Position numbers and translations under genes: made by a program | Notes under the pieces: model-generated | Told to the model about the DNA's origin: nothing | The model's input: the letters and a program-made list of their open reading frames with translations, nothing else | Database searches by the model: none | Source of the DNA: Pectobacterium wasabiae CFBP 3304 | GTDB lineage: Bacteria; Pseudomonadota; Gammaproteobacteria; Enterobacterales; Enterobacteriaceae | NCBI RefSeq assembly: GCF_001742185.1 | Contig: NZ_CP015750.1 | Location: 2,976,001 to 3,040,000, forward strand | Length of the DNA stretch: 64,000 nt | Reading direction: 5' to 3' | Shown: positions 1 through 64,000 of the stretch, piece after piece | Layout of the letters: every line of letters starts with the position of its first letter | How positions within the stretch are numbered: position 1 is the stretch's first letter

Positions 1-90
1 ACCGGATAAAAAAAGACTGGCTTCAGCTTTCCGAAAAGCTTCTTTCCTTGCCTCTGTAGAATATGAATTAGAAGAGTTATTTTTGCTCAT
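1..90 (-). CDS. N-terminus of a small antitoxin-like protein, cut by window edge
   Basis: The frame runs from ATG at 90 to the left edge and gives only 30 residues. It is polar and then contains ARKEAFRKAEASLFLSG. Its alternating Ala/Ser helix ending in S-x-x-x-S-G resembles the inhibitory helix of VbhA-type antitoxins, which block Fic toxins through S/T-x-x-x-E-G/N. The key Glu is Ser here, so the match is weak. The start overlaps the end of the membrane-protein gene by 14 nt, suggesting one transcript. A Fic-domain gene would be expected just outside the window. Family assignment is inference. Confidence 0.35.
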   Translation of the reverse strand, partial: MSKNNSSNSYSTEARKEAFRKAEASLFLSG

Positions 91-967
91 AAATGGAAGT
101 CCCCTTGTTGTTTATATTCGAGCTGTTTTTATCTACAAGAGTTAGTCTTAACTCCGAGAATTTTTTGCCTGAAACTTTATAACACTGACTTTCATTTTTT
201 TGAATATAAAGAACTTGGTTTTCTGAGTTACCACATGTCGTAGATATTCTTGTATCGAGAAATAAGAACTTTTCTTGGAATCTTTCAATATATTTCATTG
301 CTGTTATGCTAATAATAAAAAGAGCAACTGACACAGCAAAAAGGGATAAGCCTGAGATTAATCGATTAAAATTAAATTTCTTTCTAAAAAATAACGAACT
401 GGCTAGATTGACAATGTTATAGGGGACCATAATGATGAGTCCTATTACTATTGTTTTTTCAGCTAGATTATTCATCTGTATATAAAGTTGAGCCAAGGTT
501 CCAATATATACTGAAAGTATAGATGATATTACTATCTTTGCTGGGGATACATCTCGCAAGAATATGTATATATAGACTACAATTGCACAAATCATTGCTC
601 CTATTGGAAATGAGAGCATAAAAGCATAAGCTAATGTCGAGTAATTAAGGTTTTCTGGGTCTATTCCATAAGCAATGTTAAGCTTAAAATTCGCGATCCA
701 TAAGCATACTGAATATGTAAATCCAGTCACCCCCCATTTAACCACTGTATTATTGAAGACTTTATTTAATAAATCACGATATCCTATGTATACACTGGTT
801 AATAAAGCTATTGATGATAGAAAAACAGGGGCTGCAATGTATATGTTTTCTAGCCATAATGGGTTTTCTACAATCAAGTATCCAAAAGGTATTAAGTATA
901 TTATAGCCAAAGTTTGAGGATTATTTAATTTAAGCAAGACATCGGCTAACTTATCTTTATAATTCAT
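77..967 (-). CDS. Polytopic membrane protein, unknown function
   Basis: The 296-residue protein has about seven hydrophobic segments (roughly 18-36, 40-62, 78-95, 113-138, 145-163, 172-192, 203-225). A polar C-terminal tail of about 70 residues follows, with two cysteines. I recognise no family. The gene starts 9 bp after the stop of the upstream integrase in the same orientation, and it is AT-rich, so it is island cargo probably co-transcribed with int. A partial antitoxin-like gene overlaps its end. Confidence 0.7.
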   Translation of the reverse strand: MNYKDKLADVLLKLNNPQTLAIIYLIPFGYLIVENPLWLENIYIAAPVFLSSIALLTSVYIGYRDLLNKVFNNTVVKWGVTGFTYSVCLWIANFKLNIAYGIDPENLNYSTLAYAFMLSFPIGAMICAIVVYIYIFLRDVSPAKIVISSILSVYIGTLAQLYIQMNNLAEKTIVIGLIIMVPYNIVNLASSLFFRKKFNFNRLISGLSLFAVSVALFIISITAMKYIERFQEKFLFLDTRISTTCGNSENQVLYIQKNESQCYKVSGKKFSELRLTLVDKNSSNINNKGTSIYEQK

Positions 968-976
968 ACAACATCC

Positions 977-2050
977 TTATTTCAATTTTAACGCCAAATT
1001 TTCAGCTTTGGGGTGATAGTATCGCATTAGCATTCTTGGATCTTTATGTCCTGTAATTTTGGTTAGCTCATGCATAGGGAAAATTTCAGCAAGTCGAGAA
1101 GTTGCTTCATGTCGAAGGTCATGAAACCTTAAATTTTTAAGGAAAGATTCATTGCATAATGAGTTTGCTTTCTCGTACCTTTCTCTGGCACGTTTTACAG
1201 CTCGGTCAAAAGCTCTGGTAATCGCGTCTGCACGCATATTGAAAACCTTATCAGCAGTTTGCTCAGAATGTTCCTTAAGACTGGACAGTATCGTAATAGC
1301 TTTGGTTGATAAAGGGACATCGCGGGCATTGCCATTCTTAGTATCTGGCAGATGTGCAACTCGCCTATCAAGATCGATAAAGCGCCATCGGAGTTCTGCA
1401 ATTTCGCTACGGCGCATGGCTGTTTCTAACGCCAGAAGAACGATTGCTGGCAATACTGATGAATGTGTTGCCGCAATGATATGGTCTATCTCCGTGGTTA
1501 TTTCTTTCTTTGGCGTCACAACGGTTTTATCTGGTGACACCGGCAGCGTTTCCAGGCGTCTGGTTCTTGCATTCTTCGGCTGGGGTTTACGGATGACTTC
1601 TACAGGGTTCAGCAGGCTCTCCATGCCCCATTCTTTACGCGAAACATTGAAAACATGAGACAGTAACGCCAACCGCCTTAAAACGGTTGCAGGAGCATAG
1701 ATTTTCAACCATTCATCCCTCAGCTTGGCGACATCAGCACTCCTGATGCTGGCCATATAGTTTTTCGCCAACTGAGTGCCTTTTAGTATCCGCACCAAAG
1801 ATCGGTCTTGCACTGCCCCTTTTTTGTCGGGAACAATCTCTTTTTCATAGCGCGTTAGGGCTTCATACAATGTTGTAGATTCCGCTTCGCTGCGGCTAAG
1901 CCAAACACCTCTCGCCATTTCTGACTCGATCATTTTGGCCCAAGCTTCTGCTTCCACTTTGGTGTTAAAGGTTTTGGTTTGAGAGGGAAAACCACGTTTG
2001 CGGATTTGAGCTTCCCATTGGTAATTACCACGTTTGCGTATAGTCGCCAT
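977..2050 (-). CDS. Tyrosine recombinase (integrase), probable tRNA-Thr site
   Basis: This is a 357-residue phage-type integrase. The N-terminus (MATIRKRGNYQWEAQ) looks like the short DNA-binding arm of shufflon-type/phage integrases. Catalytic residues are visible: Arg in AMRRSE (about 213), HDLRH (about 310-314), GH (about 335) and the nucleophile Tyr in RYYH (about 345). I chose the ATG at 2050 over the one at 2080 because AGGA precedes it at good spacing and the family begins MATIRKR. The tRNA-Thr 3' remnant lies 89 bp upstream, so this gene probably belongs to an element extending left beyond the window. Confidence 0.9.
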   Translation of the reverse strand: MATIRKRGNYQWEAQIRKRGFPSQTKTFNTKVEAEAWAKMIESEMARGVWLSRSEAESTTLYEALTRYEKEIVPDKKGAVQDRSLVRILKGTQLAKNYMASIRSADVAKLRDEWLKIYAPATVLRRLALLSHVFNVSRKEWGMESLLNPVEVIRKPQPKNARTRRLETLPVSPDKTVVTPKKEITTEIDHIIAATHSSVLPAIVLLALETAMRRSEIAELRWRFIDLDRRVAHLPDTKNGNARDVPLSTKAITILSSLKEHSEQTADKVFNMRADAITRAFDRAVKRARERYEKANSLCNESFLKNLRFHDLRHEATSRLAEIFPMHELTKITGHKDPRMLMRYYHPKAENLALKLK

Positions 2051-2072
2051 TTCTGTCTGATTCCTAACGAAC

Positions 2073-2091
2073 TGTGGCAATATTGTGGCAA
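2073..2091. repeat. Direct-repeat doublet TGTGGCAA, candidate integrase arm sites
   Basis: TGTGGCAA occurs at 2073-2080 and 2084-2091 (11-bp period) between the integrase start and the tRNA-Thr remnant. Position and spacing match the doublets seen beside the other three integrases. A role as arm-type binding or autoregulatory site is inference. Confidence 0.5.
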
Positions 2092-2138
2092 AAAATTCAT
2101 TTAAATTCGATAAGTATTGATTTTACTATATCAATTTA

Positions 2139-2187
2139 CGCATTCGTAATGCGAAGGTCGTAGGTTCGACTCCTATTATCGGCACCA
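2139..2187 (+). other. 3' remnant of tRNA-Thr(CGU), attachment site
   Basis: These 49 nt match, from memory, the 3' part of thrW-type tRNA-Thr: anticodon arm CGCATTCGTAATGCG, variable loop, T-arm GTAGGTTCGACTCCTA, then the acceptor 3' strand with CCA. The 5' half is absent, because the sequence to the left is AT-rich and cannot form D-arm or acceptor 5' strand. It is therefore not a working tRNA but the duplicated crossover segment left by integration. Integrases lie on both sides, so it may be att for two elements. Confidence 0.85.
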
Positions 2188-2320
2188 TCCTATCTATTTT
2201 AATGTCTCCCTAAGTCTACTAAAACACCCTTATAAACCCTTCAAACCCTTATAATACGCGGTTTCACGGCCCTTATTGTCTCTGCTCGTCTACTCGCGTT
2301 CACAGAAATCTACGGTGAGT

Positions 2321-2371
2321 TGGGGGCATCGCTGGGGGCATATCGTGTTCGGTCTAGAGGATATGCCCCCA
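2321..2371. repeat. Arm-site-like repeats and hairpin over the integrase ribosome binding site
   Basis: TGGGGGCAT is repeated at 2321-2329 and 2333-2341 (12-bp period). Its inverse ATGCCCCCA lies at 2363-2371, just before the integrase ATG at 2373. The second copy and the inverse form a perfect 11-bp inverted repeat (2334-2344 with 2360-2370). The likely Shine-Dalgarno GAGGA lies at its edge. The layout suggests integrase arm sites that also control int expression. Confidence 0.55.
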
Positions 2372-2372
2372 A

Positions 2373-3587
2373 ATGAAGCTCAATGCCAGACAGGTAGAGA
2401 CTGCCAAGCCCAAAGATAAACCCTACAAGTTAGCGGATGGTGGGGGCATGTATCTGGAGGTGTTCCCTAACGGCACCAAAAGCTGGCGCATGAAATACCG
2501 GATCGCAGGTAAAGAAAAACGTGTGGTGTTTGGCGTCTACCCGACCATTACCTTAGCCGATGCCAGAAGCAAAAGAGATGATGCTAAAAAGCTGTTGGTT
2601 AATGGGGTTGATCCGAGTGCGTTTAAGCAAGAAAGCAAACAAGCCCACATCGAAGAAGTGAAAAACACCTTTCAAGAAATTGCGCTCGAATGGCACTGCA
2701 TGAAAGTGAAGAAATGGTCTGCGGGGTATGCCTCAGACATTCTTGAAGCGTTCAACAAAGACGTCTTCCCGTTCATTGGTCAACGTCCTGTTGCAGACAT
2801 CAAGCCGTTGGAACTGCTAAACGTGCTTAAAAAGATGGAAGACAGGGGTGCTACCGAGAAAGCCAAAAAAGTGCGCCAACGCTGCGGCGAAGTGTTTCGC
2901 TACGCCATCGTGACAGGCAGAGCCGAGTATAACCCCGCACCAGATCTCACCAGTGTCATGCAAGGGCATGAGTCTACACATTATCCATTCCTGACCACTG
3001 AAGAGCTTCCTGCCTTTTTTAAAGCCCTTGCTGGCTACTCTGGTAGTGAATTGGTGGTGTTGGCCGCCCGACTAATGATCATTACTGGTGTTCGAACGGG
3101 TGAATTACGCGGTGCGTTATGGTCTGAAATCGATACTGATAAAGCGCTATGGGAAATTTCTGCTGAACGCATGAAAATGCGGCGTCCTCATATCGTTCCT
3201 CTATCCGTGCAGGCATTGGAAATTATTGAAAAAATCAGGGCAATGGCGGGTAATTTCCCTCTATTATTCCCTGGTCGTAATGATCCAAGTAAAACTATGA
3301 GCGAAGCCAGTATCAATCAGGTATTTAAGCGAATTGGTTATACCGGCCGCGTTACGGGGCATGGATTCCGTCATACCATGAGCACTGTTCTTCATGAACA
3401 GGGCTATAACTCCGCATGGATTGAAACCCAGCTTGCTCACGTTGATAAGAATGCTATCCGTGGCACCTACAACCATGCGCAATATCTCGATGGCAGACGT
3501 GAGATGCTGCAATGGTATGCCGACTATATGGCAAACCTTGAGAAAGGCGGCAATGTGGTGCATGGGACGTTTAATCGGCGTGGGTAA
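2373..3587 (+). CDS. P4-type tyrosine integrase
   Basis: The 404-residue protein has the P4/IntS layout. An N-terminal DUF4102 arm-binding domain (about 1-85, with KLADGGGMYLEV) is followed by a core-binding domain and a catalytic domain. R241, HGFRH (330-334), H356 and Tyr366 are all present, so it looks intact. It reads away from the tRNA-Thr remnant 185 bp upstream, the classic tRNA-att-int arrangement. Its own element is reduced: a convergent integrase of another element begins 127 bp after its stop. Confidence 0.93.
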   Translation: MKLNARQVETAKPKDKPYKLADGGGMYLEVFPNGTKSWRMKYRIAGKEKRVVFGVYPTITLADARSKRDDAKKLLVNGVDPSAFKQESKQAHIEEVKNTFQEIALEWHCMKVKKWSAGYASDILEAFNKDVFPFIGQRPVADIKPLELLNVLKKMEDRGATEKAKKVRQRCGEVFRYAIVTGRAEYNPAPDLTSVMQGHESTHYPFLTTEELPAFFKALAGYSGSELVVLAARLMIITGVRTGELRGALWSEIDTDKALWEISAERMKMRRPHIVPLSVQALEIIEKIRAMAGNFPLLFPGRNDPSKTMSEASINQVFKRIGYTGRVTGHGFRHTMSTVLHEQGYNSAWIETQLAHVDKNAIRGTYNHAQYLDGRREMLQWYADYMANLEKGGNVVHGTFNRRG

Positions 3588-3654
3588 GCCAGTGATCTTG
3601 GTGCGTAAGAAACGGTTGGCAGAATGCCCGAATGGTTTTACGACATACGACAAC

Positions 3655-3697
3655 GCTCCTGACGGGTTTTCTATCACATAGAAAGTCCGTCAGGAGC
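3655..3697. terminator. Hairpin between two convergent integrase genes
   Basis: GCTCCTGACGG (3655-3665) pairs perfectly with CCGTCAGGAGC (3687-3697). The inner sequence continues pairing imperfectly around a CAC loop. There is no long T-run on either side, so a bidirectional terminator role is inferred mainly from its place between convergent genes. Confidence 0.5.
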
Positions 3698-3713
3698 CAA
3701 CAAGCGCAGCGCG

Positions 3714-4973
3714 TTAGCCAGCCGTATAACTTCGCGCATAAATATACGGTGCGACATATCCTTCACGGTTGACGTCCAGATAATCCGACCACCATTGCAT
3801 CATTTCGATTCTGGCTTCCAGATGCTCCGCTTTATGCACATAAGCCGCCCGCACGCCGTTGCGTTCTTTGTGGCTCATCTGTCGCTCAATGGCATCCTTT
3901 GACCAGCGCCCGGACTCGTTCAGGGCGCTACAAGCCATAGTTCTGAAACCATGCCCACAGATTTCGGTTTTGGTGTCATAGCCAATTACGCGCAATGCTT
4001 TGTTGATGGTGTTTTCACTCATCGGCTTGTTCAGAGTATGTGCGCCCGGAAAAACGAAGACCGATTCGCCGGAAAGCGCCTGAATCTGTTTCAGCAGGGC
4101 GACTGCCTGCCGTGACAGCGGCACCAGATGTTCATCCTTCATCTTGGCTCCGCGTTCTGAGAACCTCACGCCGTTTACCGCTTCTCGCTGGGCGGGTACG
4201 CTCCAGATATGTGCTTTCAGATTGAATTCATTCCAGCGGGCAAAACGCAGCTCACTGGAGCGCAGAAAAACATGCAGATTCAGCTCCAGCGCCAGACGGG
4301 TGAGCATCCGGCCTTTGTAGTTTTCCATCTTCGCCAGCAGTTCAGGCAGGCGTTTTAGCGGCAGGGCGGGGTGATGTTGGGTCACCACCGGGGTCACGAC
4401 ACCGTCCAGATCGTAAGCCGGATTGTATTTGATGACGCCCTGTTGTACGGCGTGGCGCATGATTTTGGTTAGATGCTGGCGTACCCGTCCGGCGACGTCA
4501 TGCACGCCTTTGTCGTCAATCGCCTTAACCAACTGCGCCAGATGGCGGGTTTCAACCTGCGCGATATCCATCGCACCAATGGTGGGGAAAACGTAGCGTT
4601 TCAGGCAGATGAGAATTTTATCGGCGTGGGCGTCCGACCAGAGCTTAAGGCAACTGCTGTGCCATGCAGTGGCGACATACTGAAAGGTGCGGGATTCATC
4701 AACGGCGGGGTTGTTCGTTTTGCGAAGTTGGGAAGGGCTGATGCCGGATGCCAATAGCTTACGCGCCGCATCGCGTTTTTCACGGGCTTCCGCCAGCGTA
4801 GTCTGAGGATAGGGACCAAAGGCCAGACGGTTTTCTTTACCGCCGAGGCGATAGCGGAAATACCATAACTTAGCGCCGCTGGTAGATACCGTGAGGTACA
4901 GGCCTTGCGAATCAGTGAGCTTATAAGATTTTGCGAGAGGTTTCGCAGATCGGACTTTGCTGTCAGTTAACAT
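3714..4973 (-). CDS. P4-type tyrosine integrase, probable tRNA-Phe site
   Basis: This integrase of about 419 residues has an N-terminal DUF4102 domain (KLTDSQGLYLTV) and a C-terminal catalytic domain with Arg in FLRSSELRFA, HGFRT (His/Arg pair), SHKE and Tyr in AAYVHKAEH. I chose ATG 4973 (MLTDSKVRSAKP) over 4994 because family members start this way and GGGAG precedes it. It is clearly related to the integrase at 13047-14327. Both share the FLRSSELRFARW block and the HKAxH end. The degenerate tRNA-Phe 3' copy lies 160 bp upstream. It is probably the remnant of an older element at the same tRNA. Confidence 0.92.
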   Translation of the reverse strand: MLTDSKVRSAKPLAKSYKLTDSQGLYLTVSTSGAKLWYFRYRLGGKENRLAFGPYPQTTLAEAREKRDAARKLLASGISPSQLRKTNNPAVDESRTFQYVATAWHSSCLKLWSDAHADKILICLKRYVFPTIGAMDIAQVETRHLAQLVKAIDDKGVHDVAGRVRQHLTKIMRHAVQQGVIKYNPAYDLDGVVTPVVTQHHPALPLKRLPELLAKMENYKGRMLTRLALELNLHVFLRSSELRFARWNEFNLKAHIWSVPAQREAVNGVRFSERGAKMKDEHLVPLSRQAVALLKQIQALSGESVFVFPGAHTLNKPMSENTINKALRVIGYDTKTEICGHGFRTMACSALNESGRWSKDAIERQMSHKERNGVRAAYVHKAEHLEARIEMMQWWSDYLDVNREGYVAPYIYARSYTAG

Positions 4974-4974
4974 A

Positions 4975-5024
4975 TGAGGGTCACTCCCGTTCATCGAACT
5001 GAATGACCCACAATCTGACCCACA
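4975..5024. repeat. Arm-site-like repeats before integrase
   Basis: TGACCCACA occurs at 5004-5012 and 5016-5024 (12-bp period). An inverted near-copy, TGAGGGTCA (8 of 9), lies at 4975-4983 directly before the start codon. CATCGAACTGA precedes the doublet here, and the same words precede the doublet beside the tRNA-Phe integrase near 14363. Confidence 0.55.
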
Positions 5025-5134
5025 AATTCCCCGATACGAAGGGATAAATCAAAACGCATCGGAAAAGATTTTCACGCCAACTTATTGAATCGCAACAACA
5101 TAGGGATTGATAAGGAGGCATAAAAAAGGAAAGG

Positions 5135-5157
5135 TGGTGCCGGACTCGGAATCGAAC
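5135..5157 (-). other. Degenerate copy of tRNA-Phe 3' end, att site
   Basis: These 23 nt reproduce the outermost 24 nt of the tRNA-Phe gene at 14511-14534 except that CCC is reduced to CC. The copy lies in the same orientation. It bounds the element that ends at the intact tRNA and sits upstream of the third integrase, so it is probably the shared junction of two tandem elements. Confidence 0.8.
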
Positions 5158-5206
5158 ATCACCATACCTCATTGATTTTTATAGACAAGAATTGTATATG
5201 ATATTT

Positions 5207-5229
5207 TTTACCAGCTTATTTTTACCAAC
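5207..5229. repeat. Integrase arm-site-like repeats at the element's far end
   Basis: TTTACCAGC (5207-5215) and TTTACCAAC (5221-5229) match the words next to the integrase at the other end of the element (14375-14383 and 14387-14395). Shared words at both ends support one element with its own integrase. Confidence 0.55.
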
Positions 5230-5532
5230 AAATCATAACGTATGTCAATTTAAATCAATGATTTACTTAGCACCTCTGCAGTAGACACGGTTAGACGGTA
5301 AGTGCGAAAAGCAGTAGAGATCTACTCGCTTGTATACCATTTTTATACACTAGAATATAAAAGCACTTTTTGCTAAAAATAATAACTATATGTTTTTTAA
5401 TAATATTTTATGTGTGTTTGTGGATTGTATCTTAACTTTTATATTAAGGCTATATTTTTTTAAATTTACTTATTGATTATTACTCTCAAAATATAAGATA
5501 ATAGCATCTCCAAAATAATAGAGAGGAATTAT

Positions 5533-5733
5533 ATGAAAGAAACAAAAAGACTTATTAGGTTAAAAGAGGTGATCGATAAAACTGGCTATTGCAGGGCATG
5601 GATCTACAGACTAATTAAAAATAACAGTTTCCCCGCTCCGGTAAAAATTGGTGAGAGATCTATTGCTTTCGTCGAAAGCGAAGTTGATCAATGGATCGAT
5701 AGCAAAATCTTAAATTCACGTAAAGCCGCCTAA
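5533..5733 (+). CDS. AlpA-family excisionase/regulator
   Basis: This 66-residue MerR-like winged-helix protein contains RLKEVIDKTGYCRAWIYRLI (recognition helix) and FPAPVKIGERSIAFVESEVDQWI, the standard AlpA/Prophage CP4-57 regulator pattern. AGAGGAA precedes the ATG. AlpA proteins activate integrase or excisionase expression in P4-like islands. Here the gene lies at the opposite end of the element from the integrase and is probably its directionality factor or regulator. Confidence 0.88.
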   Translation: MKETKRLIRLKEVIDKTGYCRAWIYRLIKNNSFPAPVKIGERSIAFVESEVDQWIDSKILNSRKAA

Positions 5734-5867
5734 AATCATTATTAGCTATTTTATTTATACTTAATAAATTTGTTTTTGAAGTATAAAAATTCAAAAATAG
5801 AGCGAAAGCTAAATATGAAAAACACAAGCAATTAAAATAATACAAACCACCACTGTGGCTTGTATTA

Positions 5868-6128
5868 TTACTGTTGTTTATGTAATAAATACCTCCTGTA
5901 ATATGCGATAGCACTGTTTTGAGTTGTATTCATTATTTCTGCAATTTTTTTCCATTTTAATCCCGACTCTCTTAAGCTAAAAGCGAGATTTCGTTTCTCT
6001 TCGGCCTCTTTTTCGTATTCTTCACGAGGTAAAGAAATGTATCTTTTTACTGTCGAAACCGATACGAAAAATTTTTTTGCCATCTCTTTTTGTGTTATTG
6101 GCCTTTTAATCCTCTTCTTTACTATCAT
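5868..6128 (-). CDS. Small HTH replication-associated protein (RepB-like)
   Basis: The 86-residue basic protein has two helix-turn-helix patterns: ITQKEMAKKFFVSVSTVKRY near the N-terminus and GLKWKKIAEIMNTTQNSAIA near the C-terminus. A charged helix lies between them. It follows the rep gene by 19 bp with a strong GGAGG site. In ColE2 Rep the DNA-binding region is at the C-terminus of one protein. Here a separate small protein may supply part of origin recognition or copy control. The RepB label comes from position and motifs. Confidence 0.65.
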   Translation of the reverse strand: MIVKKRIKRPITQKEMAKKFFVSVSTVKRYISLPREEYEKEAEEKRNLAFSLRESGLKWKKIAEIMNTTQNSAIAYYRRYLLHKQQ

Positions 6129-6147
6129 AACTCCTCCAAAAATTTAA

Positions 6148-6975
6148 TTAGTTCTTTTGTTTTTCTTGGTGCTGTGTTTTCCTTGCCCGAGCAGACTGTA
6201 TTTCAGAAAATCGACCTTGGGAAAAATTTTGCCATGTCCATTTGCAAATACTTTTGCAAATTTGGCTCACTTCACTATGCGATAACAGATCGTTAACATT
6301 ACAATGGTTATTCAACATTATCGCGCGAGAAAGCATATGCTCATAAAAATCAAGGTATTTTTTGTTCGCTTTATATTTTAAAACATCTTTGTAAGATATA
6401 ACCCTTAAATCTTCAAATAAATTAACATTACGGCCTAAGCCATATACTGGACTTGTTTTGGTATTTTTAGTGATTATAGTATCAGGCACAAAATCTGCTA
6501 AATAATCTAAATTATATGCTGGTATATTTGTCCAGGTAGTTCGCCATTCATTTATATTGGTAGGGTTTTTTATTAAAATATCTGCATAGGCTCTGTCCGC
6601 ATCCAGTCTTTCCGTGAAACCTCGCTGAACAATTGAGGCTAATCGCAACGGCTTCATTCTTGCTGAGTCAGCCTTCAGGACAGGGTTTTTTAAGGCATAG
6701 AGTAGGTGTGCGTGACCGTTTTTTGTATTTTGAATTATTATATTAGGTTTAGGTAAATTTGCTAAATCCCAAGCAATGGCTCCATTTTTATGGTCTACAT
6801 CGAAAACCAGACCATTTATAAAGGACTTATTATTAAAAGCAATGTATTTTTTTAATAGTGCTTTATCTTTGAGTGCTTTGTAAACACCATTATTAAAATT
6901 ATCGCAGCACAAGGCGTATTTTTGGATTTTATTTTCAAATTTTTCTTTATTATATATATCTTGTTTTAATAGCAT
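6148..6975 (-). CDS. repA: ColE2-type plasmid replication initiator/primase
   Basis: The 275-residue protein aligns in my memory with ColE2 Rep. Shared blocks are GLVFDVDHKNGAIAW, the PNIIIQNTKNGHAHLLYAL block and YGLGRNVNLFEDLR, followed by a short basic tail. These proteins bind the plasmid origin and synthesise a short primer for DNA polymerase I. AGGA precedes ATG 6975 at 8 nt. It is a little shorter than ColE2 Rep, and the C-terminal DNA-binding part seems trimmed, with a small HTH gene directly downstream. A working replicon inside an integrated element would allow copy-up after excision. Confidence 0.88.
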   Translation of the reverse strand: MLLKQDIYNKEKFENKIQKYALCCDNFNNGVYKALKDKALLKKYIAFNNKSFINGLVFDVDHKNGAIAWDLANLPKPNIIIQNTKNGHAHLLYALKNPVLKADSARMKPLRLASIVQRGFTERLDADRAYADILIKNPTNINEWRTTWTNIPAYNLDYLADFVPDTIITKNTKTSPVYGLGRNVNLFEDLRVISYKDVLKYKANKKYLDFYEHMLSRAIMLNNHCNVNDLLSHSEVSQICKSICKWTWQNFSQGRFSEIQSARARKTQHQEKQKN

Positions 6976-7630
6976 TTTAAATTTCCTTTTGGTAATTACT
7001 CCTTTGATAGTTAGTAAAATTTTTCAAATATGAGTCTTGTTGTTTTTTTATTTTTAATAATGCATTTAAAAATATTGTCAAGTGGCCCATAAGCCATTTC
7101 AGATATTAATGTTTTATTTGGTCTTATTTTTATAAAGCAAAGCAATATATTTATTTTAATTATGTTGTTTGTTGGTTTGTTAATTAATTTTATATTTATA
7201 AATTTAAATTAAAAAACAATATGGAAATAGAGATAACTGATAGGTTTTATATGGTTTTTTATAATTGTTTTATAAGTTAGTAAGGTATGATTTTGGAAGT
7301 GATCTGAAAATCATTAATGGAAATAATACCTAATGTTTTTTGAGAATTTTTTTTAAATTTAATTTTTATTAAACGGGATCTGATTTTTCTAATGTAAAAA
7401 TTATTTTAATCTTCTTAACAGGTGGAAAGCTCACTTTTTTTCCTTCCACCTTTCCTAGTGTGTGGGCGTTCCAGCCGTCAAGTGGAGCATCGCTTCGCTC
7501 CAACTTCAAAACCAAAACAAAAAAACCGGAACAAGTTCCCCCTTTACCCTTACGGGCGCTACCGCCCATTTGACAATTTTAAAAAATGACTTATTTGGTG
7601 GGTATACCCAATAAAAAAAGGAGAATTACT
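6976..7630. other. AT-rich region upstream of rep, no convincing gene
   Basis: Very AT-rich DNA covers the rep leader. ColE2 plasmids place an antisense copy-control RNA in this leader, but I cannot identify one by eye. The only sizeable frame (7369-7569, minus) lies over a hairpin and has no clear ribosome site, so I do not call it. Confidence 0.5.
7421..7450. repeat. Hairpin repeat copy A
   Basis: GGTGGAA (7421-7427) pairs with TTCCACC (7444-7450). It is preceded by TTAACA and followed by TTTCCTAGTGTGTGGGCGTT. The same framework recurs at 7802-7860, giving two related copies about 380 bp apart around a small gene. Confidence 0.5.
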
Positions 7631-7765
7631 ATGTTTAGTTTTGCGATAGCGGCGGGAATATTATGTTTTATTGTTTATTTGTTAGAAATGGCATTTAAAA
7701 GCGTAGCAAGTGGAATAAGTAGCAGTATTAAAAAATACGGCCAAGACGGGGATGAAAACCAATAA
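7631..7765 (+). CDS. Small membrane peptide, 44 residues
   Basis: ATG 7631 follows AAGGAGAATTACT, a strong ribosome site. The product begins MFSFAIAAGILCFIVYLLEM, a single hydrophobic helix, then a polar tail (KKYGQDGDENQ). It lies between the two hairpin repeats in the plasmid-like core. Function is unknown. Confidence 0.5.
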   Translation: MFSFAIAAGILCFIVYLLEMAFKSVASGISSSIKKYGQDGDENQ

Positions 7766-7804
7766 ACCAAAACCCCAACCCCCAACCCCCAACCCCGCTT
7801 AACA

Positions 7805-7835
7805 GGTGGAAGGCTCGCTATGCGAACCTTCCACC
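7805..7835. repeat. Hairpin repeat copy B (strong stem)
   Basis: GGTGGAAGG pairs with CCTTCCACC, and the inside continues with TCGC-TAT-GCGA, giving a stem of 13 pairs. TTTGTTTAGTGTGTTAGG follows. It is related to copy A at 7421. Its place after the small gene would suit a terminator; a single-strand origin is another option. Confidence 0.5.
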
Positions 7836-7933
7836 TTTGTTTAGTGTGTTAGGTCGTTTCGCGCCGTAAAGTGTTCGCTACGCCCCAGCAAGCTGGGCAC
7901 TTGACTGCACTACTCTCCCAAAAAAAAGCCAAT

Positions 7934-8134
7934 TTAAGGCCAATTTAATAAAATAGATGGGTAAAATTTTGAAATAAGCATTATTAATATTAAAACCACA
8001 CTTACAGCATTAATTAATAAAAAATAATCGCTTTTAAATATTGCCGCTAATGCAACACCGCCGCCAATAACAAGTAAAAAAAAACCGAACCATCCAGATT
8101 CAAGAAATATACTAATCATTTTTTTCTCTTGCAT
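7934..8134 (-). CDS. Small membrane protein of the mobilization operon
   Basis: The product of up to 66 residues has two hydrophobic stretches (about 10-32 and 36-58). It overlaps the end of the upstream TraD/MobC-like gene, as expected for coupled translation. Start could be 8134 or 8119. It closes the minus-strand operon divergent from the relaxase. Function is unknown. Confidence 0.5.
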   Translation of the reverse strand: MQEKKMISIFLESGWFGFFLLVIGGGVALAAIFKSDYFLLINAVSVVLILIMLISKFYPSILLNWP

Positions 8135-8417
8135 TAACTTTTGCTATTTTTTTTACTTTTCGTTCGCTAATTTCTTTATCACCCCACTTCAAAATATCAC
8201 TTCTGAATTTATCATTTTTGTAATTAAAAATTGATAATAAGCTAATTACCTTATGCAAATTATCTATGCCTGGAATGTCATATTTTAATATTTCTGCGGT
8301 TATTAGACGCATGTCTTTTAATTTTTTTTCTTTCTCTATCTTTTTTTGCTCACTTTCTATTTTCGCCAATTCTATTTTTAACCTTTCTTTCTTTTGCTGC
8401 AAACTTAACTTTGCCAT
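8112..8417 (-). CDS. TraD/MobC-like accessory mobilization protein
   Basis: From ATG 8417 (GGAG upstream) the product has about 101 residues. It begins MAKLSLQQKKERLKIELAKI, a charged coiled-coil stretch, followed by KLKDMRLITAEIL. This matches the pattern of small TraD/MobC proteins that help MobQ relaxases at oriT. The gene is divergent from the relaxase at 9232, as in other MobQ plasmids. The longer frame to 8450 lacks a ribosome site. Confidence 0.6.
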   Translation of the reverse strand: MAKLSLQQKKERLKIELAKIESEQKKIEKEKKLKDMRLITAEILKYDIPGIDNLHKVISLLSIFNYKNDKFRSDILKWGDKEISERKVKKIAKVNAREKND

Positions 8418-8508
8418 AATAATCATTCTCCAATATTTTATAATTTTCAACTTCTTCTATTTCTTTTTCTTTTTTAAATAAAAAACGAATAAACTTAATT
8501 ATTTTCAT
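8350..8508 (-). CDS. Small basic overlapping ORF, 52 residues
   Basis: ATG 8508 overlaps the stop of the upstream gene as ATGA. The product begins MKIIKFIRFLFKKEKEIEEV and is strongly basic. It overlaps the start of the TraD/MobC-like gene by 68 nt in another frame. Overlapping mob genes are common on small plasmids, but coding is supported only by the coupled start. Confidence 0.35.
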   Translation of the reverse strand: MKIIKFIRFLFKKEKEIEEVENYKILENDYYGKVKFAAKERKVKNRIGENRK

Positions 8509-8720
8509 CCTTTTTTTAATCTCACTTTGTTTTCTATGTTTACAAAAAAAACATTTTGAACCTGCATTAAATATTCATTGCCAAATTCTTCATACTTCTT
8601 TTTATCCACACAAAAATAAGCTGTATAAGGTTCGTTGTAAAAATCTTTTAATTCAAGCCTCAATCGTTCATTTAATATATATTTTGTTTTTCTATACTGA
8701 GTTTTTGTTTTAAAAAACAC
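8505..8720 (-). CDS. Hypothetical protein of mob operon, possible second half of a split gene
   Basis: The frame gives up to 71 residues from a GTG at 8720 (IKYILNERLRLELKDFY-like charged text, then YTAYFCVDKKKYEEFG). No good ribosome site is seen, and the frame overlaps the previous gene by 49 nt. A one-base change in the A/T-runs near 8710 would join both into one protein of about 140 residues. Family unknown. Confidence 0.4.
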   Translation of the reverse strand: MFFKTKTQYRKTKYILNERLRLELKDFYNEPYTAYFCVDKKKYEEFGNEYLMQVQNVFFVNIENKVRLKKG

Positions 8721-8905
8721 TTAAAATAACCTTTAAATATATTTAACTCTACATCAGATGGTTCTGTTTTTATTTTTCCATCGTCGTTTGAAAATATACA
8801 ATAATTATTTTCTTTCAGGTATGAGGTGTAAAAATTAAATATACTATTAGCAGTAACATCCAATGCATCGAAATCTTGCGCGAGAGCGTTTGTTTTTATA
8901 TTCAT
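8672..8905 (-). CDS. Hypothetical protein, first gene of divergent mob operon
   Basis: The 77-residue product starts MNIKTNALAQDFDALDVTAN. AGGAAA precedes ATG 8905. It is the first gene leftward from the oriT-like region, divergent from the relaxase. I recognise no family. It may be truncated by a frameshift that separates it from the frame at 8505-8720. Confidence 0.5.
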   Translation of the reverse strand: MNIKTNALAQDFDALDVTANSIFNFYTSYLKENNYCIFSNDDGKIKTEPSDVELNIFKGYFKCFLKQKLSIEKQNIY

Positions 8906-9059
8906 TTTATTTTCCTTTTTTTATTGGGTATACACGTTAATTAGGTTATTTATTTATATTGTCAATGCTGGTATTTACTTTTATTTTTTTTTGGTTATTT
9001 GCTTTTATATAAATGTTTTATTTTTTTGCTGTGCGTTAGTAAAACTACAAATGCCCACT

Positions 9060-9231
9060 TATACATTGCCCTTCGGTCAATGTGTGGTCTCCTGCCGAGG
9101 GCTAGGCTACCGCCCTATCGCCGCTTAAGCGGCAATATGTAAGCCTGGCTCCGCGAATCTGGCGCAACGCTGGAGAGGCTTACAGCAAACAAAACACCGA
9201 GCACACTAACGCCGAGAGGGGAGGGCACACG
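9060..9231. other. Probable oriT region with serial hairpins
   Basis: The 326-bp gap between divergent mob genes is far more GC-rich than its surroundings on its right half. It holds ACATTG...CAATGT (from 9070), AGGGC...GCCCT, palindrome CCGCTTAAGCGG (9121-9132), and TGTAAGCCT (9138-9146) pairing with AGGCTTACA (9176-9184). On the minus strand, next to the relaxase start, stands GTGTGCCCTCCCC. It resembles the RSF1010/R1162 nick-region core GTGCGCCCTCCC as I remember it. Location and structure fit a MobQ oriT; the nick site is not proven. Confidence 0.6.
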
Positions 9232-10059
9232 ATGGCCATTTTTCATTTAAGTTTTAAAATATTAAAAAGAAGCGAAGGAAAAAGTTCTTTATATCTTGCA
9301 GCTTATAACTCCAGAACGAGATTAAAAGACGAAAGAACAGGTTTGATTTTTAATTACGAAAAGAAAAAAGAAGACTTAATGCATAGTGATATTTTATTAC
9401 CACCCAATGCACCCGAAAGCTTTAAAAATAGATCCGTTTTATTTAATGCCATTGAGTCCATTGAGGCGCGAAGGGATTCGCAGCTCGTCAGATATTTTAT
9501 CGTAGCCTTGCCCAGAGAATTAACATTAACCCAAAATAAAGAATTAATTACAAACTACATAAATAAAAACTTTATTAAAAAAGGCATGTGCGCCGATTTA
9601 GCCATACATAACGATAAAGATAATAACAACCCACACGCACACGTTATGTTAACAATGCGTGAAGTAAACGAAGCTGGTTTTTTACCTACAAAAAATAGAG
9701 ACTGGAACGACAAAAAAAACGTAGAAATATGGCGCAGAAGCTGGTCTGTTTTAGTTAACAAAAAACTTAGGGAAAATAACAAAAATGAATATGTTAGCAA
9801 TTTGTCTTTTTTGAGACAAAAAGAGTTACTAATTAATAAAGAAAAAGAGAATTTGGAAAATGGAGAAATTGATAAAGCAGAAAAATACATTAATACATAC
9901 ATACACAATAAAAACAAAACAGCAAAAAAAAGGATTTCCCGTAAAAAATTTATCGGCAATAAAAAATTAAAAACCTACGCTGATTCAGCGGATGGTAAAT
10001 ATATTATGACTAAATACAAAAGGGAGGTAAAAAACAAACCAGCAAAGAGAGTAAATTAA
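9232..10059 (+). CDS. mobA: MobQ-family relaxase (MobA/MobL)
   Basis: The 275-residue protein begins MAIFHLSFKILKRSEGKSSL, typical of MobA/MobL. Motif I carries the likely nicking tyrosine (Tyr25 in AAYNSRT). Motif III is HNDKDNNNPHAHV (126-138), with metal-binding His126, His135 and His137. It would nick and pilot one strand at the adjacent oriT using a helper's type IV secretion. It is shorter than RSF1010 MobA, lacking a primase domain, as on many small plasmids. Codons are very AT-rich. Confidence 0.92.
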   Translation: MAIFHLSFKILKRSEGKSSLYLAAYNSRTRLKDERTGLIFNYEKKKEDLMHSDILLPPNAPESFKNRSVLFNAIESIEARRDSQLVRYFIVALPRELTLTQNKELITNYINKNFIKKGMCADLAIHNDKDNNNPHAHVMLTMREVNEAGFLPTKNRDWNDKKNVEIWRRSWSVLVNKKLRENNKNEYVSNLSFLRQKELLINKEKENLENGEIDKAEKYINTYIHNKNKTAKKRISRKKFIGNKKLKTYADSADGKYIMTKYKREVKNKPAKRVN

Positions 10060-10061
10060 AG

Positions 10062-10286
10062 TTGCTTTTTAATAGCTTATTAATTAAGTTTAATAACGCA
10101 GTAAAAACAAAAAAACAAGAAACACCAAAAAAAATATCTGAGGACGATTTTTTAAAGAAAATGAAACCAGATGAGTATATTGAAAACGTAAAAAAAGAGG
10201 ATTTAAATTATGCAAAAAATATTATTTGGAACGACGAGAGAAGGGTTAGAAATAACAACATACCAAACAACAAATTTAGAATTTGA
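10062..10286 (+). CDS. Hypothetical protein after relaxase
   Basis: A 74-residue lysine-rich frame starts with TTG at 10062, 2 nt after the relaxase stop, so coupling is likely. Text such as KKISEDDFLKKMKPDEYIENVKKEDLNYAKNIIWN is hydrophilic. It could be the shifted C-terminal tail of the relaxase or a separate accessory protein. Function unknown. Confidence 0.4.
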   Translation: MLFNSLLIKFNNAVKTKKQETPKKISEDDFLKKMKPDEYIENVKKEDLNYAKNIIWNDERRVRNNNIPNNKFRI

Positions 10287-10587
10287 TTATTTAAATAAAA
10301 AATATAGAATTGAGATATATATAAAACAAAGAAATGATGCAGAAAAAATAAAAGAGGCATTGAAAGAGGGTAAGGTTTTTACGCCAGAAAAAAAAGAAGT
10401 GATATACAAAATAAAAAATATAGAGTTAGTAGTTAAATCACCATTTTCTAAAATTAAAACTTCCGCCGACAGAGAAAGTGTTTTTAATTTCGACGGTGTA
10501 AATTATAGTGCCATTATTTGCGCTTTTAGCGTCGAAGAAGAATTAAAAAGGCTAAAAGAAATAGAAAAAGAAAATGAAGATTGGTAA
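10210..10587 (+). CDS. Hypothetical protein, mob operon
   Basis: The 125-residue product begins MQKILFGTTREGLEITTYQT. GAGG precedes the ATG. It overlaps the previous frame by 77 nt. The product is soluble, Lys/Glu-rich with mixed beta-like segments, and ends EELKRLKEIEKENEDW. It is last in the relaxase operon, before a hairpin. No family recognised. Confidence 0.6.
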   Translation: MQKILFGTTREGLEITTYQTTNLEFDYLNKKYRIEIYIKQRNDAEKIKEALKEGKVFTPEKKEVIYKIKNIELVVKSPFSKIKTSADRESVFNFDGVNYSAIICAFSVEEELKRLKEIEKENEDW

Positions 10588-10594
10588 TAAAAAA

Positions 10595-10621
10595 GGTGGT
10601 GTACGTAAAATATACACCACC
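10595..10621 (-). terminator. Rho-independent terminator
   Basis: GGTGGTGTA pairs with TACACCACC. On the minus strand the stem is followed by TTTTTTATT, so it best terminates the leftward zinc-ribbon gene. On the plus strand the hairpin also ends the relaxase operon, with a weaker tail. Confidence 0.75.
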
Positions 10622-10644
10622 GTTAAAAATTAACGATGAAAATT

Positions 10645-10953
10645 TTATCGGTACCAAACTACTTTATTTATTTTAAATAACGCCCTTATTATTGCAGGGA
10701 GAAACATTACGAAAAAGAAAACAACAAAACCTACAATAAAACCAACAAGCGCAAATGTTTGTATACCTATGTACATTCCACAAGCAAAGCCCACAATAAG
10801 GCCGAACATACCAGTAAGACCTAAGGTTGGTTTTATTTTTTCTAGGGCCCTTTTAAAATGGCCTTGAAATGTAGTTTCTTTTTCGGCATTACAGTTGGGG
10901 CACACGGTAGCATCATCATTGACAACGCTTTTGCAAAATGGGCAGATTGTCAT
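10645..10953 (-). CDS. Zinc-ribbon membrane protein
   Basis: From ATG 10953 (AAAGAGGA upstream) the product has 102 residues. It has an N-terminal zinc ribbon with two CxxC pairs (CPFCKS, CPNCNA). A polar linker and two hydrophobic helices follow (roughly 48-70 and 72-95), with glycine-rich turns. The zinc ribbon would face the cytosol. Such proteins often act as small stress or regulatory membrane proteins, but I cannot name a function. Cargo of the element. Confidence 0.7.
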   Translation of the reverse strand: MTICPFCKSVVNDDATVCPNCNAEKETTFQGHFKRALEKIKPTLGLTGMFGLIVGFACGMYIGIQTFALVGFIVGFVVFFFVMFLPAIIRALFKINKVVWYR

Positions 10954-11013
10954 AATATCCTCTTTCTTAAAATCACATAAAATCAATTTGGGATAAAGTT
11001 ATAATTATATCTT

Positions 11014-11532
11014 CTACTTGCTTACAATCTGAGCTGGCGATAATGATATTTGGTTACTCGCTAAACCAACATTATCAATTCCTATGATCCCTTTAACTGT
11101 AATCATATTACCAACATTGTATTTTTTTAGAGCATCATGTTTAACAAATACACCTGCCTTACATTCGCTATATCCACTGGAGATAATTCCAGAGTCAAAA
11201 ATAAAAACAGCTTCTGTGCCTTTAAAATTTGGATCTCCACCAAATAGTGGTCCGGATTCAGCTACGTTAATTATTTTTTCTGTAAGTTCAACATATTTAC
11301 CATTCCATTTTTCTTCGGCCATATATTGGTTCTTTTTAAAATCCAAACAAATTATTTTTAAGGATGTTTTGGTAAGGGATTTTTCATCTAATTCATTTTT
11401 CTTTGAATTAGCAATGTTTGATATTGAAAGTTTATTTAGTTCGCCTGATAACGAATTATATGAGCTTTGCAGTTGTTGGCAACCCGATAAAATAAAAGAA
11501 GAGAGTAGAAAAAGTCTGGTAATAATTTTCAT
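11014..11532 (-). CDS. OB-fold (tRNA_anti-like) lipoprotein
   Basis: The 172-residue protein has a lipoprotein signal, MKIITRLFLLSSFILSGC, with Cys18 as lipidation site. Residues about 60-170 (YMAEEKWNGKYVELTEKI, then VGNMITVKGIIG) match the tRNA_anti-like OB-fold pattern found in small exported bacterial proteins. It is cargo of the element, between the zinc-ribbon gene and the DnaJ gene. A ligand is not known. Confidence 0.7.
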   Translation of the reverse strand: MKIITRLFLLSSFILSGCQQLQSSYNSLSGELNKLSISNIANSKKNELDEKSLTKTSLKIICLDFKKNQYMAEEKWNGKYVELTEKIINVAESGPLFGGDPNFKGTEAVFIFDSGIISSGYSECKAGVFVKHDALKKYNVGNMITVKGIIGIDNVGLASNQISLSPAQIVSK

Positions 11533-12039
11533 ATTAAATACTCCGTAATAACAACGCTAGTCCCCATCATGCAAACCTCCTTTAAGTGAGTCTTACTTTC
11601 CGCGCGAAAGGATAGCATCAAATAGCAACTTCTCAACAAAAATGATCGATAAAAGAGATCAATAAATAATTATTGATAGTTTTTAACGATTAAATTGTGG
11701 TTCATCGATCGGTGTTTTGATTGGTTATCTCGATCGATAAAAAAATAACGATAGTTTCTGGCTATTGTTTTTCCTGTTTTGATCGTTTTAAGCGATATTG
11801 GCATGGCGTTATTTAATTGTTTTGTGTCAGATGATTACGGAGATTGTTTGCTGTATAGATTGGTTTTACACAGTATGCAGGCTTCTCTGGGTAGGAGAAT
11901 TTCTGGTCAGAGGATGGCCAACAGCGAATAGTTGAATGATACAGAACGGCAGCGCACGCTGTTTTTTGGGTGGGGAGATAATGCCTTTGTATTGGTGGGG
12001 GCGCGGAGGAGCCATCCCACCTGCAGTAATTTTAGTATT
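11533..12039. other. Gene-free region with clustered GATC/ATCGAT words
   Basis: Five GATC sites lie within 141 bp (11644, 11657, 11707, 11732, 11781), with repeated GATCGATAA and TTATTGAT-like words in very AT-rich DNA. No frame with a ribosome site was found. It may be a promoter/operator region or a replication-related site; nothing decides this. Confidence 0.4.
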
Positions 12040-12951
12040 TTAAAACTGTGATGCAGGTAATGTTGAAAAATGTGTATTGCCATTAATTACAGGATAAAAA
12101 GTTAACGAATTATCACTATATTCTATTCCTGTTGTGGTTTTTCTTTCAATCATAGTTATTGGTTCAGATATTTGAACGCATCCAGTTTTTATATTTTGAG
12201 TTTTAACTCTATATATTCCTACTGGGATTTTTTCGAGGACGGCATAATTTCCGGCAGGAATAAAAACATCTCGTAAGAATTTTGAAGTGTTTTTATCTTG
12301 TTCAAATGTGAATCTAACATATATGTCTTCATTGTTTCTGGTGTTGTCTAATGTTAGAGATGATAATCCATTGCGTCTATCTTTTTGATTGAAAATAGTT
12401 GGGGTAATAGGCCACTTTCTATTTTTTACAGACGCATTGCATATATTACTGCTGTTAACAAAAGTTTTTTGTTTTGATGGTTCGATAATCTGTGAGTTAT
12501 CGTTTTTATTATTTGTTAAGCTAACAGATGTTTTGAATATACCACTTATTATCGCGTATGCGACAAACCCTATCACACATAAACCAAATCCTAACCTTAA
12601 TAATGAAAATATAGAAAATATAAGATCAATTGTTTTGGTTATGAATGAATTCTTATCATTTTTCACTTTTTGTGTCGGTGTCGATATTTTTGTCTGTGCA
12701 TTTTGTTTTAATGTTGCTTCAGCCCTTTCTCTCCATGTTTCTTTTATAATCCAAGAGTCATGTTCCTTTCTTTTTTGTGGATCACTTAAAATTTCATATG
12801 ACGAGTTAATAATCTGCATTATTCTGGCGGCATCGGGATTATCTTTATTTATATCTGGATGATATTTTTTTGCCAATGAACGATAAGCTGCTTGTATTAC
12901 CTCTATTGGAGCATCTTTTGAAACCTTTAGGTTATCGTAATGTGTTCTCAT
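12040..12951 (-). CDS. J-domain membrane protein
   Basis: The 303-residue protein has an N-terminal DnaJ domain (about 1-65) with HPD at 31-33. A basic linker, one transmembrane helix (about 115-137) and an exported C-terminal region follow. The last part contains RFTFEQDKNTSKFLRDVFIPAGNYAVLEKIPVGIYRVK, a beta-rich segment. J-domains recruit DnaK. Here a membrane-spanning, non-housekeeping version is carried as cargo. No Cys-rich or CTD region of true DnaJ is present. Role unknown. Confidence 0.8.
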   Translation of the reverse strand: MRTHYDNLKVSKDAPIEVIQAAYRSLAKKYHPDINKDNPDAARIMQIINSSYEILSDPQKRKEHDSWIIKETWRERAEATLKQNAQTKISTPTQKVKNDKNSFITKTIDLIFSIFSLLRLGFGLCVIGFVAYAIISGIFKTSVSLTNNKNDNSQIIEPSKQKTFVNSSNICNASVKNRKWPITPTIFNQKDRRNGLSSLTLDNTRNNEDIYVRFTFEQDKNTSKFLRDVFIPAGNYAVLEKIPVGIYRVKTQNIKTGCVQISEPITMIERKTTTGIEYSDNSLTFYPVINGNTHFSTLPASQF

Positions 12952-13046
12952 TTTTTTTCATCTATTTTTATAAAATGACATGACTTTTTATATCATAAGT
13001 TATGTGGTCTTTTCTATCATGACCACATAACATCATGAATTTAAGG

Positions 13047-14327
13047 TTATTTATGAGATTCACTCATTGAAAATTCAAAAGGCATGATATGTTTATCCTT
13101 ATTAGCATCCAAATAATCAGCCCACCATTGAAGCATAAGCCTACGTTGCGTAATATGCTTTGCTTTGTGCGTATAAGCTGCACGAACGTTATTTTGTTCT
13201 TTATGACTCATTTGCCTTTCTATGGCGTCTTCTGTCCAGATACCGGACTCAACAAGGCTACTACAAGCCATCGTGCGGAAACCGTGGCCGCATATATCTT
13301 TTTGAGTGTCATAACCCATAAGCCGCAATGCTTTATTAACGGTATTCTCGCTCATAGGTTTACGATAATCATGACAACCGATAAATATCAAACCCTCACC
13401 ATCGCTAATATCATAACTAATCTCTTTTAGCTCTTTCAATATATCAATGGCTTGATGACTCAACGGCACATAATGAGGTATGCGCATTTTAGATCCTCGC
13501 TCAGAAAATCTAACGTTTTCGATCTCGTCTCTTTCTGGCGGGATAATCCATAAAGCATTTTTAAAATCTATTTCAGGCCAACGAGCGAAGCGTAGTTCAC
13601 TCGACCGAATAAAAACTAATAAAGTGAGTTTTAAAGCTAATACAGTGAGCCTACGGCCTTTATACGCATCTATACGACTTAAAAGATCAGGTATCTGCTC
13701 AAGTTCAAGCGCTGGGTAATGCGTTCTTTTAGGTGTGATTAACGTGCCGCCAAGTTCATTAGCGGGATTATGGGTAATCATATCTTCCTGAACGGCATAA
13801 CGCATAATAGCGGTAATACGTTGTTTTAAACGTGAAGCGGTTTCGTGTTGGCCTTTAGCTTCAATTTTACGCAAGGGGAGAAGCAGATCGCGAGTGGTTA
13901 GTTTCGTAATATCTTTTGAACCAAGAGCCGGGAAAAGATGATTGATAAGACTGTTTAGAATCCGTTCGCTATGTTGAGGTATCCACCGCTCACTGACAGA
14001 CATTTTTTTGTGCCAGGCCCGCGCAACAGCTTCAAACGTGAAATCTCCGCACTCCTCAGCTTTTACAGCTTTTTTTTGCTGTAGTGGGTCAACACCGCAA
14101 CCTAACAGTGTTTTCATTTCTATGAGCTTTGTACGAGCTTCTGAGAGCGATATAGAAGGGTAAGTGCCAATTGAGAAGACTTTTTGCTTACCATCATAGC
14201 GATAGGCAACCTGCCAATACTTCGACCCGTTAGGATGCACCAGCAGATATAGCCCCTTTCCATCAGATAGCTTGATCTGCTTGTTGGAAGGCTTGGCGTT
14301 TTTTACAGCAATATCAGTTAAGCGCAT
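13047..14327 (-). CDS. P4-type tyrosine integrase at tRNA-Phe
   Basis: The 426-residue integrase has a DUF4102 N-terminal domain (KLSDGKGLYLLVHPNGSKYW), a core-binding middle and a catalytic C-terminus: Arg in FIRSSELRFA, HGFRT, SHKE and Tyr in AAYTHKAKH. It appears intact. Its start is 183 bp from the tRNA-Phe 3' end, so this is the element's own integrase. It is related to the integrase at 3714-4973, consistent with both using tRNA-Phe. Confidence 0.95.
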   Translation of the reverse strand: MRLTDIAVKNAKPSNKQIKLSDGKGLYLLVHPNGSKYWQVAYRYDGKQKVFSIGTYPSISLSEARTKLIEMKTLLGCGVDPLQQKKAVKAEECGDFTFEAVARAWHKKMSVSERWIPQHSERILNSLINHLFPALGSKDITKLTTRDLLLPLRKIEAKGQHETASRLKQRITAIMRYAVQEDMITHNPANELGGTLITPKRTHYPALELEQIPDLLSRIDAYKGRRLTVLALKLTLLVFIRSSELRFARWPEIDFKNALWIIPPERDEIENVRFSERGSKMRIPHYVPLSHQAIDILKELKEISYDISDGEGLIFIGCHDYRKPMSENTVNKALRLMGYDTQKDICGHGFRTMACSSLVESGIWTEDAIERQMSHKEQNNVRAAYTHKAKHITQRRLMLQWWADYLDANKDKHIMPFEFSMSESHK

Positions 14328-14348
14328 AGCAAGCCCCCTTGTGCAAAT

Positions 14349-14395
14349 GTTGGTAAAAATCTCATCGAACTGAGTTTACCAACTTTTTTACCAAC
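14349..14395. repeat. Arm-site-like repeats beside the tRNA-Phe integrase
   Basis: TTTACCAAC is repeated at 14375-14383 and 14387-14395 (12-bp period), with its exact inverse GTTGGTAAA at 14349-14357 nearer the integrase start. The same word occurs at the opposite end of the element (5221-5229). Confidence 0.6.
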
Positions 14396-14469
14396 AAAAT
14401 GGGAGCGCTGCCAGTAGATTTTAACGGACAGTAGTAGACAAGCGGAAGGGGGTAACTTGTTGACTTTAC

Positions 14470-14499
14470 AAAGCAAAACGGACGTCAGTAGACGTCCGT
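14470..14499 (-). terminator. tRNA-Phe terminator
   Basis: On the minus strand ACGGACGTC-TACT-GACGTCCGT is followed by TTTTGCTTT, starting 12 nt after the tRNA 3' end. It is a standard intrinsic terminator. Confidence 0.8.
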
Positions 14500-14510
14500 T
14501 CCTAAATGAT

Positions 14511-14586
14511 TGGTGCCCGGACTCGGAATCGAACCAAGGACACGAGGATTTTCAATCCTCTGCTCTACCGACTGAGCTATCCGGGC
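14511..14586 (-). tRNA. pheV: tRNA-Phe (GAA)
   Basis: The 76-nt gene reads GCCCGGATAGCTCAGTCGGT at its 5' end, has anticodon GAA in TTGAAAA, a TTCGATT T-loop and an encoded CCA. It is intact although an element is inserted at its 3' end, because the element restores the sequence. Its position next to speC matches pheV of E. coli, a well-known integration hot spot. Confidence 0.97.
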
Positions 14587-14596
14587 AACGGGGCGC

Positions 14597-14625
14597 ATTA
14601 AACCGTATTGGCCGCGTGGCGTCAA
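14597..14625 (-). promoter_or_regulatory. tRNA-Phe promoter
   Basis: On the minus strand TTGACG (14625-14620), a 17-bp spacer and TTTAAT (14602-14597) stand just before the tRNA. The downstream GCGCCCC is a GC-rich discriminator typical of stringently controlled stable-RNA promoters. Confidence 0.75.
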
Positions 14626-14715
14626 CGGGTTTCTGTCACAAAGCGGAGCGTCTGCGCTATTTTCAGGCAATTGTATTATTTGCTAGCCGATTCCTGGCGA
14701 TCCTTTCAGCACGCT

Positions 14716-14911
14716 TATACCCGTCATACTTCAAGTTGCATGTGCGTTGGCTTCGCTCAGTCACCCGAATCACTTACCTGAGTAAGCTCATCGGGACTCC
14801 TTTCCTTGCCGCGTTATTCGGCCTTAGGCCTCATCCCTTCGGGATCAGCGCAAGCGCTGTTCAAAAACGCCTCGTCGTTTTTGTCCTGAAACTCGAATTA
14901 TTTAGGGTATA
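14716..14911. repeat. ERIC-like element with internal insert
   Basis: The ends are inverted: TATACCC...TACTTCAAGTTGCA on the left, with AACTCGAATTATTTAGGGTATA closing the right. The centre carries CACTTACCTGAGTAAGCTC, the ERIC core. About 65 bp after the core (GGCCTTAGGCCTCATCCCTTCG onward) is not part of the canonical ERIC I remember. The whole is about 196 bp. Confidence 0.75.
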
Positions 14912-15092
14912 GCGCGGTAACGTTTCTTCCTGATACGCACGGCATGTTTCGTTGCACTTTTACCGCGCTGAGTGCAGGCGGCATTGTTGAATTTGATGAA
15001 GAATAATGCCACTATTGCGCGGTTTTTAACGTCTCGTTCACCTGAACGCCCCTTTAAGCGTAGTTAGCGTATAGCTAAAGAGGATCACCGAT

Positions 15093-15224
15093 ATGTCAGA
15101 TTCATTGCTCATGGCGCAAAATGTTCGTGCCAGCTCGTTGATGACGTTGTTGCGTGTTTCTTCTTACCATCACTGCGCGGTTTACTTTTCTTCCTGTCGA
15201 TTATCCCTCTTCACCATGCGGTGA
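15093..15224 (+). CDS. Possible leader peptide of speC, 43 residues
   Basis: ATG 15093 follows AAGAGG at 9 nt. The peptide starts MSDSLLMAQNVRASSLMTLL and ends SLFTMR. A small hairpin TTAGC-GTATA-GCTAA ends at the ribosome site. It lies in a 540-nt gap before speC. Some ornithine decarboxylase genes (speF) have regulatory leader peptides, but this one shows no clear resemblance to SpeFL. Coding is unproven. Confidence 0.3.
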   Translation: MSDSLLMAQNVRASSLMTLLRVSSYHHCAVYFSSCRLSLFTMR

Positions 15225-15455
15225 GGCGTTCGTTCGCTCGCTGTTAGGCATGAGTAAAAATAGAGTGCTGCTCTGCTTTTACTGATGTCTATCGGATGGT
15301 GCTGGCTCCAGTTTTTCCATTCTTAGCCTACAGTTTACCTGTAGGGATCATACGCTTGTCGTTATTGATTGGCATTGTGATTGGTCGGGATTGTTATCCC
15401 TGAACGGTGTCTTCTAGGCACGTACACTTACCCTTAACCGTTTGGGTTTGGTTAC

Positions 15456-17609
15456 ATGAAACAGTTAAAAATTGCGGCGAATGCAGCGGTTGCCACCCGT
15501 TTAATCACAACGCGTGAGATTGTCGCGTTGAGTCAGACTGACTTCACTGATGTGGCGGCGGTCGTGGTTTCTATTGAGGAAGCCCGTAGCGGTATTCTGT
15601 CGATATTGCAGCACACCGGTTTTAGCATTCCGGCGTTTGTCGAAGAGCCTGATGAAGATAAAGAGTTAGATGTTCTGCCTGTGGGTGGTGAATGGCTGAT
15701 CATCGATGATGAAGGCGAGCACGCAAGCGTGCTGGAGCGTGCGGCGAAAGCCTATCAAGATGCGCTGCTGCCGCCGTTTTTCGATACGCTGACCAAGTAC
15801 GTCAAAATGAAAAATACGACGTTTGCCTGTCCAGGGCATCAGGGAGGCCAGTTCTTTCGTAAGCATCCGGCGGGGCGTCAGTTTTTTGAGTTTTACGGCG
15901 AGAACGTTTTTCGTTCGGACATCTGTAACGCTGACGTCAAACTGGGTGATTTACTGATCCATGAAGGAGCGGCGAAGAAGGCGCAGAAGCACGCTGCGCG
16001 CGTGTTTAATGCTGACAAGACCTATTTCGTGTTGAACGGTACTTCCTCTGCGAACAAAGTGGTGACGAACGCGCTGCTGGCGCGTGGCGATCTGGTACTG
16101 TTTGACCGTAACAATCATAAATCTAACCACCATGGTGCGCTGATTCAGGCAGGGGCGACGCCGGTCTATCTGGAAACCGTGCGCAATCCGTTCGGCTTTA
16201 TCGGCGGCGTAGATGCGCACTGTTTTGATGAGACCTATCTGCGCAAGCTGATTGCGGAAGTCGCGCCGGAACGCGCCAACGAGCCGCGCCCGTTCCGTCT
16301 GGCCGTGATCCAGCTCGGCACCTATGACGGCACGATTTATAACGCACGTCAGGTCGTCGATAGTATCGGGCACCTGTGTGACTACATTCTGTTTGACTCT
16401 GCCTGGGTCGGTTACGAGCAGTTTATCCCGATGATGGAACAGTGCTCGCCGCTGTTGCTGGATCTGAATGAAAACGATCCGGGTATCTTCGTCACCCAAT
16501 CGGTGCATAAGCAGCAGGCGGGCTTCTCCCAGACTTCGCAGATCCACAAAAAAGATACGCATATCAAAGGGCAGCGTCGTTTTTGCAACCATAAGCAACT
16601 GAATAACGCCTTTATGCTGCACGCGTCGACTAGCCCGTTTTACCCGCTGTTCGCCGCGTTGGATGTCAATGCCAAAATGCACGAAGGAGCGAGCGGACGT
16701 CGTATGTGGATGGACTGCGTGAAGTTGGGCATTGAGGCGCGTAAACAACTACTGACGCGCTGTTCTCTCATCAAACCGTTCGTGCCTGTCACGGTCGGCG
16801 GCGCGCTCTGGCAGGATCACGATACAGAGACGATCGCGCAGGATGTGCGTTTCTTCAATTTTGAGCCGGGCGAGAAATGGCACGCGTTTGAAGGGTACGC
16901 AGAGGATCAGTATTTTATCGATCCCTGCAAATTGTTGCTGACGACGCCGGGTATTGATGCGGTTAGCGGCGATTACACCGAGTTTGGTATTCCGGCGACG
17001 ATCCTTGCCAACTATCTGCGTGAGCATGGCATTATCCCTGAAAAATGCGATATGAACTCGATCCTGTTCCTGCTAACGCCAGCGGAAGATGCTGCAAAAA
17101 TGCAGGAACTGGTGAATGCGCTGGTGCATTTCGAAACACTGATTGCCCGCGATGCGCCGCTGAGTGAAGTGTTGCCCAGCCTGTATCAGAAATACAAAGA
17201 GCGTTACCGTGGTTACCGACTGCGTCGGTTGTGCCAGGAAATGCATGATTTTTACGCCCAGCACAACGTGAAAGATCTGCAAAAAGCAATGTTCCGCAAA
17301 AGCGAATTTCCGTCTGTGGTGATGCTGCCACAGGATGCCAACAGAGAATTTGTACGCGGGAATATCGAGTTGATTCCTATCGATGAAGCGGAAGGACGTA
17401 TCGCGGCGGAAGGGGCATTGCCGTATCCACCAGGCGTACTGTGTGTTGTGCCGGGTGAAACTTGGGGCGGGGCGGTACAGCGCTATTTTCTGGCGCTGGA
17501 AGATGGGATTAACCTGCTGCCCGGCTTTTCGCCGGAATTGCAGGGTGTTTACAGCGTTGCGGAAGAAGATGGCAGCAAACGGCTGTACGGTTACGTGGTA
17601 GAAGAGTAA
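15456..17609 (+). CDS. speC: Ornithine decarboxylase, constitutive type
   Basis: This 717-residue PLP enzyme is closely similar to E. coli SpeC over its whole length. It converts ornithine to putrescine and CO2 in the cytosol. Landmarks are the CheY-like N-terminal wing (about 1-110), FACPGHQGGQFFRKHPAG, NGTSSANK, DSAWVGYEQF and the PLP lysine in SVHKQQAGFSQ (about 360). The C-terminal domain ends GYVVEE. It sits next to tRNA-Phe as in E. coli. The leader is unusually long and the ribosome site weak, leaving room for translational control. Confidence 0.97.
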   Translation: MKQLKIAANAAVATRLITTREIVALSQTDFTDVAAVVVSIEEARSGILSILQHTGFSIPAFVEEPDEDKELDVLPVGGEWLIIDDEGEHASVLERAAKAYQDALLPPFFDTLTKYVKMKNTTFACPGHQGGQFFRKHPAGRQFFEFYGENVFRSDICNADVKLGDLLIHEGAAKKAQKHAARVFNADKTYFVLNGTSSANKVVTNALLARGDLVLFDRNNHKSNHHGALIQAGATPVYLETVRNPFGFIGGVDAHCFDETYLRKLIAEVAPERANEPRPFRLAVIQLGTYDGTIYNARQVVDSIGHLCDYILFDSAWVGYEQFIPMMEQCSPLLLDLNENDPGIFVTQSVHKQQAGFSQTSQIHKKDTHIKGQRRFCNHKQLNNAFMLHASTSPFYPLFAALDVNAKMHEGASGRRMWMDCVKLGIEARKQLLTRCSLIKPFVPVTVGGALWQDHDTETIAQDVRFFNFEPGEKWHAFEGYAEDQYFIDPCKLLLTTPGIDAVSGDYTEFGIPATILANYLREHGIIPEKCDMNSILFLLTPAEDAAKMQELVNALVHFETLIARDAPLSEVLPSLYQKYKERYRGYRLRRLCQEMHDFYAQHNVKDLQKAMFRKSEFPSVVMLPQDANREFVRGNIELIPIDEAEGRIAAEGALPYPPGVLCVVPGETWGGAVQRYFLALEDGINLLPGFSPELQGVYSVAEEDGSKRLYGYVVEE

Positions 17610-17658
17610 TTACATTTATCTTCAGACCGTTGACAAGCCTATTTACCGAATGAAAACG

Positions 17659-17759
17659 GGAGTAACGGAATAGAAGAGTAAAGCGTTTGTGCCAGGAATG
17701 GCGCAAGCCGAGCTTACAGGGACGTACTTGCAGCGTCTTTACGATCTATCCGTTACTCC
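17659..17759. repeat. Long imperfect palindrome, intergenic repeat
   Basis: GGAGTAACGGAATAG (17659) pairs with CTATCCGTTACTCC (ending 17759). Inside, GTAAAG pairs with CTTTAC. The centre GCCGAGCTTACAGGGACGTA looks like a multi-copy palindromic unit I associate with soft-rot enterobacteria. It follows speC. Confidence 0.55.
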
Positions 17760-17787
17760 TGCTCTACGGACTTTGTCAGTAACCTCA

Positions 17788-17819
17788 AACTCAGGCTCGG
17801 AAACGGGCCTGAGTTTTTT
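17788..17819 (+). terminator. Rho-independent terminator after speC
   Basis: CTCAGGC (17790-17796) pairs with GCCTGAG (17807-17813), followed by TTTTTTA. It lies 180 bp after the speC stop, beyond the palindromic repeat. Confidence 0.8.
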
Positions 17820-17874
17820 ATTTCTTAAAGCAAGATGATTTCTTATCGCAGGACCGCTAACGCAGGCTGGATCC

Positions 17875-19308
17875 CTATTGGTTGGCGAGTTTCACCGCTT
17901 CATGCTGCTTTTTCAGACCGCGCCAGCCGATGATCAACATGATTGTCAGCACTGGAATCGTTGCAATCGTCCAGGTGCCGTTCGGGTAATCAAACGCCAT
18001 CAGTCCCAACACACTGACTAAAAAAGCCAGTGTCAGCCATGATGTCACAGGTGCACCGGGCATTTTGAACGCAACTGGTTTGGCTTTCCCCTGACGAATT
18101 GCTTTACGCAACTGCATCTGGCACAGAATGATGAACGCCCAGGAGCAGATAATGCCGAGCGAGGCGATATTCAGGACGATCTCGAACACTTGCGACGGCA
18201 CCACGTAGTTCAGCACCACACCGATAATGTGGATGCAGACCGTCACCAAAATACCGGTATAGGGTACGGACTGTTTGCTCATTTTCGACAGGAAAGCGGG
18301 CGCGGAACCACCCAGCGACAGCGAGCGCAGAATGCGACCGGTCGAATAGAGACCGGAGTTCAGGCTGGACAGCGCAGCGGACAGTACTACGATGTTCATA
18401 ATCGTTCCGATATAGGGAACACCCAGCTTGCTGAAGAAGGTCACAAACGGGCTTTGCCCTGCCTGATACGCGTTCCACGGCAGCAGGCAGACCAACAGTG
18501 CGACGGAACCGACGTAGAACAGACCGATACGCCAGATAACGCTGTTGACGGCTTTCGGCAGTACCTGCTCCGGATTTTTACATTCGCCCGCCGTTGTCCC
18601 GATGATTTCGATACCGGCAAAGGCAAATATCACGCCCTGAACCAGCACCAGCGCGGGCAGAATGCCGTGCGGGAACAGGCCACCGTTATCGGTAATCAGA
18701 TGCAGGCCGGGCGTGTTGCCATCCAGCAGGCTGCCGGTGCCGAGATAGACCGTGCCGACCACCAGAAAAATGGCGATGGCCGCGACCTTAATCAGTGCGA
18801 ACCAGAATTCCATTTCAGCAAACCACTTCACGCCAATCAGATTCATCAAAGTGACAATAGATAGCGCACCCAACGCGAATAGCCACTGTGGCACATCGGC
18901 AAACGTGCCCCAGTAATGCATGTAGAGGGCGACGGCGGTGATGTCGACAATCCCGGTCATCGCCCAGTTGAGGAAGTACATCCAGCCCGCCACGTAGGAG
19001 GCTTTTTCACCCAAAAACTCACGCGAATACGAAACGAAACTGCCGCTGGTGGGGCGATGAACGATCAGCTCGCCCAGCGCGCGCAGGATGAAAAAAGAGA
19101 AAATGCCGCAAACCAGATAGACCAGCGCCAGTGCTGGGCCCGCCATTTGCAAACGTGCACCCGCACCAAGAAACAGCCCGGTGCCGATGGAGCCGCCAAT
19201 CGCGATCATCTGCACGTGGCGGTTGCCGAGACTTTGGTGATAACCCTTTTCGTGGAGGTTCTGCTGAGCGGTATGATGCTCGCTATGAGGGGAGGAATGT
19301 TGTGTCAT
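17875..19308 (-). CDS. ansP: L-asparagine permease
   Basis: The APC-family transporter has 12 predicted helices and is very close to E. coli AnsP: GYHQSLGNRHVQMIAIGGSI, then IGTGLFLGAGARLQMAGPAL. It imports L-asparagine by proton symport across the inner membrane. I favour ATG 19308 (MTQHSSPHSEHH); a GTG at 19335 would add nine residues. It converges on speC. The C-terminal tail is shorter than in E. coli. Confidence 0.93.
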   Translation of the reverse strand: MTQHSSPHSEHHTAQQNLHEKGYHQSLGNRHVQMIAIGGSIGTGLFLGAGARLQMAGPALALVYLVCGIFSFFILRALGELIVHRPTSGSFVSYSREFLGEKASYVAGWMYFLNWAMTGIVDITAVALYMHYWGTFADVPQWLFALGALSIVTLMNLIGVKWFAEMEFWFALIKVAAIAIFLVVGTVYLGTGSLLDGNTPGLHLITDNGGLFPHGILPALVLVQGVIFAFAGIEIIGTTAGECKNPEQVLPKAVNSVIWRIGLFYVGSVALLVCLLPWNAYQAGQSPFVTFFSKLGVPYIGTIMNIVVLSAALSSLNSGLYSTGRILRSLSLGGSAPAFLSKMSKQSVPYTGILVTVCIHIIGVVLNYVVPSQVFEIVLNIASLGIICSWAFIILCQMQLRKAIRQGKAKPVAFKMPGAPVTSWLTLAFLVSVLGLMAFDYPNGTWTIATIPVLTIMLIIGWRGLKKQHEAVKLANQ

Positions 19309-19620
19309 TGATGTCGATGTTTTCCTGTCTGTCACGCATCCTATGGTGATGCGTTCGCTATGATTATTTAAAATTCAAATGGTTACATTTTTACCTGCGG
19401 CGTTTTTTTATTGTGCATCGAGCGTGGTAAGCCGCATGGCTGAGAACAACGGCAGCGATGCTACCTTTTCCTATGTTCTGTGGCAAAAAAATGGAGAGAA
19501 GGAAAGTGTGTCAGGGGATGATAGCGTATGGGATGTGCGGTGCGTTAGACGGGGAGAATTTCGCCGCCCCGGTAATGCGATGGATATCCAGGGCGGGATG
19601 AACAGCAAAAAGATGACGGG

Positions 19621-20364
19621 TTACAAACTGATATCCGCGCGCGTTGGCCCTTGAAAATGGATGGCGTTGATATGACAGCTACGCGGCTGGGTGAGGGCAA
19701 AACGCATCGCTTCCCATATTGAGCGGGCATTCAGCAAGTGCTCACCCATTTTTTCTCCGCTAGCGGGATACTCATCAAAGCCGGTAACTTCAAAATCTGG
19801 CGGATAAAACCCTGTCACGCGAATATTTTCCTGTGCGACATGATGTGCCAGATTCTGGCTAAAACCGCTCATGCCGTGCTTGGCGGCGAAGAAGGCGGGG
19901 TGGGCGATAGAGTCGTTGAACTGCGGGATGCCGCAGACGGAAACCATAGCCAGAATATCGGCACTCTGTGAACGGCGTAAGCTCGGCAATAGCGCTTTGG
20001 TGAGCAGGATAGAGCCGGTCAGGCCGGCGTTGATGGTGCTGACGATATCTGTATCGGCATCTTCTTCTCCCAATGCGCCTTCCAGCCATTGCGCTGCGCT
20101 TAGCACGAGAATATCGACGGGCGTGCTGTCGTCCAGCAATCGTGCGGAAAAATCTCTGACTGAATCGGGGTTGGCAATATCGCATTGATAGGCGCAAGCC
20201 GTGCCGCCTTCCCGATGAATGATATCCACGCTGGTCTGCGCGTCGGCCTGTTTGCGGGCGCAAAGATCGACTGTCACCCCTTCGCGAGCTAGCCAGACGG
20301 ATACCGCTTGTCCAAAGTCGCGACCGCCGCCAGTGACAATCGCGCGTTTACCTTTCAGCATCAT
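19621..20364 (-). CDS. Short-chain dehydrogenase/reductase
   Basis: From ATG 20364 (GAGGAAAC upstream) the product has 247 residues. The NAD(P)-binding motif GGGRDFGQA (TGxxxGxG-type, altered) follows strand one. LSAAQW takes the place of NNAG. The catalytic tetrad region has Ser in MVSVCG, and HPAFFAAKHG places the usual Tyr-x3-Lys as Phe-x3-Lys, so the catalytic tyrosine seems replaced. It lies 61 bp after the TetR gene on the same strand. The substrate is unknown, and activity may be unusual. Confidence 0.8.
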   Translation of the reverse strand: MMLKGKRAIVTGGGRDFGQAVSVWLAREGVTVDLCARKQADAQTSVDIIHREGGTACAYQCDIANPDSVRDFSARLLDDSTPVDILVLSAAQWLEGALGEEDADTDIVSTINAGLTGSILLTKALLPSLRRSQSADILAMVSVCGIPQFNDSIAHPAFFAAKHGMSGFSQNLAHHVAQENIRVTGFYPPDFEVTGFDEYPASGEKMGEHLLNARSIWEAMRFALTQPRSCHINAIHFQGPTRADISL

Positions 20365-20425
20365 GTGTTTCCTCAACGTCTGTTCTTCTGTTTCTGCGCA
20401 TCGGGATACCGCATCAATGTGTTCG

Positions 20426-21058
20426 CTATATTTTCGGTGAGTCGGCCTGCGCGGCGGCATCTTCTTCCGCCTGCCGTAAAATGGCTTTGGCGACCCACTG
20501 CGTGACATCCTGAATGCTATCTTCTTCCAGATTCCAGATATCTTTCAGCACCAGAAAAACCTCGGAACCATAAATGAGGGATAAGGCATAGATCACTCGC
20601 TGTTGTGCCTCTGGCGTGATTTTTCCTTCTAGCGGTTCGGTGGCGATCTTGAGCAGACGTTTACGATTGCCGCGTGTCAGCGTATCGGAATGCAGTCGGT
20701 TAGAACGGCGGTCGGCCCACTGTTGAAGCGAAAGGTGCAGCGCTGCACGCAGCGCACCTTCATGCTCCAGCATCCTTGGGTAAGCAAAACGCAGCAGTTC
20801 GGCAACGCGTTCGCTGGCATCCGGTTGTGTCGGGTGCCACGCAAGGATGGGACCAAGGCTTTCGCCCACAACGGCCGAGACTAACGCACTTTGCGTCGGA
20901 AAATAGCGGTATGCCGTCGCGCGTGAAAGCTGAGCTGCAGCGGCAACATCAGTAATGGAAGGGAATATACCTTGATCGAACATATTCATGGCGGTATCGA
21001 TCAGTAAACGACGGGTTTTCGCCCGTGTTGATGTCAGTTTTTCATCCTGTTCAATCAC
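20426..21058 (-). CDS. TetR-family regulator
   Basis: The 210-residue protein has an N-terminal TetR helix-turn-helix (about 12-58: ITDVAAAAQLSRATAYRYFP) and a helical ligand domain. It is divergent from the Tm-1-like/TIM-barrel operon and upstream of the SDR gene. The palindromes at 21192-21249 are candidate operators. It probably represses both units; the ligand is unknown. Confidence 0.9.
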   Translation of the reverse strand: MIEQDEKLTSTRAKTRRLLIDTAMNMFDQGIFPSITDVAAAAQLSRATAYRYFPTQSALVSAVVGESLGPILAWHPTQPDASERVAELLRFAYPRMLEHEGALRAALHLSLQQWADRRSNRLHSDTLTRGNRKRLLKIATEPLEGKITPEAQQRVIYALSLIYGSEVFLVLKDIWNLEEDSIQDVTQWVAKAILRQAEEDAAAQADSPKI

Positions 21059-21191
21059 ATAGACCTCATTGAATTTTCGGGCCGGAAGCTATCAGGCAGC
21101 ACGGCGTTATCGCCTGAACTATAGCAAATTGAGTGATTCTTGTGCCACGTCAAGCTTTCTTACTGGTAATGTGTAGTCATACATAACATTT

Positions 21192-21249
21192 TGAGACTTT
21201 TGTCTCATTTGAGTATTTAATGATTTGTCTTTCTGATACTCAAGTCTCA
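21192..21249. promoter_or_regulatory. Candidate TetR operators
   Basis: TGAGAC-TTTT-GTCTCA (21192-21207) is a perfect inverted repeat. TGAGTAT (21210-21216) and ATACTCA (21236-21242) form another, with GTCTCA again at 21244-21249. They lie between divergent TetR and target genes. Binding is inferred. Confidence 0.55.
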
Positions 21250-21346
21250 ATATGGCGACAAATTAATCTTGTCTGTTTTTGGTTTCTTGTAATTGTTATT
21301 TATATCAATCTGTTAATTGTTTCGCTAACGGTGGGAGGGATACCAA

Positions 21347-22555
21347 GTGGGAAGTGAAGTTGGCAGTGTTTATATTGCAAGTACAACGGATACTAAAGGA
21401 AAAGAACAGGTTTATGTCCGCGAGCTGATTGCCGCGACGGGCTTGAAAACTGTTACGGTCGATCTGTCAACGCATTCGCGGATGTCGGATGCAACAGATA
21501 TCAGCGCAGAAACGGTGGCATCTTACCACCCGCAGGGCGTATCGGCGGTATTTTGCCATGACCGAGGGCAGGCGATTAGCGCCATGGCCGTTGCATTTGA
21601 GCACTTCATGCTGTCCCGTGATGATATTGCCGGTGTGCTTGGGCTTGGCGGTTCCGGCGGTACGGCGCTGATAACGCCCGCTATGCAGGCGTTACCCATT
21701 GGAATGCCGAAGTTGATGGTCTCAACGATGGCCTCTGGCGATATCTCCGGTTACATCGGTGCCAGCGATATCAGCATGATGTATTCCGTTACCGATGTCG
21801 CAGGTCTGAACCGTATTTCTCGTCAGGTTCTTGGCAACGCCGCGCACCAGATTGCTGGAGCCGTGAAGTTTCATATTCAGGAACATCATGAAGATAAGCC
21901 CGCGATTGGCCTGACCATGTTTGGTGTCACGACGCCGTGTATTCAGAAAGCCAGTGAATTGCTGGAGGCAGAGTTTGACTGTCTGGTCTTCCACGCGACG
22001 GGTAGCGGCGGAAAAGCGATGGAAAAGCTGGTGGATAGCCATTTGCTCACTGGCGTGCTCGATCTCACCACGACCGAAGTGTGTGATTTACTGTTTGATG
22101 GCGTGCTGGCCTGCGGGCTGGAACGATTTGATGCGATAGCCAATACGCGAGTGCCTTACGTGGCGTCCTGTGGGGCGCTGGACATGGTGAATTTTGGCTC
22201 TCCTGCCAGCGTGCCGGAGAAATACGCACATCGCCTGTTCTACAACCACAACGCGCAGGTCACTCTGATGCGTACCACGATAGACGAAAACATCGCGATG
22301 GCGCGCTGGATTGGCGAGAAGCTTAACCGTTGTGAAGGCGAAGTGCGTTTCCTGATCCCGGAAGGCGGCTTCTCCGCATTGGATGCGCCGGATCAGGCAT
22401 TCTGGCACCCCGAAGCGCGTGACGCGTTTATCAGCACGTTGGAGAGCATTGTCCAGCAAACGGCAAGACGACAGATTATTCGTCTGCCTTTCCATATTAA
22501 CGATCCTTTATTTGCCCACGCGGCTGTTGATGCGTTCCGGGCGTTAGTGAAGTAA
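21347..22555 (+). CDS. Tm-1-like ATP-binding protein (UPF0261)
   Basis: The 402-residue protein belongs to the UPF0261/Tm-1 N-domain family. The start shows [17 protein letters not shown], followed by [23 protein letters not shown] and the [20 protein letters not shown] motif. GTG 21347 is preceded by GGGAGGGA. The next gene starts 12 bp later and encodes the second Tm-1 domain. In tomato Tm-1 both domains are fused in one antiviral protein. The bacterial biochemical role is not settled; the N-domain binds ATP. Confidence 0.88.
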
Positions 22556-22567
22556 CAGGGAGAAAGC

Positions 22568-23401
22568 ATGATGTCAGGCATAAATCGTCAGGAACTGCTG
22601 GCAAAATTCCGCGAAATGATCGCCCGCCGTGAGCCGATTATCGGTGGTGGTGCGGGAACGGGGCTTTCCGCAAAATGTGAAGAAGCGGGTGGCATCGATC
22701 TGATCGTGATCTACAACTCTGGGCGCTATCGTATGGCGGGAAGGGGGTCGCTTGCTGGCTTGTTAGCTTATGGCAACGCGAATGAAATCGTCGTGGATAT
22801 GGCGAAAGAAGTGCTGCCAGTTGTAAAGCACACGCCGGTGCTGGCGGGGGTGAATGGCACCGATCCTTTTTGCCAGTTTGATAAGTTTCTGGATGACCTG
22901 AAAGCGTTGGGTTTCTCTGGCGTGCAAAACTTCCCAACCGTGGGGCTGATTGACGGTAATTTCCGCGCCAATCTGGAAGAAACTGGCATGGGGTATGCGC
23001 TGGAAGTGGACATGATTCGTCTGGCGCATGAAAAAGACATGCTGACTACGCCCTATGTGTTCAGTGCAGAAGATGCGGTTGCGATGACGAAAGCGGGGGC
23101 GGATATCATTGTGCCACACATGGGGTTAACGACTGGCGGCAATATTGGAGCGGAAACCTCGCTTAATCTGGCGGATTGCGTTCCGTTGATTAACCACTGG
23201 GCGGATGCAGCAAAAGCCGTGCGTAAGGATGTGATTGTGCTGTGCCACGGCGGGCCGATTTCAACGCCGCAGGATGCACAGTTCATTATGGATCACTGCC
23301 CGCAGTGTGATGGTTTTTACGGTGCCAGCTCCATGGAACGGCTACCGACAGAAATAGCGTTAACGGCTACGACACAGCAATTCAAAAAAATTAAGCGTTA
23401 A
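22568..23401 (+). CDS. TIM-barrel protein, phosphoenolpyruvate hydrolase-like
   Basis: The 277-residue protein matches the PEP hydrolase-like TIM-barrel family (C-domain of Tm-1): [63 protein letters not shown] and [11 protein letters not shown]. It is co-transcribed with the UPF0261 gene. Catalysis is assumed by family only. The tight pair implies that the two proteins act together. Confidence 0.88.
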
Positions 23402-23481
23402 TAGACTTTTTTGGCTCTATATCCGCCGATGTCCTAAAGCAGGAGTAAAGGCGGGTAAATTTTGCGCCAATATCAGGGATA

Positions 23482-23510
23482 CGGCCAGCATAAGCTGGCC
23501 GGTATTTTAT
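23482..23510 (+). terminator. Rho-independent terminator
   Basis: CGGCCAGC-ATAA-GCTGGCCG is followed by GTATTTTAT, 81 bp after the TIM-barrel stop. It separates this operon from the convergent DUF2628 gene. Confidence 0.7.
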
Positions 23511-23521
23511 GTGTCCGAAGG

Positions 23522-23932
23522 TTAAAACATGCCTTCAAACGGGTTCCAGCTTTTACTGTCCCGGGTTTCTTTCAGGTAGTAGGCGTAGTTAGCGGCTGAT
23601 GCCCACATAACACTGATAGCAAAGCCGATAGGCGTATTCATGTGTTGGGGAAGCGTGGCATCGAAAATGACTTCAATCAAAGTAATAACAAGGTTAATAG
23701 CAATGGCAATAGCAAGTAGCGTCAGGTTTTTTCGCCATAATCCAAGAACAAAGAAGTAAATTAGGCCAAAAAAGAAAGCTATAAAGTTGAAGTTAATCCG
23801 TATTTTTTCGAAAAAACTGAGGTTTTTTAATGCATTTTTATGGGCTGGCGTATTGGGTGCGCCAAACTCATTATAAAACGAGAAGCGGGTTTGCCATTTT
23901 TTCGAGTATTGCTTCTCTCCGGTGTTTTCCAT
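23522..23932 (-). CDS. DUF2628 inner membrane protein (YigF-like)
   Basis: The 136-residue protein has a polar N-terminus (YSKKWQTRFSFYNEFGAPNTP) and about three hydrophobic helices. FNFIAFFFGLIYFFVLGLWRKNL is the DUF2628 hallmark. It ends in a soluble tail with SWNPFEGMF. It resembles E. coli YigF/YigG as remembered. Inner membrane, function unknown. Confidence 0.75.
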   Translation of the reverse strand: MENTGEKQYSKKWQTRFSFYNEFGAPNTPAHKNALKNLSFFEKIRINFNFIAFFFGLIYFFVLGLWRKNLTLLAIAIAINLVITLIEVIFDATLPQHMNTPIGFAISVMWASAANYAYYLKETRDSKSWNPFEGMF

Positions 23933-24491
23933 AACAGATCCCTTATTTAGTATCGTGAATAATATTGCTGTAAATAATTTCGGTAGCGATTTTACTGGCT
24001 GCTTTTCCTTATCGCTACTATGAAGTTTTTTTATAATGCTTTCCTCTAATGTTTTTTTAATTTCTTATCGTGGTAATTTCTCTTTATCATTAATAGTTTG
24101 CTAATTTTTTGGCGTAATTGTCACTATAATCGCATTAATGGTTGAGCTAACCGCCTGTGCGGCTCGTTTTGCTCGTTGCTGCGCGTTTATTTTTATGAAG
24201 GTTTATTCTTTACATTTTCATTAATACAGAATAATTGATTGATATAAGTAAAATTTAATATTGCGATTAGCACCTGCTTTCACTCGACTTCCTCATGTGA
24301 TAACAAGAAATAGCGGTATTTATTGGTGTTAATCGAGCGTTTATTATCGACTCTTGATTCCTCTATCGCTCAGCAACTCTGTTTATGTTCAGGAAAAAAG
24401 AAGTACTGAATAGCGTTTTAGGTCGCGCCGGTAAGAAATTCATTGTTATAAATGCTATTTTTCACAGTGCAGAAACTTCGGAGAAATAGCG
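23933..24491. other. 559-bp gene-free region
   Basis: Mostly AT-rich DNA before the hydrolase pseudogene. I see only a small CCGC-CTGT-GCGG hairpin near 24150 and no frame with a ribosome site. No recognisable RNA gene. Confidence 0.4.
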
Positions 24492-25534
24492 ATGACATGG
24501 CGTATCACGATAGGGTTTATAACAAATTTACTACTCAGTTTTACCGCTATGGCGGATGCGGGTATTGGGTTTCAACAAATAACGCTGGCTGATGGGGTTA
24601 ATAATAGGTCGTTGGATGTCGCCGTATTTTACCCTGCCTCGTCATCACAGCAGGCTACGATAATTGGTGAGAATGTTGTTTTTCCCGGTATTGCAGTGAG
24701 CAAAAGCGCTGCGCCTGAATCCGGTGAACATCCTTTGATTGTGGTTTCACACGGCTATGGTGGGAACTGGCTTAATCAGCTTTGGCTGGCGCAGGCGTTG
24801 GTTAAACAAGGCTATATTGTCGCCGCACCTAATCATCCTGGAACGACCTCTAAAGATATGCGTCTTGAGAACGCTCAGGCATTGTGGCAACGGCCTAAGG
24901 ATATCAGCCGCGTTATTACGGCATTACTTGCTACGCCGGAAAAAACGGGGCGAGTTGATGTGAAACGCATTGCCGCTGTCGGCCACTCGCTGGGAGGATG
25001 GACTGCACTTGAGCTTGCGGGGGGCGTTTCAGCACAGATCAATTTGAACGGGACTGCCTGATGCATGTCGGGCTGGCGTCCTGCAACGTTTATGAAAAGA
25101 TGCAGGTCGCAAAAAGTGCCTCATCGTGTGCGCAACTGGATAAGTCATTAGCGGATCCACGCATCAGCGCAGTAGTCTCGCTGGATATGGGGCTGGCAAG
25201 AGGGTTTACTGCGGAGAGTCTGGCTGCAATAAATATTCCTGTCTTGATTATGGCGGCCAGTTATCCCAATGAAGAACTACCCGCCGAGCTGGAATCTCAC
25301 TATCTGGTACAGAAACTGTCGTCAGTGCATTCAGCGTATAAAGAAATTGCTGACGCGACGCATTTTGGCTTCATGCAACTTTGTAAGCCGGGGGCTGTTG
25401 AGATCATCAACGCCGAGAATCCGGGAGACGGCATGATTTGCCTCGATGGCGGTGAACGCTCGCGTGAGCAGATTCATCAGGAAGTGGCAAAAGATATCAG
25501 TGACTTTCTTCAGGCAGCCTGGCGGAAGCCGTAG
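24492..25534 (+). pseudogene. Exported alpha/beta-hydrolase, frameshifted
   Basis: The first frame (24492-25061) has a signal peptide (MTWRITIGFITNLLLSFTAM), HPLIVVSHGYGG and the nucleophile elbow GHSLGGW. It stops at 25061. The second frame (ATG 25061, TGATG overlap) carries the lid and the catalytic His in ATHFGFMQ. The second frame also reads upstream without a stop as GGRFSTDQFERDCLMHVGLA, which continues the ...LELAGG of the first frame. The break sits at the G-run 25019-25024: one more G would give a single protein of about 347 residues of the dienelactone-hydrolase/PAF-acetylhydrolase-like type. Confidence 0.8.
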
Positions 25535-25988
25535 CCTGTTCCTGAAGTGGGTACTGACTACGCCAGACGCTGGGACTCACACCCGTTAGCCGCAAAAACT
25601 CGCGGTTGAAGTTTGATTTAGTCTGAAACCCACTTTCCAGCATGATATCCGTGATGCGTGCATCTGTTTGGCTGAGGAGGCGCTTGGCCTCCTCGATGCG
25701 GTATTCGTTCATCACCTGCGAGAAATTACGACCGTGAACACGGTTAATGGTTTCGGACAGGCGCCTGAGTGGGATTCCCATGCGTCTGCTCAGGCGCTGA
25801 AGCGTCATTCCCGGATCGGTGTATAGCGCATGAGTGCGGATGAAATTATCTAGCGCTTTTGCAAGCTGGTGCTCATCGTCTGTAGCGGGGGGCGCTTCCG
25901 GCTTCTGGCCCGGTGTAACGCTACGCTCAGCTTGCGGGCGTGCAGGTTCGTCTGATGATGCCGCGCAGCCGGAATAAACCCGGTAGCG
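25497..25988 (-). pseudogene. C-terminal half of an AraC-family regulator
   Basis: The ATG-started part (25808-25497, 103 residues) contains the AraC HTH: ITDIMLESGFQTKSNFNREF and FLRLTGVSPSVWR. The frame is open further upstream and reads ALDNFIRTHALYTDPGMTLQ, the normal beginning of the AraC domain, preceded by a Pro/Glu-rich linker and YRVYSG. No ATG is available there and the frame runs into mltC. The sensor half is therefore missing. It ends 38 bp inside the hydrolase pseudogene, convergent, so both look like a decaying pair. Confidence 0.7.
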
Positions 25989-26011
25989 CGGCGTTCTGTG
26001 GAGCAGGTGAA

Positions 26012-27085
26012 TTAGCGGCGATAATTTTTCTGTGCCGTACTCACTTTGTACAGGTAGCGACGTGATTCACCAGACGGGTGCTTCGTCGTCAGCGTTTGGT
26101 AGACATCGCTCGGTGACATATTGTTGATAATGCCCACGGCGCGATCTCGGTCGCTGGAGAAGACGCGCAATACACTGCCTGCACCACCGTTATACGCGGT
26201 GATGACGGCATAGCGCTTCGATGTCGGGTTCTCAATACCTGCCAGATAGCTGTTCTTCAGAATTGACAGATAAGCGGTGCCTGCATCGATATTTTGTTCT
26301 GGATCGAACAGATAGCTGCGGCTCGGTTGTCCCCATTTTCCTTTCATCTTGAAGACGTCGCGTCCTGCGCTGTGCTGCACCACCTGCATCAGGCCCAAGG
26401 CGTCGGAACGACTGACGGCGTAAGGGTTGAAGCTGGATTCTGTCTGCATAATCGCCAGAATCAGCGACTCTTCAATGCCGTAACGCTCAGAGGCTTTACG
26501 CACCAGCGGTAGATATTTATGTGCACGCTTGTCCAAGTGGTTAGGGACGAGCTGCATCGTGACCGACCAGATAACGTGCAGGCCGGAAGTTCGTTTTTGC
26601 AAACGGTTCTGGAGCAGATAATCCGCGAAGCTAGCCGCACGACCTTCCCAGCGGATCGCTTGTCCGGTGTTATCCAGCACCTGACCGTACAGCAGCGGTT
26701 CGCGGCTGATTTGGATATCGTTAGCGTCGGAATACAGGTCGGTATTACTGGCGTCATCGCCCATCAGCAGGGTGGTGATAATCGCCTGACGCAGGCTGGC
26801 GACGGAGTTGGTCGCTGAAAGCGTTTCGATCGTGATCGTGCCGGCATCAAAGTTGATGTGGCTACGCGTCTGATATTGATCGGTGTACTTAACGTAGTCT
26901 TTCGGACCAGCGATCAGAACTTCATTCATCCCCCAGATATTTTCGATGTTGTTGGCAAATTGCCCCATCAAAATATCGAAGGCATTGGTATCCTTGAGAA
27001 ACTCTTCGTCGTTGGTATTCCCTTTGTTTCCCGAACAGGAAACCAGCAGTGGTGCAATCACCAGCAGAGCTAATATTTTCTTCAT
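26012..27085 (-). CDS. mltC: Membrane-bound lytic murein transglycosylase C
   Basis: The lipoprotein has about 357 residues. Signal [17 protein letters not shown] places lipidation at Cys17. A DUF3393 region follows, then a SLT domain with the catalytic Glu in [13 protein letters not shown] and the YNGG motif. It cleaves peptidoglycan glycan strands to anhydro-muropeptides at the outer membrane. I take ATG 27085 as start since it begins the signal peptide. Order mutY-yggX-mltC is as in E. coli. Confidence 0.95.
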
Positions 27086-27137
27086 ATAACAAGCCGTGTC
27101 GGAATAGGGACGTAAGCGGGCCCGAAAGCCCGCAATC

Positions 27138-27410
27138 TCAGTGGCTCGGAGGCGTATAGCCTTCGATGTGAACGTCCTTCCCTTCAAACAGGAACTTGAT
27201 CATTTCCTGTTCCAATAGCTTACGGTCGTCAACATTCATCATGCTGAGTTTCTTTTCGTTGATCAGCATGGTTTGCTTGGTTTGCCACTGCGCCCAAGCT
27301 TCTTTAGAAATTTCGTTATAGATGCGCTTGCCCAGATCGCCGGGATAGAGCTGGAAGTCCTGCCCTTCGGCGTCGCGTTGTAAAAAAGTACAAAAAATCG
27401 TTCTGCTCAT
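27138..27410 (-). CDS. yggX: Fe(2+)-trafficking protein YggX
   Basis: The 90-residue small protein starts [20 protein letters not shown], with the conserved Cys7, and contains [17 protein letters not shown]. It protects Fe-S clusters and is linked to MutY maintenance. It overlaps mutY by 4 nt (ATGA), so translation is coupled. Confidence 0.97.
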
Positions 27411-28513
27411 GCTTCTTCCTCATCAATTGCGCAGGCATTCAAATGTGTTGACTGCGGGTGAGCCAGCTCCCTCAGTAGGCGTTCTACTGGGGCGGCCAGT
27501 CCGACAGACGGCGGCTGCGCTAAGTTATACCAGAGACCTGCACCGTCATCCATGCAGGACCTGTTTTGTGAACGATCGTTCGGCGATACATTCAGCCAAA
27601 GTGGAACGATATCCAGATGAAAGTGGCTGAATGTGTGGCGGAACGCGACAAGCTGTTGCAATCCATCAGGATTCAGACCGCGTTGTTGCAGCCAGAGTTC
27701 CAATTCCTGACGTTCGCTGAACTGTGGGAAGCAAAATAGCCCGCCCCACAGACCCACGGTAGGGCGCTGTTGCAGCCAGACCTGAGAGTCCTGCTGCATC
27801 AGCAGGAACCAGCCCGTTTTTTCCGGCAGCGTCTGCTTCGGCTTCTTTCCGGGGTATTGTGCCCAACTGTGGTTGGCGTAAGCAATGCAACCCGTATTCA
27901 GAGGGCACAGTTCACATTTGGGGCGACTGCGGGTGCAAACCATTGCACCGAGATCCATCATCGCCTGATTAAACTGGCTGACGCCTTCGGCGGGTGTCAC
28001 ATCCTCACTGCGCGCCCACAGTTTCTTTTCGACTTCTTTCTTGCCCGGCCAGCCGTCAACGGCGTAGCAGCGTGCCAGCACGCGCTTCACGTTGCCGTCA
28101 AGAATCGGGAAATGCTGGCCGAGAGAGAGCGACAACACCGCGCCTGCGGTGGAACGTCCAACGCCTGGTAACGCCGCGACTTCATCAAAGGTGGTGGGGA
28201 AATCGCCACCGTGATGCGATACGATGGTCTGTGCGGCTTTGTGTAGATTACGCGCACGGGCGTAGTAGCCCAGCCCGGTCCATAGGTGGAGCACTTCATC
28301 CAGCGGTGCTGCCGCCAGTGCGTGCACGTTGGGAAAGCGTGCCATAAAGCGTTGGAAATAAGGAATAACCGTAGTGACCTGCGTTTGTTGCAACATCACT
28401 TCGGATAGCCATACTTTATAGGGAGTTTTCTCAAGCTGCCATGGCAGGGTTTTGCGGCCATAGCGTTGATACCAGTCCAGCACCTGATGGGCGAACTGTT
28501 GCGCTTGCATCAT
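27407..28513 (-). CDS. mutY: Adenine DNA glycosylase
   Basis: The 368-residue enzyme removes A mispaired with 8-oxoG. It has a helix-hairpin-helix [15 protein letters not shown] with the following catalytic Asp (LDGNVKR). The [4Fe-4S] ligands lie in [17 protein letters not shown], and a C-terminal NUDIX-like 8-oxoG domain follows. First gene of mutY-yggX-mltC, divergent from trmB. Confidence 0.97.
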
Positions 28514-28678
28514 AAAATGGGATCACTATCCGACAGGTAAAAAGTTTGACTGCGATTCCAGCACAGAGTGAATGTGCTGTAAACCGGAACTTTCCGAGGC
28601 AGTGGGCTTGCTAAACCGCGGTATCCTTGCATAATGCGCGTTTCCTTAATGTAATCGGACAGCAAGTAAGCACTCTTT

Positions 28679-29398
28679 ATGATTAACAACGTCATTTCAC
28701 CGGAATTTGATGAAAACGGGCGCCCGATGCGTCGTATTCGCAGTTTTGTCCGCCGTCAGGGGCGCTTGACCAATGGGCAACAGTTGGCGCTGGATAACTA
28801 CTGGCCGGTGATGGGTGTGGAATATCAGACCGAACAGGTAGATTTTAACGCGCTATTTGGTCGTGACGCGCCAGTGGTGCTGGAAATTGGTTTTGGGATG
28901 GGGGCATCGCTGGTGACGATGGCGGCGCAGCATCCTGAACAGAACTTCCTCGGTATTGAAGTTCACCTGCCGGGCGTGGGGGCGTGTCTTGCTTCCGCAC
29001 AGGAAGCGGGGATCGGTAATCTGCGCGTGATGTGTCACGATGCGCTTGAAGTGTTGATGAAGATGATCCCCGATGGTTCACTATCCATGGTCCAGCTCTT
29101 CTTTCCTGACCCGTGGCACAAAGCCCGCCATAATAAACGTCGTATCGTGCAGGTGCCATTCGTCGAATTGGTACAGAGTAAGCTGAAAGTTGGCGGTGTG
29201 TTCCATATGGCAACCGACTGGGAACCTTATGCGCAACACATGCTCGAAGTGATGACGTCTGTCGCTGAGTACCGTAATCTTTCCGATAATAATGAGTACG
29301 TTGTGCGGCCGGAGTCCCGTCCGCTGACGAAATTTGAAGCACGCGGCCAGCGTTTGGGGCATGGCGTGTGGGATCTGATGTTTGAGAGGATAAAATAA
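28679..29398 (+). CDS. trmB: tRNA (guanine-N7)-methyltransferase
   Basis: The 239-residue SAM enzyme makes m7G46 in tRNA. It has [15 protein letters not shown] (SAM site), [16 protein letters not shown] and a C-terminal [17 protein letters not shown]. It is divergent from mutY, and yggL starts 1 nt after its stop. Confidence 0.97.
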
Positions 29399-29399
29399 A

Positions 29400-29744
29400 A
29401 TGGCACAAGCTCGTAGCCGTCGTTTGCGTAAAAAGCTTCACATTGATGAGTTTCAGGAATTAGGTTTTTCGGTCAGCTTCCGCTTTCCAGAAGGCACTGG
29501 CGTGGAAGACATCGATAAGCTGATGGATAAGTTCGTCGACGACGTCATTGAACCACAAGGGCTGGCATTTGAAGGCAGCGGTTATTTGCTCTGGGAAGGT
29601 CTGGTCTGTCTGCAAAAAATCGGTCACTGCACCGAAGAGCATCGTCAACTGGTGAGCCGCTGGTTGGAAGAGCAGAAACTGACGGACGTGAAAGTCAGCA
29701 ACCTGTTCGATATCTGGTGGGATCTGCCAGAACACCTGCTGTAA
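29400..29744 (+). CDS. yggL: YggL family protein (DUF469)
   Basis: The 114-residue protein starts MAQARSRRLRKKLHIDEFQE and ends LFDIWWDLPEHLL, standard for YggL. It has been linked to the 50S ribosomal subunit. Co-transcribed with trmB. Confidence 0.95.
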   Translation: MAQARSRRLRKKLHIDEFQELGFSVSFRFPEGTGVEDIDKLMDKFVDDVIEPQGLAFEGSGYLLWEGLVCLQKIGHCTEEHRQLVSRWLEEQKLTDVKVSNLFDIWWDLPEHLL

Positions 29745-29858
29745 TCCTTGGTCTTATCAAGGCATGCCTGAGCTGATTTTGGCTCAGGCGTTATCCGCCT
29801 CCTCAACGGGCGGATTGCCGCTCTCTCGCCACTGCCGTTGTTTTCTTCAGGAGAAAAT

Positions 29859-30572
29859 ATGTCGCGTAAAATGACCTTGGGTTTGTTGATGTTGCTGTCC
29901 TGGCAAACGCAGGCGGCTTACCAGTGCAACGTGAATCCGCAGGACGACATCATTATCAGTCCGCAACAGGTACAGATCGTGGGTGCCAGCGGCAATTTAC
30001 AACTTTCCCCGCAGGGCGATATCGTCCGTAACGGGACGCCATTGACCCTGAACGCTGAACAGCGCCAGAAATCCAAAGCCTATCAGGCGGATTTACGCCA
30101 GCAACTGCCGTGGATCGACCAAGGGGCGCAGCAACATCTTGAAAAAGCACGAGTCGCACTGGATAAAGTCATCGTGCAGGAGCTTGGCAGCGACAGTAAT
30201 GTGCGCAATCGTCTGACCACGCTGGATAAACAGCTTAAACAGCAGATGAACCGTATTATCGAACACCGCAGTGATGGCCTGACGTTCCACCATCAGGCGA
30301 TCAAGCAGGTTGAGCAAGATGGCAAGCAAATCGTGCAGCAAAGCATGGGCGGCGTCTTGCAGGACAGCCTGAACGAAATGGGCGTAAAACAGATGTCCAG
30401 CGGCGGCAACCCGCTACAGGCGATGATGGGCAACCTCGGCGGTTTGCAGAAAGCGATTCAGGCCGAATGGAACAATCAGGAACTGGAGTTCCAGCGCTTT
30501 GGTAATGATGTATGTAGCCGCGTCACGTCGTTGGAAAACCAGCGCAAGGGCCTGTTGCAGTCGTTGAAGTAA
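29859..30572 (+). CDS. yggN: YggN family exported protein (DUF2884)
   Basis: The product has 237 residues from ATG 29859 (CAGGAGAAAAT upstream). Signal peptide MSRKMTLGLLMLLSWQTQAA is cleaved near AYQCN. The rest is Gln-rich and helical (QQLPWIDQGAQQHLEKARVA), with two Cys. Periplasmic, function unknown. Follows yggL as in E. coli. Confidence 0.92.
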   Translation: MSRKMTLGLLMLLSWQTQAAYQCNVNPQDDIIISPQQVQIVGASGNLQLSPQGDIVRNGTPLTLNAEQRQKSKAYQADLRQQLPWIDQGAQQHLEKARVALDKVIVQELGSDSNVRNRLTTLDKQLKQQMNRIIEHRSDGLTFHHQAIKQVEQDGKQIVQQSMGGVLQDSLNEMGVKQMSSGGNPLQAMMGNLGGLQKAIQAEWNNQELEFQRFGNDVCSRVTSLENQRKGLLQSLK

Positions 30573-30620
30573 GCGCACAGCACATCGACAAACATTGCAG
30601 TACATCTGTAAACATTAAAG

Positions 30621-30646
30621 AAAACCGGGCGATGCCCGGTTTTTTG
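30621..30646. terminator. Bidirectional terminator between yggN and tas
   Basis: AACCGGGC-GAT-GCCCGGTT is followed by TTTTG on the plus strand and preceded by AAAGAA. It lies between convergent genes. Confidence 0.85.
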
Positions 30647-30649
30647 CGT

Positions 30650-31711
30650 TTACGGTGCCGGGAACGTGAAGCGGCGGTGGATGGTTTCCAGTTCGTCAAG
30701 GATCTCGCCGTCCAGCGTCAGGTTCTGGCTATCGAGGTTGGTTTGCAACTGCTCCAGTGTGGTCGCACCCAGTAGTGTACTCGCGACGAACGGCTGTTGA
30801 CGCACAAACGCCAATGCCATTTGCGCCGGGTTCAAACCGTGTTTCTGTGCCAGTGCCACGTACTCAGCAACCGCTGCCTGAGCCTGTGGGCCGGTATAAC
30901 GTGTGAAGCGACTGAATAGCGTATTACGTGCGTCAGCGGGTTTTGCACCATTCAGATACTTACCCGTCAGCGTACCGAACGCCAGCGATGAATAGGCGAG
31001 AAGTTCCACGCCCTCATGCTGACTGATTTCTGCCAGACCAACTTCAAAACTGCGGTTCAGCAGACTATAGGGATTTTGGATCGATACGATACGTGGCAGA
31101 TCGTGTTTTTCCGCCAAATTCAGGTAACGCATCACACCCCATGGGGTTTCGTTGGACACGCCGATATAGCGGATCTTACCGGCACGCACCTGTTCATTCA
31201 GTGCTTCCAGCGTTTCCAGCAGCGTTACTACCGGTTTGTCGTCGGTATATTGCGGTTTGTCATCAGTATATTGATAGTTCAGCTTGCCAAAGCAGTTGGT
31301 CTGGCGCTGTGGCCAATGCAACTGGTAGAGATCGATATAGTCAGTATTCAGGCGTTGCAGGCTGGCATCCAGCGCTGCGCGGATGTTTTTTCTGTCCAGC
31401 GCCTGCTGTGGGCGAATGCTGTGATCGTTGCCGCGCACAGGGCCTGAGACTTTACTCGCCACAATCAATTTCTCGCGTCCGCCACGAGACTTCAGCCAGG
31501 ACCCGATATAGCTCTCGGTTAACCCTTGTGTTTCCGGGCGTGGAGGAACGGCGTACATTTCTGCTGTGTCAATCAGGTTAACACCTGCGGCAATGGCGTG
31601 ATCTAACTGGGCATGAGCGTCTGCTTCGCTGTTCTGTTCGCCAAAGGTCATCGTACCAAGACCCAGCACGCTCACTTCTAAAGAACTATGGGGAATACGG
31701 TGATATTGCAT
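30650..31711 (-). CDS. tas: NADP(H)-dependent aldo-keto reductase Tas
   Basis: The 353-residue protein is close to E. coli Tas (346). It has NLIDTAEMY (catalytic Asp/Tyr), IVASKVSG (Lys) and LYQLHWPQ (His), plus the C-terminal cofactor segment VASTLLGATT. Seven extra residues come from a tandem QYTDDKP repeat encoded at 31232-31273. A cytosolic reductase; in E. coli tas can complement tyrosine auxotrophy. Confidence 0.94.
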   Translation of the reverse strand: MQYHRIPHSSLEVSVLGLGTMTFGEQNSEADAHAQLDHAIAAGVNLIDTAEMYAVPPRPETQGLTESYIGSWLKSRGGREKLIVASKVSGPVRGNDHSIRPQQALDRKNIRAALDASLQRLNTDYIDLYQLHWPQRQTNCFGKLNYQYTDDKPQYTDDKPVVTLLETLEALNEQVRAGKIRYIGVSNETPWGVMRYLNLAEKHDLPRIVSIQNPYSLLNRSFEVGLAEISQHEGVELLAYSSLAFGTLTGKYLNGAKPADARNTLFSRFTRYTGPQAQAAVAEYVALAQKHGLNPAQMALAFVRQQPFVASTLLGATTLEQLQTNLDSQNLTLDGEILDELETIHRRFTFPAP

Positions 31712-31916
31712 TGCCAGCTTCCTTATGTCTGAAAATAGCAGGCGTATTTCCCGTCATCTCCGCATGATTTGCTGCGATTCCAATGAGTTTGGGAAGACAC
31801 ACCTGAATTCGACTATAAACGAAGCCGTGGCGGGTGGGGAAGTCTCTTCTGTTATCCTTTTCGGATTATTCTCGATGATGCCGTCCGATGTAGAGCGTTT
31901 CGAGCTGACCGCCATC

Positions 31917-32135
31917 TTAGCGCTGCACGATCTGGGAAATCTGGTCGCTGTTGATTTGTTTCTGATTACCTTGCTCATCGGTATAGCTGAGCAGCCCGGT
32001 ATCTTTATCTAACACAGGTTTCCCCTGTGTCAGGAGCATTTGCCCCTCTTTTGTCGCCATCACGTAGTCACTGGAGCAGCCCGCAAGGGGGAATAATAGT
32101 GCCAGTGTTATTGCCATTTTCAGCCGTATTTTCAT
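31917..32135 (-). CDS. ygdR: YgdI/YgdR family lipoprotein (DUF903)
   Basis: The 72-residue protein has lipobox LAGC (Cys20) after [20 protein letters not shown]. The SH3-like DUF903 body [20 protein letters not shown] ends [14 protein letters not shown] small lipoprotein of unknown role near tas, as in E. coli. Confidence 0.92.
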
Positions 32136-32244
32136 TGTATTAACCCATAAAGAAATCTAACGCTTAAGGTGAGTCTAGCAAATGGTCGTGTGGGATAACG
32201 TAGGAATAATGGAAAAAATGCATTTGGAAGGTATTAATTATGCA

Positions 32245-32937
32245 TCACTCGACCTGCATAAAGTGGCGGGCCAGCAGTGGTGCAGTAAAGGTTTTCTTCA
32301 AATAGAACCCGCGTGGTAGGGTCAAAATCGGTTGACCAAATTCGCCAATCGCCTCTGTTAATGCCCGGCTATTTGCCGCCTTGGGGCGTAATTGCAACAC
32401 TTCACCATGTCGGGCGGTGATGCTTTCTACCCTGCCAAGCACGATCAGATCCATCAATTCTTCCCAATCACAGCGTAGTTGCTCTTCTTCTTCTTCATTG
32501 GGGCTCCACATCAGTGGTGTACCAATACGGCGTTCCCCCAGCGGAATGTGACGCGAGCCTTCCACCGGGATCCACAGTACCCGGGCGAGCTTATGCCGCA
32601 CATGACTGCTTTCCCACGTTACGCCGCTGTTGCCTGTCAACGGTGCGACACAGACGAAGGTGGTTTCCAGCGGTTTGCCCTGTTCATCAATAGGGATAGT
32701 TTTTAGCTCAATGCCAATGTCAGGAAAATCCTGCTCGGGTTTACTGCCTGCGCTTGCGCCCAGAAAACGTTCCAGCAACATGCCAATCCAGCCTTTATCA
32801 CGTTTCAGGTTGGCGGGAAGGGGGAGGCGGGCGATGTCCGCTAATTCCGCGAGATTATAACTCGCGAGGGATTGCGCACGTTCCAGCAAGGCTTGTTCAT
32901 TTTGTGGTGCTGTGGCGTGAACCGAGGGTGAATTCAT
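32245..32937 (-). CDS. mutH: DNA mismatch repair endonuclease MutH
   Basis: The 230-residue enzyme nicks the unmethylated strand at hemimethylated GATC when activated by MutL. The catalytic pattern is D in [12 protein letters not shown] (D-x6-E-x-K). I use ATG 32937 ([12 protein letters not shown]), which gives the usual family length. The longer frame to 33114 adds 59 unrelated residues. Divergent from rppH across a 696-bp gap. Confidence 0.95.
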
Positions 32938-33633
32938 AGGGGATAGCTCGATGTTTTTCCGCTCAAAAAAAATACAATAAATGCAAAAGACAAATACATA
33001 GCCTGCAAGGTTGTGGAGAGAAACAATAATAGCATGATTCGTAGCGTTTTTTTTCAGTGTGACGGCGATCACTGAATGCGGTTTTGCAAACTGTGCACGT
33101 ATAGCCACCGACAATAAACAGGATTTTACACTAGGTTATCCACAGATATCTTGGATAACCCACATAAACATGAATTACTGGTTCCATTTACAGCCTTGAC
33201 TCCCGGCCTTTTTGCTGTGTTTGCCTATTTATTGCCTGAGTTTGAGACATTCCCTGTGGATAAAATCGGCATAGTGCGATCTTTCGCCAATCTTGCATTG
33301 GGTGCCATTTGAACAAAAATTAAGGGGGCGTTTTTTTGGTTGAAATGGTTCGTAATTAAATGAATAAAAAGCACTATTTTTTAATTTTCAGTAATATTTT
33401 TTCTTCATGAAAAATGAGTTTCACTCACTTCTTCATGGGTTCTGCACAAAGATGTCCACAGAAAAAGTGAATAAACTGCGGGTTCTGGTCTTCACATGTT
33501 TATAACTTTGATCTTATCTGTGGGTTATCTTACTTTTATTCGTGTCACATGCTTTCTAAGCAGTGGTTTACCGCCTGACGGGAGTGTGAAACAATCGGGT
33601 TATCTTTGCATTGATGTTTATTGAGGTAGTCCG
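32938..33633. promoter_or_regulatory. mutH-rppH intergenic region with DnaA boxes
   Basis: The 696-bp AT-rich gap holds two perfect DnaA boxes: TTATCCACA (33136-33144) and its inverse TGTGGATAA (33255-33263). Near-matches follow (TGTCCACA near 33453 and GTGGGTTATC near 33520). No gene is visible. Divergent promoters for mutH and rppH must lie here. DnaA binding is inferred. Confidence 0.6.
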
Positions 33634-34338
33634 GTGATCGATGATGATGGCTACCGCCCAAACGTTGGTATTGTAATTTGTAATCGGCAGGGGCAGGTGA
33701 TGTGGGCCCGGCGCTATGGTCAGCACTCATGGCAATTTCCGCAGGGGGGAATTAACCCCGGAGAAAGTCCCGAGCAAGCGATGTTCCGCGAACTGTTTGA
33801 GGAAGTCGGGTTAAGAAAAAAGGATGTGCGCGTGTTGGCATCTACCCGTAACTGGTTACGCTATAAATTACCAAAGCGTTTGGTGCGTTGGGATACAAAA
33901 CCGGTCTGTATCGGCCAAAAGCAGAAATGGTTTTTGCTACAGTTGATGTGTAATGAGTCGGATATCAATATGCAGAGCAGCGGCACGCCGGAATTTGATG
34001 GCTGGCGCTGGGTGAGTTACTGGTATCCGGTACGTCAGGTCGTCTCTTTTAAGCGAGATGTGTATCGTCGCGTGATGAAGGAATTTATCAACCCGGTGAT
34101 CCTGCTTCAGGAGAGTGTCGCGGCTCGTATGGCACCCCCCCACCCGGTCCCCGGCGGAAAAGAGGGTAATTCAGGCACATTATGCTCACGCGCTTGCGAG
34201 AAATTGTCGAAAATGTTGCGGCAACGGCCCGCCTTAGTGATGCGCTGGACATTCTGGTCAATGAGACCTGTCAGGCTATGGACACGGAAGTCTGTTCCAT
34301 TTATCTGGCCGATCACGATCGGCAATGTTATTACCTGA
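33634..34338 (+). CDS. rppH: RNA pyrophosphohydrolase RppH, C-terminus frameshifted
   Basis: Residues 1-167 match E. coli RppH closely. The Nudix box [20 protein letters not shown] is followed by VGL. It converts 5'-triphosphate RNA to monophosphate and so starts RNase E decay. After MA167 a run of seven C (34135-34141) shifts the frame, and the product runs to 234 residues, overlapping ptsP by 157 nt. With one more C (or two fewer) it would read ...GPRRKRG and stop at 34169, giving the normal length of about 178. The tail as written is not family-like. ptsP follows as in E. coli. Confidence 0.9.
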
Positions 34339-36428
34339 TGGCGACGCGCGGGTTGAAAAAGCCGCGCGGGCGTACCGTTACACTGGCATTTGGGCAAGGT
34401 ATTGTCGGGTTGGTCGGGCAACGTGCCGAGCCCATCAATCTGGCAGATGCTCGTGCGCATCCCAGCTTTAAATTCATCCCCGCGGTGAAAGAGCAACATT
34501 TCCGCTCTTTTCTTGGCGTTCCCATTATTTACCGTCGTCACCTGTTGGGCGTGCTGGTGGTTCAACAGCGTGAACATCGTCAGTTTGATAAAAACGAAGA
34601 GTCGTTCATGGTGACGCTGGCCACGCAGATGGCCGCGATCCTTTCCCTTTCGCAGATAAAAACGCTCTTCGGTCAATACCGTCAGACGCGCGTCAAGGCG
34701 CTGGTAGCTGCCCCTGGCGTGGCGATTGCCCCTGGCTGGCAGGATTGCACCCAGCCTTCTCTGGAACAGGTGTTTCCTGCATCGAGTTTGGACAGCGAGC
34801 GTGAACGCTCTCGCTTAACGCTGGCGTTAGAAGAGGCGACGGCGGAATTCCGTCGCTTCAGCAAGCGGTTTAGCGCCAGTGCGCAGAAAGAGAGCGCGGC
34901 GATTTTCGATTTGTACTCGCATTTGCTGAATGACGCGCGGCTCAAACGTGAATTATTTCAGGAAGTCGATGCAGGCAATGCCGCTGAGTGGGCCGTCAAA
35001 CTGGTGATCGAACGCTTTGCCGCGCAGTTTACCCATTTGCAGGATACTTATTTACGTGAGCGTGCTGGCGACCTGCGTGCGTTAGGGCAACGACTGCTGT
35101 TTCACCTCGACGATAATGCGCAAATCATGGGGCAGTGGCCTGAACGCTTTATCCTCGTGGCGGACGAATTAACGGCTACGTTGCTGGCAGAACTGCCGCC
35201 GGAGCGGTTAGCGGGCGTCGTTGTCTATGACGGTGCCGCCAATTCACATGCGGCGATCTTGGTGCGAGCCATGGGCATTCCGACGCTGGTTGGCGCGGAC
35301 ATTCAGCCTGACCTGCTGCATCAGCGTCAGCTTATCATTGACGGCTATCGCGGTGAGTTGCTCGTCGACCCTGAGCCGGTGTTGGTGCAGGAATACCAGC
35401 GCCTGCTGACGGAAGAAAATGAGCTGACTCGTCTAGCCGAAGGCGAGATGGAGCAGCCTGCCGTGCTGAAAAGCGGCGAACGCATTCAGGTTATGCTGAA
35501 TGCGGGCTTAAGTGCCGAACATGAAAAACGCTTTATCAATCAGGTTGATGGTGTTGGGCTGTACCGCACGGAAATCCCTTTTATGCTGCATAACGGGTTT
35601 CCGTCCGAAGATGAGCAAATGGCGCAATATCAAAGTATGTTGCAGCTTTATCCTACGCGCCCTGTGATGCTCCGCACGCTGGATATTGGTGCAGATAAGC
35701 CGTTACCTTATCTGCCTATCAGCGAGGAGAACCCGTGTCTTGGCTGGCGCGGCATTCGTATTACGCTCGATCAGCCTGAAATCTTTCTGATTCAGGCGCG
35801 TGCCATGCTGCGTGCTAATGCGCATATCGGCAATCTCAATATCCTGCTGCCGATGATCAGCAGTCTGGACGAAATCAGTGAAGCGCGCCGCCTGATCGAT
35901 CAGGCGGCAGGTGAGGTAGAGGAATTATTGGGCTTCCCGCAGCCCAAGCCGCGGATTGGGATCATGATTGAAGTGCCGTCGATGCTATTTCTGCTCCCTC
36001 ATCTGGCTTCACGTATCGATTTTGTTTCGGTTGGTACCAACGATCTGACGCAATATCTGCTGGCGGTGGATCGTAACAACGCCCACGTTGCATCGCTCTA
36101 TGACAGCCTTCATCCCTCGATGTTGCAGGCACTGAGGATGATCGCTGTCGAGTGCGAACGGCATAACATTCCGCTTTCCGTGTGCGGTGAAATGGCCGGG
36201 GAAGCGCTTGGCGCACTGCTATTGACCGGGCTGGGTTATCGTTCGCTCAGTATGAACGGACGCAGCGTGGCGCGAATTAAATACCTGCTGCGCCAAATTA
36301 CGCTGGCTGAGTCGCAGGCGTTGGTGCAGCAATTACTGAACGCACAGAGTGCGATGGAAGTCCGGCAGTGGGCGGCGATTTTCATGGAAGAGCGCGGGTT
36401 GGGCGGCTTGATTCGCGGCGGGCGCTAA
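34182..36428 (+). CDS. ptsP: Nitrogen PTS enzyme I (PtsP)
   Basis: The 748-residue protein has an N-terminal GAF domain (about 1-165), an enzyme I HPr-binding region, the phospho-His site [18 protein letters not shown], and a C-terminal PEP-binding barrel ([33 protein letters not shown]). It phosphorylates NPr in the nitrogen-related PTS. Full length. Confidence 0.97.
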
Positions 36429-36651
36429 TTTGTAGCGATGCAATTTTTACCGATACATCACTCTTTAATTGCGAATAAATGTTTAACGACGGCTCAATGT
36501 TTTACAGAACTTTTCCCGTGCAAGGTCAACGAGCACGGGTGCGTATGCTATGATTCGCCACCGCGGTTCGCAGGAACGGATTCATTCTCCTGCCTTTTGC
36601 CTATCAATGACGATCCCGAAAGCAGGGATAACACAATAAAATATGTGGTGA

Positions 36652-37521
36652 ATGATGACGACAAGCTATCTGGCGTTTCCTCAGTTTGATCCAGTGATTT
36701 TCTCAATTGGCCCGCTGGCGCTGCACTGGTATGGGCTGATGTATCTGGTGGGTTTTGTATTTGCCATGTGGTTGGCGGTGCGTCGGGCGAATAAACCAGG
36801 TAGCGGTTGGACCAAGGATGAAGTCGAAAATCTGCTGTATATGGGGTTCCTTGGGGTCTTCGTCGGCGGGCGACTGGGCTATGTTCTGTTTTATGCCTTC
36901 CCGTCATTTCTTGAAAACCCGCTCTATCTTTTCAAAGTCTGGGATGGCGGCATGTCGTTCCACGGCGGCTTGATGGGCGTTATCTGCGTCATGCTGTGGT
37001 TTGCTCACCGGACCAAACGCCATTTCTTCCAGGTCGCTGATTTTATTGCGCCTCTGATTCCTTTCGGACTCGGTGCTGGCCGTTTGGGCAACTTTATCAA
37101 CGGTGAACTGTGGGGACGTGTTACAACAGATACCCCGTGGGCCATGCTGTTTCCTGGTTCGCGCAGCGAAGATATGATGCTGGCCGTTAGCAACCCGCAA
37201 TGGCAGACGATTTTCAATCAGTACGGTATGCTACCGCGTCATCCTTCCCAACTGTATCAAATGATGCTGGAAGGTGTGGCTCTGTTTATCATTCTGAACC
37301 TCTTTATTCGTAAATCTCGGCCAATGGGCAGCGTGTCGGGGCTTTTCCTTATCTGCTACGGCATGTTCAGAATTATTACCGAATTCTTCCGTCAGCCGGA
37401 TGCGCAATTGGGTCTATTCGGTGACCTGTTCAGCATGGGACAAATCCTGTCGCTGCCAATGGTGATCGCCGGTGTTCTGATGATGGTCTGGGCTTATCGC
37501 CGTCAGCCTGCACAGCAATAA
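36652..37521 (+). CDS. lgt: Prolipoprotein diacylglyceryl transferase
   Basis: The 289-residue, seven-helix inner-membrane enzyme adds diacylglycerol to the lipobox Cys. Signature [18 protein letters not shown] contains the essential Arg. HGGLMGV and YGLMYLVGF are also present. The start may be 36652 or the adjacent ATG 36655, which matches E. coli MTSSYL. thyA follows by 36 bp. Confidence 0.97.
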
Positions 37522-37557
37522 TCCGCTGTCCTTCTTTAATATTTGTGGTGAGGTAGT

Positions 37558-38352
37558 ATGAAACAGTATCTGGATCTGATGAACAAAGTGCTTGAAGAAG
37601 GCACGCCGAAGGCCGACCGTACCGGCACGGGTACGCGTTCCATTTTCGGTCATCAGATGCGTTTCAACTTGCAGGACGGATTTCCGCTGGTTACCACCAA
37701 AAAATGCCACCTGCGTTCGATTATCCATGAACTGCTCTGGTTCCTTAATGGCGATACCAATGTTGCTTATCTGAATGAAAATAAAGTCAGCATTTGGGAC
37801 GAATGGGCAGATGAGAACGGTGATTTGGGACCGGTTTATGGCAAGCAGTGGCGTTCGTGGGGGGCGGCTGATGGTCGTCAGATCGACCAACTGAAGAATG
37901 TTCTGACCCAGTTGAGACAAGATCCAGATTCTCGCCGTATCATCGTTTCTGCCTGGAACGTGGGTGAGCTGGACAAAATGGCGTTGGCACCATGCCACGC
38001 GTTTTTCCAGTTCTACGTGGCAGATGGCAAACTCTCTTGCCAACTTTATCAGCGTTCATGCGATATCTTCCTCGGCTTGCCGTTCAACATCGCCAGCTAT
38101 GCGTTGCTGGTACATATGGTGGCGCAGCAGTGTGATTTGGACGTTGGTGATTTTGTCTGGACTGGTGGCGACACGCATTTGTACAACAACCATATGGAAC
38201 AGACGCATTTACAGTTGAGCCGTGAACCGCGCACGTTGCCTAAACTGGTGATTAAGCGCCGCCCCGATACGTTGTTCGACTATCGCTTCGACGATTTTGA
38301 AATCGAGGGATACGATCCGCATCCCGCCATCAAAGCGCCAGTTGCGATCTAA
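37558..38352 (+). CDS. thyA: Thymidylate synthase
   Basis: The 264-residue enzyme methylates dUMP with methylene-tetrahydrofolate. It has the catalytic Cys in [32 protein letters not shown] and C-terminal PVAI, and matches E. coli ThyA in length. Part of the lgt-thyA operon. Confidence 0.98.
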
Positions 38353-38371
38353 AGCCTTCCACCGTTTCTCA

Positions 38372-38396
38372 GGGCCGCGTAATGCGGCCCTTTTTG
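38372..38396 (+). terminator. Rho-independent terminator after thyA
   Basis: GGGCCGC-GTAAT-GCGGCCC is followed by TTTTTG, 20 bp after the thyA stop. Confidence 0.88.
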
Positions 38397-38526
38397 TTTC
38401 CTTGTTTTCCCTATCTCCCCGCACGCTTTTTCTATTGTTACATCATTGCAGTAAAACATTGCGAGCCGCCGCGAATAACGCCATTAACACGCTGTTTTTA
38501 TTGATATAACTAATTATCCTGATGCC

Positions 38527-39030
38527 ATGAAAATAAGGAATCGACAACAGCGGGGGTTTACCTTGCTTGAATTAATGGTGGTGCTGACGATCGTGGCGCT
38601 GATAGCGGGCGGCGGCCTGCATGGCTGGGTTCAGTATCAGCAGGCAATCCGTCTGGAACAGAGTGCGCAGCAACTGCTGGACTTCCTGGGGCGGGTTCAA
38701 GCAAATGCCTATTGGCATAACGAAACCCAGACCGTGAGGCTTCAACAACAGGGGGCGCTATGGTGCATAGTGGTTAGTCAGAGTGAAAAACAGGTCGAGG
38801 ATGTGTGCCGTGAGAACCACCCTAGGCAGTTTGTTCGCCGTTCTCAGGATGTGGTGCTGGCAACGTTCACAAGTAATGTTTTTACGTTCTTTGGCTTGCG
38901 TAACGCCGCACAAGCTGGGCACATCTCGTTGTCGAATGCTGCGGGGAAACTGCGTCTTGTTATCTCAGTGAGGGGACGTATGCGTCTGTGCAGTGAGTCG
39001 CAGGTTGTCTTGGCGATTCCCTTATGTTGA
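38527..39030 (+). CDS. ppdA: Type II/IV pseudopilin-like protein PpdA
   Basis: The 167-residue protein has the prepilin leader MKIRNRQQRG with cleavage before FTLLELMVVLTIVALI, followed by one long hydrophobic helix. First of four minor-pilin-like genes upstream of recC. Probably processed by a prepilin peptidase and part of a pilus-like fibre; function in enterobacteria is poorly defined. Confidence 0.92.
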   Translation: MKIRNRQQRGFTLLELMVVLTIVALIAGGGLHGWVQYQQAIRLEQSAQQLLDFLGRVQANAYWHNETQTVRLQQQGALWCIVVSQSEKQVEDVCRENHPRQFVRRSQDVVLATFTSNVFTFFGLRNAAQAGHISLSNAAGKLRLVISVRGRMRLCSESQVVLAIPLC

Positions 39031-39665
39031 AACAGATCGTGTTGAAGCCGAACGTGTTAAGGAAAACAGCGTTGAGGCAAGCAGGGGCTGGGCGTGAACA
39101 GCGCGGCTTCACACTGCCGGAAATCCTGCTGGCATTGAGCTTAGGCAGCCTGATTATGCTATCGGCGGCACAGTTGTACCCGCTGTTACGCAGCCAAAGT
39201 CAGGACAGCACACAGCGTGTTCGGCTGGAGCAACTATTCAGTCAGGTAGCGATGGGAATTGAGAAAGACATCCGGCGGGCCGGTTTCTGTGCGGGCTCGT
39301 GTCAGGGAAAGGCGATCAGCATCGGGAATTACCCGGGAGAGACGGAAAACAGTTGTCTGAATGTCTCCTACGATCTGAACCGAAATGGCGTTTGGGATGG
39401 TGGAGAACAGCAGGATGCGGAATCTTTTGGTTATCGCTTGCGTGGTCGGTCGCTGGAGATTCAGAGTGGTGCACATAACTGTCAGGGCGACAGATGGGAG
39501 AGGCTGTTTGATCCGCAGGAGGTCGTGCTCACGGTGTTCCAGTTACAGCATCTGGCTGCGCAAAATGGTGTGGCGTTGTACGAATTACAACTGGCTGGCT
39601 ATTGGGCTAAACGCCCTGCCGTTCGGCAGCATATTACCCGCCTGATACTGGGACGTAACCAATGA
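39024..39665 (+). CDS. ppdB: Pseudopilin-like protein PpdB
   Basis: The 213-residue protein has a prepilin motif GFTLPEILLALSLGSLIMLS (Glu+5 conserved) and a soluble domain with several cysteines (CAGSCQG). It overlaps ppdA by 7 nt, so translation is coupled. A minor pilin like GspJ/PilW in type. Confidence 0.9.
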   Translation: MLKQIVLKPNVLRKTALRQAGAGREQRGFTLPEILLALSLGSLIMLSAAQLYPLLRSQSQDSTQRVRLEQLFSQVAMGIEKDIRRAGFCAGSCQGKAISIGNYPGETENSCLNVSYDLNRNGVWDGGEQQDAESFGYRLRGRSLEIQSGAHNCQGDRWERLFDPQEVVLTVFQLQHLAAQNGVALYELQLAGYWAKRPAVRQHITRLILGRNQ

Positions 39666-40117
39666 AGAAAGGATCGCAAAAGGGAAGCGGCACACTGGCG
39701 ATGGTGATGTTGATCGCCATTATCGGCCTGTTGTTGATGTCCGGTTTGCAGCGCCAGCTTGATGCTACCATTCAGGTGGGGAGCGATGAGCGACATTATC
39801 TGCGTGCCTTCAATCAGGCATTGTCTTCGCTGAACTGGGCAAGAGGGCAGCAGTGGAACACGATAAAGGAAAGCTGGCAGTGTCAGCAATTGCCGGCAGA
39901 ACAACTCGTGGTGTGTTTGCGAATGGCCTCTGATGGGACGCAAGGATTATTGCGTGGTGAAGGGACACTCCCCGCTTCGGCGTGGCCGTTGAGGTTGTAC
40001 CAACGTGTGTCATTTTCGGCGCTGTCGCCGGGTCAGATTGCGATTCGGCCATTGGGTAACGGTTGGCTGGACTTTTGCCCTGATAAGGACGTAACACGCT
40101 GTGATGCAACGGAATAG
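39662..40117 (+). CDS. ygdB: YgdB, minor-pilin-like protein
   Basis: The 151-residue protein starts MKKGSQKGSGTLAMVMLIAI. It has a single N-terminal helix after a short basic leader, with GSGTLAMV in place of the usual GFTLxE, like PilX/GspK-type minor pilins. It overlaps ppdB by 4 nt (ATGA). Confidence 0.88.
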   Translation: MKKGSQKGSGTLAMVMLIAIIGLLLMSGLQRQLDATIQVGSDERHYLRAFNQALSSLNWARGQQWNTIKESWQCQQLPAEQLVVCLRMASDGTQGLLRGEGTLPASAWPLRLYQRVSFSALSPGQIAIRPLGNGWLDFCPDKDVTRCDATE

Positions 40118-40496
40118 TGTAGTGAATAACAGATTCGTGAATCATCAATCCGGTTTTAGCCTGCTGGAGACGCTCGTGGCGGCGCTGCTATTTGCCATAT
40201 CACTGATGGGATTACTGCAATATCACCAGATCTTACAACAGTCATTTCAGCACCAGTTGCAGCAGCGTCAGGCCTGGCGGTTTGCGATGCAGCAGTTGGA
40301 GGCTTATGAAGCAGGTATGCCGTATCATCCGTCAGAGCCTGATAATATTACGCCCCTTTCGAGTAAAAACTGGCAGTTTAGTCTGTCAGAGCAGTTGCAG
40401 AGCGGCGAATGCCGTCTGGTAACGGTAAGGGTCATGACGCCACGTCGCTATCAGGCTACACTGAACCGTTGGTTTTGCCAGCCATCGCCTGTTTAG
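40104..40496 (+). CDS. ppdC: Pseudopilin-like protein PpdC
   Basis: About 130 residues. Prepilin motif SGFSLLETLVAALLFAISLM is preceded by a short polar leader. A GTG directly before ATG 40104 could add one residue. It overlaps ygdB by 14 nt. Last of the pilin-like set before recC, as in E. coli. Confidence 0.9.
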   Translation: MQRNSVVNNRFVNHQSGFSLLETLVAALLFAISLMGLLQYHQILQQSFQHQLQQRQAWRFAMQQLEAYEAGMPYHPSEPDNITPLSSKNWQFSLSEQLQSGECRLVTVRVMTPRRYQATLNRWFCQPSPV

Positions 40497-40554
40497 TCGG
40501 TGTGTGAGTTAACTATGCATTATAAATCGTAAGCCGCGGCAAGCAGGAGACAGA

Positions 40555-43500
40555 ATGTTTAGAATCTATCACTCCAATCAGTTGGATATCTTGAAAGAAC
40601 TGATGGTTGAGCTGATAAAACGTCAGCCACTTGCGGACCCCTTCCAGCAGGAAGTGATTTTGGTGCAAAGCCCAGGGATGGCGCAGTGGTTGCAAATTGA
40701 ACTGGCTGGGGATTTTGGTATTGCTGCCAACATTCAATTCCCGTTGCCCGGTGTTTTCTTGTGGAATATGTGTCGCCATGTGCTGTCGGATATTCCAAAA
40801 GAAAGCGCCTTTAGCAAGGGTGCGATGACGTGGAAGCTCATGCATTTGCTGCCTGATTTACTGGAACAGCCTGATTTTGCGGCGCTCAATCACTATTTGC
40901 AGGATGATGAGAACCAGCGCAAGCTGCATCAGTTGGCCGGGCGCGTGGCGGATCTTTTCGATCAATATCTGATTTATCGCCCCGAGTGGATTAAAGCATG
41001 GCAAGAGGGGAAACAGGTTGACGATCTCGGTGGTAACCAACTGTGGCAGTCGGCGCTGTGGCGTGCGCTGGTGGATTACACGCGCGAATTGGCGCAGCCC
41101 GAATGGCACCATGCGATTCTGTACCAACGGTTTATTAATGCGCTAGAGCAGGAAAAAACATGCCCGAAAGGCCTGCCGCCACGCGTTTTTATTTGCGGTA
41201 TTTCGGCACTCCCCCCCATCTATTTACAGGCGCTGAATGCGCTGGCGCAGCACATTGATGTGCATCTGTTATTTACCAATCCCTGTCGCCATTACTGGAG
41301 TGACATTCAGGATTATAAATTTCTGGCGAAGCTAAAAGCCCGCAACCGTCGTATACACTGCTTTGATAGCGAACAGACTGATGAAACTCGCCCGTTGTTT
41401 CGCGATCTCTCACAGGCGGAAATGCTGTTCAATGACGACGGTAAACAGTCGATTAATAACCCGTTACTGGCATCGTGGGGCAAACTGGGGCGAGATAACC
41501 TTTATCTGCTAGCTGAGCTCGATAATGTGCAGGAGATCGATGCCTTTGTTGAATCGGATGGTGAAAATCTACTGCAAACTTTGCAGCGCGATATTCTTGA
41601 ATTGGAAGATCGCGCAGTGGTAGCCGTTAGCCATGAGACTCAAAACACCAGCACGCAAAAGCGCCTGCTACTACTCGACGATCGCTCGGTTGATTTTCAC
41701 GCTTGCCATAGTCCACAACGTGAGGTTGAAGTGCTTCACGATCGGCTGTTGGCGATGATGGCGGACGATCCTGAGTTGATGCCGCGTGATGTCATTGTGA
41801 TGATGGCGGATATCGATAGCTATACGCCGTTTATTCAGGCGGTATTTGGCAATGCGCCGGATAACCGCTACCTACCTTTTGCCATATCTGACCAGCGTGC
41901 GCGACATGCGCATCCCGCATTGCAGGCGGTGATCAGCCTGCTGGATTTACCCACAAGCCGTTTTACGGCGGAACAGGTTCTGGCATTGCTTGAAGTGCCT
42001 GCACTGGCTGCCCGTTTCGGTATTCAGGAAGAAGGGTTACGACGTCTGCGCCTGTGGGTGGTGGAGTCGGGTGTACGTTGGGGGTTGGATGATGACAACG
42101 TGCGCGATCTTATGTTGCCACCAACAGGCCAGCATACGTGGCGTTTTGGCTTGACGAGAATGCTGCTGGGCTATGCGATGGACAGCCGGGTCGGCGATTG
42201 GCAGGGGGTGCTGCCTTACGATGAATCCAGCGGTTTGATTGCAGAGTTGGCCGGTCAACTGGCTGAACTGCTGATGCAGATCCATCAATGGCGTCAGCGT
42301 CTGTCTCAACCGCGTGTGCTTGTCGATTGGCTACCGCTCTGTCGAGAACTGATCGAAACCTTCTTTGATGCTGACAGCGAGACTGAAGCCGCGCTGGCAT
42401 TGGTTGAAAAGCAGTGGCAATACGTGATTAGCATGGGCACGATGGCTCGTTATCCGCAGCAGGTGCCGATTTCCCGACTACGTGATGAACTGTCACGGCG
42501 TCTCGATCAGGAGCGACTTAGCCAGCGATTTTTGGCCGGATCTATCAATTTCTGTACGCTGATGCCTATGCGTTCTATTCCGTTTAAGGTCGTGTGTTTA
42601 TTGGGCATGAATGATGGCGTTTACCCACGAACGCTACCGCCGCTTGGGTTCGATCTGATGGGGCGAAAAATCAAACGTGGTGACCGTAGCCGACGTGACG
42701 ATGATCGCTACCTATTTCTTGAGGCGCTCTTGTCGGCACAGCGCAAGCTTTATATCAGCTATATCGGGCGCTCGATCCAAGATAATACGCGCCGCTATCC
42801 TTCTGTATTGGTCAGCGAACTGACGGAGTATATCGCACAGAGTTACGTCCTGCCGGGTGATGAAGCGCTGGATATCGATAGCAGCGCGGAGCGTGTTGTG
42901 AAGCATCTCTGCCGCGAGCATAGCCGCATGCCTTTTGATGCGAATAATTTTCTGCCGGTGCCACAGCCGTTGAGCTTTGCGGCAGAATGGTTAGCGGCGG
43001 CGAACCGAAAAGGGGAAGCCCAGCCTGATTTTGATCGTGAAGCGCTCTCGGAAAGAACGAGTGATCGCAGTGTCAGTTTGGACGATTTGAAGCGTTTCTA
43101 TCGTCACCCTGTTCGAGCCTTCTTTCAACTGCGGCTTGGCGTGAGTTTTATGCTGCACAGCGACGAACTGTTGGATGAAGAACCCTTTGTGGTTGATAAC
43201 CTTAACCGCTATCAATTGAATAGTGAACTGCTTAACACCTTGATTAATGAAGGTGATACGGAAAAACTGTATCGTCGCGCCAGAGCCGCAGGCGAGCTGC
43301 CCTATGGGGCATTCGGTGAAATTTACTGGCAGGAACAACAGCAGGATATGGCGCAACTGGCTGCGCGTGTGCGTGATGAGCTAACGCCAACGCTGTCGGT
43401 GAGTCGGGAAGTAGACATTATCCTTGACGGCGTGCGCGTCAGCGGTTGGCTGAATCAGGTACAGCCGGATGGTTTGCTGCGTTGGCGTCCAGGTACGCTT

Positions 43501-43953
43501 TCTATGAAAGACGGAATTACGCTGTGGTTGGAACATTTGGCTTACTGTGCCGCGGGCGGGCAGGGCGAAAGTCGGCTGTATGGGCGGGAAGACACTGCGT
43601 GGCGCTTTGCTGCCTTGTCGGAAGCGCAGGCCAGAGAACACCTGAGCGTCATGCTGGATGGATATCGTCAGGGAATGAGTAAGCCGCTATTACTGCTCAA
43701 TAAAGCAGGGAGTGCGTGGTTAGCTGAATGTTATGATCGTGAAAGTGATAGCCTGCGGTCGGATGAGGAGACGCAGAACAAAGCGCGTGCCCGCTTGCTG
43801 CAAGCCTGGCAGGGCAATATGGGAATGCGGGGCGAAGGCGAAGATTATTACCTGCAACGTATTGTTCGTGAATTGGATGAAAAACGAATGAATGAAGTGG
43901 TTGAAGCGGCACAAATCTGGCTACTGCCACCGTTCCGCTCTAATCTGGCTTGA
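40555..43953 (+). CDS. recC: Exonuclease V gamma subunit RecC
   Basis: The 1132-residue subunit of RecBCD begins MFRIYHSNQLDILKELMVEL, as in E. coli. It contains PGMAQWLQIELA and VCLLGMNDGVYPRTLPPLGF. RecC holds inactive helicase folds and recognises Chi. AGGAGA precedes the ATG. Confidence 0.97.
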   Translation: MFRIYHSNQLDILKELMVELIKRQPLADPFQQEVILVQSPGMAQWLQIELAGDFGIAANIQFPLPGVFLWNMCRHVLSDIPKESAFSKGAMTWKLMHLLPDLLEQPDFAALNHYLQDDENQRKLHQLAGRVADLFDQYLIYRPEWIKAWQEGKQVDDLGGNQLWQSALWRALVDYTRELAQPEWHHAILYQRFINALEQEKTCPKGLPPRVFICGISALPPIYLQALNALAQHIDVHLLFTNPCRHYWSDIQDYKFLAKLKARNRRIHCFDSEQTDETRPLFRDLSQAEMLFNDDGKQSINNPLLASWGKLGRDNLYLLAELDNVQEIDAFVESDGENLLQTLQRDILELEDRAVVAVSHETQNTSTQKRLLLLDDRSVDFHACHSPQREVEVLHDRLLAMMADDPELMPRDVIVMMADIDSYTPFIQAVFGNAPDNRYLPFAISDQRARHAHPALQAVISLLDLPTSRFTAEQVLALLEVPALAARFGIQEEGLRRLRLWVVESGVRWGLDDDNVRDLMLPPTGQHTWRFGLTRMLLGYAMDSRVGDWQGVLPYDESSGLIAELAGQLAELLMQIHQWRQRLSQPRVLVDWLPLCRELIETFFDADSETEAALALVEKQWQYVISMGTMARYPQQVPISRLRDELSRRLDQERLSQRFLAGSINFCTLMPMRSIPFKVVCLLGMNDGVYPRTLPPLGFDLMGRKIKRGDRSRRDDDRYLFLEALLSAQRKLYISYIGRSIQDNTRRYPSVLVSELTEYIAQSYVLPGDEALDIDSSAERVVKHLCREHSRMPFDANNFLPVPQPLSFAAEWLAAANRKGEAQPDFDREALSERTSDRSVSLDDLKRFYRHPVRAFFQLRLGVSFMLHSDELLDEEPFVVDNLNRYQLNSELLNTLINEGDTEKLYRRARAAGELPYGAFGEIYWQEQQQDMAQLAARVRDELTPTLSVSREVDIILDGVRVSGWLNQVQPDGLLRWRPGTLSMKDGITLWLEHLAYCAAGGQGESRLYGREDTAWRFAALSEAQAREHLSVMLDGYRQGMSKPLLLLNKAGSAWLAECYDRESDSLRSDEETQNKARARLLQAWQGNMGMRGEGEDYYLQRIVRELDEKRMNEVVEAAQIWLLPPFRSNLA

Positions 43954-44038
43954 TAAGCTGGTTTTGAAGAGATTTCGAGGTGCGAAAAGATAACGCACTG
44001 CAACGTGAAAAGTGATGGATATGAGGTTGGAGAATTGC

Positions 44039-46987
44039 ATGCGTAAACAGTGGGTCTGGATTACCGGGTGGTTTCTTTTATTCACATTCTGGCTTCCGGC
44101 GAGTTGGGCTGAAATGGGCTGGCAGCCACTGGCTCAGACCATTCGAAAAAGCGAAAAAGATCCGCGGCAATATCAGGCGATCAAGCTAGATAACGGAATG
44201 ACCGTTCTGCTGGTTTCCGATCCGCAAGCACCCAAATCTTTGGCATCACTGGCGCTGCCTATTGGCTCGTTGGACGATCCCAATAACCAACTGGGGTTAG
44301 CGCACTACCTTGAACACATGGTACTGATGGGATCGAAACGTTATCCAGAACCTGAGGCGCTGTCCGAGTTTTTGAAAAAGCACGGCGGCAGCCACAATGC
44401 CAGTACGGCGTCCTATCGCACGGCGTTTTATCTGGAAGTTGAAAATGATGCGTTGCGGCCTGCAGTGGATCGGATGGCCGATGCGATTGCGGAGCCACTG
44501 CTCGATCCGGTGAATGCCGATCGTGAACGTAATGCGGTCAATGCGGAATTGACGATGGCGCGTTCGCGTGACGGTCACCGCATGGCACAGGTAGGGGCGG
44601 AAACGTTAAATCCGGCGCACCCGAGCGCACGCTTCTCGGGGGGCAATCTTGAAACCCTGAGCGATAAACCCGGCAGTAAACTGCATGATGAGTTGGTGAA
44701 GTTCTACCAGCAATACTACTCCGCTAATCTGATGAAGGGGGTCATTTACAGCAATCAGCCTCTGCCTGAACTGGCGAAACTGGCGGCCGACACATTCGGG
44801 CGTATTGCCAATCACAACGCTAGCGTTCCTGCGGTTACCGTTCCTGTGACGACGGAAAAGCAGCGTGGCGTGATGATTCATTACGTTCCGGCCCAGCCGA
44901 GAAAACAACTGCGTATTGAGTTTCGCGTCAGCGATATTAGTCAGGCATTCCGTAGCAAGACGGATACCTATATCAGCTATCTACTCGGCAACCGCAGCCA
45001 GAATACGCTTTCCGACTGGTTGCAAAAGGAAGGACTGGTTGAGTCTATCGGCGCAGGTTCTTCACCGATAATCGACCGCAACGGCGGTATGTTTGCGATT
45101 TCGGCCTCGCTGACCGATAAAGGTCTGGCGCAGCGTGATGAAGTGATCGCAGCCATATTCCGTTACCTGCAACAAATCCGTACCGAGGGGATTCAACAGC
45201 GTTATTTTGATGAGATCGCGCATGTTCTGGATCTGGATTTCCGCTATCCGTCCATCAGCCGGGATATGGATTACATCGAATGGTTAGTTGATACCATGCT
45301 GCGCGTGCCAGTCGAGCATACGCTGGATGCACAGTATGTGGCGGATCGTTACGATCCGAAAGCTATCGCTGCCCGACTGGATGAAATGACGCCGCAGAAT
45401 GCGCGTGTATGGGTCATCAGCCCGAATGAGCCGCATAATAAGGTGGCCTATTTTGTCGATGCGCCTTACGAGATGGATAAAATCCCGTCTGCGACCTTTG
45501 CCAAATGGAAAACGCTGGGGCAGAAAATGTCCCTGTCTTTGCCAACGATCAACCCTTACATCCCGGATGATTTCTCTCTGATCAAATCGGATAAGGCGAT
45601 GACTAAACCGACGCTCCTGCTGAATCAGCCGGGGTTGCGCGTGTTGTACATGCCAAGTCACTATTTCGCCGATGAGCCGAAAGCAGAAATCACGCTGTTT
45701 CTGCGTAATCAGGAAGCGCGCAGTACCGCACGTAATCAGGTGCTGTTTGCGTTAAACGATTATCTGGCGGGTCTGGCGTTGGATGAACTGAGTTATCAGG
45801 CATCGATTGGTGGCATCAGTTTCTCCACCCGCAGCAATGATGGTCTGGTGATTAGTGCAGATGGCTATACCCAGCATTTGCCACGGTTGCTACTGACGTT
45901 GGCGGATGGCTATGCCTCCTTTACCTCAACGGAAGCGCAGTTAGAGCAGGCTAAATCTTGGTACTTGCAGCAATTGGATGCGGTAGAGAAATCAAAAGCC
46001 TTTGAACAGGCGCTACAGCCGATTCAGGCGGTATCACAACTACCTTACTTCGAGCGCGGTGAACGCCGTAAGTTGCTGAAGGATATCCGCTTACAGGACG
46101 TGGTTAACTACCGCAACGATCTGCTGCAAAAAGCCACGCCTGAAATGCTGGTTGTCGGCAATCTGGCACCAGAGCGGGTAACCGAACTGGCGAGTACGCT
46201 GAAAGCGCATCTGAAAGCCGGTGGAGAAAATCTGTCGCGCAGTGATGATGTTAAAGTCAGTAAACCTCAGCTTGCTAATCTACAGCGCCCAGGCAGCAGC
46301 ACGGATTCTGCGTTAGCGGCGGTGTATGTACCGACTGGCTACTCGGAAACGCAAAGCATGGCCTATGGCTCAGTACTGGGGCAGATCGTCCAGCCTTGGT
46401 TCTATAGCCAACTGAGAACAGAAGAGCAGTTGGGCTATGCGGTGTTTGCTTTCCCGACGACCATTGGCCGACAGATGGGCATCGGCTTCCTGCTGCAAAG
46501 CAATAGCAAACAGCCCGCTTATTTGTATCAGCGCTATGAAGACTTTTTCCTGAAAGCGCAAAAACGACTGCGTGAAATGAGTGAAGAAGAGTTTGCACAG
46601 TATAAGCAAGGCGTGATGAATGAACTGAGCCAGCGTCCGCAAACATTGGGCGAAGAGGCCAGCCGACTGCGCAACGATTTGGATCGGGAAAATTTTGCTT
46701 TTGATTCGCGTGAGAAGTTGCTCGAACAAATCAAGCCGCTAACGGTGAAGCAACTGGCAGATTTCTTCCAGCAGGCGCTGAAGCCTGAAGGGCTGGCGGT
46801 ACTGTCACAGGTTTCCGGTAGCCATCATGGCAAAGCTGACTACGCTGCCCCGAAAGGGTGGCATACCTACGCGGATGCATCGTCATTGCAGAAAACGTTA
46901 CCGCGTGAGAAAGCTCCCGCGATGATTCCTGCGCCAGCCGCACAGCCAGCGACATCGGAAGCTGTCGGTAAGGTTTCAGCAGAATGA
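44039..46987 (+). CDS. ptrA: Pitrilysin (protease III)
   Basis: The 982-residue periplasmic M16 zinc protease starts at ATG 44039 (GGAG upstream). Signal peptide MRKQWVWITGWFLLFTFWLP is followed by ASWAEMG. The zinc motif HxxEH is seen as HYLEHMVLMGSKRYPE, with the third ligand Glu about 76 residues on (NAVNAELTMA). It lies between recC and recB as in E. coli and overlaps recB by 4 nt. Confidence 0.97.
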   Translation: MRKQWVWITGWFLLFTFWLPASWAEMGWQPLAQTIRKSEKDPRQYQAIKLDNGMTVLLVSDPQAPKSLASLALPIGSLDDPNNQLGLAHYLEHMVLMGSKRYPEPEALSEFLKKHGGSHNASTASYRTAFYLEVENDALRPAVDRMADAIAEPLLDPVNADRERNAVNAELTMARSRDGHRMAQVGAETLNPAHPSARFSGGNLETLSDKPGSKLHDELVKFYQQYYSANLMKGVIYSNQPLPELAKLAADTFGRIANHNASVPAVTVPVTTEKQRGVMIHYVPAQPRKQLRIEFRVSDISQAFRSKTDTYISYLLGNRSQNTLSDWLQKEGLVESIGAGSSPIIDRNGGMFAISASLTDKGLAQRDEVIAAIFRYLQQIRTEGIQQRYFDEIAHVLDLDFRYPSISRDMDYIEWLVDTMLRVPVEHTLDAQYVADRYDPKAIAARLDEMTPQNARVWVISPNEPHNKVAYFVDAPYEMDKIPSATFAKWKTLGQKMSLSLPTINPYIPDDFSLIKSDKAMTKPTLLLNQPGLRVLYMPSHYFADEPKAEITLFLRNQEARSTARNQVLFALNDYLAGLALDELSYQASIGGISFSTRSNDGLVISADGYTQHLPRLLLTLADGYASFTSTEAQLEQAKSWYLQQLDAVEKSKAFEQALQPIQAVSQLPYFERGERRKLLKDIRLQDVVNYRNDLLQKATPEMLVVGNLAPERVTELASTLKAHLKAGGENLSRSDDVKVSKPQLANLQRPGSSTDSALAAVYVPTGYSETQSMAYGSVLGQIVQPWFYSQLRTEEQLGYAVFAFPTTIGRQMGIGFLLQSNSKQPAYLYQRYEDFFLKAQKRLREMSEEEFAQYKQGVMNELSQRPQTLGEEASRLRNDLDRENFAFDSREKLLEQIKPLTVKQLADFFQQALKPEGLAVLSQVSGSHHGKADYAAPKGWHTYADASSLQKTLPREKAPAMIPAPAAQPATSEAVGKVSAE

Positions 46988-49900
46988 AAAACACCGCGCC
47001 GCAATCATTAGACGTCATGACGTTGCCGCTTCTGGGGGAGCGGTTGATTGAGGCATCGGCCGGAACGGGTAAAACCTATACGCTGGCTGCGCTTTACCTG
47101 CGCCTGCTGCTGGGGTTGGGTAAGCAAGCCGCGTATCCACGCCCGTTACTGGTCGAGGAAATTCTGGTTGTGACCTTTACGGAGGCCGCGACCGAAGAAT
47201 TACGTGAGCGTATCCGTGCAAGAATCCACGCGTTGCGCATCGCCTGCCTGCGTAAAAGCGCTCAGGGTGAAAGTGCGGAGAAGCATAAGGATACGTCGCT
47301 AGCGCAACTGCTGGCGGAGATTGCGGATCATCGAGAGGCTGCCGATGTATTGTTGGCGGCCGAACGGCAAATGGATGAGGCGGCGATCTACACGATCCAC
47401 GGTTTCTGCCAACGCATGCTCAGTACCAATGCATTTGAATCCGGCGTGTTGTTTGAACAGGTGCTGATCGAAGATGAGCAGCCGTTGCGCCGTCAGGCCT
47501 GCGCTGATTTCTGGCGTCGCTATTGCTATCCGCTGCCGGTAGAGGTTGCGCGTATTGTCGGTCTGGAGTGGAAAGGGCCGGAGAATTTGCTAGCCGATCT
47601 GGCTCCTTATCTGCACGGCGAAGCGCCTGCGTTTCGCTTGCCGCCAGAAGAGGGCGAAACGTTGCTGAGTCGACATGAGAAAATCGTGGCGACGATCGAC
47701 GCTTACAAACAACGTTGGTTGGCGTCAGCATCGGAGATGGAAGCGCTAATCGTGGCGTCTGGTGTGGATAAACGTAGCTACAGTAGTAAGCACCTTCCCA
47801 ACTGGCTACAGAAAGTCACGCTGTGGGCGGAGCAGCTAACGCTGGATTATCAACTGCCGAAAGATCTGGTGAGATTTGCCCAGCAAACGTTAATCGAGAA
47901 AACGAAGAAAGGCGATCCACCAGTTCATCCTGTGTTTGAGGCGACGGAGCGGCTGCTTGCAGAGCCGCTGTCGCTGCGTGATTTGGTCATTGTCCGCGCG
48001 CTGTCGGCAATTCGGGATTCTGTACGTGAAGAAAAACGGCAGCGTGCGGAGTTGGGGTTTGACGATCTGCTGAGCCGTCTGGATGATGCGTTGCAACAGC
48101 CCGCAGGAGAACGGCTTGCCAGCGCCATTCGTGAACGTTATCCGGTAGCGATGATCGATGAATTTCAGGATACAGACCCGCAACAATACCGTATTTTCCG
48201 CACGCTTTATGTCGGGCAACCGCAGTGCGGGCTATTGTTGATCGGCGATCCTAAGCAGGCTATTTATGCATTTCGCGGTGCGGATATTTTTACCTATATG
48301 CACGCGCGTGGAGAAGTGGCTGCTCATTATACGCTGGGTACGAACTGGCGCTCATCGCACCAGATGGTACGTGGTGTGAATCGCCTGTTTGAACGTCTCG
48401 AACATCCTTTTATTTTTCACAATATCCCTTTTTTACCGGTCAACCCTGCTGAATCCAAGCGCAGTTTGGTGTTTGAAGTCACCGAGCAGCCTCAGCCTGC
48501 GCTGCAATTCTGGCTAACGGGCGCGGAACCGATTGGCGTAGGTGATTATCAGCAACAGATGGCGCGCCAGTGTGCGGCGCAGATTTGTGATTGGCTGGCC
48601 GCCAGCCAGCGTAATGAAGCCTGGTTGATAACCGACGATTCTCGGCGTTTGGTCAAAGCCTCTGACATGAGCGTGCTGGTGCGTAGCCGACGTGAAGCGT
48701 CGCTGATCCACGATGCGCTGAGCCGTTTGTCCATTCCTTCTGTCTACCTGTCCAATCGCGATAGCGTGTTCAGTACACCGGAAGCCAGCGATATCTTGTG
48801 GCTGTTGCAGGCGGTGTTGGCTCCGGAGCAAGAGCGCACGTTACGCAGCGCAATGGCGACGGCTCTAATGGGGCTGGATGCTGCACAGATCGATGCGCTG
48901 GGGCAAAGTGAATCAGCGTGGGATGCGCTGGTCGATGAATTTGCTGGCTATCGTGCGCTGTGGCGTCAGCGTGGCGTTTTACCGATGCTGAGAGCGTTGA
49001 TGAGCCAACATCAACTGGCTGAGAATTTGCTGGCAAGTACAGAGGGCGAACGCCGTATTACCGATATTCTGCATATTGGCGAATTATTGCAGGATGCTTC
49101 GGCAACGCTGGATAGCGAGCATGCGCTGGTGCGCTGGCTATCGCAACAGATTGTCCAGCCTAATCCGCAGGCAGAGAGTCAGCAGCTACGTCTGGAAAGC
49201 GATCGCCACTTGGTGCAGATCGTGACGATCCATAAATCGAAGGGACTGGAATATCCGCTGGTTTGGCTGCCTTTTATCAGTAATTTCCGCGTGCAGGATC
49301 AGGGGATTTATCACGATCGTGATAGCTATCAGGCCGTGTTGGATCTGCAAAATAATGAAGAAAGCCAAGTGTTGGCAGAAGAGGAGCGGCTGGCTGAAGA
49401 TTTACGTCTGTTATATGTCGCATTAACCCGTTCCATCTACCACTGTAGCGTTGGCGTCGCGCCCGTTCAGCGGTCGCGTAAGAAAGATGGAAGCAGCGAT
49501 ATGCACCACAGCGCGCTGGGCTATTTGCTCCAGCGGGGTCAAGAGGCGGATGTTGCCACCTTGGTCAGCGAGCTTGAGGGAATGGTGGGCGACGGTGTCG
49601 CATTGACGCGGCTACAGACGACGGAGGCTCAGCGTTGGCAACCGGATAGCCCGGAATTGACGGCGCTGCGAGCTCGACACATTGAACGCCAACTGCGTGA
49701 CAACTGGCGAGTGACCAGCTATTCGGGGCTTCAGCAACATGGTTCAGCAAACGCGCAGGATCTGGTGCCACGTCTGGATATTGAAGCGATAGGCGAGCGT
49801 CAGGAGGCAGGTGAAACTCAATTGACGCCGCATACGTTCCCGCGCGGTGCGAGTCCGGGGACGTTTTTGCACAGCCTGTTTGAAACGCTGGATTTTACCC

Positions 49901-50595
49901 AACCCGTTGATGATGACTGGCTGGCCGAGCAGTTGCAGCTACAGGGATTTGAAGCGCACTGGCATCCGGTATTGCAGGCGTGGATGGATACGCTTTTGAC
50001 TACGCCGCTTGACGAGCAAGGGATCATATTATCGGCGCTGGAGAATCAGGATAAGCAGGCTGAATTACAGTTTTATATACCGATTGAGGCCCCGATGCAG
50101 GCGGCGCAACTCGATCGGTTAGCAAAGCACTACGATCCGTTATCCGCACGGTGTCCCGCGCTGTCTTTTCAGCAAGTTAAGGGCATGCTGAAAGGGTTTA
50201 TCGATCTGGTGTTCCGTTGGGAAGGTCGCTATTACCTGCTGGACTATAAGTCCAACTGGCTCGGCCCCGATGCCAGTGCGTACACCCAAGCGGCGATGAT
50301 GCAGTCAATGGCCGAGCACCGTTATGACCTGCAATACCAACTCTACACGCTGGCTTTACACCGCTATCTACGTCACCGCATTGCGGATTATGACTATGAG
50401 CGTCACTTTGGCGGCGTATTTTATCTGTTTTTACGCGGCGTTGAGGAATCCCATCCCGGTAATGGTATTTTTGCTTTTCGCCCCCCCGCTGAATTTGTTT
50501 TCGGACTTGATGCGTTGTTTAAAGGTGATTTATCCAAAGGTGATGTGTTTAAGGGAAAGGCGCTTGATGATGCTGACACAGGAATTTCGTCATGA
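46984..50595 (+). CDS. recB: Exonuclease V beta subunit RecB
   Basis: The 1203-residue protein has an SF1 helicase with Walker A ASAGTGKTYTLAALYLRLLL, Walker B MIDEFQDTDPQQ and LYVALTRS. A C-terminal nuclease follows with DYKSNWLG (about 1085). It unwinds and degrades DNA ends 3'-5'. The C-terminal tail is longer than in E. coli and shows a small FKGD-SKGD-FKG repetition. Confidence 0.97.
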   Translation: MKNTAPQSLDVMTLPLLGERLIEASAGTGKTYTLAALYLRLLLGLGKQAAYPRPLLVEEILVVTFTEAATEELRERIRARIHALRIACLRKSAQGESAEKHKDTSLAQLLAEIADHREAADVLLAAERQMDEAAIYTIHGFCQRMLSTNAFESGVLFEQVLIEDEQPLRRQACADFWRRYCYPLPVEVARIVGLEWKGPENLLADLAPYLHGEAPAFRLPPEEGETLLSRHEKIVATIDAYKQRWLASASEMEALIVASGVDKRSYSSKHLPNWLQKVTLWAEQLTLDYQLPKDLVRFAQQTLIEKTKKGDPPVHPVFEATERLLAEPLSLRDLVIVRALSAIRDSVREEKRQRAELGFDDLLSRLDDALQQPAGERLASAIRERYPVAMIDEFQDTDPQQYRIFRTLYVGQPQCGLLLIGDPKQAIYAFRGADIFTYMHARGEVAAHYTLGTNWRSSHQMVRGVNRLFERLEHPFIFHNIPFLPVNPAESKRSLVFEVTEQPQPALQFWLTGAEPIGVGDYQQQMARQCAAQICDWLAASQRNEAWLITDDSRRLVKASDMSVLVRSRREASLIHDALSRLSIPSVYLSNRDSVFSTPEASDILWLLQAVLAPEQERTLRSAMATALMGLDAAQIDALGQSESAWDALVDEFAGYRALWRQRGVLPMLRALMSQHQLAENLLASTEGERRITDILHIGELLQDASATLDSEHALVRWLSQQIVQPNPQAESQQLRLESDRHLVQIVTIHKSKGLEYPLVWLPFISNFRVQDQGIYHDRDSYQAVLDLQNNEESQVLAEEERLAEDLRLLYVALTRSIYHCSVGVAPVQRSRKKDGSSDMHHSALGYLLQRGQEADVATLVSELEGMVGDGVALTRLQTTEAQRWQPDSPELTALRARHIERQLRDNWRVTSYSGLQQHGSANAQDLVPRLDIEAIGERQEAGETQLTPHTFPRGASPGTFLHSLFETLDFTQPVDDDWLAEQLQLQGFEAHWHPVLQAWMDTLLTTPLDEQGIILSALENQDKQAELQFYIPIEAPMQAAQLDRLAKHYDPLSARCPALSFQQVKGMLKGFIDLVFRWEGRYYLLDYKSNWLGPDASAYTQAAMMQSMAEHRYDLQYQLYTLALHRYLRHRIADYDYERHFGGVFYLFLRGVEESHPGNGIFAFRPPAEFVFGLDALFKGDLSKGDVFKGKALDDADTGISS

Positions 50596-52454
50596 TTGCC
50601 TTACTTGAAATGGCGCAGGCACGGCGGTTGCTGCGTCCGCTGGATATACAGTTTGCCAGAATGCTGGCCGATGAGACGCAGCCCGATCTGCTGCTGGCTG
50701 CCGCTTGCCTAAGTGCGCATTCTGGTGCGGGACACGTGTGTTTACCGCTGGAAAATTTGCAGGCGCAGATGTTGTTTGACGGCCGCGATCCTGAACTGGC
50801 TCAGCAGTTGCTCGCGAGTGTTGGGCTCAACACCGTTGTCGCCTGGCAACAGAATTTGCTGGCGTCCGGCACTGTTAGCGATGGTAGCAAACCGACGCCG
50901 CTGGTGCTGCAAGGTGAAAAGCTTTATTTACAGCGCAACTGGCAGAGTGAAGGCTGCGTGGCGCAGTTTATTGCCAGCGAGCGCGATACGGTATCGGTCG
51001 ATGAACCTGCGATTCGAGCCGTACTGGATCGGCTGTTTCCTGACACGGGCGAAGAGATTGACTGGCAGAAGGTGGCCGCTGCTGTTGCCTTGACGCGCCG
51101 TGTTGCGATTATTTCTGGTGGTCCGGGAACGGGGAAAACCACGACGGTTGCTAAGTTGCTGGCAGCGCTGATTGAGCTGAATGCGGGAGACGCGTTACGT
51201 ATTCAATTGGCAGCACCGACCGGAAAGGCGGCAGCACGCTTAACGGAGTCGCTGGGGCTGGCATTGCACCGTCTGGCGGTGGATCAGACGCAGCGAGAGG
51301 CGTTTCCACAGGAAGCGACAACACTGCATCGGCTTCTAGGGGCGGTGACGGATAGCCAGCGAATGCGCCACCATCAGGGAAACCCGCTGCATCTGGATGT
51401 GCTAATTGTGGACGAGGCGTCGATGGTCGATCTGCCGATGATGGCGAATGTGATCGCCGCGCTTCCGGCACAGGCCAGAATTATCTTTCTGGGTGACCGC
51501 GATCAGTTGGCGTCCGTCGAGGCGGGGGCGGTGTTAGGTGACATCTGCCGTTTTGCCGAGGCTGGCTATAGCCGTGCACGGGCGCAGCAATTGCAGCGGC
51601 TGACGGGCTGTAAGCTGGATGAAAGCGGCTCTGAAGGGCAAACGACAATCAGTGACAGTATCTGTCTGTTGCGTCGGAGCTACCGTTTCGATCCGCATTC
51701 CGGCATTGGCCAACTGGCGCTGGCGGTGAACGGCGGCGATGATGCTCGTGTGCGTGCGGTGTTGAACGGCGAGTTTGCCGACATCACCTGTAGCCCGTTA
51801 ACTGAGGCTGAAGAGTATCAGGTGATGTTGGTGCAGTGCGTCGAAGGGTATCGTGATTATCTACAGCTTATCGCTGTGGGAGCGCCGCCGGATACCGTGC
51901 TACTTGCCTTCCAACGTTATCGTCAACTGTGTGCGTTGCGGGAAGGGCCGTTTGGCGTAGCCGGTCTCAATCAGCGTATCGAGCAGGCTTTGCACCAGTC
52001 TGGGCTGATTCAGCGCAGCCGCAATCCGCTTAACCGCTGGTATCCCGGTCGACCGGTGATGATTGAACGTAATGATGCCGCATTGGGTCTGTTCAATGGT
52101 GATATCGGTATTGCAATGACGGGAGAAAACGGGGAGCTGCGCGTATTTTTCCCCTTGCCGAATGGCGAAACCAAAGATGTTACGCCAAGCCGTCTGCCGC
52201 CGCATGAAACGGCTTATGCGATGACGGTGCATAAATCGCAGGGGTCTGAATTCGATCATACTGCGCTGGTGCTGCCTAACCATTACTTACCTGTGCTGAC
52301 CCGTGAGTTGGTGTATACCGCCATCACGCGTGCGCGCCAGCGCTTGTCGCTCTATACCGATGTTCGAATTCTCTGTCGGGCGGTGAAAACGCCAACACAG
52401 CGCTATAGCGGTTTGGAAGAGAGAATTGGTGCACTAATGGGACATTTTGGATAG
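50592..52454 (+). CDS. recD: Exonuclease V alpha subunit RecD
   Basis: The 620-residue 5'-3' helicase of RecBCD has Walker A ISGGPGTGKTTTVAKLLAAL, Walker B VDEASMVDLPMM, and late motifs MTVHKSQGSEFDH and LVYTAITRAR. Its ATGA overlap with recB implies coupled translation. Confidence 0.97.
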   Translation: MIALLEMAQARRLLRPLDIQFARMLADETQPDLLLAAACLSAHSGAGHVCLPLENLQAQMLFDGRDPELAQQLLASVGLNTVVAWQQNLLASGTVSDGSKPTPLVLQGEKLYLQRNWQSEGCVAQFIASERDTVSVDEPAIRAVLDRLFPDTGEEIDWQKVAAAVALTRRVAIISGGPGTGKTTTVAKLLAALIELNAGDALRIQLAAPTGKAAARLTESLGLALHRLAVDQTQREAFPQEATTLHRLLGAVTDSQRMRHHQGNPLHLDVLIVDEASMVDLPMMANVIAALPAQARIIFLGDRDQLASVEAGAVLGDICRFAEAGYSRARAQQLQRLTGCKLDESGSEGQTTISDSICLLRRSYRFDPHSGIGQLALAVNGGDDARVRAVLNGEFADITCSPLTEAEEYQVMLVQCVEGYRDYLQLIAVGAPPDTVLLAFQRYRQLCALREGPFGVAGLNQRIEQALHQSGLIQRSRNPLNRWYPGRPVMIERNDAALGLFNGDIGIAMTGENGELRVFFPLPNGETKDVTPSRLPPHETAYAMTVHKSQGSEFDHTALVLPNHYLPVLTRELVYTAITRARQRLSLYTDVRILCRAVKTPTQRYSGLEERIGALMGHFG

Positions 52455-52481
52455 GGCTCTACTTTTGAACGGACGCTAAAG

Positions 52482-53504
52482 TCAGGCGGACTCGCGCTCA
52501 ATCAGCGAAAAACCAATATCCATGATGGGGGAGGGTACGCCTTTCCCCTCAATCTTTTCTGCCAGCATTGCTGCGGCATCGGTGCCGATTCTCCAGCGAT
52601 CGATCCTGACGGTGGTAATGGTTGGTGTGTTGTGTGCAGCGAAATCAAGATCGCCAAATCCCATGACTGCCAGTTTCTTTGGCACCACTAATCCTCTGGC
52701 TGCGGCTTCGATAATCACCCCCTGCGCCAGCGTATCGGAACTGCAAATGATGGCATCAAAGGTCTCGCCATCGGCCAGAAGTTCGCTTAGTCCTTGTCGC
52801 CCTAATGCCAGCGTCGCAGGCCACGGGGCGATGGCTTCACGCACATAGCTTCCCGGCTGTTTTTGTATGATGTCGTAAATGCCTTTCTTACGCAGTCCGG
52901 CACGTGCATCTTCCGTCCAGACAAGGCCGAAGCGCGAATGTCCCTTACCGATCAAATACTGCCCGATGGTATTCCCGATACTTTCATGGGAAAAACCGAC
53001 CAGCATATCGAGCGGTGTCGGGGTGAGATCCCAGATTTCAACGACGGGGATTGCGGCGTTGAGGAGGAGACGTTTGAGCTCGGGCGTATGGTGAATACCG
53101 GTGAGGACGATACCATCAGGGCGACGAGAAAGCAGTGTGGTGACAATCTCCGCTTCGGATTCATTGGTATAGCCAGAGACGCATAACAGCATGTGATAAC
53201 CGCGCGCGGCCAGCTCATCGCTAATTGCCTGAACAGTATCAACAAACATGTTGTTATTGATTTGCGGCACCACGACGGCAATGAGTTTGCTGCGTCGGGA
53301 AGCCAGCCCACCTGCTAACATATTGGGGATGTAGCCTGTGGCTTGGACAGCTTCCATCACCTTGTTTACGGTTTCCGCACGAACAATTTTCGGGTTGTTC
53401 AGTGCACGGCTGACGGTCATGGGCGAAATGCCCGCGGCGCGTGCCACATCTTCAAGCGTGGGCGCGCGGGGCGGAGTGCTGCTGGCGTTCTTATCGTGTT
53501 TCAA
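52482..53504 (-). CDS. LacI-family (GntR-like) regulator
   Basis: The 340-residue protein has an N-terminal LacI HTH (about 15-40: TLEDVARAAGISPMTVSRAL) with hinge GGLASRRSKLIAVVVP, then a periplasmic-binding-protein-like sensor. It most resembles GntR/IdnR-type sugar-acid regulators. It is divergent from the galactarate/talarate dehydratase gene, which it probably represses through palindromes at 53681-53694 and 53800-53813. Confidence 0.88.
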   Translation of the reverse strand: MKHDKNASSTPPRAPTLEDVARAAGISPMTVSRALNNPKIVRAETVNKVMEAVQATGYIPNMLAGGLASRRSKLIAVVVPQINNNMFVDTVQAISDELAARGYHMLLCVSGYTNESEAEIVTTLLSRRPDGIVLTGIHHTPELKRLLLNAAIPVVEIWDLTPTPLDMLVGFSHESIGNTIGQYLIGKGHSRFGLVWTEDARAGLRKKGIYDIIQKQPGSYVREAIAPWPATLALGRQGLSELLADGETFDAIICSSDTLAQGVIIEAAARGLVVPKKLAVMGFGDLDFAAHNTPTITTVRIDRWRIGTDAAAMLAEKIEGKGVPSPIMDIGFSLIERESA

Positions 53505-53680
53505 TCACCGGTTCCCTTTTGAGGTTGCGCGCGTATTCACGTGTTGCGAGATTATCGTTGATGGTACATCGGTTTTCCAGTCACCTGTGTTTTTAGCAAT
53601 CTGCCTGTATTTTCTCGTTTTTCGGGCTGACACCTAAACTTCCCGCTCGTATTTTGGTTTTATCCTCTTATTCTTTATGG

Positions 53681-53813
53681 TGATTGCGCAATCATTATTT
53701 GGTTGCTTGGGATGTATTTTGAGTATTTTAATGATTATTTTGTGATCTGAGTTGCATGTTTTTCCTTCATTTATCGCTATCTTCCTTTTGGTTAATAAAT
53801 GTTAGCGCAATCA
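53681..53813. promoter_or_regulatory. Two LacI-type operators
   Basis: TGATTGCGCAATCA (53681-53694) is a perfect 14-bp palindrome with a central GCGC. TGTTAGCGCAATCA (53800-53813) matches 12 of 14 and lies just before the dehydratase ATG 53829. Two sites 119 bp apart could support looping. Confidence 0.65.
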
Positions 53814-53828
53814 TTTATGAGGTGAGAC

Positions 53829-55025
53829 ATGACTATCAGTGCAAATTCAGCGGCAGTTAGCTATGCAAAAGTCACGAATGTCAGAACGGCTGCCGAGTCG
53901 GGCGATCGGATCGAATGGGTAAAACTCTCTCTGGCGTTTCTGCCGTTGGCAACGCCAGTCAGCGATGCAAAAGTGCTGACCGGAAGGCAAAAACCGCTGA
54001 CCGAAGTCGCTATTATTTTTGCGGAAATTCGCAGTCGCGATGGGTTTGAAGGAGTGGGGTTCAGCTACTCCAAGCGTGCGGGTGGACAAGGTATCTATGC
54101 TCATGCGAAAGAAATAGCGGATAACCTGTTAGGCGAAGATCCGAACGATATCGATAAGATCTATACCAAATTGCTGTGGGCTGGCGCATCGGTTGGCCGT
54201 AGCGGAATGGCGGTGCAGGCCATTTCTCCGCTCGACATCGCACTGTGGGACATGAAAGCCAAGCGTGCAGGTTTGCCTCTGTCGAAGTTGTTGGGTTCAC
54301 ATCGCGATTCCGTTCAGTGCTACAACACCTCCGGCGGCTTCCTGCATACGCCGTTGGATCAGGTATTAAAAAATGTCGTGATTTCTCGCGAAAGCGGTAT
54401 CGGCGGAATCAAACTAAAAGTGGGACAGCCGAATACCGCAGAGGATATCCGTCGTCTCACGGCGGTGCGAGAAGCATTGGGAGACGATTTCCCTCTGATG
54501 GTGGATGCCAATCAGCAGTGGGACCGCGAAACAGCGATTCGTATGGGCAGAAAAATGGAAGCGTTTAATCTGGTCTGGATTGAAGAGCCGCTGGATGCCT
54601 ACGATGTGGAAGGCCACGCGGCGCTGACGGCTGCGCTGGATACGCCGATTGCCACTGGCGAGATGTTGACCAGTTTCCGTGAGCATGAACAGTTGATTCT
54701 CGGTAACGCCAGTGACTTCGTGCAGCCGGATGCACCGCGCGTAGGTGGGATTTCTCCTTTCCTGAAAATCATGGATTTGGCAGCGAAGCATGGCCGTAAG
54801 CTGGCACCGCATTTTGCGATGGAAGTGCATTTGCATCTGGCCGCCGCTTATCCGATTGAGCCCTGGTTGGAACATTTCGAGTGGCTGAATCCGCTTTTCA
54901 ACGAGCAACTAGAGTTGCGCGATGGGCGCATGTGGGTGTCCGATCGTCTGGGGTTAGGGTTCACGCTGAGTGAACAGGCAAGAAAGTGGACGACGCTGAG
55001 CTGTGAGTTTGGCAAGCAGCCATAG
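53829..55025 (+). CDS. L-talarate/galactarate dehydratase
   Basis: The 398-residue enolase-superfamily enzyme is nearly collinear with the Salmonella TalrD/GalrD protein I remember. Key residues are KLKVGQP (catalytic Lys), VDANQQWD and IEEPLDAYD (metal ligands) and PHFAMEVHLHLAAAYP (catalytic His region). It dehydrates m-galactarate or L-talarate to the 3-deoxy-2-keto acid. Galactarate comes from pectin-derived galacturonate oxidation, which suits a plant-associated host. It stands alone between recD and argA with its regulator. Confidence 0.92.
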   Translation: MTISANSAAVSYAKVTNVRTAAESGDRIEWVKLSLAFLPLATPVSDAKVLTGRQKPLTEVAIIFAEIRSRDGFEGVGFSYSKRAGGQGIYAHAKEIADNLLGEDPNDIDKIYTKLLWAGASVGRSGMAVQAISPLDIALWDMKAKRAGLPLSKLLGSHRDSVQCYNTSGGFLHTPLDQVLKNVVISRESGIGGIKLKVGQPNTAEDIRRLTAVREALGDDFPLMVDANQQWDRETAIRMGRKMEAFNLVWIEEPLDAYDVEGHAALTAALDTPIATGEMLTSFREHEQLILGNASDFVQPDAPRVGGISPFLKIMDLAAKHGRKLAPHFAMEVHLHLAAAYPIEPWLEHFEWLNPLFNEQLELRDGRMWVSDRLGLGFTLSEQARKWTTLSCEFGKQP

Positions 55026-55038
55026 GCAGGGGAAATCG

Positions 55039-55066
55039 TCGTGGCCGATGTTACGATCGGCCACGA
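55039..55066. terminator. Hairpin between convergent genes
   Basis: TCGTGGCCGAT pairs perfectly with ATCGGCCACGA across a 6-nt loop, between the dehydratase and argA 3' ends. No T-run follows, so a terminator role rests on position. Confidence 0.5.
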
Positions 55067-55089
55067 GAAGCGTTATTGAATGAAATAAT

Positions 55090-56415
55090 TCAGAGGTCTA
55101 GTACCAGAATCTTTGATCGCCGCTGGTAGTTGTACAGCGCCTGTTTTTTCTTCGGCAACATCTCCACCTCGGCGGGTAAAAAGCCGCGCTCCTGGAACCA
55201 GTGGATGCTGTGCGTCGTCAGCACGAATAGCTTTTTCAGACCCTGCTGGCGCGCCTGAGCGGCAACGCGCTGTAACAGCATATCGCCACGTGATGAGCTG
55301 CGGTAATCCGGGTGAACCGCGACGCAGGCCATTTCGCCGATGCTTTCTTCCGGGAACGGGTAAAGCGCGGCGCAGGCGATGGTCAGGTTGTCGCGTGCGA
55401 CAACGGTAAATTTGTCGATCTCCATTTCCAACTGCTCGCGCGAGCGTCTGACCAGAATGCCTTGTTCTTCCAGCGGGCGGATCAACTCCAGAATACCGCC
55501 GATGTCATTGATGGTCGCACGGCGAACCTGCTCGGCGCTTTCCATCACGATCTGCGTGCCGATTCCATCGCGTGAGAACAGTTCCTGCAACAGGGCACCG
55601 TCGTCCTGATAGCTGATCAGGTGGCTGCGACGCACGCCGCTACGGCAGGCTTTGACTGCGCCGCGCAGAAATCTGACCGTACCAGAGTGGTAATCGCCAG
55701 CCTGTTCCAGTACATCAATACGCTGCTGCGCATCGTCTGGGAACAGTTCAGAAATGATGCGGCCTTCTTCGTTGGTGACGCCCTGAGAGGAGCAGAAGCC
55801 GATCATCTTCTCCGCTTTCAGCTTAATCGCTAACTGGGTCGCAACTTCTTCCGAGGTTAAATTGAAACTTTCGCCGGTGACTGAAACCGCAACTGGGCCA
55901 AGCAGCACAATTGCGCCGCTATTCAACTGGCGATGAACCGCTTCTTCATCAATGCGACGAATACGGCCGCTGTGGCAGTAGTCCACGCCGTCATCAACGC
56001 CAAGCGGTTGTGCGATAATAAAATTACCGCTGACGACATTAATATGGGCACCTTGCAGCGGCGTGTTGTTCAGGCTCATCGACAGACGAGCGGTGATGTC
56101 CAGTTGCAGCATACCCGCCGCCTGTTTGACCAGCTCCAGCGTGGCGCTGTCGGTGATTCGGGTATTTTTATGGTAGTGAGGCTCGTAGTGGTGCGTTGTC
56201 AGGTTGGCATCGATCTGAGGGCGAGCGCCATAAACCACCACCAGCTTGATTCCCAGACTGTGTAGCAGCCCGATATCATTTACGATGCTAGAGAAGTTGG
56301 CATGTTCAATGGCTTCGCCACCCAACATGATGACAAACGTTTTGCCACGGTGGGCATTGATATAGGGAACTGAATGGCGGAAGCCCTGAACCAGCTCTGT
56401 ACTACGTTCCTTCAC
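55090..56415 (-). CDS. argA: N-acetylglutamate synthase
   Basis: The 441-residue enzyme makes N-acetylglutamate, the first step of arginine synthesis. The N-terminal amino-acid-kinase-like domain has [15 protein letters not shown]; the C-terminal GNAT domain has [21 protein letters not shown] choose GTG 56415 ([12 protein letters not shown]), which has GAGGG upstream and matches E. coli MVKERKTEL. ATG 56433 would add six residues. Two ARG boxes lie just upstream. Confidence 0.96.
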
Positions 56416-56426
56416 TGTGAGCCCTC

Positions 56427-56465
56427 TTTGCATTTTTATTCGTAATTTCTGTATTTTTATTCTTT
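56427..56465 (-). promoter_or_regulatory. Tandem ARG boxes (ArgR operator) of argA
   Basis: Two 18-bp sites at 56427-56444 and 56448-56465 each match the core TGAATWWWWATTCA with two mismatches (TGCATTTTTATTCG; TGTATTTTTATTCT). They are 3 bp apart, the standard ArgR spacing. Confidence 0.78.
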
Positions 56466-56692
56466 ATGACATAAAACGCAAGAGGAAGTATTAACCAGAA
56501 AAGTGAGGTTAATGCTTCAAATTTATGATATCCGCCTGTTATAAGGCCTGCACATGATTTTTGCATGACAGAGCTAAGCTGATTCGTTAAAGTTTTTGAC
56601 AATTTTTACCTTTATTCATTTTTTGATGGCATATCCAGCACTGTGGCACCACGACAATGCAGGGTAGCGCACAGCAATAAGATCGGAGTGGC

Positions 56693-57937
56693 ATGTCTCA
56701 TTCGAATCATCATCTGACTCGGCGGCGTCTATTACAAAGCGCAGCAGCAACCTGGTTATTAAGCGTAAGCGGTGTGGGTTTGGCTGCGACCACACAGGTC
56801 ATCGCCGTGCGCGTCTGGCCATCTTCCGCCTACACCCGCGTCACATTAGAATCCAACCACCCGCTGAAATATAAACAGTTTAGTTTGAGTAATCCTGAAC
56901 GTATCGTGGTGGATATCGAAAATGTTCACTTGAACAGCGTACTGAAAGAGATAGCCAGCAAGTTTCAGCAGGATAACGATCCGCTGATTAAAGAAGCTCG
57001 CATCGGCCAGTTTGATAAAAGTACGGTGCGTTTGGTGCTGGAGCTCAAACAGCAGGCAACGACCAAAGTCTTTACGCTGGGGCCAGTGGCTGAATTCAAG
57101 CACCGACTGGTATTGGATTTGTACCCTGCGGCAGGGCGCTACGATAACGAAGAAGATCCACTGCTGGCGCTGCTGGAGGACTACAACAAAGGCGAACTGG
57201 AGCGCACGCTGCCGGCAGAAGCGCCGAAAGCCGGGAAAGCGGGGCGAGATCGCCCGTTGATTATTATGCTCGATCCCGGTCACGGCGGTGAAGATCCCGG
57301 CGCGATTGGCAAGAATAAGACGCGCGAGAAAGACATCGTGTTGCAAATTGCCCGCCGTCTGCGCAAGCTGATCGATAATGAATCCAACATGAAAGCGTAT
57401 ATGACGCGTAATGAAGATGTGTTCATCCCGCTGCGTGTGCGGGTGGCAAAAGCGCGCAAGCAACGTGCCGATTTGTTCATTTCGATTCATGCGGATGCCT
57501 TTACCAATCGCTCAGCCAGAGGATCGTCGGTTTTTGCGCTCTCGAAGAAAGGGGCAACCAGTACTGCCGCTAAATTTTTGGCTGAGACGCAGAATGAATC
57601 GGATTTGATCGGTGGGGTAAGCATGAGCGGCGATCGCTATTTGGATCACACCATGTTCGATCTGGTGCAGACCGTGACGATTGGCGACAGCCTAAAGTTT
57701 GGTAAAGAGATCTTGACTCGGCTGGGTAAGGTGAATCGTCTGCATAAAAACAGCGTCGATCAGGCTGGTTTTGCGGTACTGAAAGCCCCGGATATCCCTT
57801 CTGTTCTGGTTGAGACGGCATTTATTAGTAATCTGGAAGAAGAGCGCAAGCTGCGCACCAGTCAGTTTCAACAGCAGATTGCCGAATCCATTTTTGCAGG
57901 AATTAAAGCCTACTTCGCCAGTCAGGCTGAGCGGTAG
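56693..57937 (+). CDS. amiC: N-acetylmuramoyl-L-alanine amidase AmiC
   Basis: The 414-residue protein has a Tat signal ([19 protein letters not shown]). An AMIN domain (about 40-150) targets the septum. The zinc amidase_3 domain has [25 protein letters not shown] and [12 protein letters not shown]. It splits septal peptidoglycan during cell separation. Divergent from argA, as in E. coli. Confidence 0.97.
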
Positions 57938-58049
57938 TGGGGGGTGGGGGGAGCGTCAATATTACGCAGTGACCGCGTCTTGTCGGCGCGGTTCAGAAAC
58001 ATTTTCTCTGAACGTTGTGTGCTGAAGTAAAATAGGTAGAAAAATCTGG

Positions 58050-58084
58050 CGCAAAAAACAAAAAAGCACCCGTTAAGGTGCTTT
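58050..58084 (-). terminator. Terminator of the tRNA-fMet operon
   Basis: On the minus strand AAAGCACC-TTAACG-GGTGCTTT runs into TTTTTGTTTTTTG, 33 nt after the last tRNA. Confidence 0.88.
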
Positions 58085-58117
58085 GTCGCTGACTTCCTAA
58101 TTAAAGATAGTGTTAGT

Positions 58118-58194
<77 letters not shown>

Positions 58195-58241
58195 TCCGTA
58201 ATAACTAATCTTCACTGCCTTGATGGACGACTCACATCAAT

Positions 58242-58318
<77 letters not shown>

Positions 58319-58366
58319 TCCGTACTGACTAATCTTCACTGCTTTTGATGGACGACTCACATCAAT

Positions 58367-58443
<77 letters not shown>

Positions 58444-58456
58444 TCCGTGGATGCGC

Positions 58457-58484
58457 ACTATACTCTCCATGAACATTGATGCAA
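58457..58484 (-). promoter_or_regulatory. Promoter of the tRNA-fMet operon
   Basis: On the minus strand TTGCAT, a 16-bp spacer and TATAGT precede GCGCATCC, a GC-rich discriminator before the first tRNA. Confidence 0.7.
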
Positions 58485-58713
58485 CCTATTTCTGTAAAAA
58501 GCGCCGCATTTGGCTGTTAGGTGATTGATTTACCACCTGATGGGTTGTTTTGTGAACGTAATGGGGCGATTTACAGAAAATAGCCTCTTGCGATGCCGTG
58601 CGCCGAACCGTTCTTCCTTACCTCATTGATTTATGCGCTATCCCATTCCTTTCTCGATAGGCGTTTGTTATCGTTCGACGGTAAATTTTTGATGTAAAAA
58701 GCGAGCGCAAAAG

Positions 58714-59844
58714 ATGAAGGGACGGTGGGGAAAATATGTGCTGACCGCAGTGGTCATCGCCATTTTGGCGGGGTGCCAATCCAGGCCAACCGATCGCGGG
58801 CAGCAATATAAAGATGGTCACCTCAACCAGCCTTTGGAATTGGTGAATGAACCCAATGCCAAAGGGAAGCCAGTTAACGCGCGAGATTTCATCACCCAGG
58901 TTGCGGAAATTCGGTCGGCGTCACCGAATCTTTATACACGCAATAACACCATCTTCCAGGCGATCGAAAACTGGATGATGTCGGGGGCGGATACCCGCGA
59001 ACTGAGCAAATTTGGTCTGAACGCCTGGCAGATGGAAGGCGTTGATAACTTTGGGAATGTGCAGTTCACCGGCTATTACACGCCAGTATTGCAGGCGCGC
59101 CACACCCGTCAGGGGGAATTCCGCCATCCTTTATATGCTATGCCGCCAAAGGGTAAAAATAACCGCCGTCTACCGGATCGTGCCGGAATTTATTCAGGCG
59201 CGCTGGATGAGCGACTGGTTCTCGCCTGGACCAATTCGCTGGTTGATAACTTCATGATGGAAGTGCAAGGCAGCGCCTATATTGATTTTGGCGATGGACG
59301 CCCTCTGACGTTCTTCGGCTACGCGGGCAAAAACGGCCATGCTTACCGCAGTATTGGTAAGGTACTGATCGATCGTGGGGAAGTGCCACGTGAAGAGATG
59401 TCCATGCAGGCGATTCGCAAATGGACGGAGCAGCATTCCGAGTATGAAGTGCGTGAACTGTTTGAACAGAACCCTTCTTTTGTCTTCTTTAAACCGATGA
59501 TGTCTGCGCCTGTGAAAGGGGCAAGTGCTGTGCCGTTGGTGGCGAAGGCTTCCGTCGCTTCTGACCGTTCACTGATTCCGGCTGGCACGGCGCTGTTAAT
59601 GGAAGTACCGCTGCTGGATAACGCTGGCAAATTTACCGGCAAGTATGAGATGCGCCTGATGATTGCGCTGGATGTCGGTGGAGCAATTAAAGGCCAACAC
59701 TTCGATATGTATCAGGGTATTGGGCCGGACGCGGGGCACTCGGCAGGTTTCTATAACCACTATGGTCGGGTCTGGGTATTGAAGAACGGGCAAAGCAGTT
59801 CGGCGAACGGCTCAGGCTCGCTGTTAGTCAGTAATCCACGGTAG
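58714..59844 (+). CDS. mltA: Membrane-bound lytic murein transglycosylase A
   Basis: The 376-residue lipoprotein starts MKGRWGKYVLTAVVIAILAGC (lipobox LAGC, Cys21). The MltA barrel has FTGYYTPVLQARHT, FFGYAGKNGHAYRSIG and the catalytic-Asp 3D domain ALDVGGAIKGQHFDMYQGIG. It acts on peptidoglycan at the outer membrane. Confidence 0.97.
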   Translation: MKGRWGKYVLTAVVIAILAGCQSRPTDRGQQYKDGHLNQPLELVNEPNAKGKPVNARDFITQVAEIRSASPNLYTRNNTIFQAIENWMMSGADTRELSKFGLNAWQMEGVDNFGNVQFTGYYTPVLQARHTRQGEFRHPLYAMPPKGKNNRRLPDRAGIYSGALDERLVLAWTNSLVDNFMMEVQGSAYIDFGDGRPLTFFGYAGKNGHAYRSIGKVLIDRGEVPREEMSMQAIRKWTEQHSEYEVRELFEQNPSFVFFKPMMSAPVKGASAVPLVAKASVASDRSLIPAGTALLMEVPLLDNAGKFTGKYEMRLMIALDVGGAIKGQHFDMYQGIGPDAGHSAGFYNHYGRVWVLKNGQSSSANGSGSLLVSNPR

Positions 59845-59863
59845 CTATCCCTTTCGTTTGATA

Positions 59864-59900
59864 TCTCAGAAGTGGCTTTCTATTTATGCCACTTCTGAGA
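59864..59900. terminator. Hairpin between mltA and the DapA-family gene
   Basis: TCTCAGAAGTGGC pairs perfectly with GCCACTTCTGAGA across an 11-nt loop, between convergent genes. It has no T-run. Confidence 0.55.
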
Positions 59901-59939
59901 GTAAATCCTTACGTTCTACACGCTAATCCCAGAAGAGAA

Positions 59940-60857
59940 TCAGCTTTTAAAACCGTATTTGCTGCTCAGTCCTAATTCGTTCACGATGCGAACGCCGGAA
60001 TCTAACGCTTCGCCTTGTAAGCCTCGCAGTGGACGGCGCAGGCTGCCTGCCGGTAAACCTACCGCCTTCATCAATGATTTTACCGCCACTGGGTTGATTG
60101 CCGAATAGGTGTAATGCAGCAGCGGCAGCAAATGCTGATAGGCTTTACGGAAGCGTTCCGCATCCTCACCGTTTTTCCACGGACGAGAAATTTCGGCCAG
60201 TTCTGCCGGTGCAATGTTGCCCGTCATGTTGGCAGTTCCATGGCCTCCCAGCGACATCGTTGGCACCACTAAACCCAGATTGGGCGAATCGCAGCACATT
60301 ACCGAAACATCAGGATTCCCCGCCAGAACCTGTGCGACCTGACCCACGCGAGTCGTGGATTCTTTATGAATAACGTAGTTCGGGTGTTTGAAAATACGCA
60401 GCAGCGACGTCCAGTGCAGATCCGTTTTCACGCGTGGCGGGTTGTTATAGATCCCTAATGGCAAATCGGTCGCGTCTGCAATTTCCAGAAAGTAGCTTTC
60501 GATATCGCTCTCGCTGGCACAGATATAAGCGGGCGCGGCGATAATGGCACCGTCTGCGCCGTTGTCATGCGCATAGCGAACATAGTCAATGGTGGTATCG
60601 GTATTGTTACCGGTGCAGCCGTAGAACAACTTCATTTTACTGGTGCTGTATTGTGCGGTACGGTGGATGATCGCTTTTCTCTCGTCTGGGGACAGCATGG
60701 AAACTTCCCCCGTTGATCCCATAATCAAAACGGCAGCCGTGCCGTTGTCTTCCTGGAATTTTAATAACGCCTCAAATGCGCCGAAATCCACACTACCATC
60801 GTCATTAAACGGTGTGATGAGGGCAACAAATGACCCTTCAATTTTTTCTCTGCTCAT
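59940..60857 (-). CDS. DapA-family aldolase (dihydrodipicolinate synthase-like)
   Basis: The 305-residue TIM-barrel class I aldolase has GSTGEVSMLSPDER (substrate carboxylate loop), Tyr in GIYNNPPR and the Schiff-base Lys in VIHKESTT. It is distinct from housekeeping DapA. It closes the leftward ABC-amidohydrolase-TetR cluster, so it probably acts in catabolism of a keto acid, not lysine synthesis. Substrate unknown. Confidence 0.85.
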   Translation of the reverse strand: MSREKIEGSFVALITPFNDDGSVDFGAFEALLKFQEDNGTAAVLIMGSTGEVSMLSPDERKAIIHRTAQYSTSKMKLFYGCTGNNTDTTIDYVRYAHDNGADGAIIAAPAYICASESDIESYFLEIADATDLPLGIYNNPPRVKTDLHWTSLLRIFKHPNYVIHKESTTRVGQVAQVLAGNPDVSVMCCDSPNLGLVVPTMSLGGHGTANMTGNIAPAELAEISRPWKNGEDAERFRKAYQHLLPLLHYTYSAINPVAVKSLMKAVGLPAGSLRRPLRGLQGEALDSGVRIVNELGLSSKYGFKS

Positions 60858-60926
60858 GTCTGTTTCCTGTCGGTGATAAATAAAAAATCAGGATTGAAGT
60901 GAATACCACCCGCTGTAAGTACGGGT

Positions 60927-61619
60927 TTAGGCGGTTTCAGTCAGTGGTTCGGCGACAAAACCCGCCTCGACAAAACGTAATAGATGCGACAACACGCGAT
61001 CGTCATCGCGGTTGTCACACAGCCCTTTGGAGAGCAGTGCCAGACGACCAGAACGCGGATCGGCGTCGGTTAATACGTGCATGGCGGCACCGCGAGCAAA
61101 TTCATAGCGCCAGATCACCTCTGCACGCGATAACCCCGGCAACGCACGAGTAAAGGCATCGATAAAACGGTGGGCAACCTGATCGAACTGCGCTGAAAGC
61201 AGGGTGGTAACTTCCATACCCGGCGTCGCGCGCAGGTGCTGTAACAGGCGCACGACAATACGACCGCCATCGGGTGTGCGAGCTGTTTTAACCAGCGGGC
61301 GCAGTAGCGCATCCAGCAGCGCGGCAACGGGCAGAACATCACCCTGATTGGCTTTTTCCACCTCATCCAGCAGTCGCGTTCTTTCGTCATTTAACGGGCC
61401 GAGGACATGGTCCAGCACGGCGTGCAGTAATCCCTCTTTCGAGCCAAAGTAATAATTCACTGATGCCACGTTCACGTTAGTGGCTTCGGTGATTTCACGA
61501 ATCGTCGTCAGTTCACTTCCTTTACTGGCGAAGATCGTGATGGCTTCACGCAGGATGCGCTGTTTAATGTCTGCCTCTTTTTCTTTGCTTTGCGCTTTGG
61601 TTTTCAATAACGCCACCAT
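60927..61619 (-). CDS. TetR-family regulator
   Basis: The 230-residue protein has an HTH at about 28-60 (TIREITEATNVNVASVNYYF) in the style of CerR/DUF1956-type TetR proteins, and a C-terminal ligand domain. It starts 3 nt after the amidohydrolase stop, whose end AAAGGATGA supplies its ribosome site. It lies inside the operon it probably controls. Confidence 0.9.
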   Translation of the reverse strand: MVALLKTKAQSKEKEADIKQRILREAITIFASKGSELTTIREITEATNVNVASVNYYFGSKEGLLHAVLDHVLGPLNDERTRLLDEVEKANQGDVLPVAALLDALLRPLVKTARTPDGGRIVVRLLQHLRATPGMEVTTLLSAQFDQVAHRFIDAFTRALPGLSRAEVIWRYEFARGAAMHVLTDADPRSGRLALLSKGLCDNRDDDRVLSHLLRFVEAGFVAEPLTETA

Positions 61620-61622
61620 GCT

Positions 61623-62975
61623 TCATCCTTTTTGCTCTCGTTCGACGTCAGGTGTACTGCCGTCATGCGTTGTTATGTTTAGGCCGTAGGAAAATGGGCT
61701 GTCGTTCTCGCTATCCTCTGCTATTGATAACCCCGGTTCCTGATAAACCAGTTCTTGATAAACCAAGGTCGCCCAATAGCGGATACCCAATGGGATCAGC
61801 GCATCATTAAAGTCGTAGTACGGGGTATGCAGGTGATATACGTTGGCTGCACCTTTATCGCTGTTTCCCAGCATCATGAACGCGCCGGGACGCTGTTCCA
61901 GCATGTAGGCAAAGTCTTCTGCGCCCAGCAGCGGCGTCATGGCGGTTTCAACTTGTTCGAGCCCAACCACCTGCGAGGCAGCATTAACGGCGAGCTGTGT
62001 GGCGTGTGTATCGTTAACCAGCGCGGGATATTGCCGTTCATAGTGAACGTCGGCCGTGGCACCAAAGCCTTGTGCGGTGTGATGTGCCAGTTCTCGCAGA
62101 CGCGTTTCCAGCAGGTGGCGAACGCTCGGCGAGTAGCTCCGCCCGGTTCCTTTAAGGATGACGCTATCGGGGATAACGTTCGGGGCATGGATATCGCCAC
62201 CCTGAATATGACCAATGCTGAGCACCGCCGCGTCCATTGCAGGAACATTGCGGCTGACGATCGTTTGCAGGCCCAGCATAAATTGCGCTGCGGGCAGCGT
62301 TGGATCGATAGAAAGGTGGACGCCAGAACCGCCGTGTCCACCCGTACCGTGAAACGTGACCTGCCAGGTGTCGCTGGCCGCCAGCATCGGGCCGCTGCGA
62401 ATAGCGAACTTACCGACCTCGATACCGGGCTTGTTGTGAAGACCAAACAGTCGATTGCAGGGGAACGTGGTCAGCAGGCCGTCATTGAGCATGGCAAGTC
62501 CGCCGCCCAATCCTTCTTCTGCCGGTTGGAAAATAAAGTGCACGGTGCCAGCGAAATTGGGATGCAGAGATAAATAGCGTGCGGCACCCAATAGCATAGT
62601 GGTGTGCCCATCATGTCCACAGGCGTGCATTTTCCCAGCGTGTACCGAGGCATAAGACAGATCGGTTTTTTCACTGATATACAGTGCATCCATATCGGCT
62701 CGCAGGCCGATGCTATCTTCACCGGGATAGCGGCCACGTAGGGTCGCGACCACGCCCGTTCCACCGATGCCGGTGGTGACAGCAAGCCCCCATGCCGTCA
62801 GCTTTTCCGCCACTAGCTGTGCGGTAGAAAATTCTTCAAAGCCGATTTCTGGGTGCTGATGAATATGGTGACGAATCGCAACCAGCTCAGGTAAAAAATC
62901 CTGAATGGCCGACTCCATCACCGTTTGGTCAATAACGGCTGATGTGTTCACTTTGTGTTCACCGTTCTTATCCAT
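61623..62975 (-). CDS. M20D amidohydrolase (hippurate hydrolase-like)
   Basis: The 450-residue metal peptidase has LRADMDAL, MHACGHDGHTTMLLGAARYL (metal ligands Cys/His), FQPAEEGLGGG (catalytic Glu), a dimerisation insert and LLGAEDFAYML with the last ligand pair. The family removes acyl groups from N-acyl amino acids. Its start overlaps the ABC ATPase stop by 8 nt. The C-terminal tail is long and polar. Confidence 0.9.
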   Translation of the reverse strand: MDKNGEHKVNTSAVIDQTVMESAIQDFLPELVAIRHHIHQHPEIGFEEFSTAQLVAEKLTAWGLAVTTGIGGTGVVATLRGRYPGEDSIGLRADMDALYISEKTDLSYASVHAGKMHACGHDGHTTMLLGAARYLSLHPNFAGTVHFIFQPAEEGLGGGLAMLNDGLLTTFPCNRLFGLHNKPGIEVGKFAIRSGPMLAASDTWQVTFHGTGGHGGSGVHLSIDPTLPAAQFMLGLQTIVSRNVPAMDAAVLSIGHIQGGDIHAPNVIPDSVILKGTGRSYSPSVRHLLETRLRELAHHTAQGFGATADVHYERQYPALVNDTHATQLAVNAASQVVGLEQVETAMTPLLGAEDFAYMLEQRPGAFMMLGNSDKGAANVYHLHTPYYDFNDALIPLGIRYWATLVYQELVYQEPGLSIAEDSENDSPFSYGLNITTHDGSTPDVEREQKG

Positions 62976-64000
62976 GTGCCTGCCTGTTCATCTGCTGTGG
63001 AGACACAGGCGCTTCTCGCTGCCCGCCGCTGGGGACGGCATCGATCAGTTTGCGGGTATACGGATGCTGCGGCTGATGCCAGATGCTGTGGTGATCGCCG
63101 CTTTCCACACAGCGTCCGTTTTGCATCACCATGACCCGGTCGGCGATATAACGCACCACCGCGAGATCGTGGGAAATAAACAGCAGCGACAGGCCCATTT
63201 CGTTCTTTAGCTCCACCAGCAGATTAAGAATTTGTGCCTGAATAGAGACATCGAGTGCGGATACGGGCTCGTCGCAAATCACCAGCGAAGGACGTACTAC
63301 CAGCGCACGAGCAATGCCGATGCGCTGGCGCTGTCCGCCGGAAAATTCATGGGGATAGCGATTCAGGCTACTTTGCGGCAGACCGACGCGCTCGATGATA
63401 TTGTTGATCGCCTGCTGTCGCTGCGAGCGATCGCCAAGGCCGTGCACAATCAGCGGCGTTTCAAGAATATGCTGAATGCTGTGGCGTGGATTCAGCGAGG
63501 CATAGGGATCCTGAAAGATCATCTGTACCCGCTGACGTAACGCTTTTAGCCGCGATTCTTTTAGCGTGGTGATGTCTTGCCCATCAAAAACGATCTGCCC
63601 GTGTGACGGCGGTAACAGACGCAGAATGGCTTTGGACAGGGTTGATTTCCCACAGCCGGATTCACCCACCAGACCGAGTGTTTCGCCGGGTAAAATCGTC
63701 AGTGACACATCGTCAACCGCCAGCACCTTGCCCTGCGTTGTTGAATAACTGGTCTGAATGTTTTTCAGTGAGAGCAACGGCTGCTGATTCGTATCGATGG
63801 CTCGATGAATCAAGCTGGGTGGTGTCAGCAGTGTAAAACCGGAATCTTCGTCCGTCGGCGCATGATGGATTTCCGCCAGCCGATGGGTACGGTAATGCCT
63901 ATCCTGATCCATATGCACCGATGTCGCCAGCAGCCCACGCGTGTAGCTGTGTTTGGGGGAAACGTTATGTTTGGGAGAAAAGCCGTGCGTGGGGGACTGA
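62968..64000 (-). CDS. Oligopeptide-type ABC transporter ATPase, partial, probably a fused two-domain protein
   Basis: The second nucleotide-binding domain is complete: Walker A GLVGESGCGKST, signature FSGGQRQR, Walker B LVICDEPVSALD, H-loop SHD, and the C-terminal HPYTRKLIDAV of OppF/DppF types. An internal GTG at 63918 could be a start. However, the frame continues without a stop to the window edge and reads SYTRGLLATSV, the usual end of a first ATPase domain. This therefore looks like the rear half of a GsiA/YejF-type double ATPase. It powers import of a peptide-like substrate for the downstream amidohydrolase. Confidence 0.85.
   Translation of the reverse strand, partial: QSPTHGFSPKHNVSPKHSYTRGLLATSVHMDQDRHYRTHRLAEIHHAPTDEDSGFTLLTPPSLIHRAIDTNQQPLLSLKNIQTSYSTTQGKVLAVDDVSLTILPGETLGLVGESGCGKSTLSKAILRLLPPSHGQIVFDGQDITTLKESRLKALRQRVQMIFQDPYASLNPRHSIQHILETPLIVHGLGDRSQRQQAINNIIERVGLPQSSLNRYPHEFSGGQRQRIGIARALVVRPSLVICDEPVSALDVSIQAQILNLLVELKNEMGLSLLFISHDLAVVRYIADRVMVMQNGRCVESGDHHSIWHQPQHPYTRKLIDAVPSGGQREAPVSPQQMNRQAHG

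Follow-up and report, generated by a model that had tools for sequence, protein, structure and literature searches.

Replication genes are already known from integrative mobilizable elements (IMEs). According to the available text of PMC5704250, SGI1, BcenGI2 and other IMEs carry Rep genes, and the accessible part of PMC7433901 reports PF03090 Reps in SGI1-like IMEs, so that the statement in the initial annotation of the present locus that mobilizable islands usually lack a replicon was too strong. Further parallels are found among small plasmids. MOBQ42 plasmids such as ColE9-J combine, like our locus, a ColE2-type Rep and a MOBQ relaxase with a small mob gene in divergent orientation but are free, the word integrase being absent from the main text (PMC6856555, as far as available). 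The 11.2-kb pHS87b of Pseudomonas aeruginosa likewise has a P4-type integrase and exists free or at a tRNA gene, but this is tRNA-Thr, and no known replication genes are reported in the accessible sections (PMC4739549).

We analysed a window of 64,000 nucleotides of the Pectobacterium wasabiae CFBP 3304 chromosome. As judged from its sequence, the segment 5135-14517 is a 9.4-kb mobile island at the end of a tRNA-Phe gene, forming one unit and encoding AlpA, a ColE2-type Rep with an HTH partner, a MOBQ relaxase, cargo and a P4-type integrase. The features are as follows (window coordinates, strand):

5135..5157, +: attL, 7-bp core TGGTGCC (5135-5141) and tRNA-Phe-like 3' sequence lacking one C
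5221..5229, +: arm-type integrase word TTTACCAAC, at +86 from the attL core
5533..5733, +: AlpA-family regulator (PF05930, 2.5e-21)
5868..6128, -: HTH partner of Rep (HTH_7, 3.5e-07)
6148..6975, -: ColE2-type replication initiator Rep (primase family), 275 aa, open frame (PF03090 Replicase, 2.1e-31)
7070..7110, -: rep leader and candidate oriV with TATCTGAAATGG (7094-7105) and TTGACA (7076-7081)
7570..7626, +: inverted 57-nt copy (81%) of 8909-8965, located at the distal end of the leftward mob operon
7934..8905, -: leftward operon of small ORFs (7934-8134, 8112-8450, 8505-8720, 8672-8905), divergent from MobQ
8906..9231, +: intergenic candidate oriT, the strongest block (9050-9091) being common to three plasmids
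9232..10059, +: MOBQ relaxase, nuclease domain open (MobA_MobL PF03389, 2.5e-54; 4ht4, 4.3e-28)
10062..10286, +: last part of the C-terminal MobQ tail, displaced into another frame
10210..10587, +: protein of 125 aa encoded after MobQ; pRGI00192 and pC82067_3_6k have counterparts
10645..10986, -: zinc-ribbon membrane protein, cargo (Pfam match below cut-off; relative in L157, 31%)
11014..11532, -: ORF for a lipoprotein-like protein (by its N-terminus), cargo
11631..11798, no strand: 165-bp non-coding GATC-rich block common to other islands
12040..12951, -: DnaJ-domain protein, cargo (PF00226, 6.5e-19)
13047..14327, -: P4-type tyrosine integrase, open frame (Arm-DNA-bind_3 and Phage_integrase)
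14349..14395, both strands: three arm-type words (14349-, 14375+, 14387+)
14511..14586, -: intact tRNA-Phe, restored by the element; attR core 14511-14517

The core TGGTGCC is the 3' end of tRNA-Phe, and with a crossover core of 7 bp, a correction to the initial annotation, the element measures 9,376 bp from one core to the other. The reading of a single unit between a tRNA-Phe 3' copy and the intact tRNA is confirmed by the Pfam assignments of its genes and by the att cores. The copy at 5135-5157 is identical to tRNA-Phe except for the deleted C; this one-base-deleted attL form is also found in E. coli (L013-L016 and L150) and, with one further change, in P. brasiliense L067 and K. indica L072, and is absent from E. 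asburiae L070. The matching words described at both ends hold up as well: the 16-mer GGACTCGGAATCGAAC has exactly two copies in the window, both exact (allowing up to three mismatches, 2 matches versus 0.41 expected, a count of 2 being reached in 7 of 100 shuffles), and TTTACCAAC has four copies in the 64 kb, each at most 165 bp from the att cores (0.53 expected; four reached in 1 of 100 shuffles). The 7-bp core and the arm-word offsets are kept across relatives, in which arm words lie at about +72 and +86 from the attL core and the offsets -162 and -124 of the 14349..14395 group are retained. As in an IME, an integrase and matching att sites bound one unit, present once in its genome. The empty site, reconstructed by joining the sequences on either side of an E. 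coli relative, has a single-place match with at least 80% coverage in 1536 of 5426 E. coli genomes. To the left of the element, tandem islands occupy 2373-4994 and have integrases of their own.

Rep is a Replicase-family primase-initiator of the ColE2 type (class C theta) by its PF03090 match, its C-terminal residues 182-271 match the Rep chain 3vw4_A (E 1.4e-4), and the PriCT domain PF08708 gave no match in Rep at E 0.01. For window Rep, dN/dS is 0.11-0.14 in the five window pairs with finite dS, which is saturated throughout (>1.6); across 20 of 21 pairs, those with finite dS, it is 0.11-0.34, the only two unsaturated pairs (dS <1) being ECONIH5/P. brasiliense (0.17) and L147/L149 (0.12). 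The HTH partner gene adjoins rep in L013, L067, L157 and six plasmids. Upstream of rep, a 12-bp word is present in all nine distinct rep loci of at least 57% identity, plasmid or integrated, including L157, which took no part in defining it. A scan of 2.26 Mb with the pattern TATCTGA[AT]ATGG gave 16 matches, of which 15 precede a rep at least 57% identical (overlapping loci counted), suggesting a candidate oriV or control site. Its exact form was not seen in L151 and L152, nor was the word found before the 11 reps L046-L056, which are more distant and for some of which the upstream sequence available is short. The usual place of a ColE2 origin is downstream of rep (PMC2831885, in its available part). 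We found no shared motif downstream of the HTH gene and rep and therefore rejected an origin at that place; a similar core is located upstream instead, as the core of the word is the reverse complement of TATCAGATA, which follows rep in the more distant ColE2-type loci L049, L054 and L055. Rfam returned only the tRNA at or above gathering score for the element, besides one chance-level match (E 0.99).

The combination of Rep, relaxase, AlpA and integrase recurs in E. coli ECONIH5, in P. brasiliense CFBP8736 at tRNA-Phe and, with an unrelated integrase, at ssrA in another enterobacterium, bearing out the expectation that Rep/Mob and an integrase co-occur elsewhere. ECONIH5 carries a 7,271-bp element twice, precisely inserted at both tRNA-Phe genes, pheV and pheU; the copies are identical over the whole element, the one mismatch in 7,402 aligned bases falling left of the attL core. 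Such a doubling could also have arisen by gene conversion, by renewed entry from outside or through an assembly error. The ECONIH5 and CFBP8736 elements, on which our literature search found no paper, resemble the window element in integrase (93-94% identity; pairwise dN/dS 0.05-0.09), AlpA (76%), HTH-Rep (59-65%), gene order, att core and arm-word offsets, and are 94.9% identical to each other over 3,194 bp from attL through AlpA and HTH-Rep to the next gene; they differ in carrying other cargo and a MOBP relaxase (PF03432) with a MobC-like partner instead of MOBQ. AlpA and HTH-Rep are convergent in four of four integrated cases (window, ECONIH5, P. brasiliense, ssrA). The recurring gene set, this convergent arrangement and the kept upstream word argue for a replicon-bearing IME, probably one of a small enterobacterial family uniting a P4-type integrase, AlpA and a ColE2-type replicon with an exchangeable mobilization module.

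A plasmid landing by chance in an older tRNA-Phe island would require two separate events. Tandem islands do adjoin the element, and ColE2-type MobQ plasmids with related Reps exist, but the order and place of AlpA and HTH-Rep are the same with two unrelated integrases, so the plasmid genes do not appear as a later insertion, and the unit moves whole in ECONIH5, leaving this explanation very improbable. Rep is optional among islands with this integrase: of 11 islands viewed in full, 3 have it, as does 1 of 80 integrase loci. Since it is missing from many relatives keeping Int and Mob, it is not needed for integration. These Rep-less relatives, together with the identity of the ColE2 Rep family as a primase family (PMC5862659, available part), are consistent with Rep merely priming complementary-strand synthesis on transferred single strands, the element never multiplying in the donor; we consider this unlikely, as leader and upstream word are common to small free plasmids whose sole annotated replication gene is this Rep type with its HTH partner. 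An RNA-controlled replicon in Rep-less relatives was rejected, Rfam having found only tRNA and 5S in six loci (Rep-less: L014, L070, L072).

Among the matches listed (120 of 278), the longest contig exceeds 100 kb for 12 of 28 full-length Rep relatives at least 62% identical (P0002-P0029, the window's own excluded) and for 0 of 13 at 53-59% (P0033-P0045; the partial P0030-P0032 were dropped); the more distant P0057 (46%) is also on a contig >100 kb, and contig size does not show context. The Rep tree, with 13 inner branches open, does not settle the order of plasmid and integrated Reps. Four pattern matches in viral contigs contained no Rep relative. The nearest plasmid Rep-HTH (72% and 60%) is that of Citrobacter plasmid pKAM621_5 (L011), which shares the leader word and contains a MobQ-like frame that is not annotated (358 codons; 43% over 184 aa), but matches neither AlpA nor Int at E<=1e-3 and is typed non-mobilizable by PLSDB. 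Each of the four nearest Rep plasmids compared (L011, L147, L148, L149; Rep 57-72%) holds a MobQ-like frame 34-43% identical to that of the window, not all annotated, and the idea that Rep and MobQ never share a plasmid was rejected. The nearest MobQ (70-72%) is found, along with the small mob genes, on pRGI00192 (L010) and pC82067_3_6k (L012), which have no match to Rep, HTH partner, AlpA or Int, the latter plasmid having a different 1.7-kb rep gene. The element is a mosaic: its integrated relatives have MOBP and its mob operon resembles plasmids with another Rep, with the qualification that the nearest Rep plasmids also hold more distant MobQ genes. The plasmid-island hybrid proposed initially is thus supported as one unit with a gene set recurring elsewhere, and less so as the descendant of a whole ColE2-type MobQ plasmid. 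The Rep-Mob-AlpA-Int set sought as a free plasmid, or a circular form, was not found in 72,556 plasmid records, of which 39 match the integrase at E<=1e-100, all below 60% identity, nor among eight plasmids compared, which lack AlpA and Int matches at E<=1e-3. E. coli 4.4-kb plasmids share MobC-MobP regions with the ECONIH5 element (about 80-91% DNA identity over longer pieces) but were rejected as its free form: their Rep, 31% identical to the window's, is on a long branch outside the clade, leaving the mob module as the closely shared part.

The relaxase scores 228 bits against NCBIfam MobQ (cut-off 200), upholding its assignment to MOBQ, and gives the element its own relaxase as in other IMEs, though with the C-terminal tail out of frame: the nuclease domain is full length, and the frame stops at 275 aa, compared with 356 aa (L010) and 355 aa (L012) in the plasmid homologues, making the mobility of this copy uncertain. 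The small ORFs facing MobQ, annotated as a divergent mob operon, match no Pfam family above cut-off; for the three tested (8112-8450, 8505-8720, 8672-8905), L010 and L012 encode counterparts with 45-50% identity, and the ORFs are possibly relaxase accessory genes. The inverted copy at 7570..7626 also matches a plasmid mob region. The single region folded for the oriT-like hairpins described before (9020-9180) is weakly non-random (z -2.13; matched or bettered by 3 of 200 shuffles). A possible helper T4SS is encoded on the same chromosome at about 5.009-5.020 Mb, with PF03135 (VirB4), PF10412 (coupling protein) and VirB11 all over cut-offs. The shortened relaxase, its end out of frame, the single Rep copy in the genome and a Rep-HTH remnant in G054, where no Int or Mob was found, would fit a decaying island, formerly a replicating IME and now immobile through the frameshift, with Rep and AlpA as leftovers. 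We judge this rather unlikely, though the strongest of the alternatives, because the genes for Rep, AlpA and Int have kept open frames and are conserved, att cores and arm words are intact, and the MobQ codons before the stop, covering the complete nuclease domain, have dN/dS of about 0.2 (at saturated dS).

Regarding cargo, the lipoprotein-like protein has a distant relative in the INF177 island (29%), and five window proteins compared with PADLOC gave no match to defence systems. The P4-type integrase and AlpA could also indicate a P4-like phage satellite; gene content disfavours this, as a relaxase is present, none of 15 element proteins scanned matches a P4 primase-helicase, capsid or packaging family, and the viral contigs held no Rep relative, making it the least credible reading of all.

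The sequence itself shows the element's boundaries, its gene set, the recurrence of that set and the exact doubling at two sites in ECONIH5, whereas excision, replication and transfer are inferred. For the replicon-bearing IME we propose a cycle in which AlpA, likely acting in excision control, would switch excision on and Int would recombine the 7-bp cores, freeing a 9.4-kb circle. Rep, its partner and the leader would then allow copying from an origin that probably lies just before rep, MobQ would nick oriT, and a helper T4SS would export the strand. In the recipient, Rep would re-establish the element and Int insert it at a tRNA-Phe gene. More tentatively, with the balance slightly against it, we envisage a facultative plasmid/IME family: a ColE2-type replicon clade, largely chromosomal via tRNA-Phe/ssrA integrases, which may excise and multiply as a circle, reinsert at several tRNA genes per cell, as in ECONIH5, and trade MOBP/MOBQ cassettes with small free plasmids. 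Such elements blur the line between small mobilizable plasmids and enterobacterial genomic islands, and a ColE2-type Rep match in a draft genome need not indicate a free plasmid in plasmid typing. With 7-9 kb they are compact systems for testing island excision, copying and mobilization, the identical ECONIH5 copies at both tRNA-Phe genes providing a testable case of island replication feeding multi-site insertion.

Two further groups of islands are comparable. The EARL (ROD21-like) islands, e.g. ICEKp258.2, share the P4-like integrase, MobA/MobL (MOBQ) and the lack of a T4SS, but occupy Asn-tRNA, are mostly 21-30 kb and carry TraD and pilin genes, PF03090 not being mentioned in the available parts of PMC6035254 and PMC10763509. 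The window element is at tRNA-Phe instead, a single TraD query from the INF177 island found no match in 5101-14600 at E<=0.01, and no type IV pilin Pfam match was obtained among the element ORFs scanned. The 165-bp block is also present in E2348/69, where the island carrying it, presumably an EARL island, has genes for MobQ, TraD and pilin and a gene annotated RepL. The SGI1-like GIVchO27-1 and GISen-26 are, like our element, IMEs with a PF03090 replication protein, but as described in the accessible text of PMC7433901 they have a trmE insertion, an SGI1-like backbone, a Rep also matching PriCT-1 and a predicted AcaCD-dependent promoter, whereas the Pectobacterium element resides at tRNA-Phe and combines its Rep with AlpA and a MOBQ relaxase.

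The 9.4-kb stretch at tRNA-Phe is a single bounded unit, as the initial annotation had proposed, delimited on the single-contig, 5.04-Mb host chromosome by the intact tRNA gene and, at 5135, by a copy of its 3' end. The window spans positions 2,976,001-3,040,000 of this chromosome.

14511-14586, minus strand: tRNA-Phe gene (ARAGORN)
11631-11798, within the element: GATC-rich non-coding block, 165 bp

The copy at 5135 corresponds to the tRNA-Phe 3' end minus one C. This one-base-deleted left end is also present in five E. coli copies (L013-L016, L150) and, with one further change, in P. brasiliense L067 and K. indica L072, while E. asburiae L070 carries the undeleted form. The 7-nt sequence TGGTGCC, with which the tRNA-Phe gene ends, is common to both element ends without a gap and would fit a tyrosine-recombinase overlap. 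The matching end words TTTACCAAC, taken before as support for one unit, are non-random: 4 occur in 64 kb, where 0.53 would be expected, and none is more than 165 bp away from a core. Where both ends of a relative carry words (L013, L014, L015, L016, L150, L067 and L070), these lie at ~+72 and ~+86 relative to the left core and at -162 and -124 relative to the right core, L067 having an additional one at -136, and the window retains +86, -162, -136 and -124. L072 has no such words, and L068 entered this comparison with its right end only. GC content rises from 0.30-0.33 across rep, mob and cargo to 0.42 in int and to 0.52 beyond tRNA-Phe on the right. Two further P4-type integrase genes lie directly left of attL (window 2373-4994), probably representing tandem islands on the same tRNA-Phe.

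The element encodes AlpA, an HTH partner, Rep (PF03090), a leftward operon of small ORFs, MobQ and a small downstream protein, followed by a zinc-ribbon protein, a lipoprotein-like protein, a DnaJ-domain protein and the integrase. The Rep C-terminus matches the structural chain 3vw4, which we take to be ColE2-P9 Rep. MobQ exceeds the NCBIfam MobQ cut-off; its frame stops at 275 aa with the tail end in another frame, and because of this broken tail the window copy may have lost the ability to transfer. A 57-nt inverted repeat (81%) flanks the leftward mob operon (7570-7626 and 8909-8965), both arms matching one and the same stretch in the MobQ plasmids pRGI00192 and pC82067_3_6k. Elsewhere on the chromosome we observed two more MOBQ relaxase genes (L059 12088-13458 and L060 18795-19901) with open frames of 476 and 505 aa.

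Searching other genomes for the Rep-Mob-AlpA-Int set, a check suggested at the outset, recovered it at tRNA-Phe (E. coli ECONIH5 twice, P. brasiliense CFBP8736) and at ssrA in G358, a genome of a different genus.

L013 6906-14183: ECONIH5 Rep-bearing island at pheV
L150 8707-15984: ECONIH5 Rep-bearing island at pheU
ECONIH5 element order: AlpA, HTH-Rep (61% and 64%), unknown gene, MobC, MobP relaxase, unknown gene, integrase (93%), tRNA-Phe
G358 island order: ssrA, integrase, MobP, MobC, zinc ribbon, lipoprotein-like gene, Rep, HTH, AlpA

The ECONIH5 relaxase belongs to PF03432. The two copies of the ECONIH5 element, located at different tRNA-Phe genes, are identical throughout the 7,271 bp and have different flanks. 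The P. brasiliense element has the ECONIH5 gene order and 94.9% identity to the E. coli element across 3,194 bp including AlpA and Rep, a likeness suggesting recent exchange between genera. The G358 island is 34% identical to the window in the integrase, 71% in Rep, 77% in HTH and 53% in AlpA. Further genes were noted there (L157 3077-5613 and 12670-18225): the island also holds a RelA/SpoT-domain gene plus a small gene whose SLATT-type match is weak, and an 1851-aa protein past AlpA, possibly outside the island, matches the PADLOC models PDC-S37 and Hhe.

Rep is an infrequent companion of this integrase, being present in 3 of 11 distinct islands with an integrase ~72% identical or more (window, L013, L014, L015, L016, L067, L069, L070, L072, L073 and L074; each with 10 kb in view or a view reaching the far end, leaving out the second copy L150 and L068 and L071, cut by contig ends). 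Among these 11, five islands of the window's integrase clade (L014, L015, L016, L070, L072) gave no Rep match, and L069, L073 and L074 also showed neither AlpA nor a relaxase within the sequence in view. Among the 80 named integrase loci listed, of 171 confirmed, one has Rep. Within Pectobacterium, Rep (E<=1e-60) and the element-type integrase (E<=1e-180) each occur in 2/25 genomes and window-type MobQ (E<=1e-60) in the window's own genome (1/25). Across the wider family Rep (E<=1e-60) is present in 3/392 genomes, including a remnant where neither Int nor Mob was found, and more distant Reps (E<=1e-20) in 13/295. Rep relatives also occur in Klebsiella, Salmonella, Cronobacter and Cedecea (P0004, P0010, P0013, P0016, P0018, P0020). 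Among 5426 E. coli genomes, 28 match the ECONIH5 AlpA-to-mob stretch, and coverage reaches 80% or more in ECONIH5 itself only.

The nearest plasmids to MobQ and the surrounding small mob genes are pRGI00192 and pC82067_3_6k (MobQ 70-72%, small genes 37-50%), on neither of which the window Rep or HTH partner has a match; pC82067_3_6k bears a different rep gene of 1.7 kb. The nearest plasmid Rep is that of pKAM621_5 (L011, 72%), and among 3023 Rep-matching plasmid records one falls into the 60-80% identity band and none above. The Reps of the next-nearest plasmids (L147, L148, L149) are 57-59% identical. All four plasmids carry MobQ-like genes, 34-43% identical to window MobQ, and a Rep-MobQ pair is therefore of an ordinary plasmid kind. 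On pKAM621_5, typed non-mobilizable, the MobQ-like frame (358 codons, from 4156) is unannotated. The proposed origin from an integrated ColE2-type MobQ plasmid is partly supported, in that such Rep-MobQ plasmids exist, but judged by sequence identity the window MobQ operon belongs to another branch than the MobQ of the nearest Rep plasmids, and the integrated relatives are MOBP. We infer that the element has the backbone of an IME at tRNA-Phe, in which the mob cassette has been exchanged. MobC-MobP DNA is common to E. coli 4.4-kb plasmids, whose Rep is distant (31%), and MOBP islands (~80-91% over longer pieces), showing that mob modules move between plasmids and islands.

Of the leader upstream of rep, TATCTGATATGG and a TTGAC(A/T) close to it are conserved while the rest has diverged. 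TATCTGA[AT]ATGG has 16 matches in 2.26 Mb scanned, counting overlapping loci, 15 of them upstream of a rep with at least 57% identity and covering 9/9 distinct such loci (window, L011, L013, L057, L067, L147, L148, L149 and L157, the last having played no part in defining the motif). For the more remote reps L046-L056, 11 in all and some with only a short upstream stretch available, it was not seen upstream. A variant of the motif occurs in L151 and L152, the reverse-complement core TATCAGATA downstream of rep in L049, L054 and L055, and TATCTGATA elsewhere on the contig in L050 and L053. We read the motif as a candidate origin or a candidate Rep/HTH control site, the data favouring neither over the other. 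Rep dN/dS is 0.11-0.34 in 20 of 21 pairs, those with finite dS. Two pairs only are unsaturated, E. coli versus P. brasiliense islands (0.17) and two plasmids (0.12), and the case for recent upkeep of integrated copies therefore rests on one pair.

The 165-bp block occurs in 13 other loci (68-83% identical), most with other relaxases or integrases, L016 and L070 being the two with the window's integrase type. Queried with the L016 copy, it is present in 615/5426 E. coli genomes, on chromosomes only; in one of these, E2348/69, it lies on an island with MobQ, TraD and pilin genes. In the plasmid collection it matches three records, of which one is K. pneumoniae pINF177.2 and another is 4.8 Mb long. 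The block may be a site for regulator binding, partition or transfer.

The element probably works by a cycle in which AlpA would trigger excision, Rep would copy the excised circle, MobQ would nick the DNA for export by a helper T4SS, and replication in the recipient would precede integration at tRNA-Phe. Boundaries, gene set and recurrence are what is directly established for this cycle, all its steps being deduced from protein families. A possible helper T4SS is encoded on the same chromosome.

L162 8289-17092 (~5.008-5.017 Mb): genes for ATPases of the VirB4 and VirB11 types; coupling-protein match at 5.019 Mb

VirB4 is over the PF03135 cut-off and, with 599 bits, just below that of TIGR00929 (643); VirB11 is over its cut-off. 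ORFs between VirB4, VirB11 and the coupling-protein match may be further VirB genes.

Our literature search, with subscription papers mostly outside its reach, found no published description of the AlpA/HTH-Rep family. EARL islands of Enterobacteriaceae are described as encoding MOBQ and P4-like integrases (PMC6035254). Replication genes on IMEs are already known, SGI1 and BcenGI2 carrying Rep_3 and GISul2 and others RepA/RepC (PMC5704250), and SGI1 has its own oriV, which drives replication when an IncC helper is present (PMC7433901). The SGI1-like GIVchO27-1 and GISen-26 also bear PF03090 Reps, theirs, according to the same source, with an additional PriCT-1 domain (PMC7433901).
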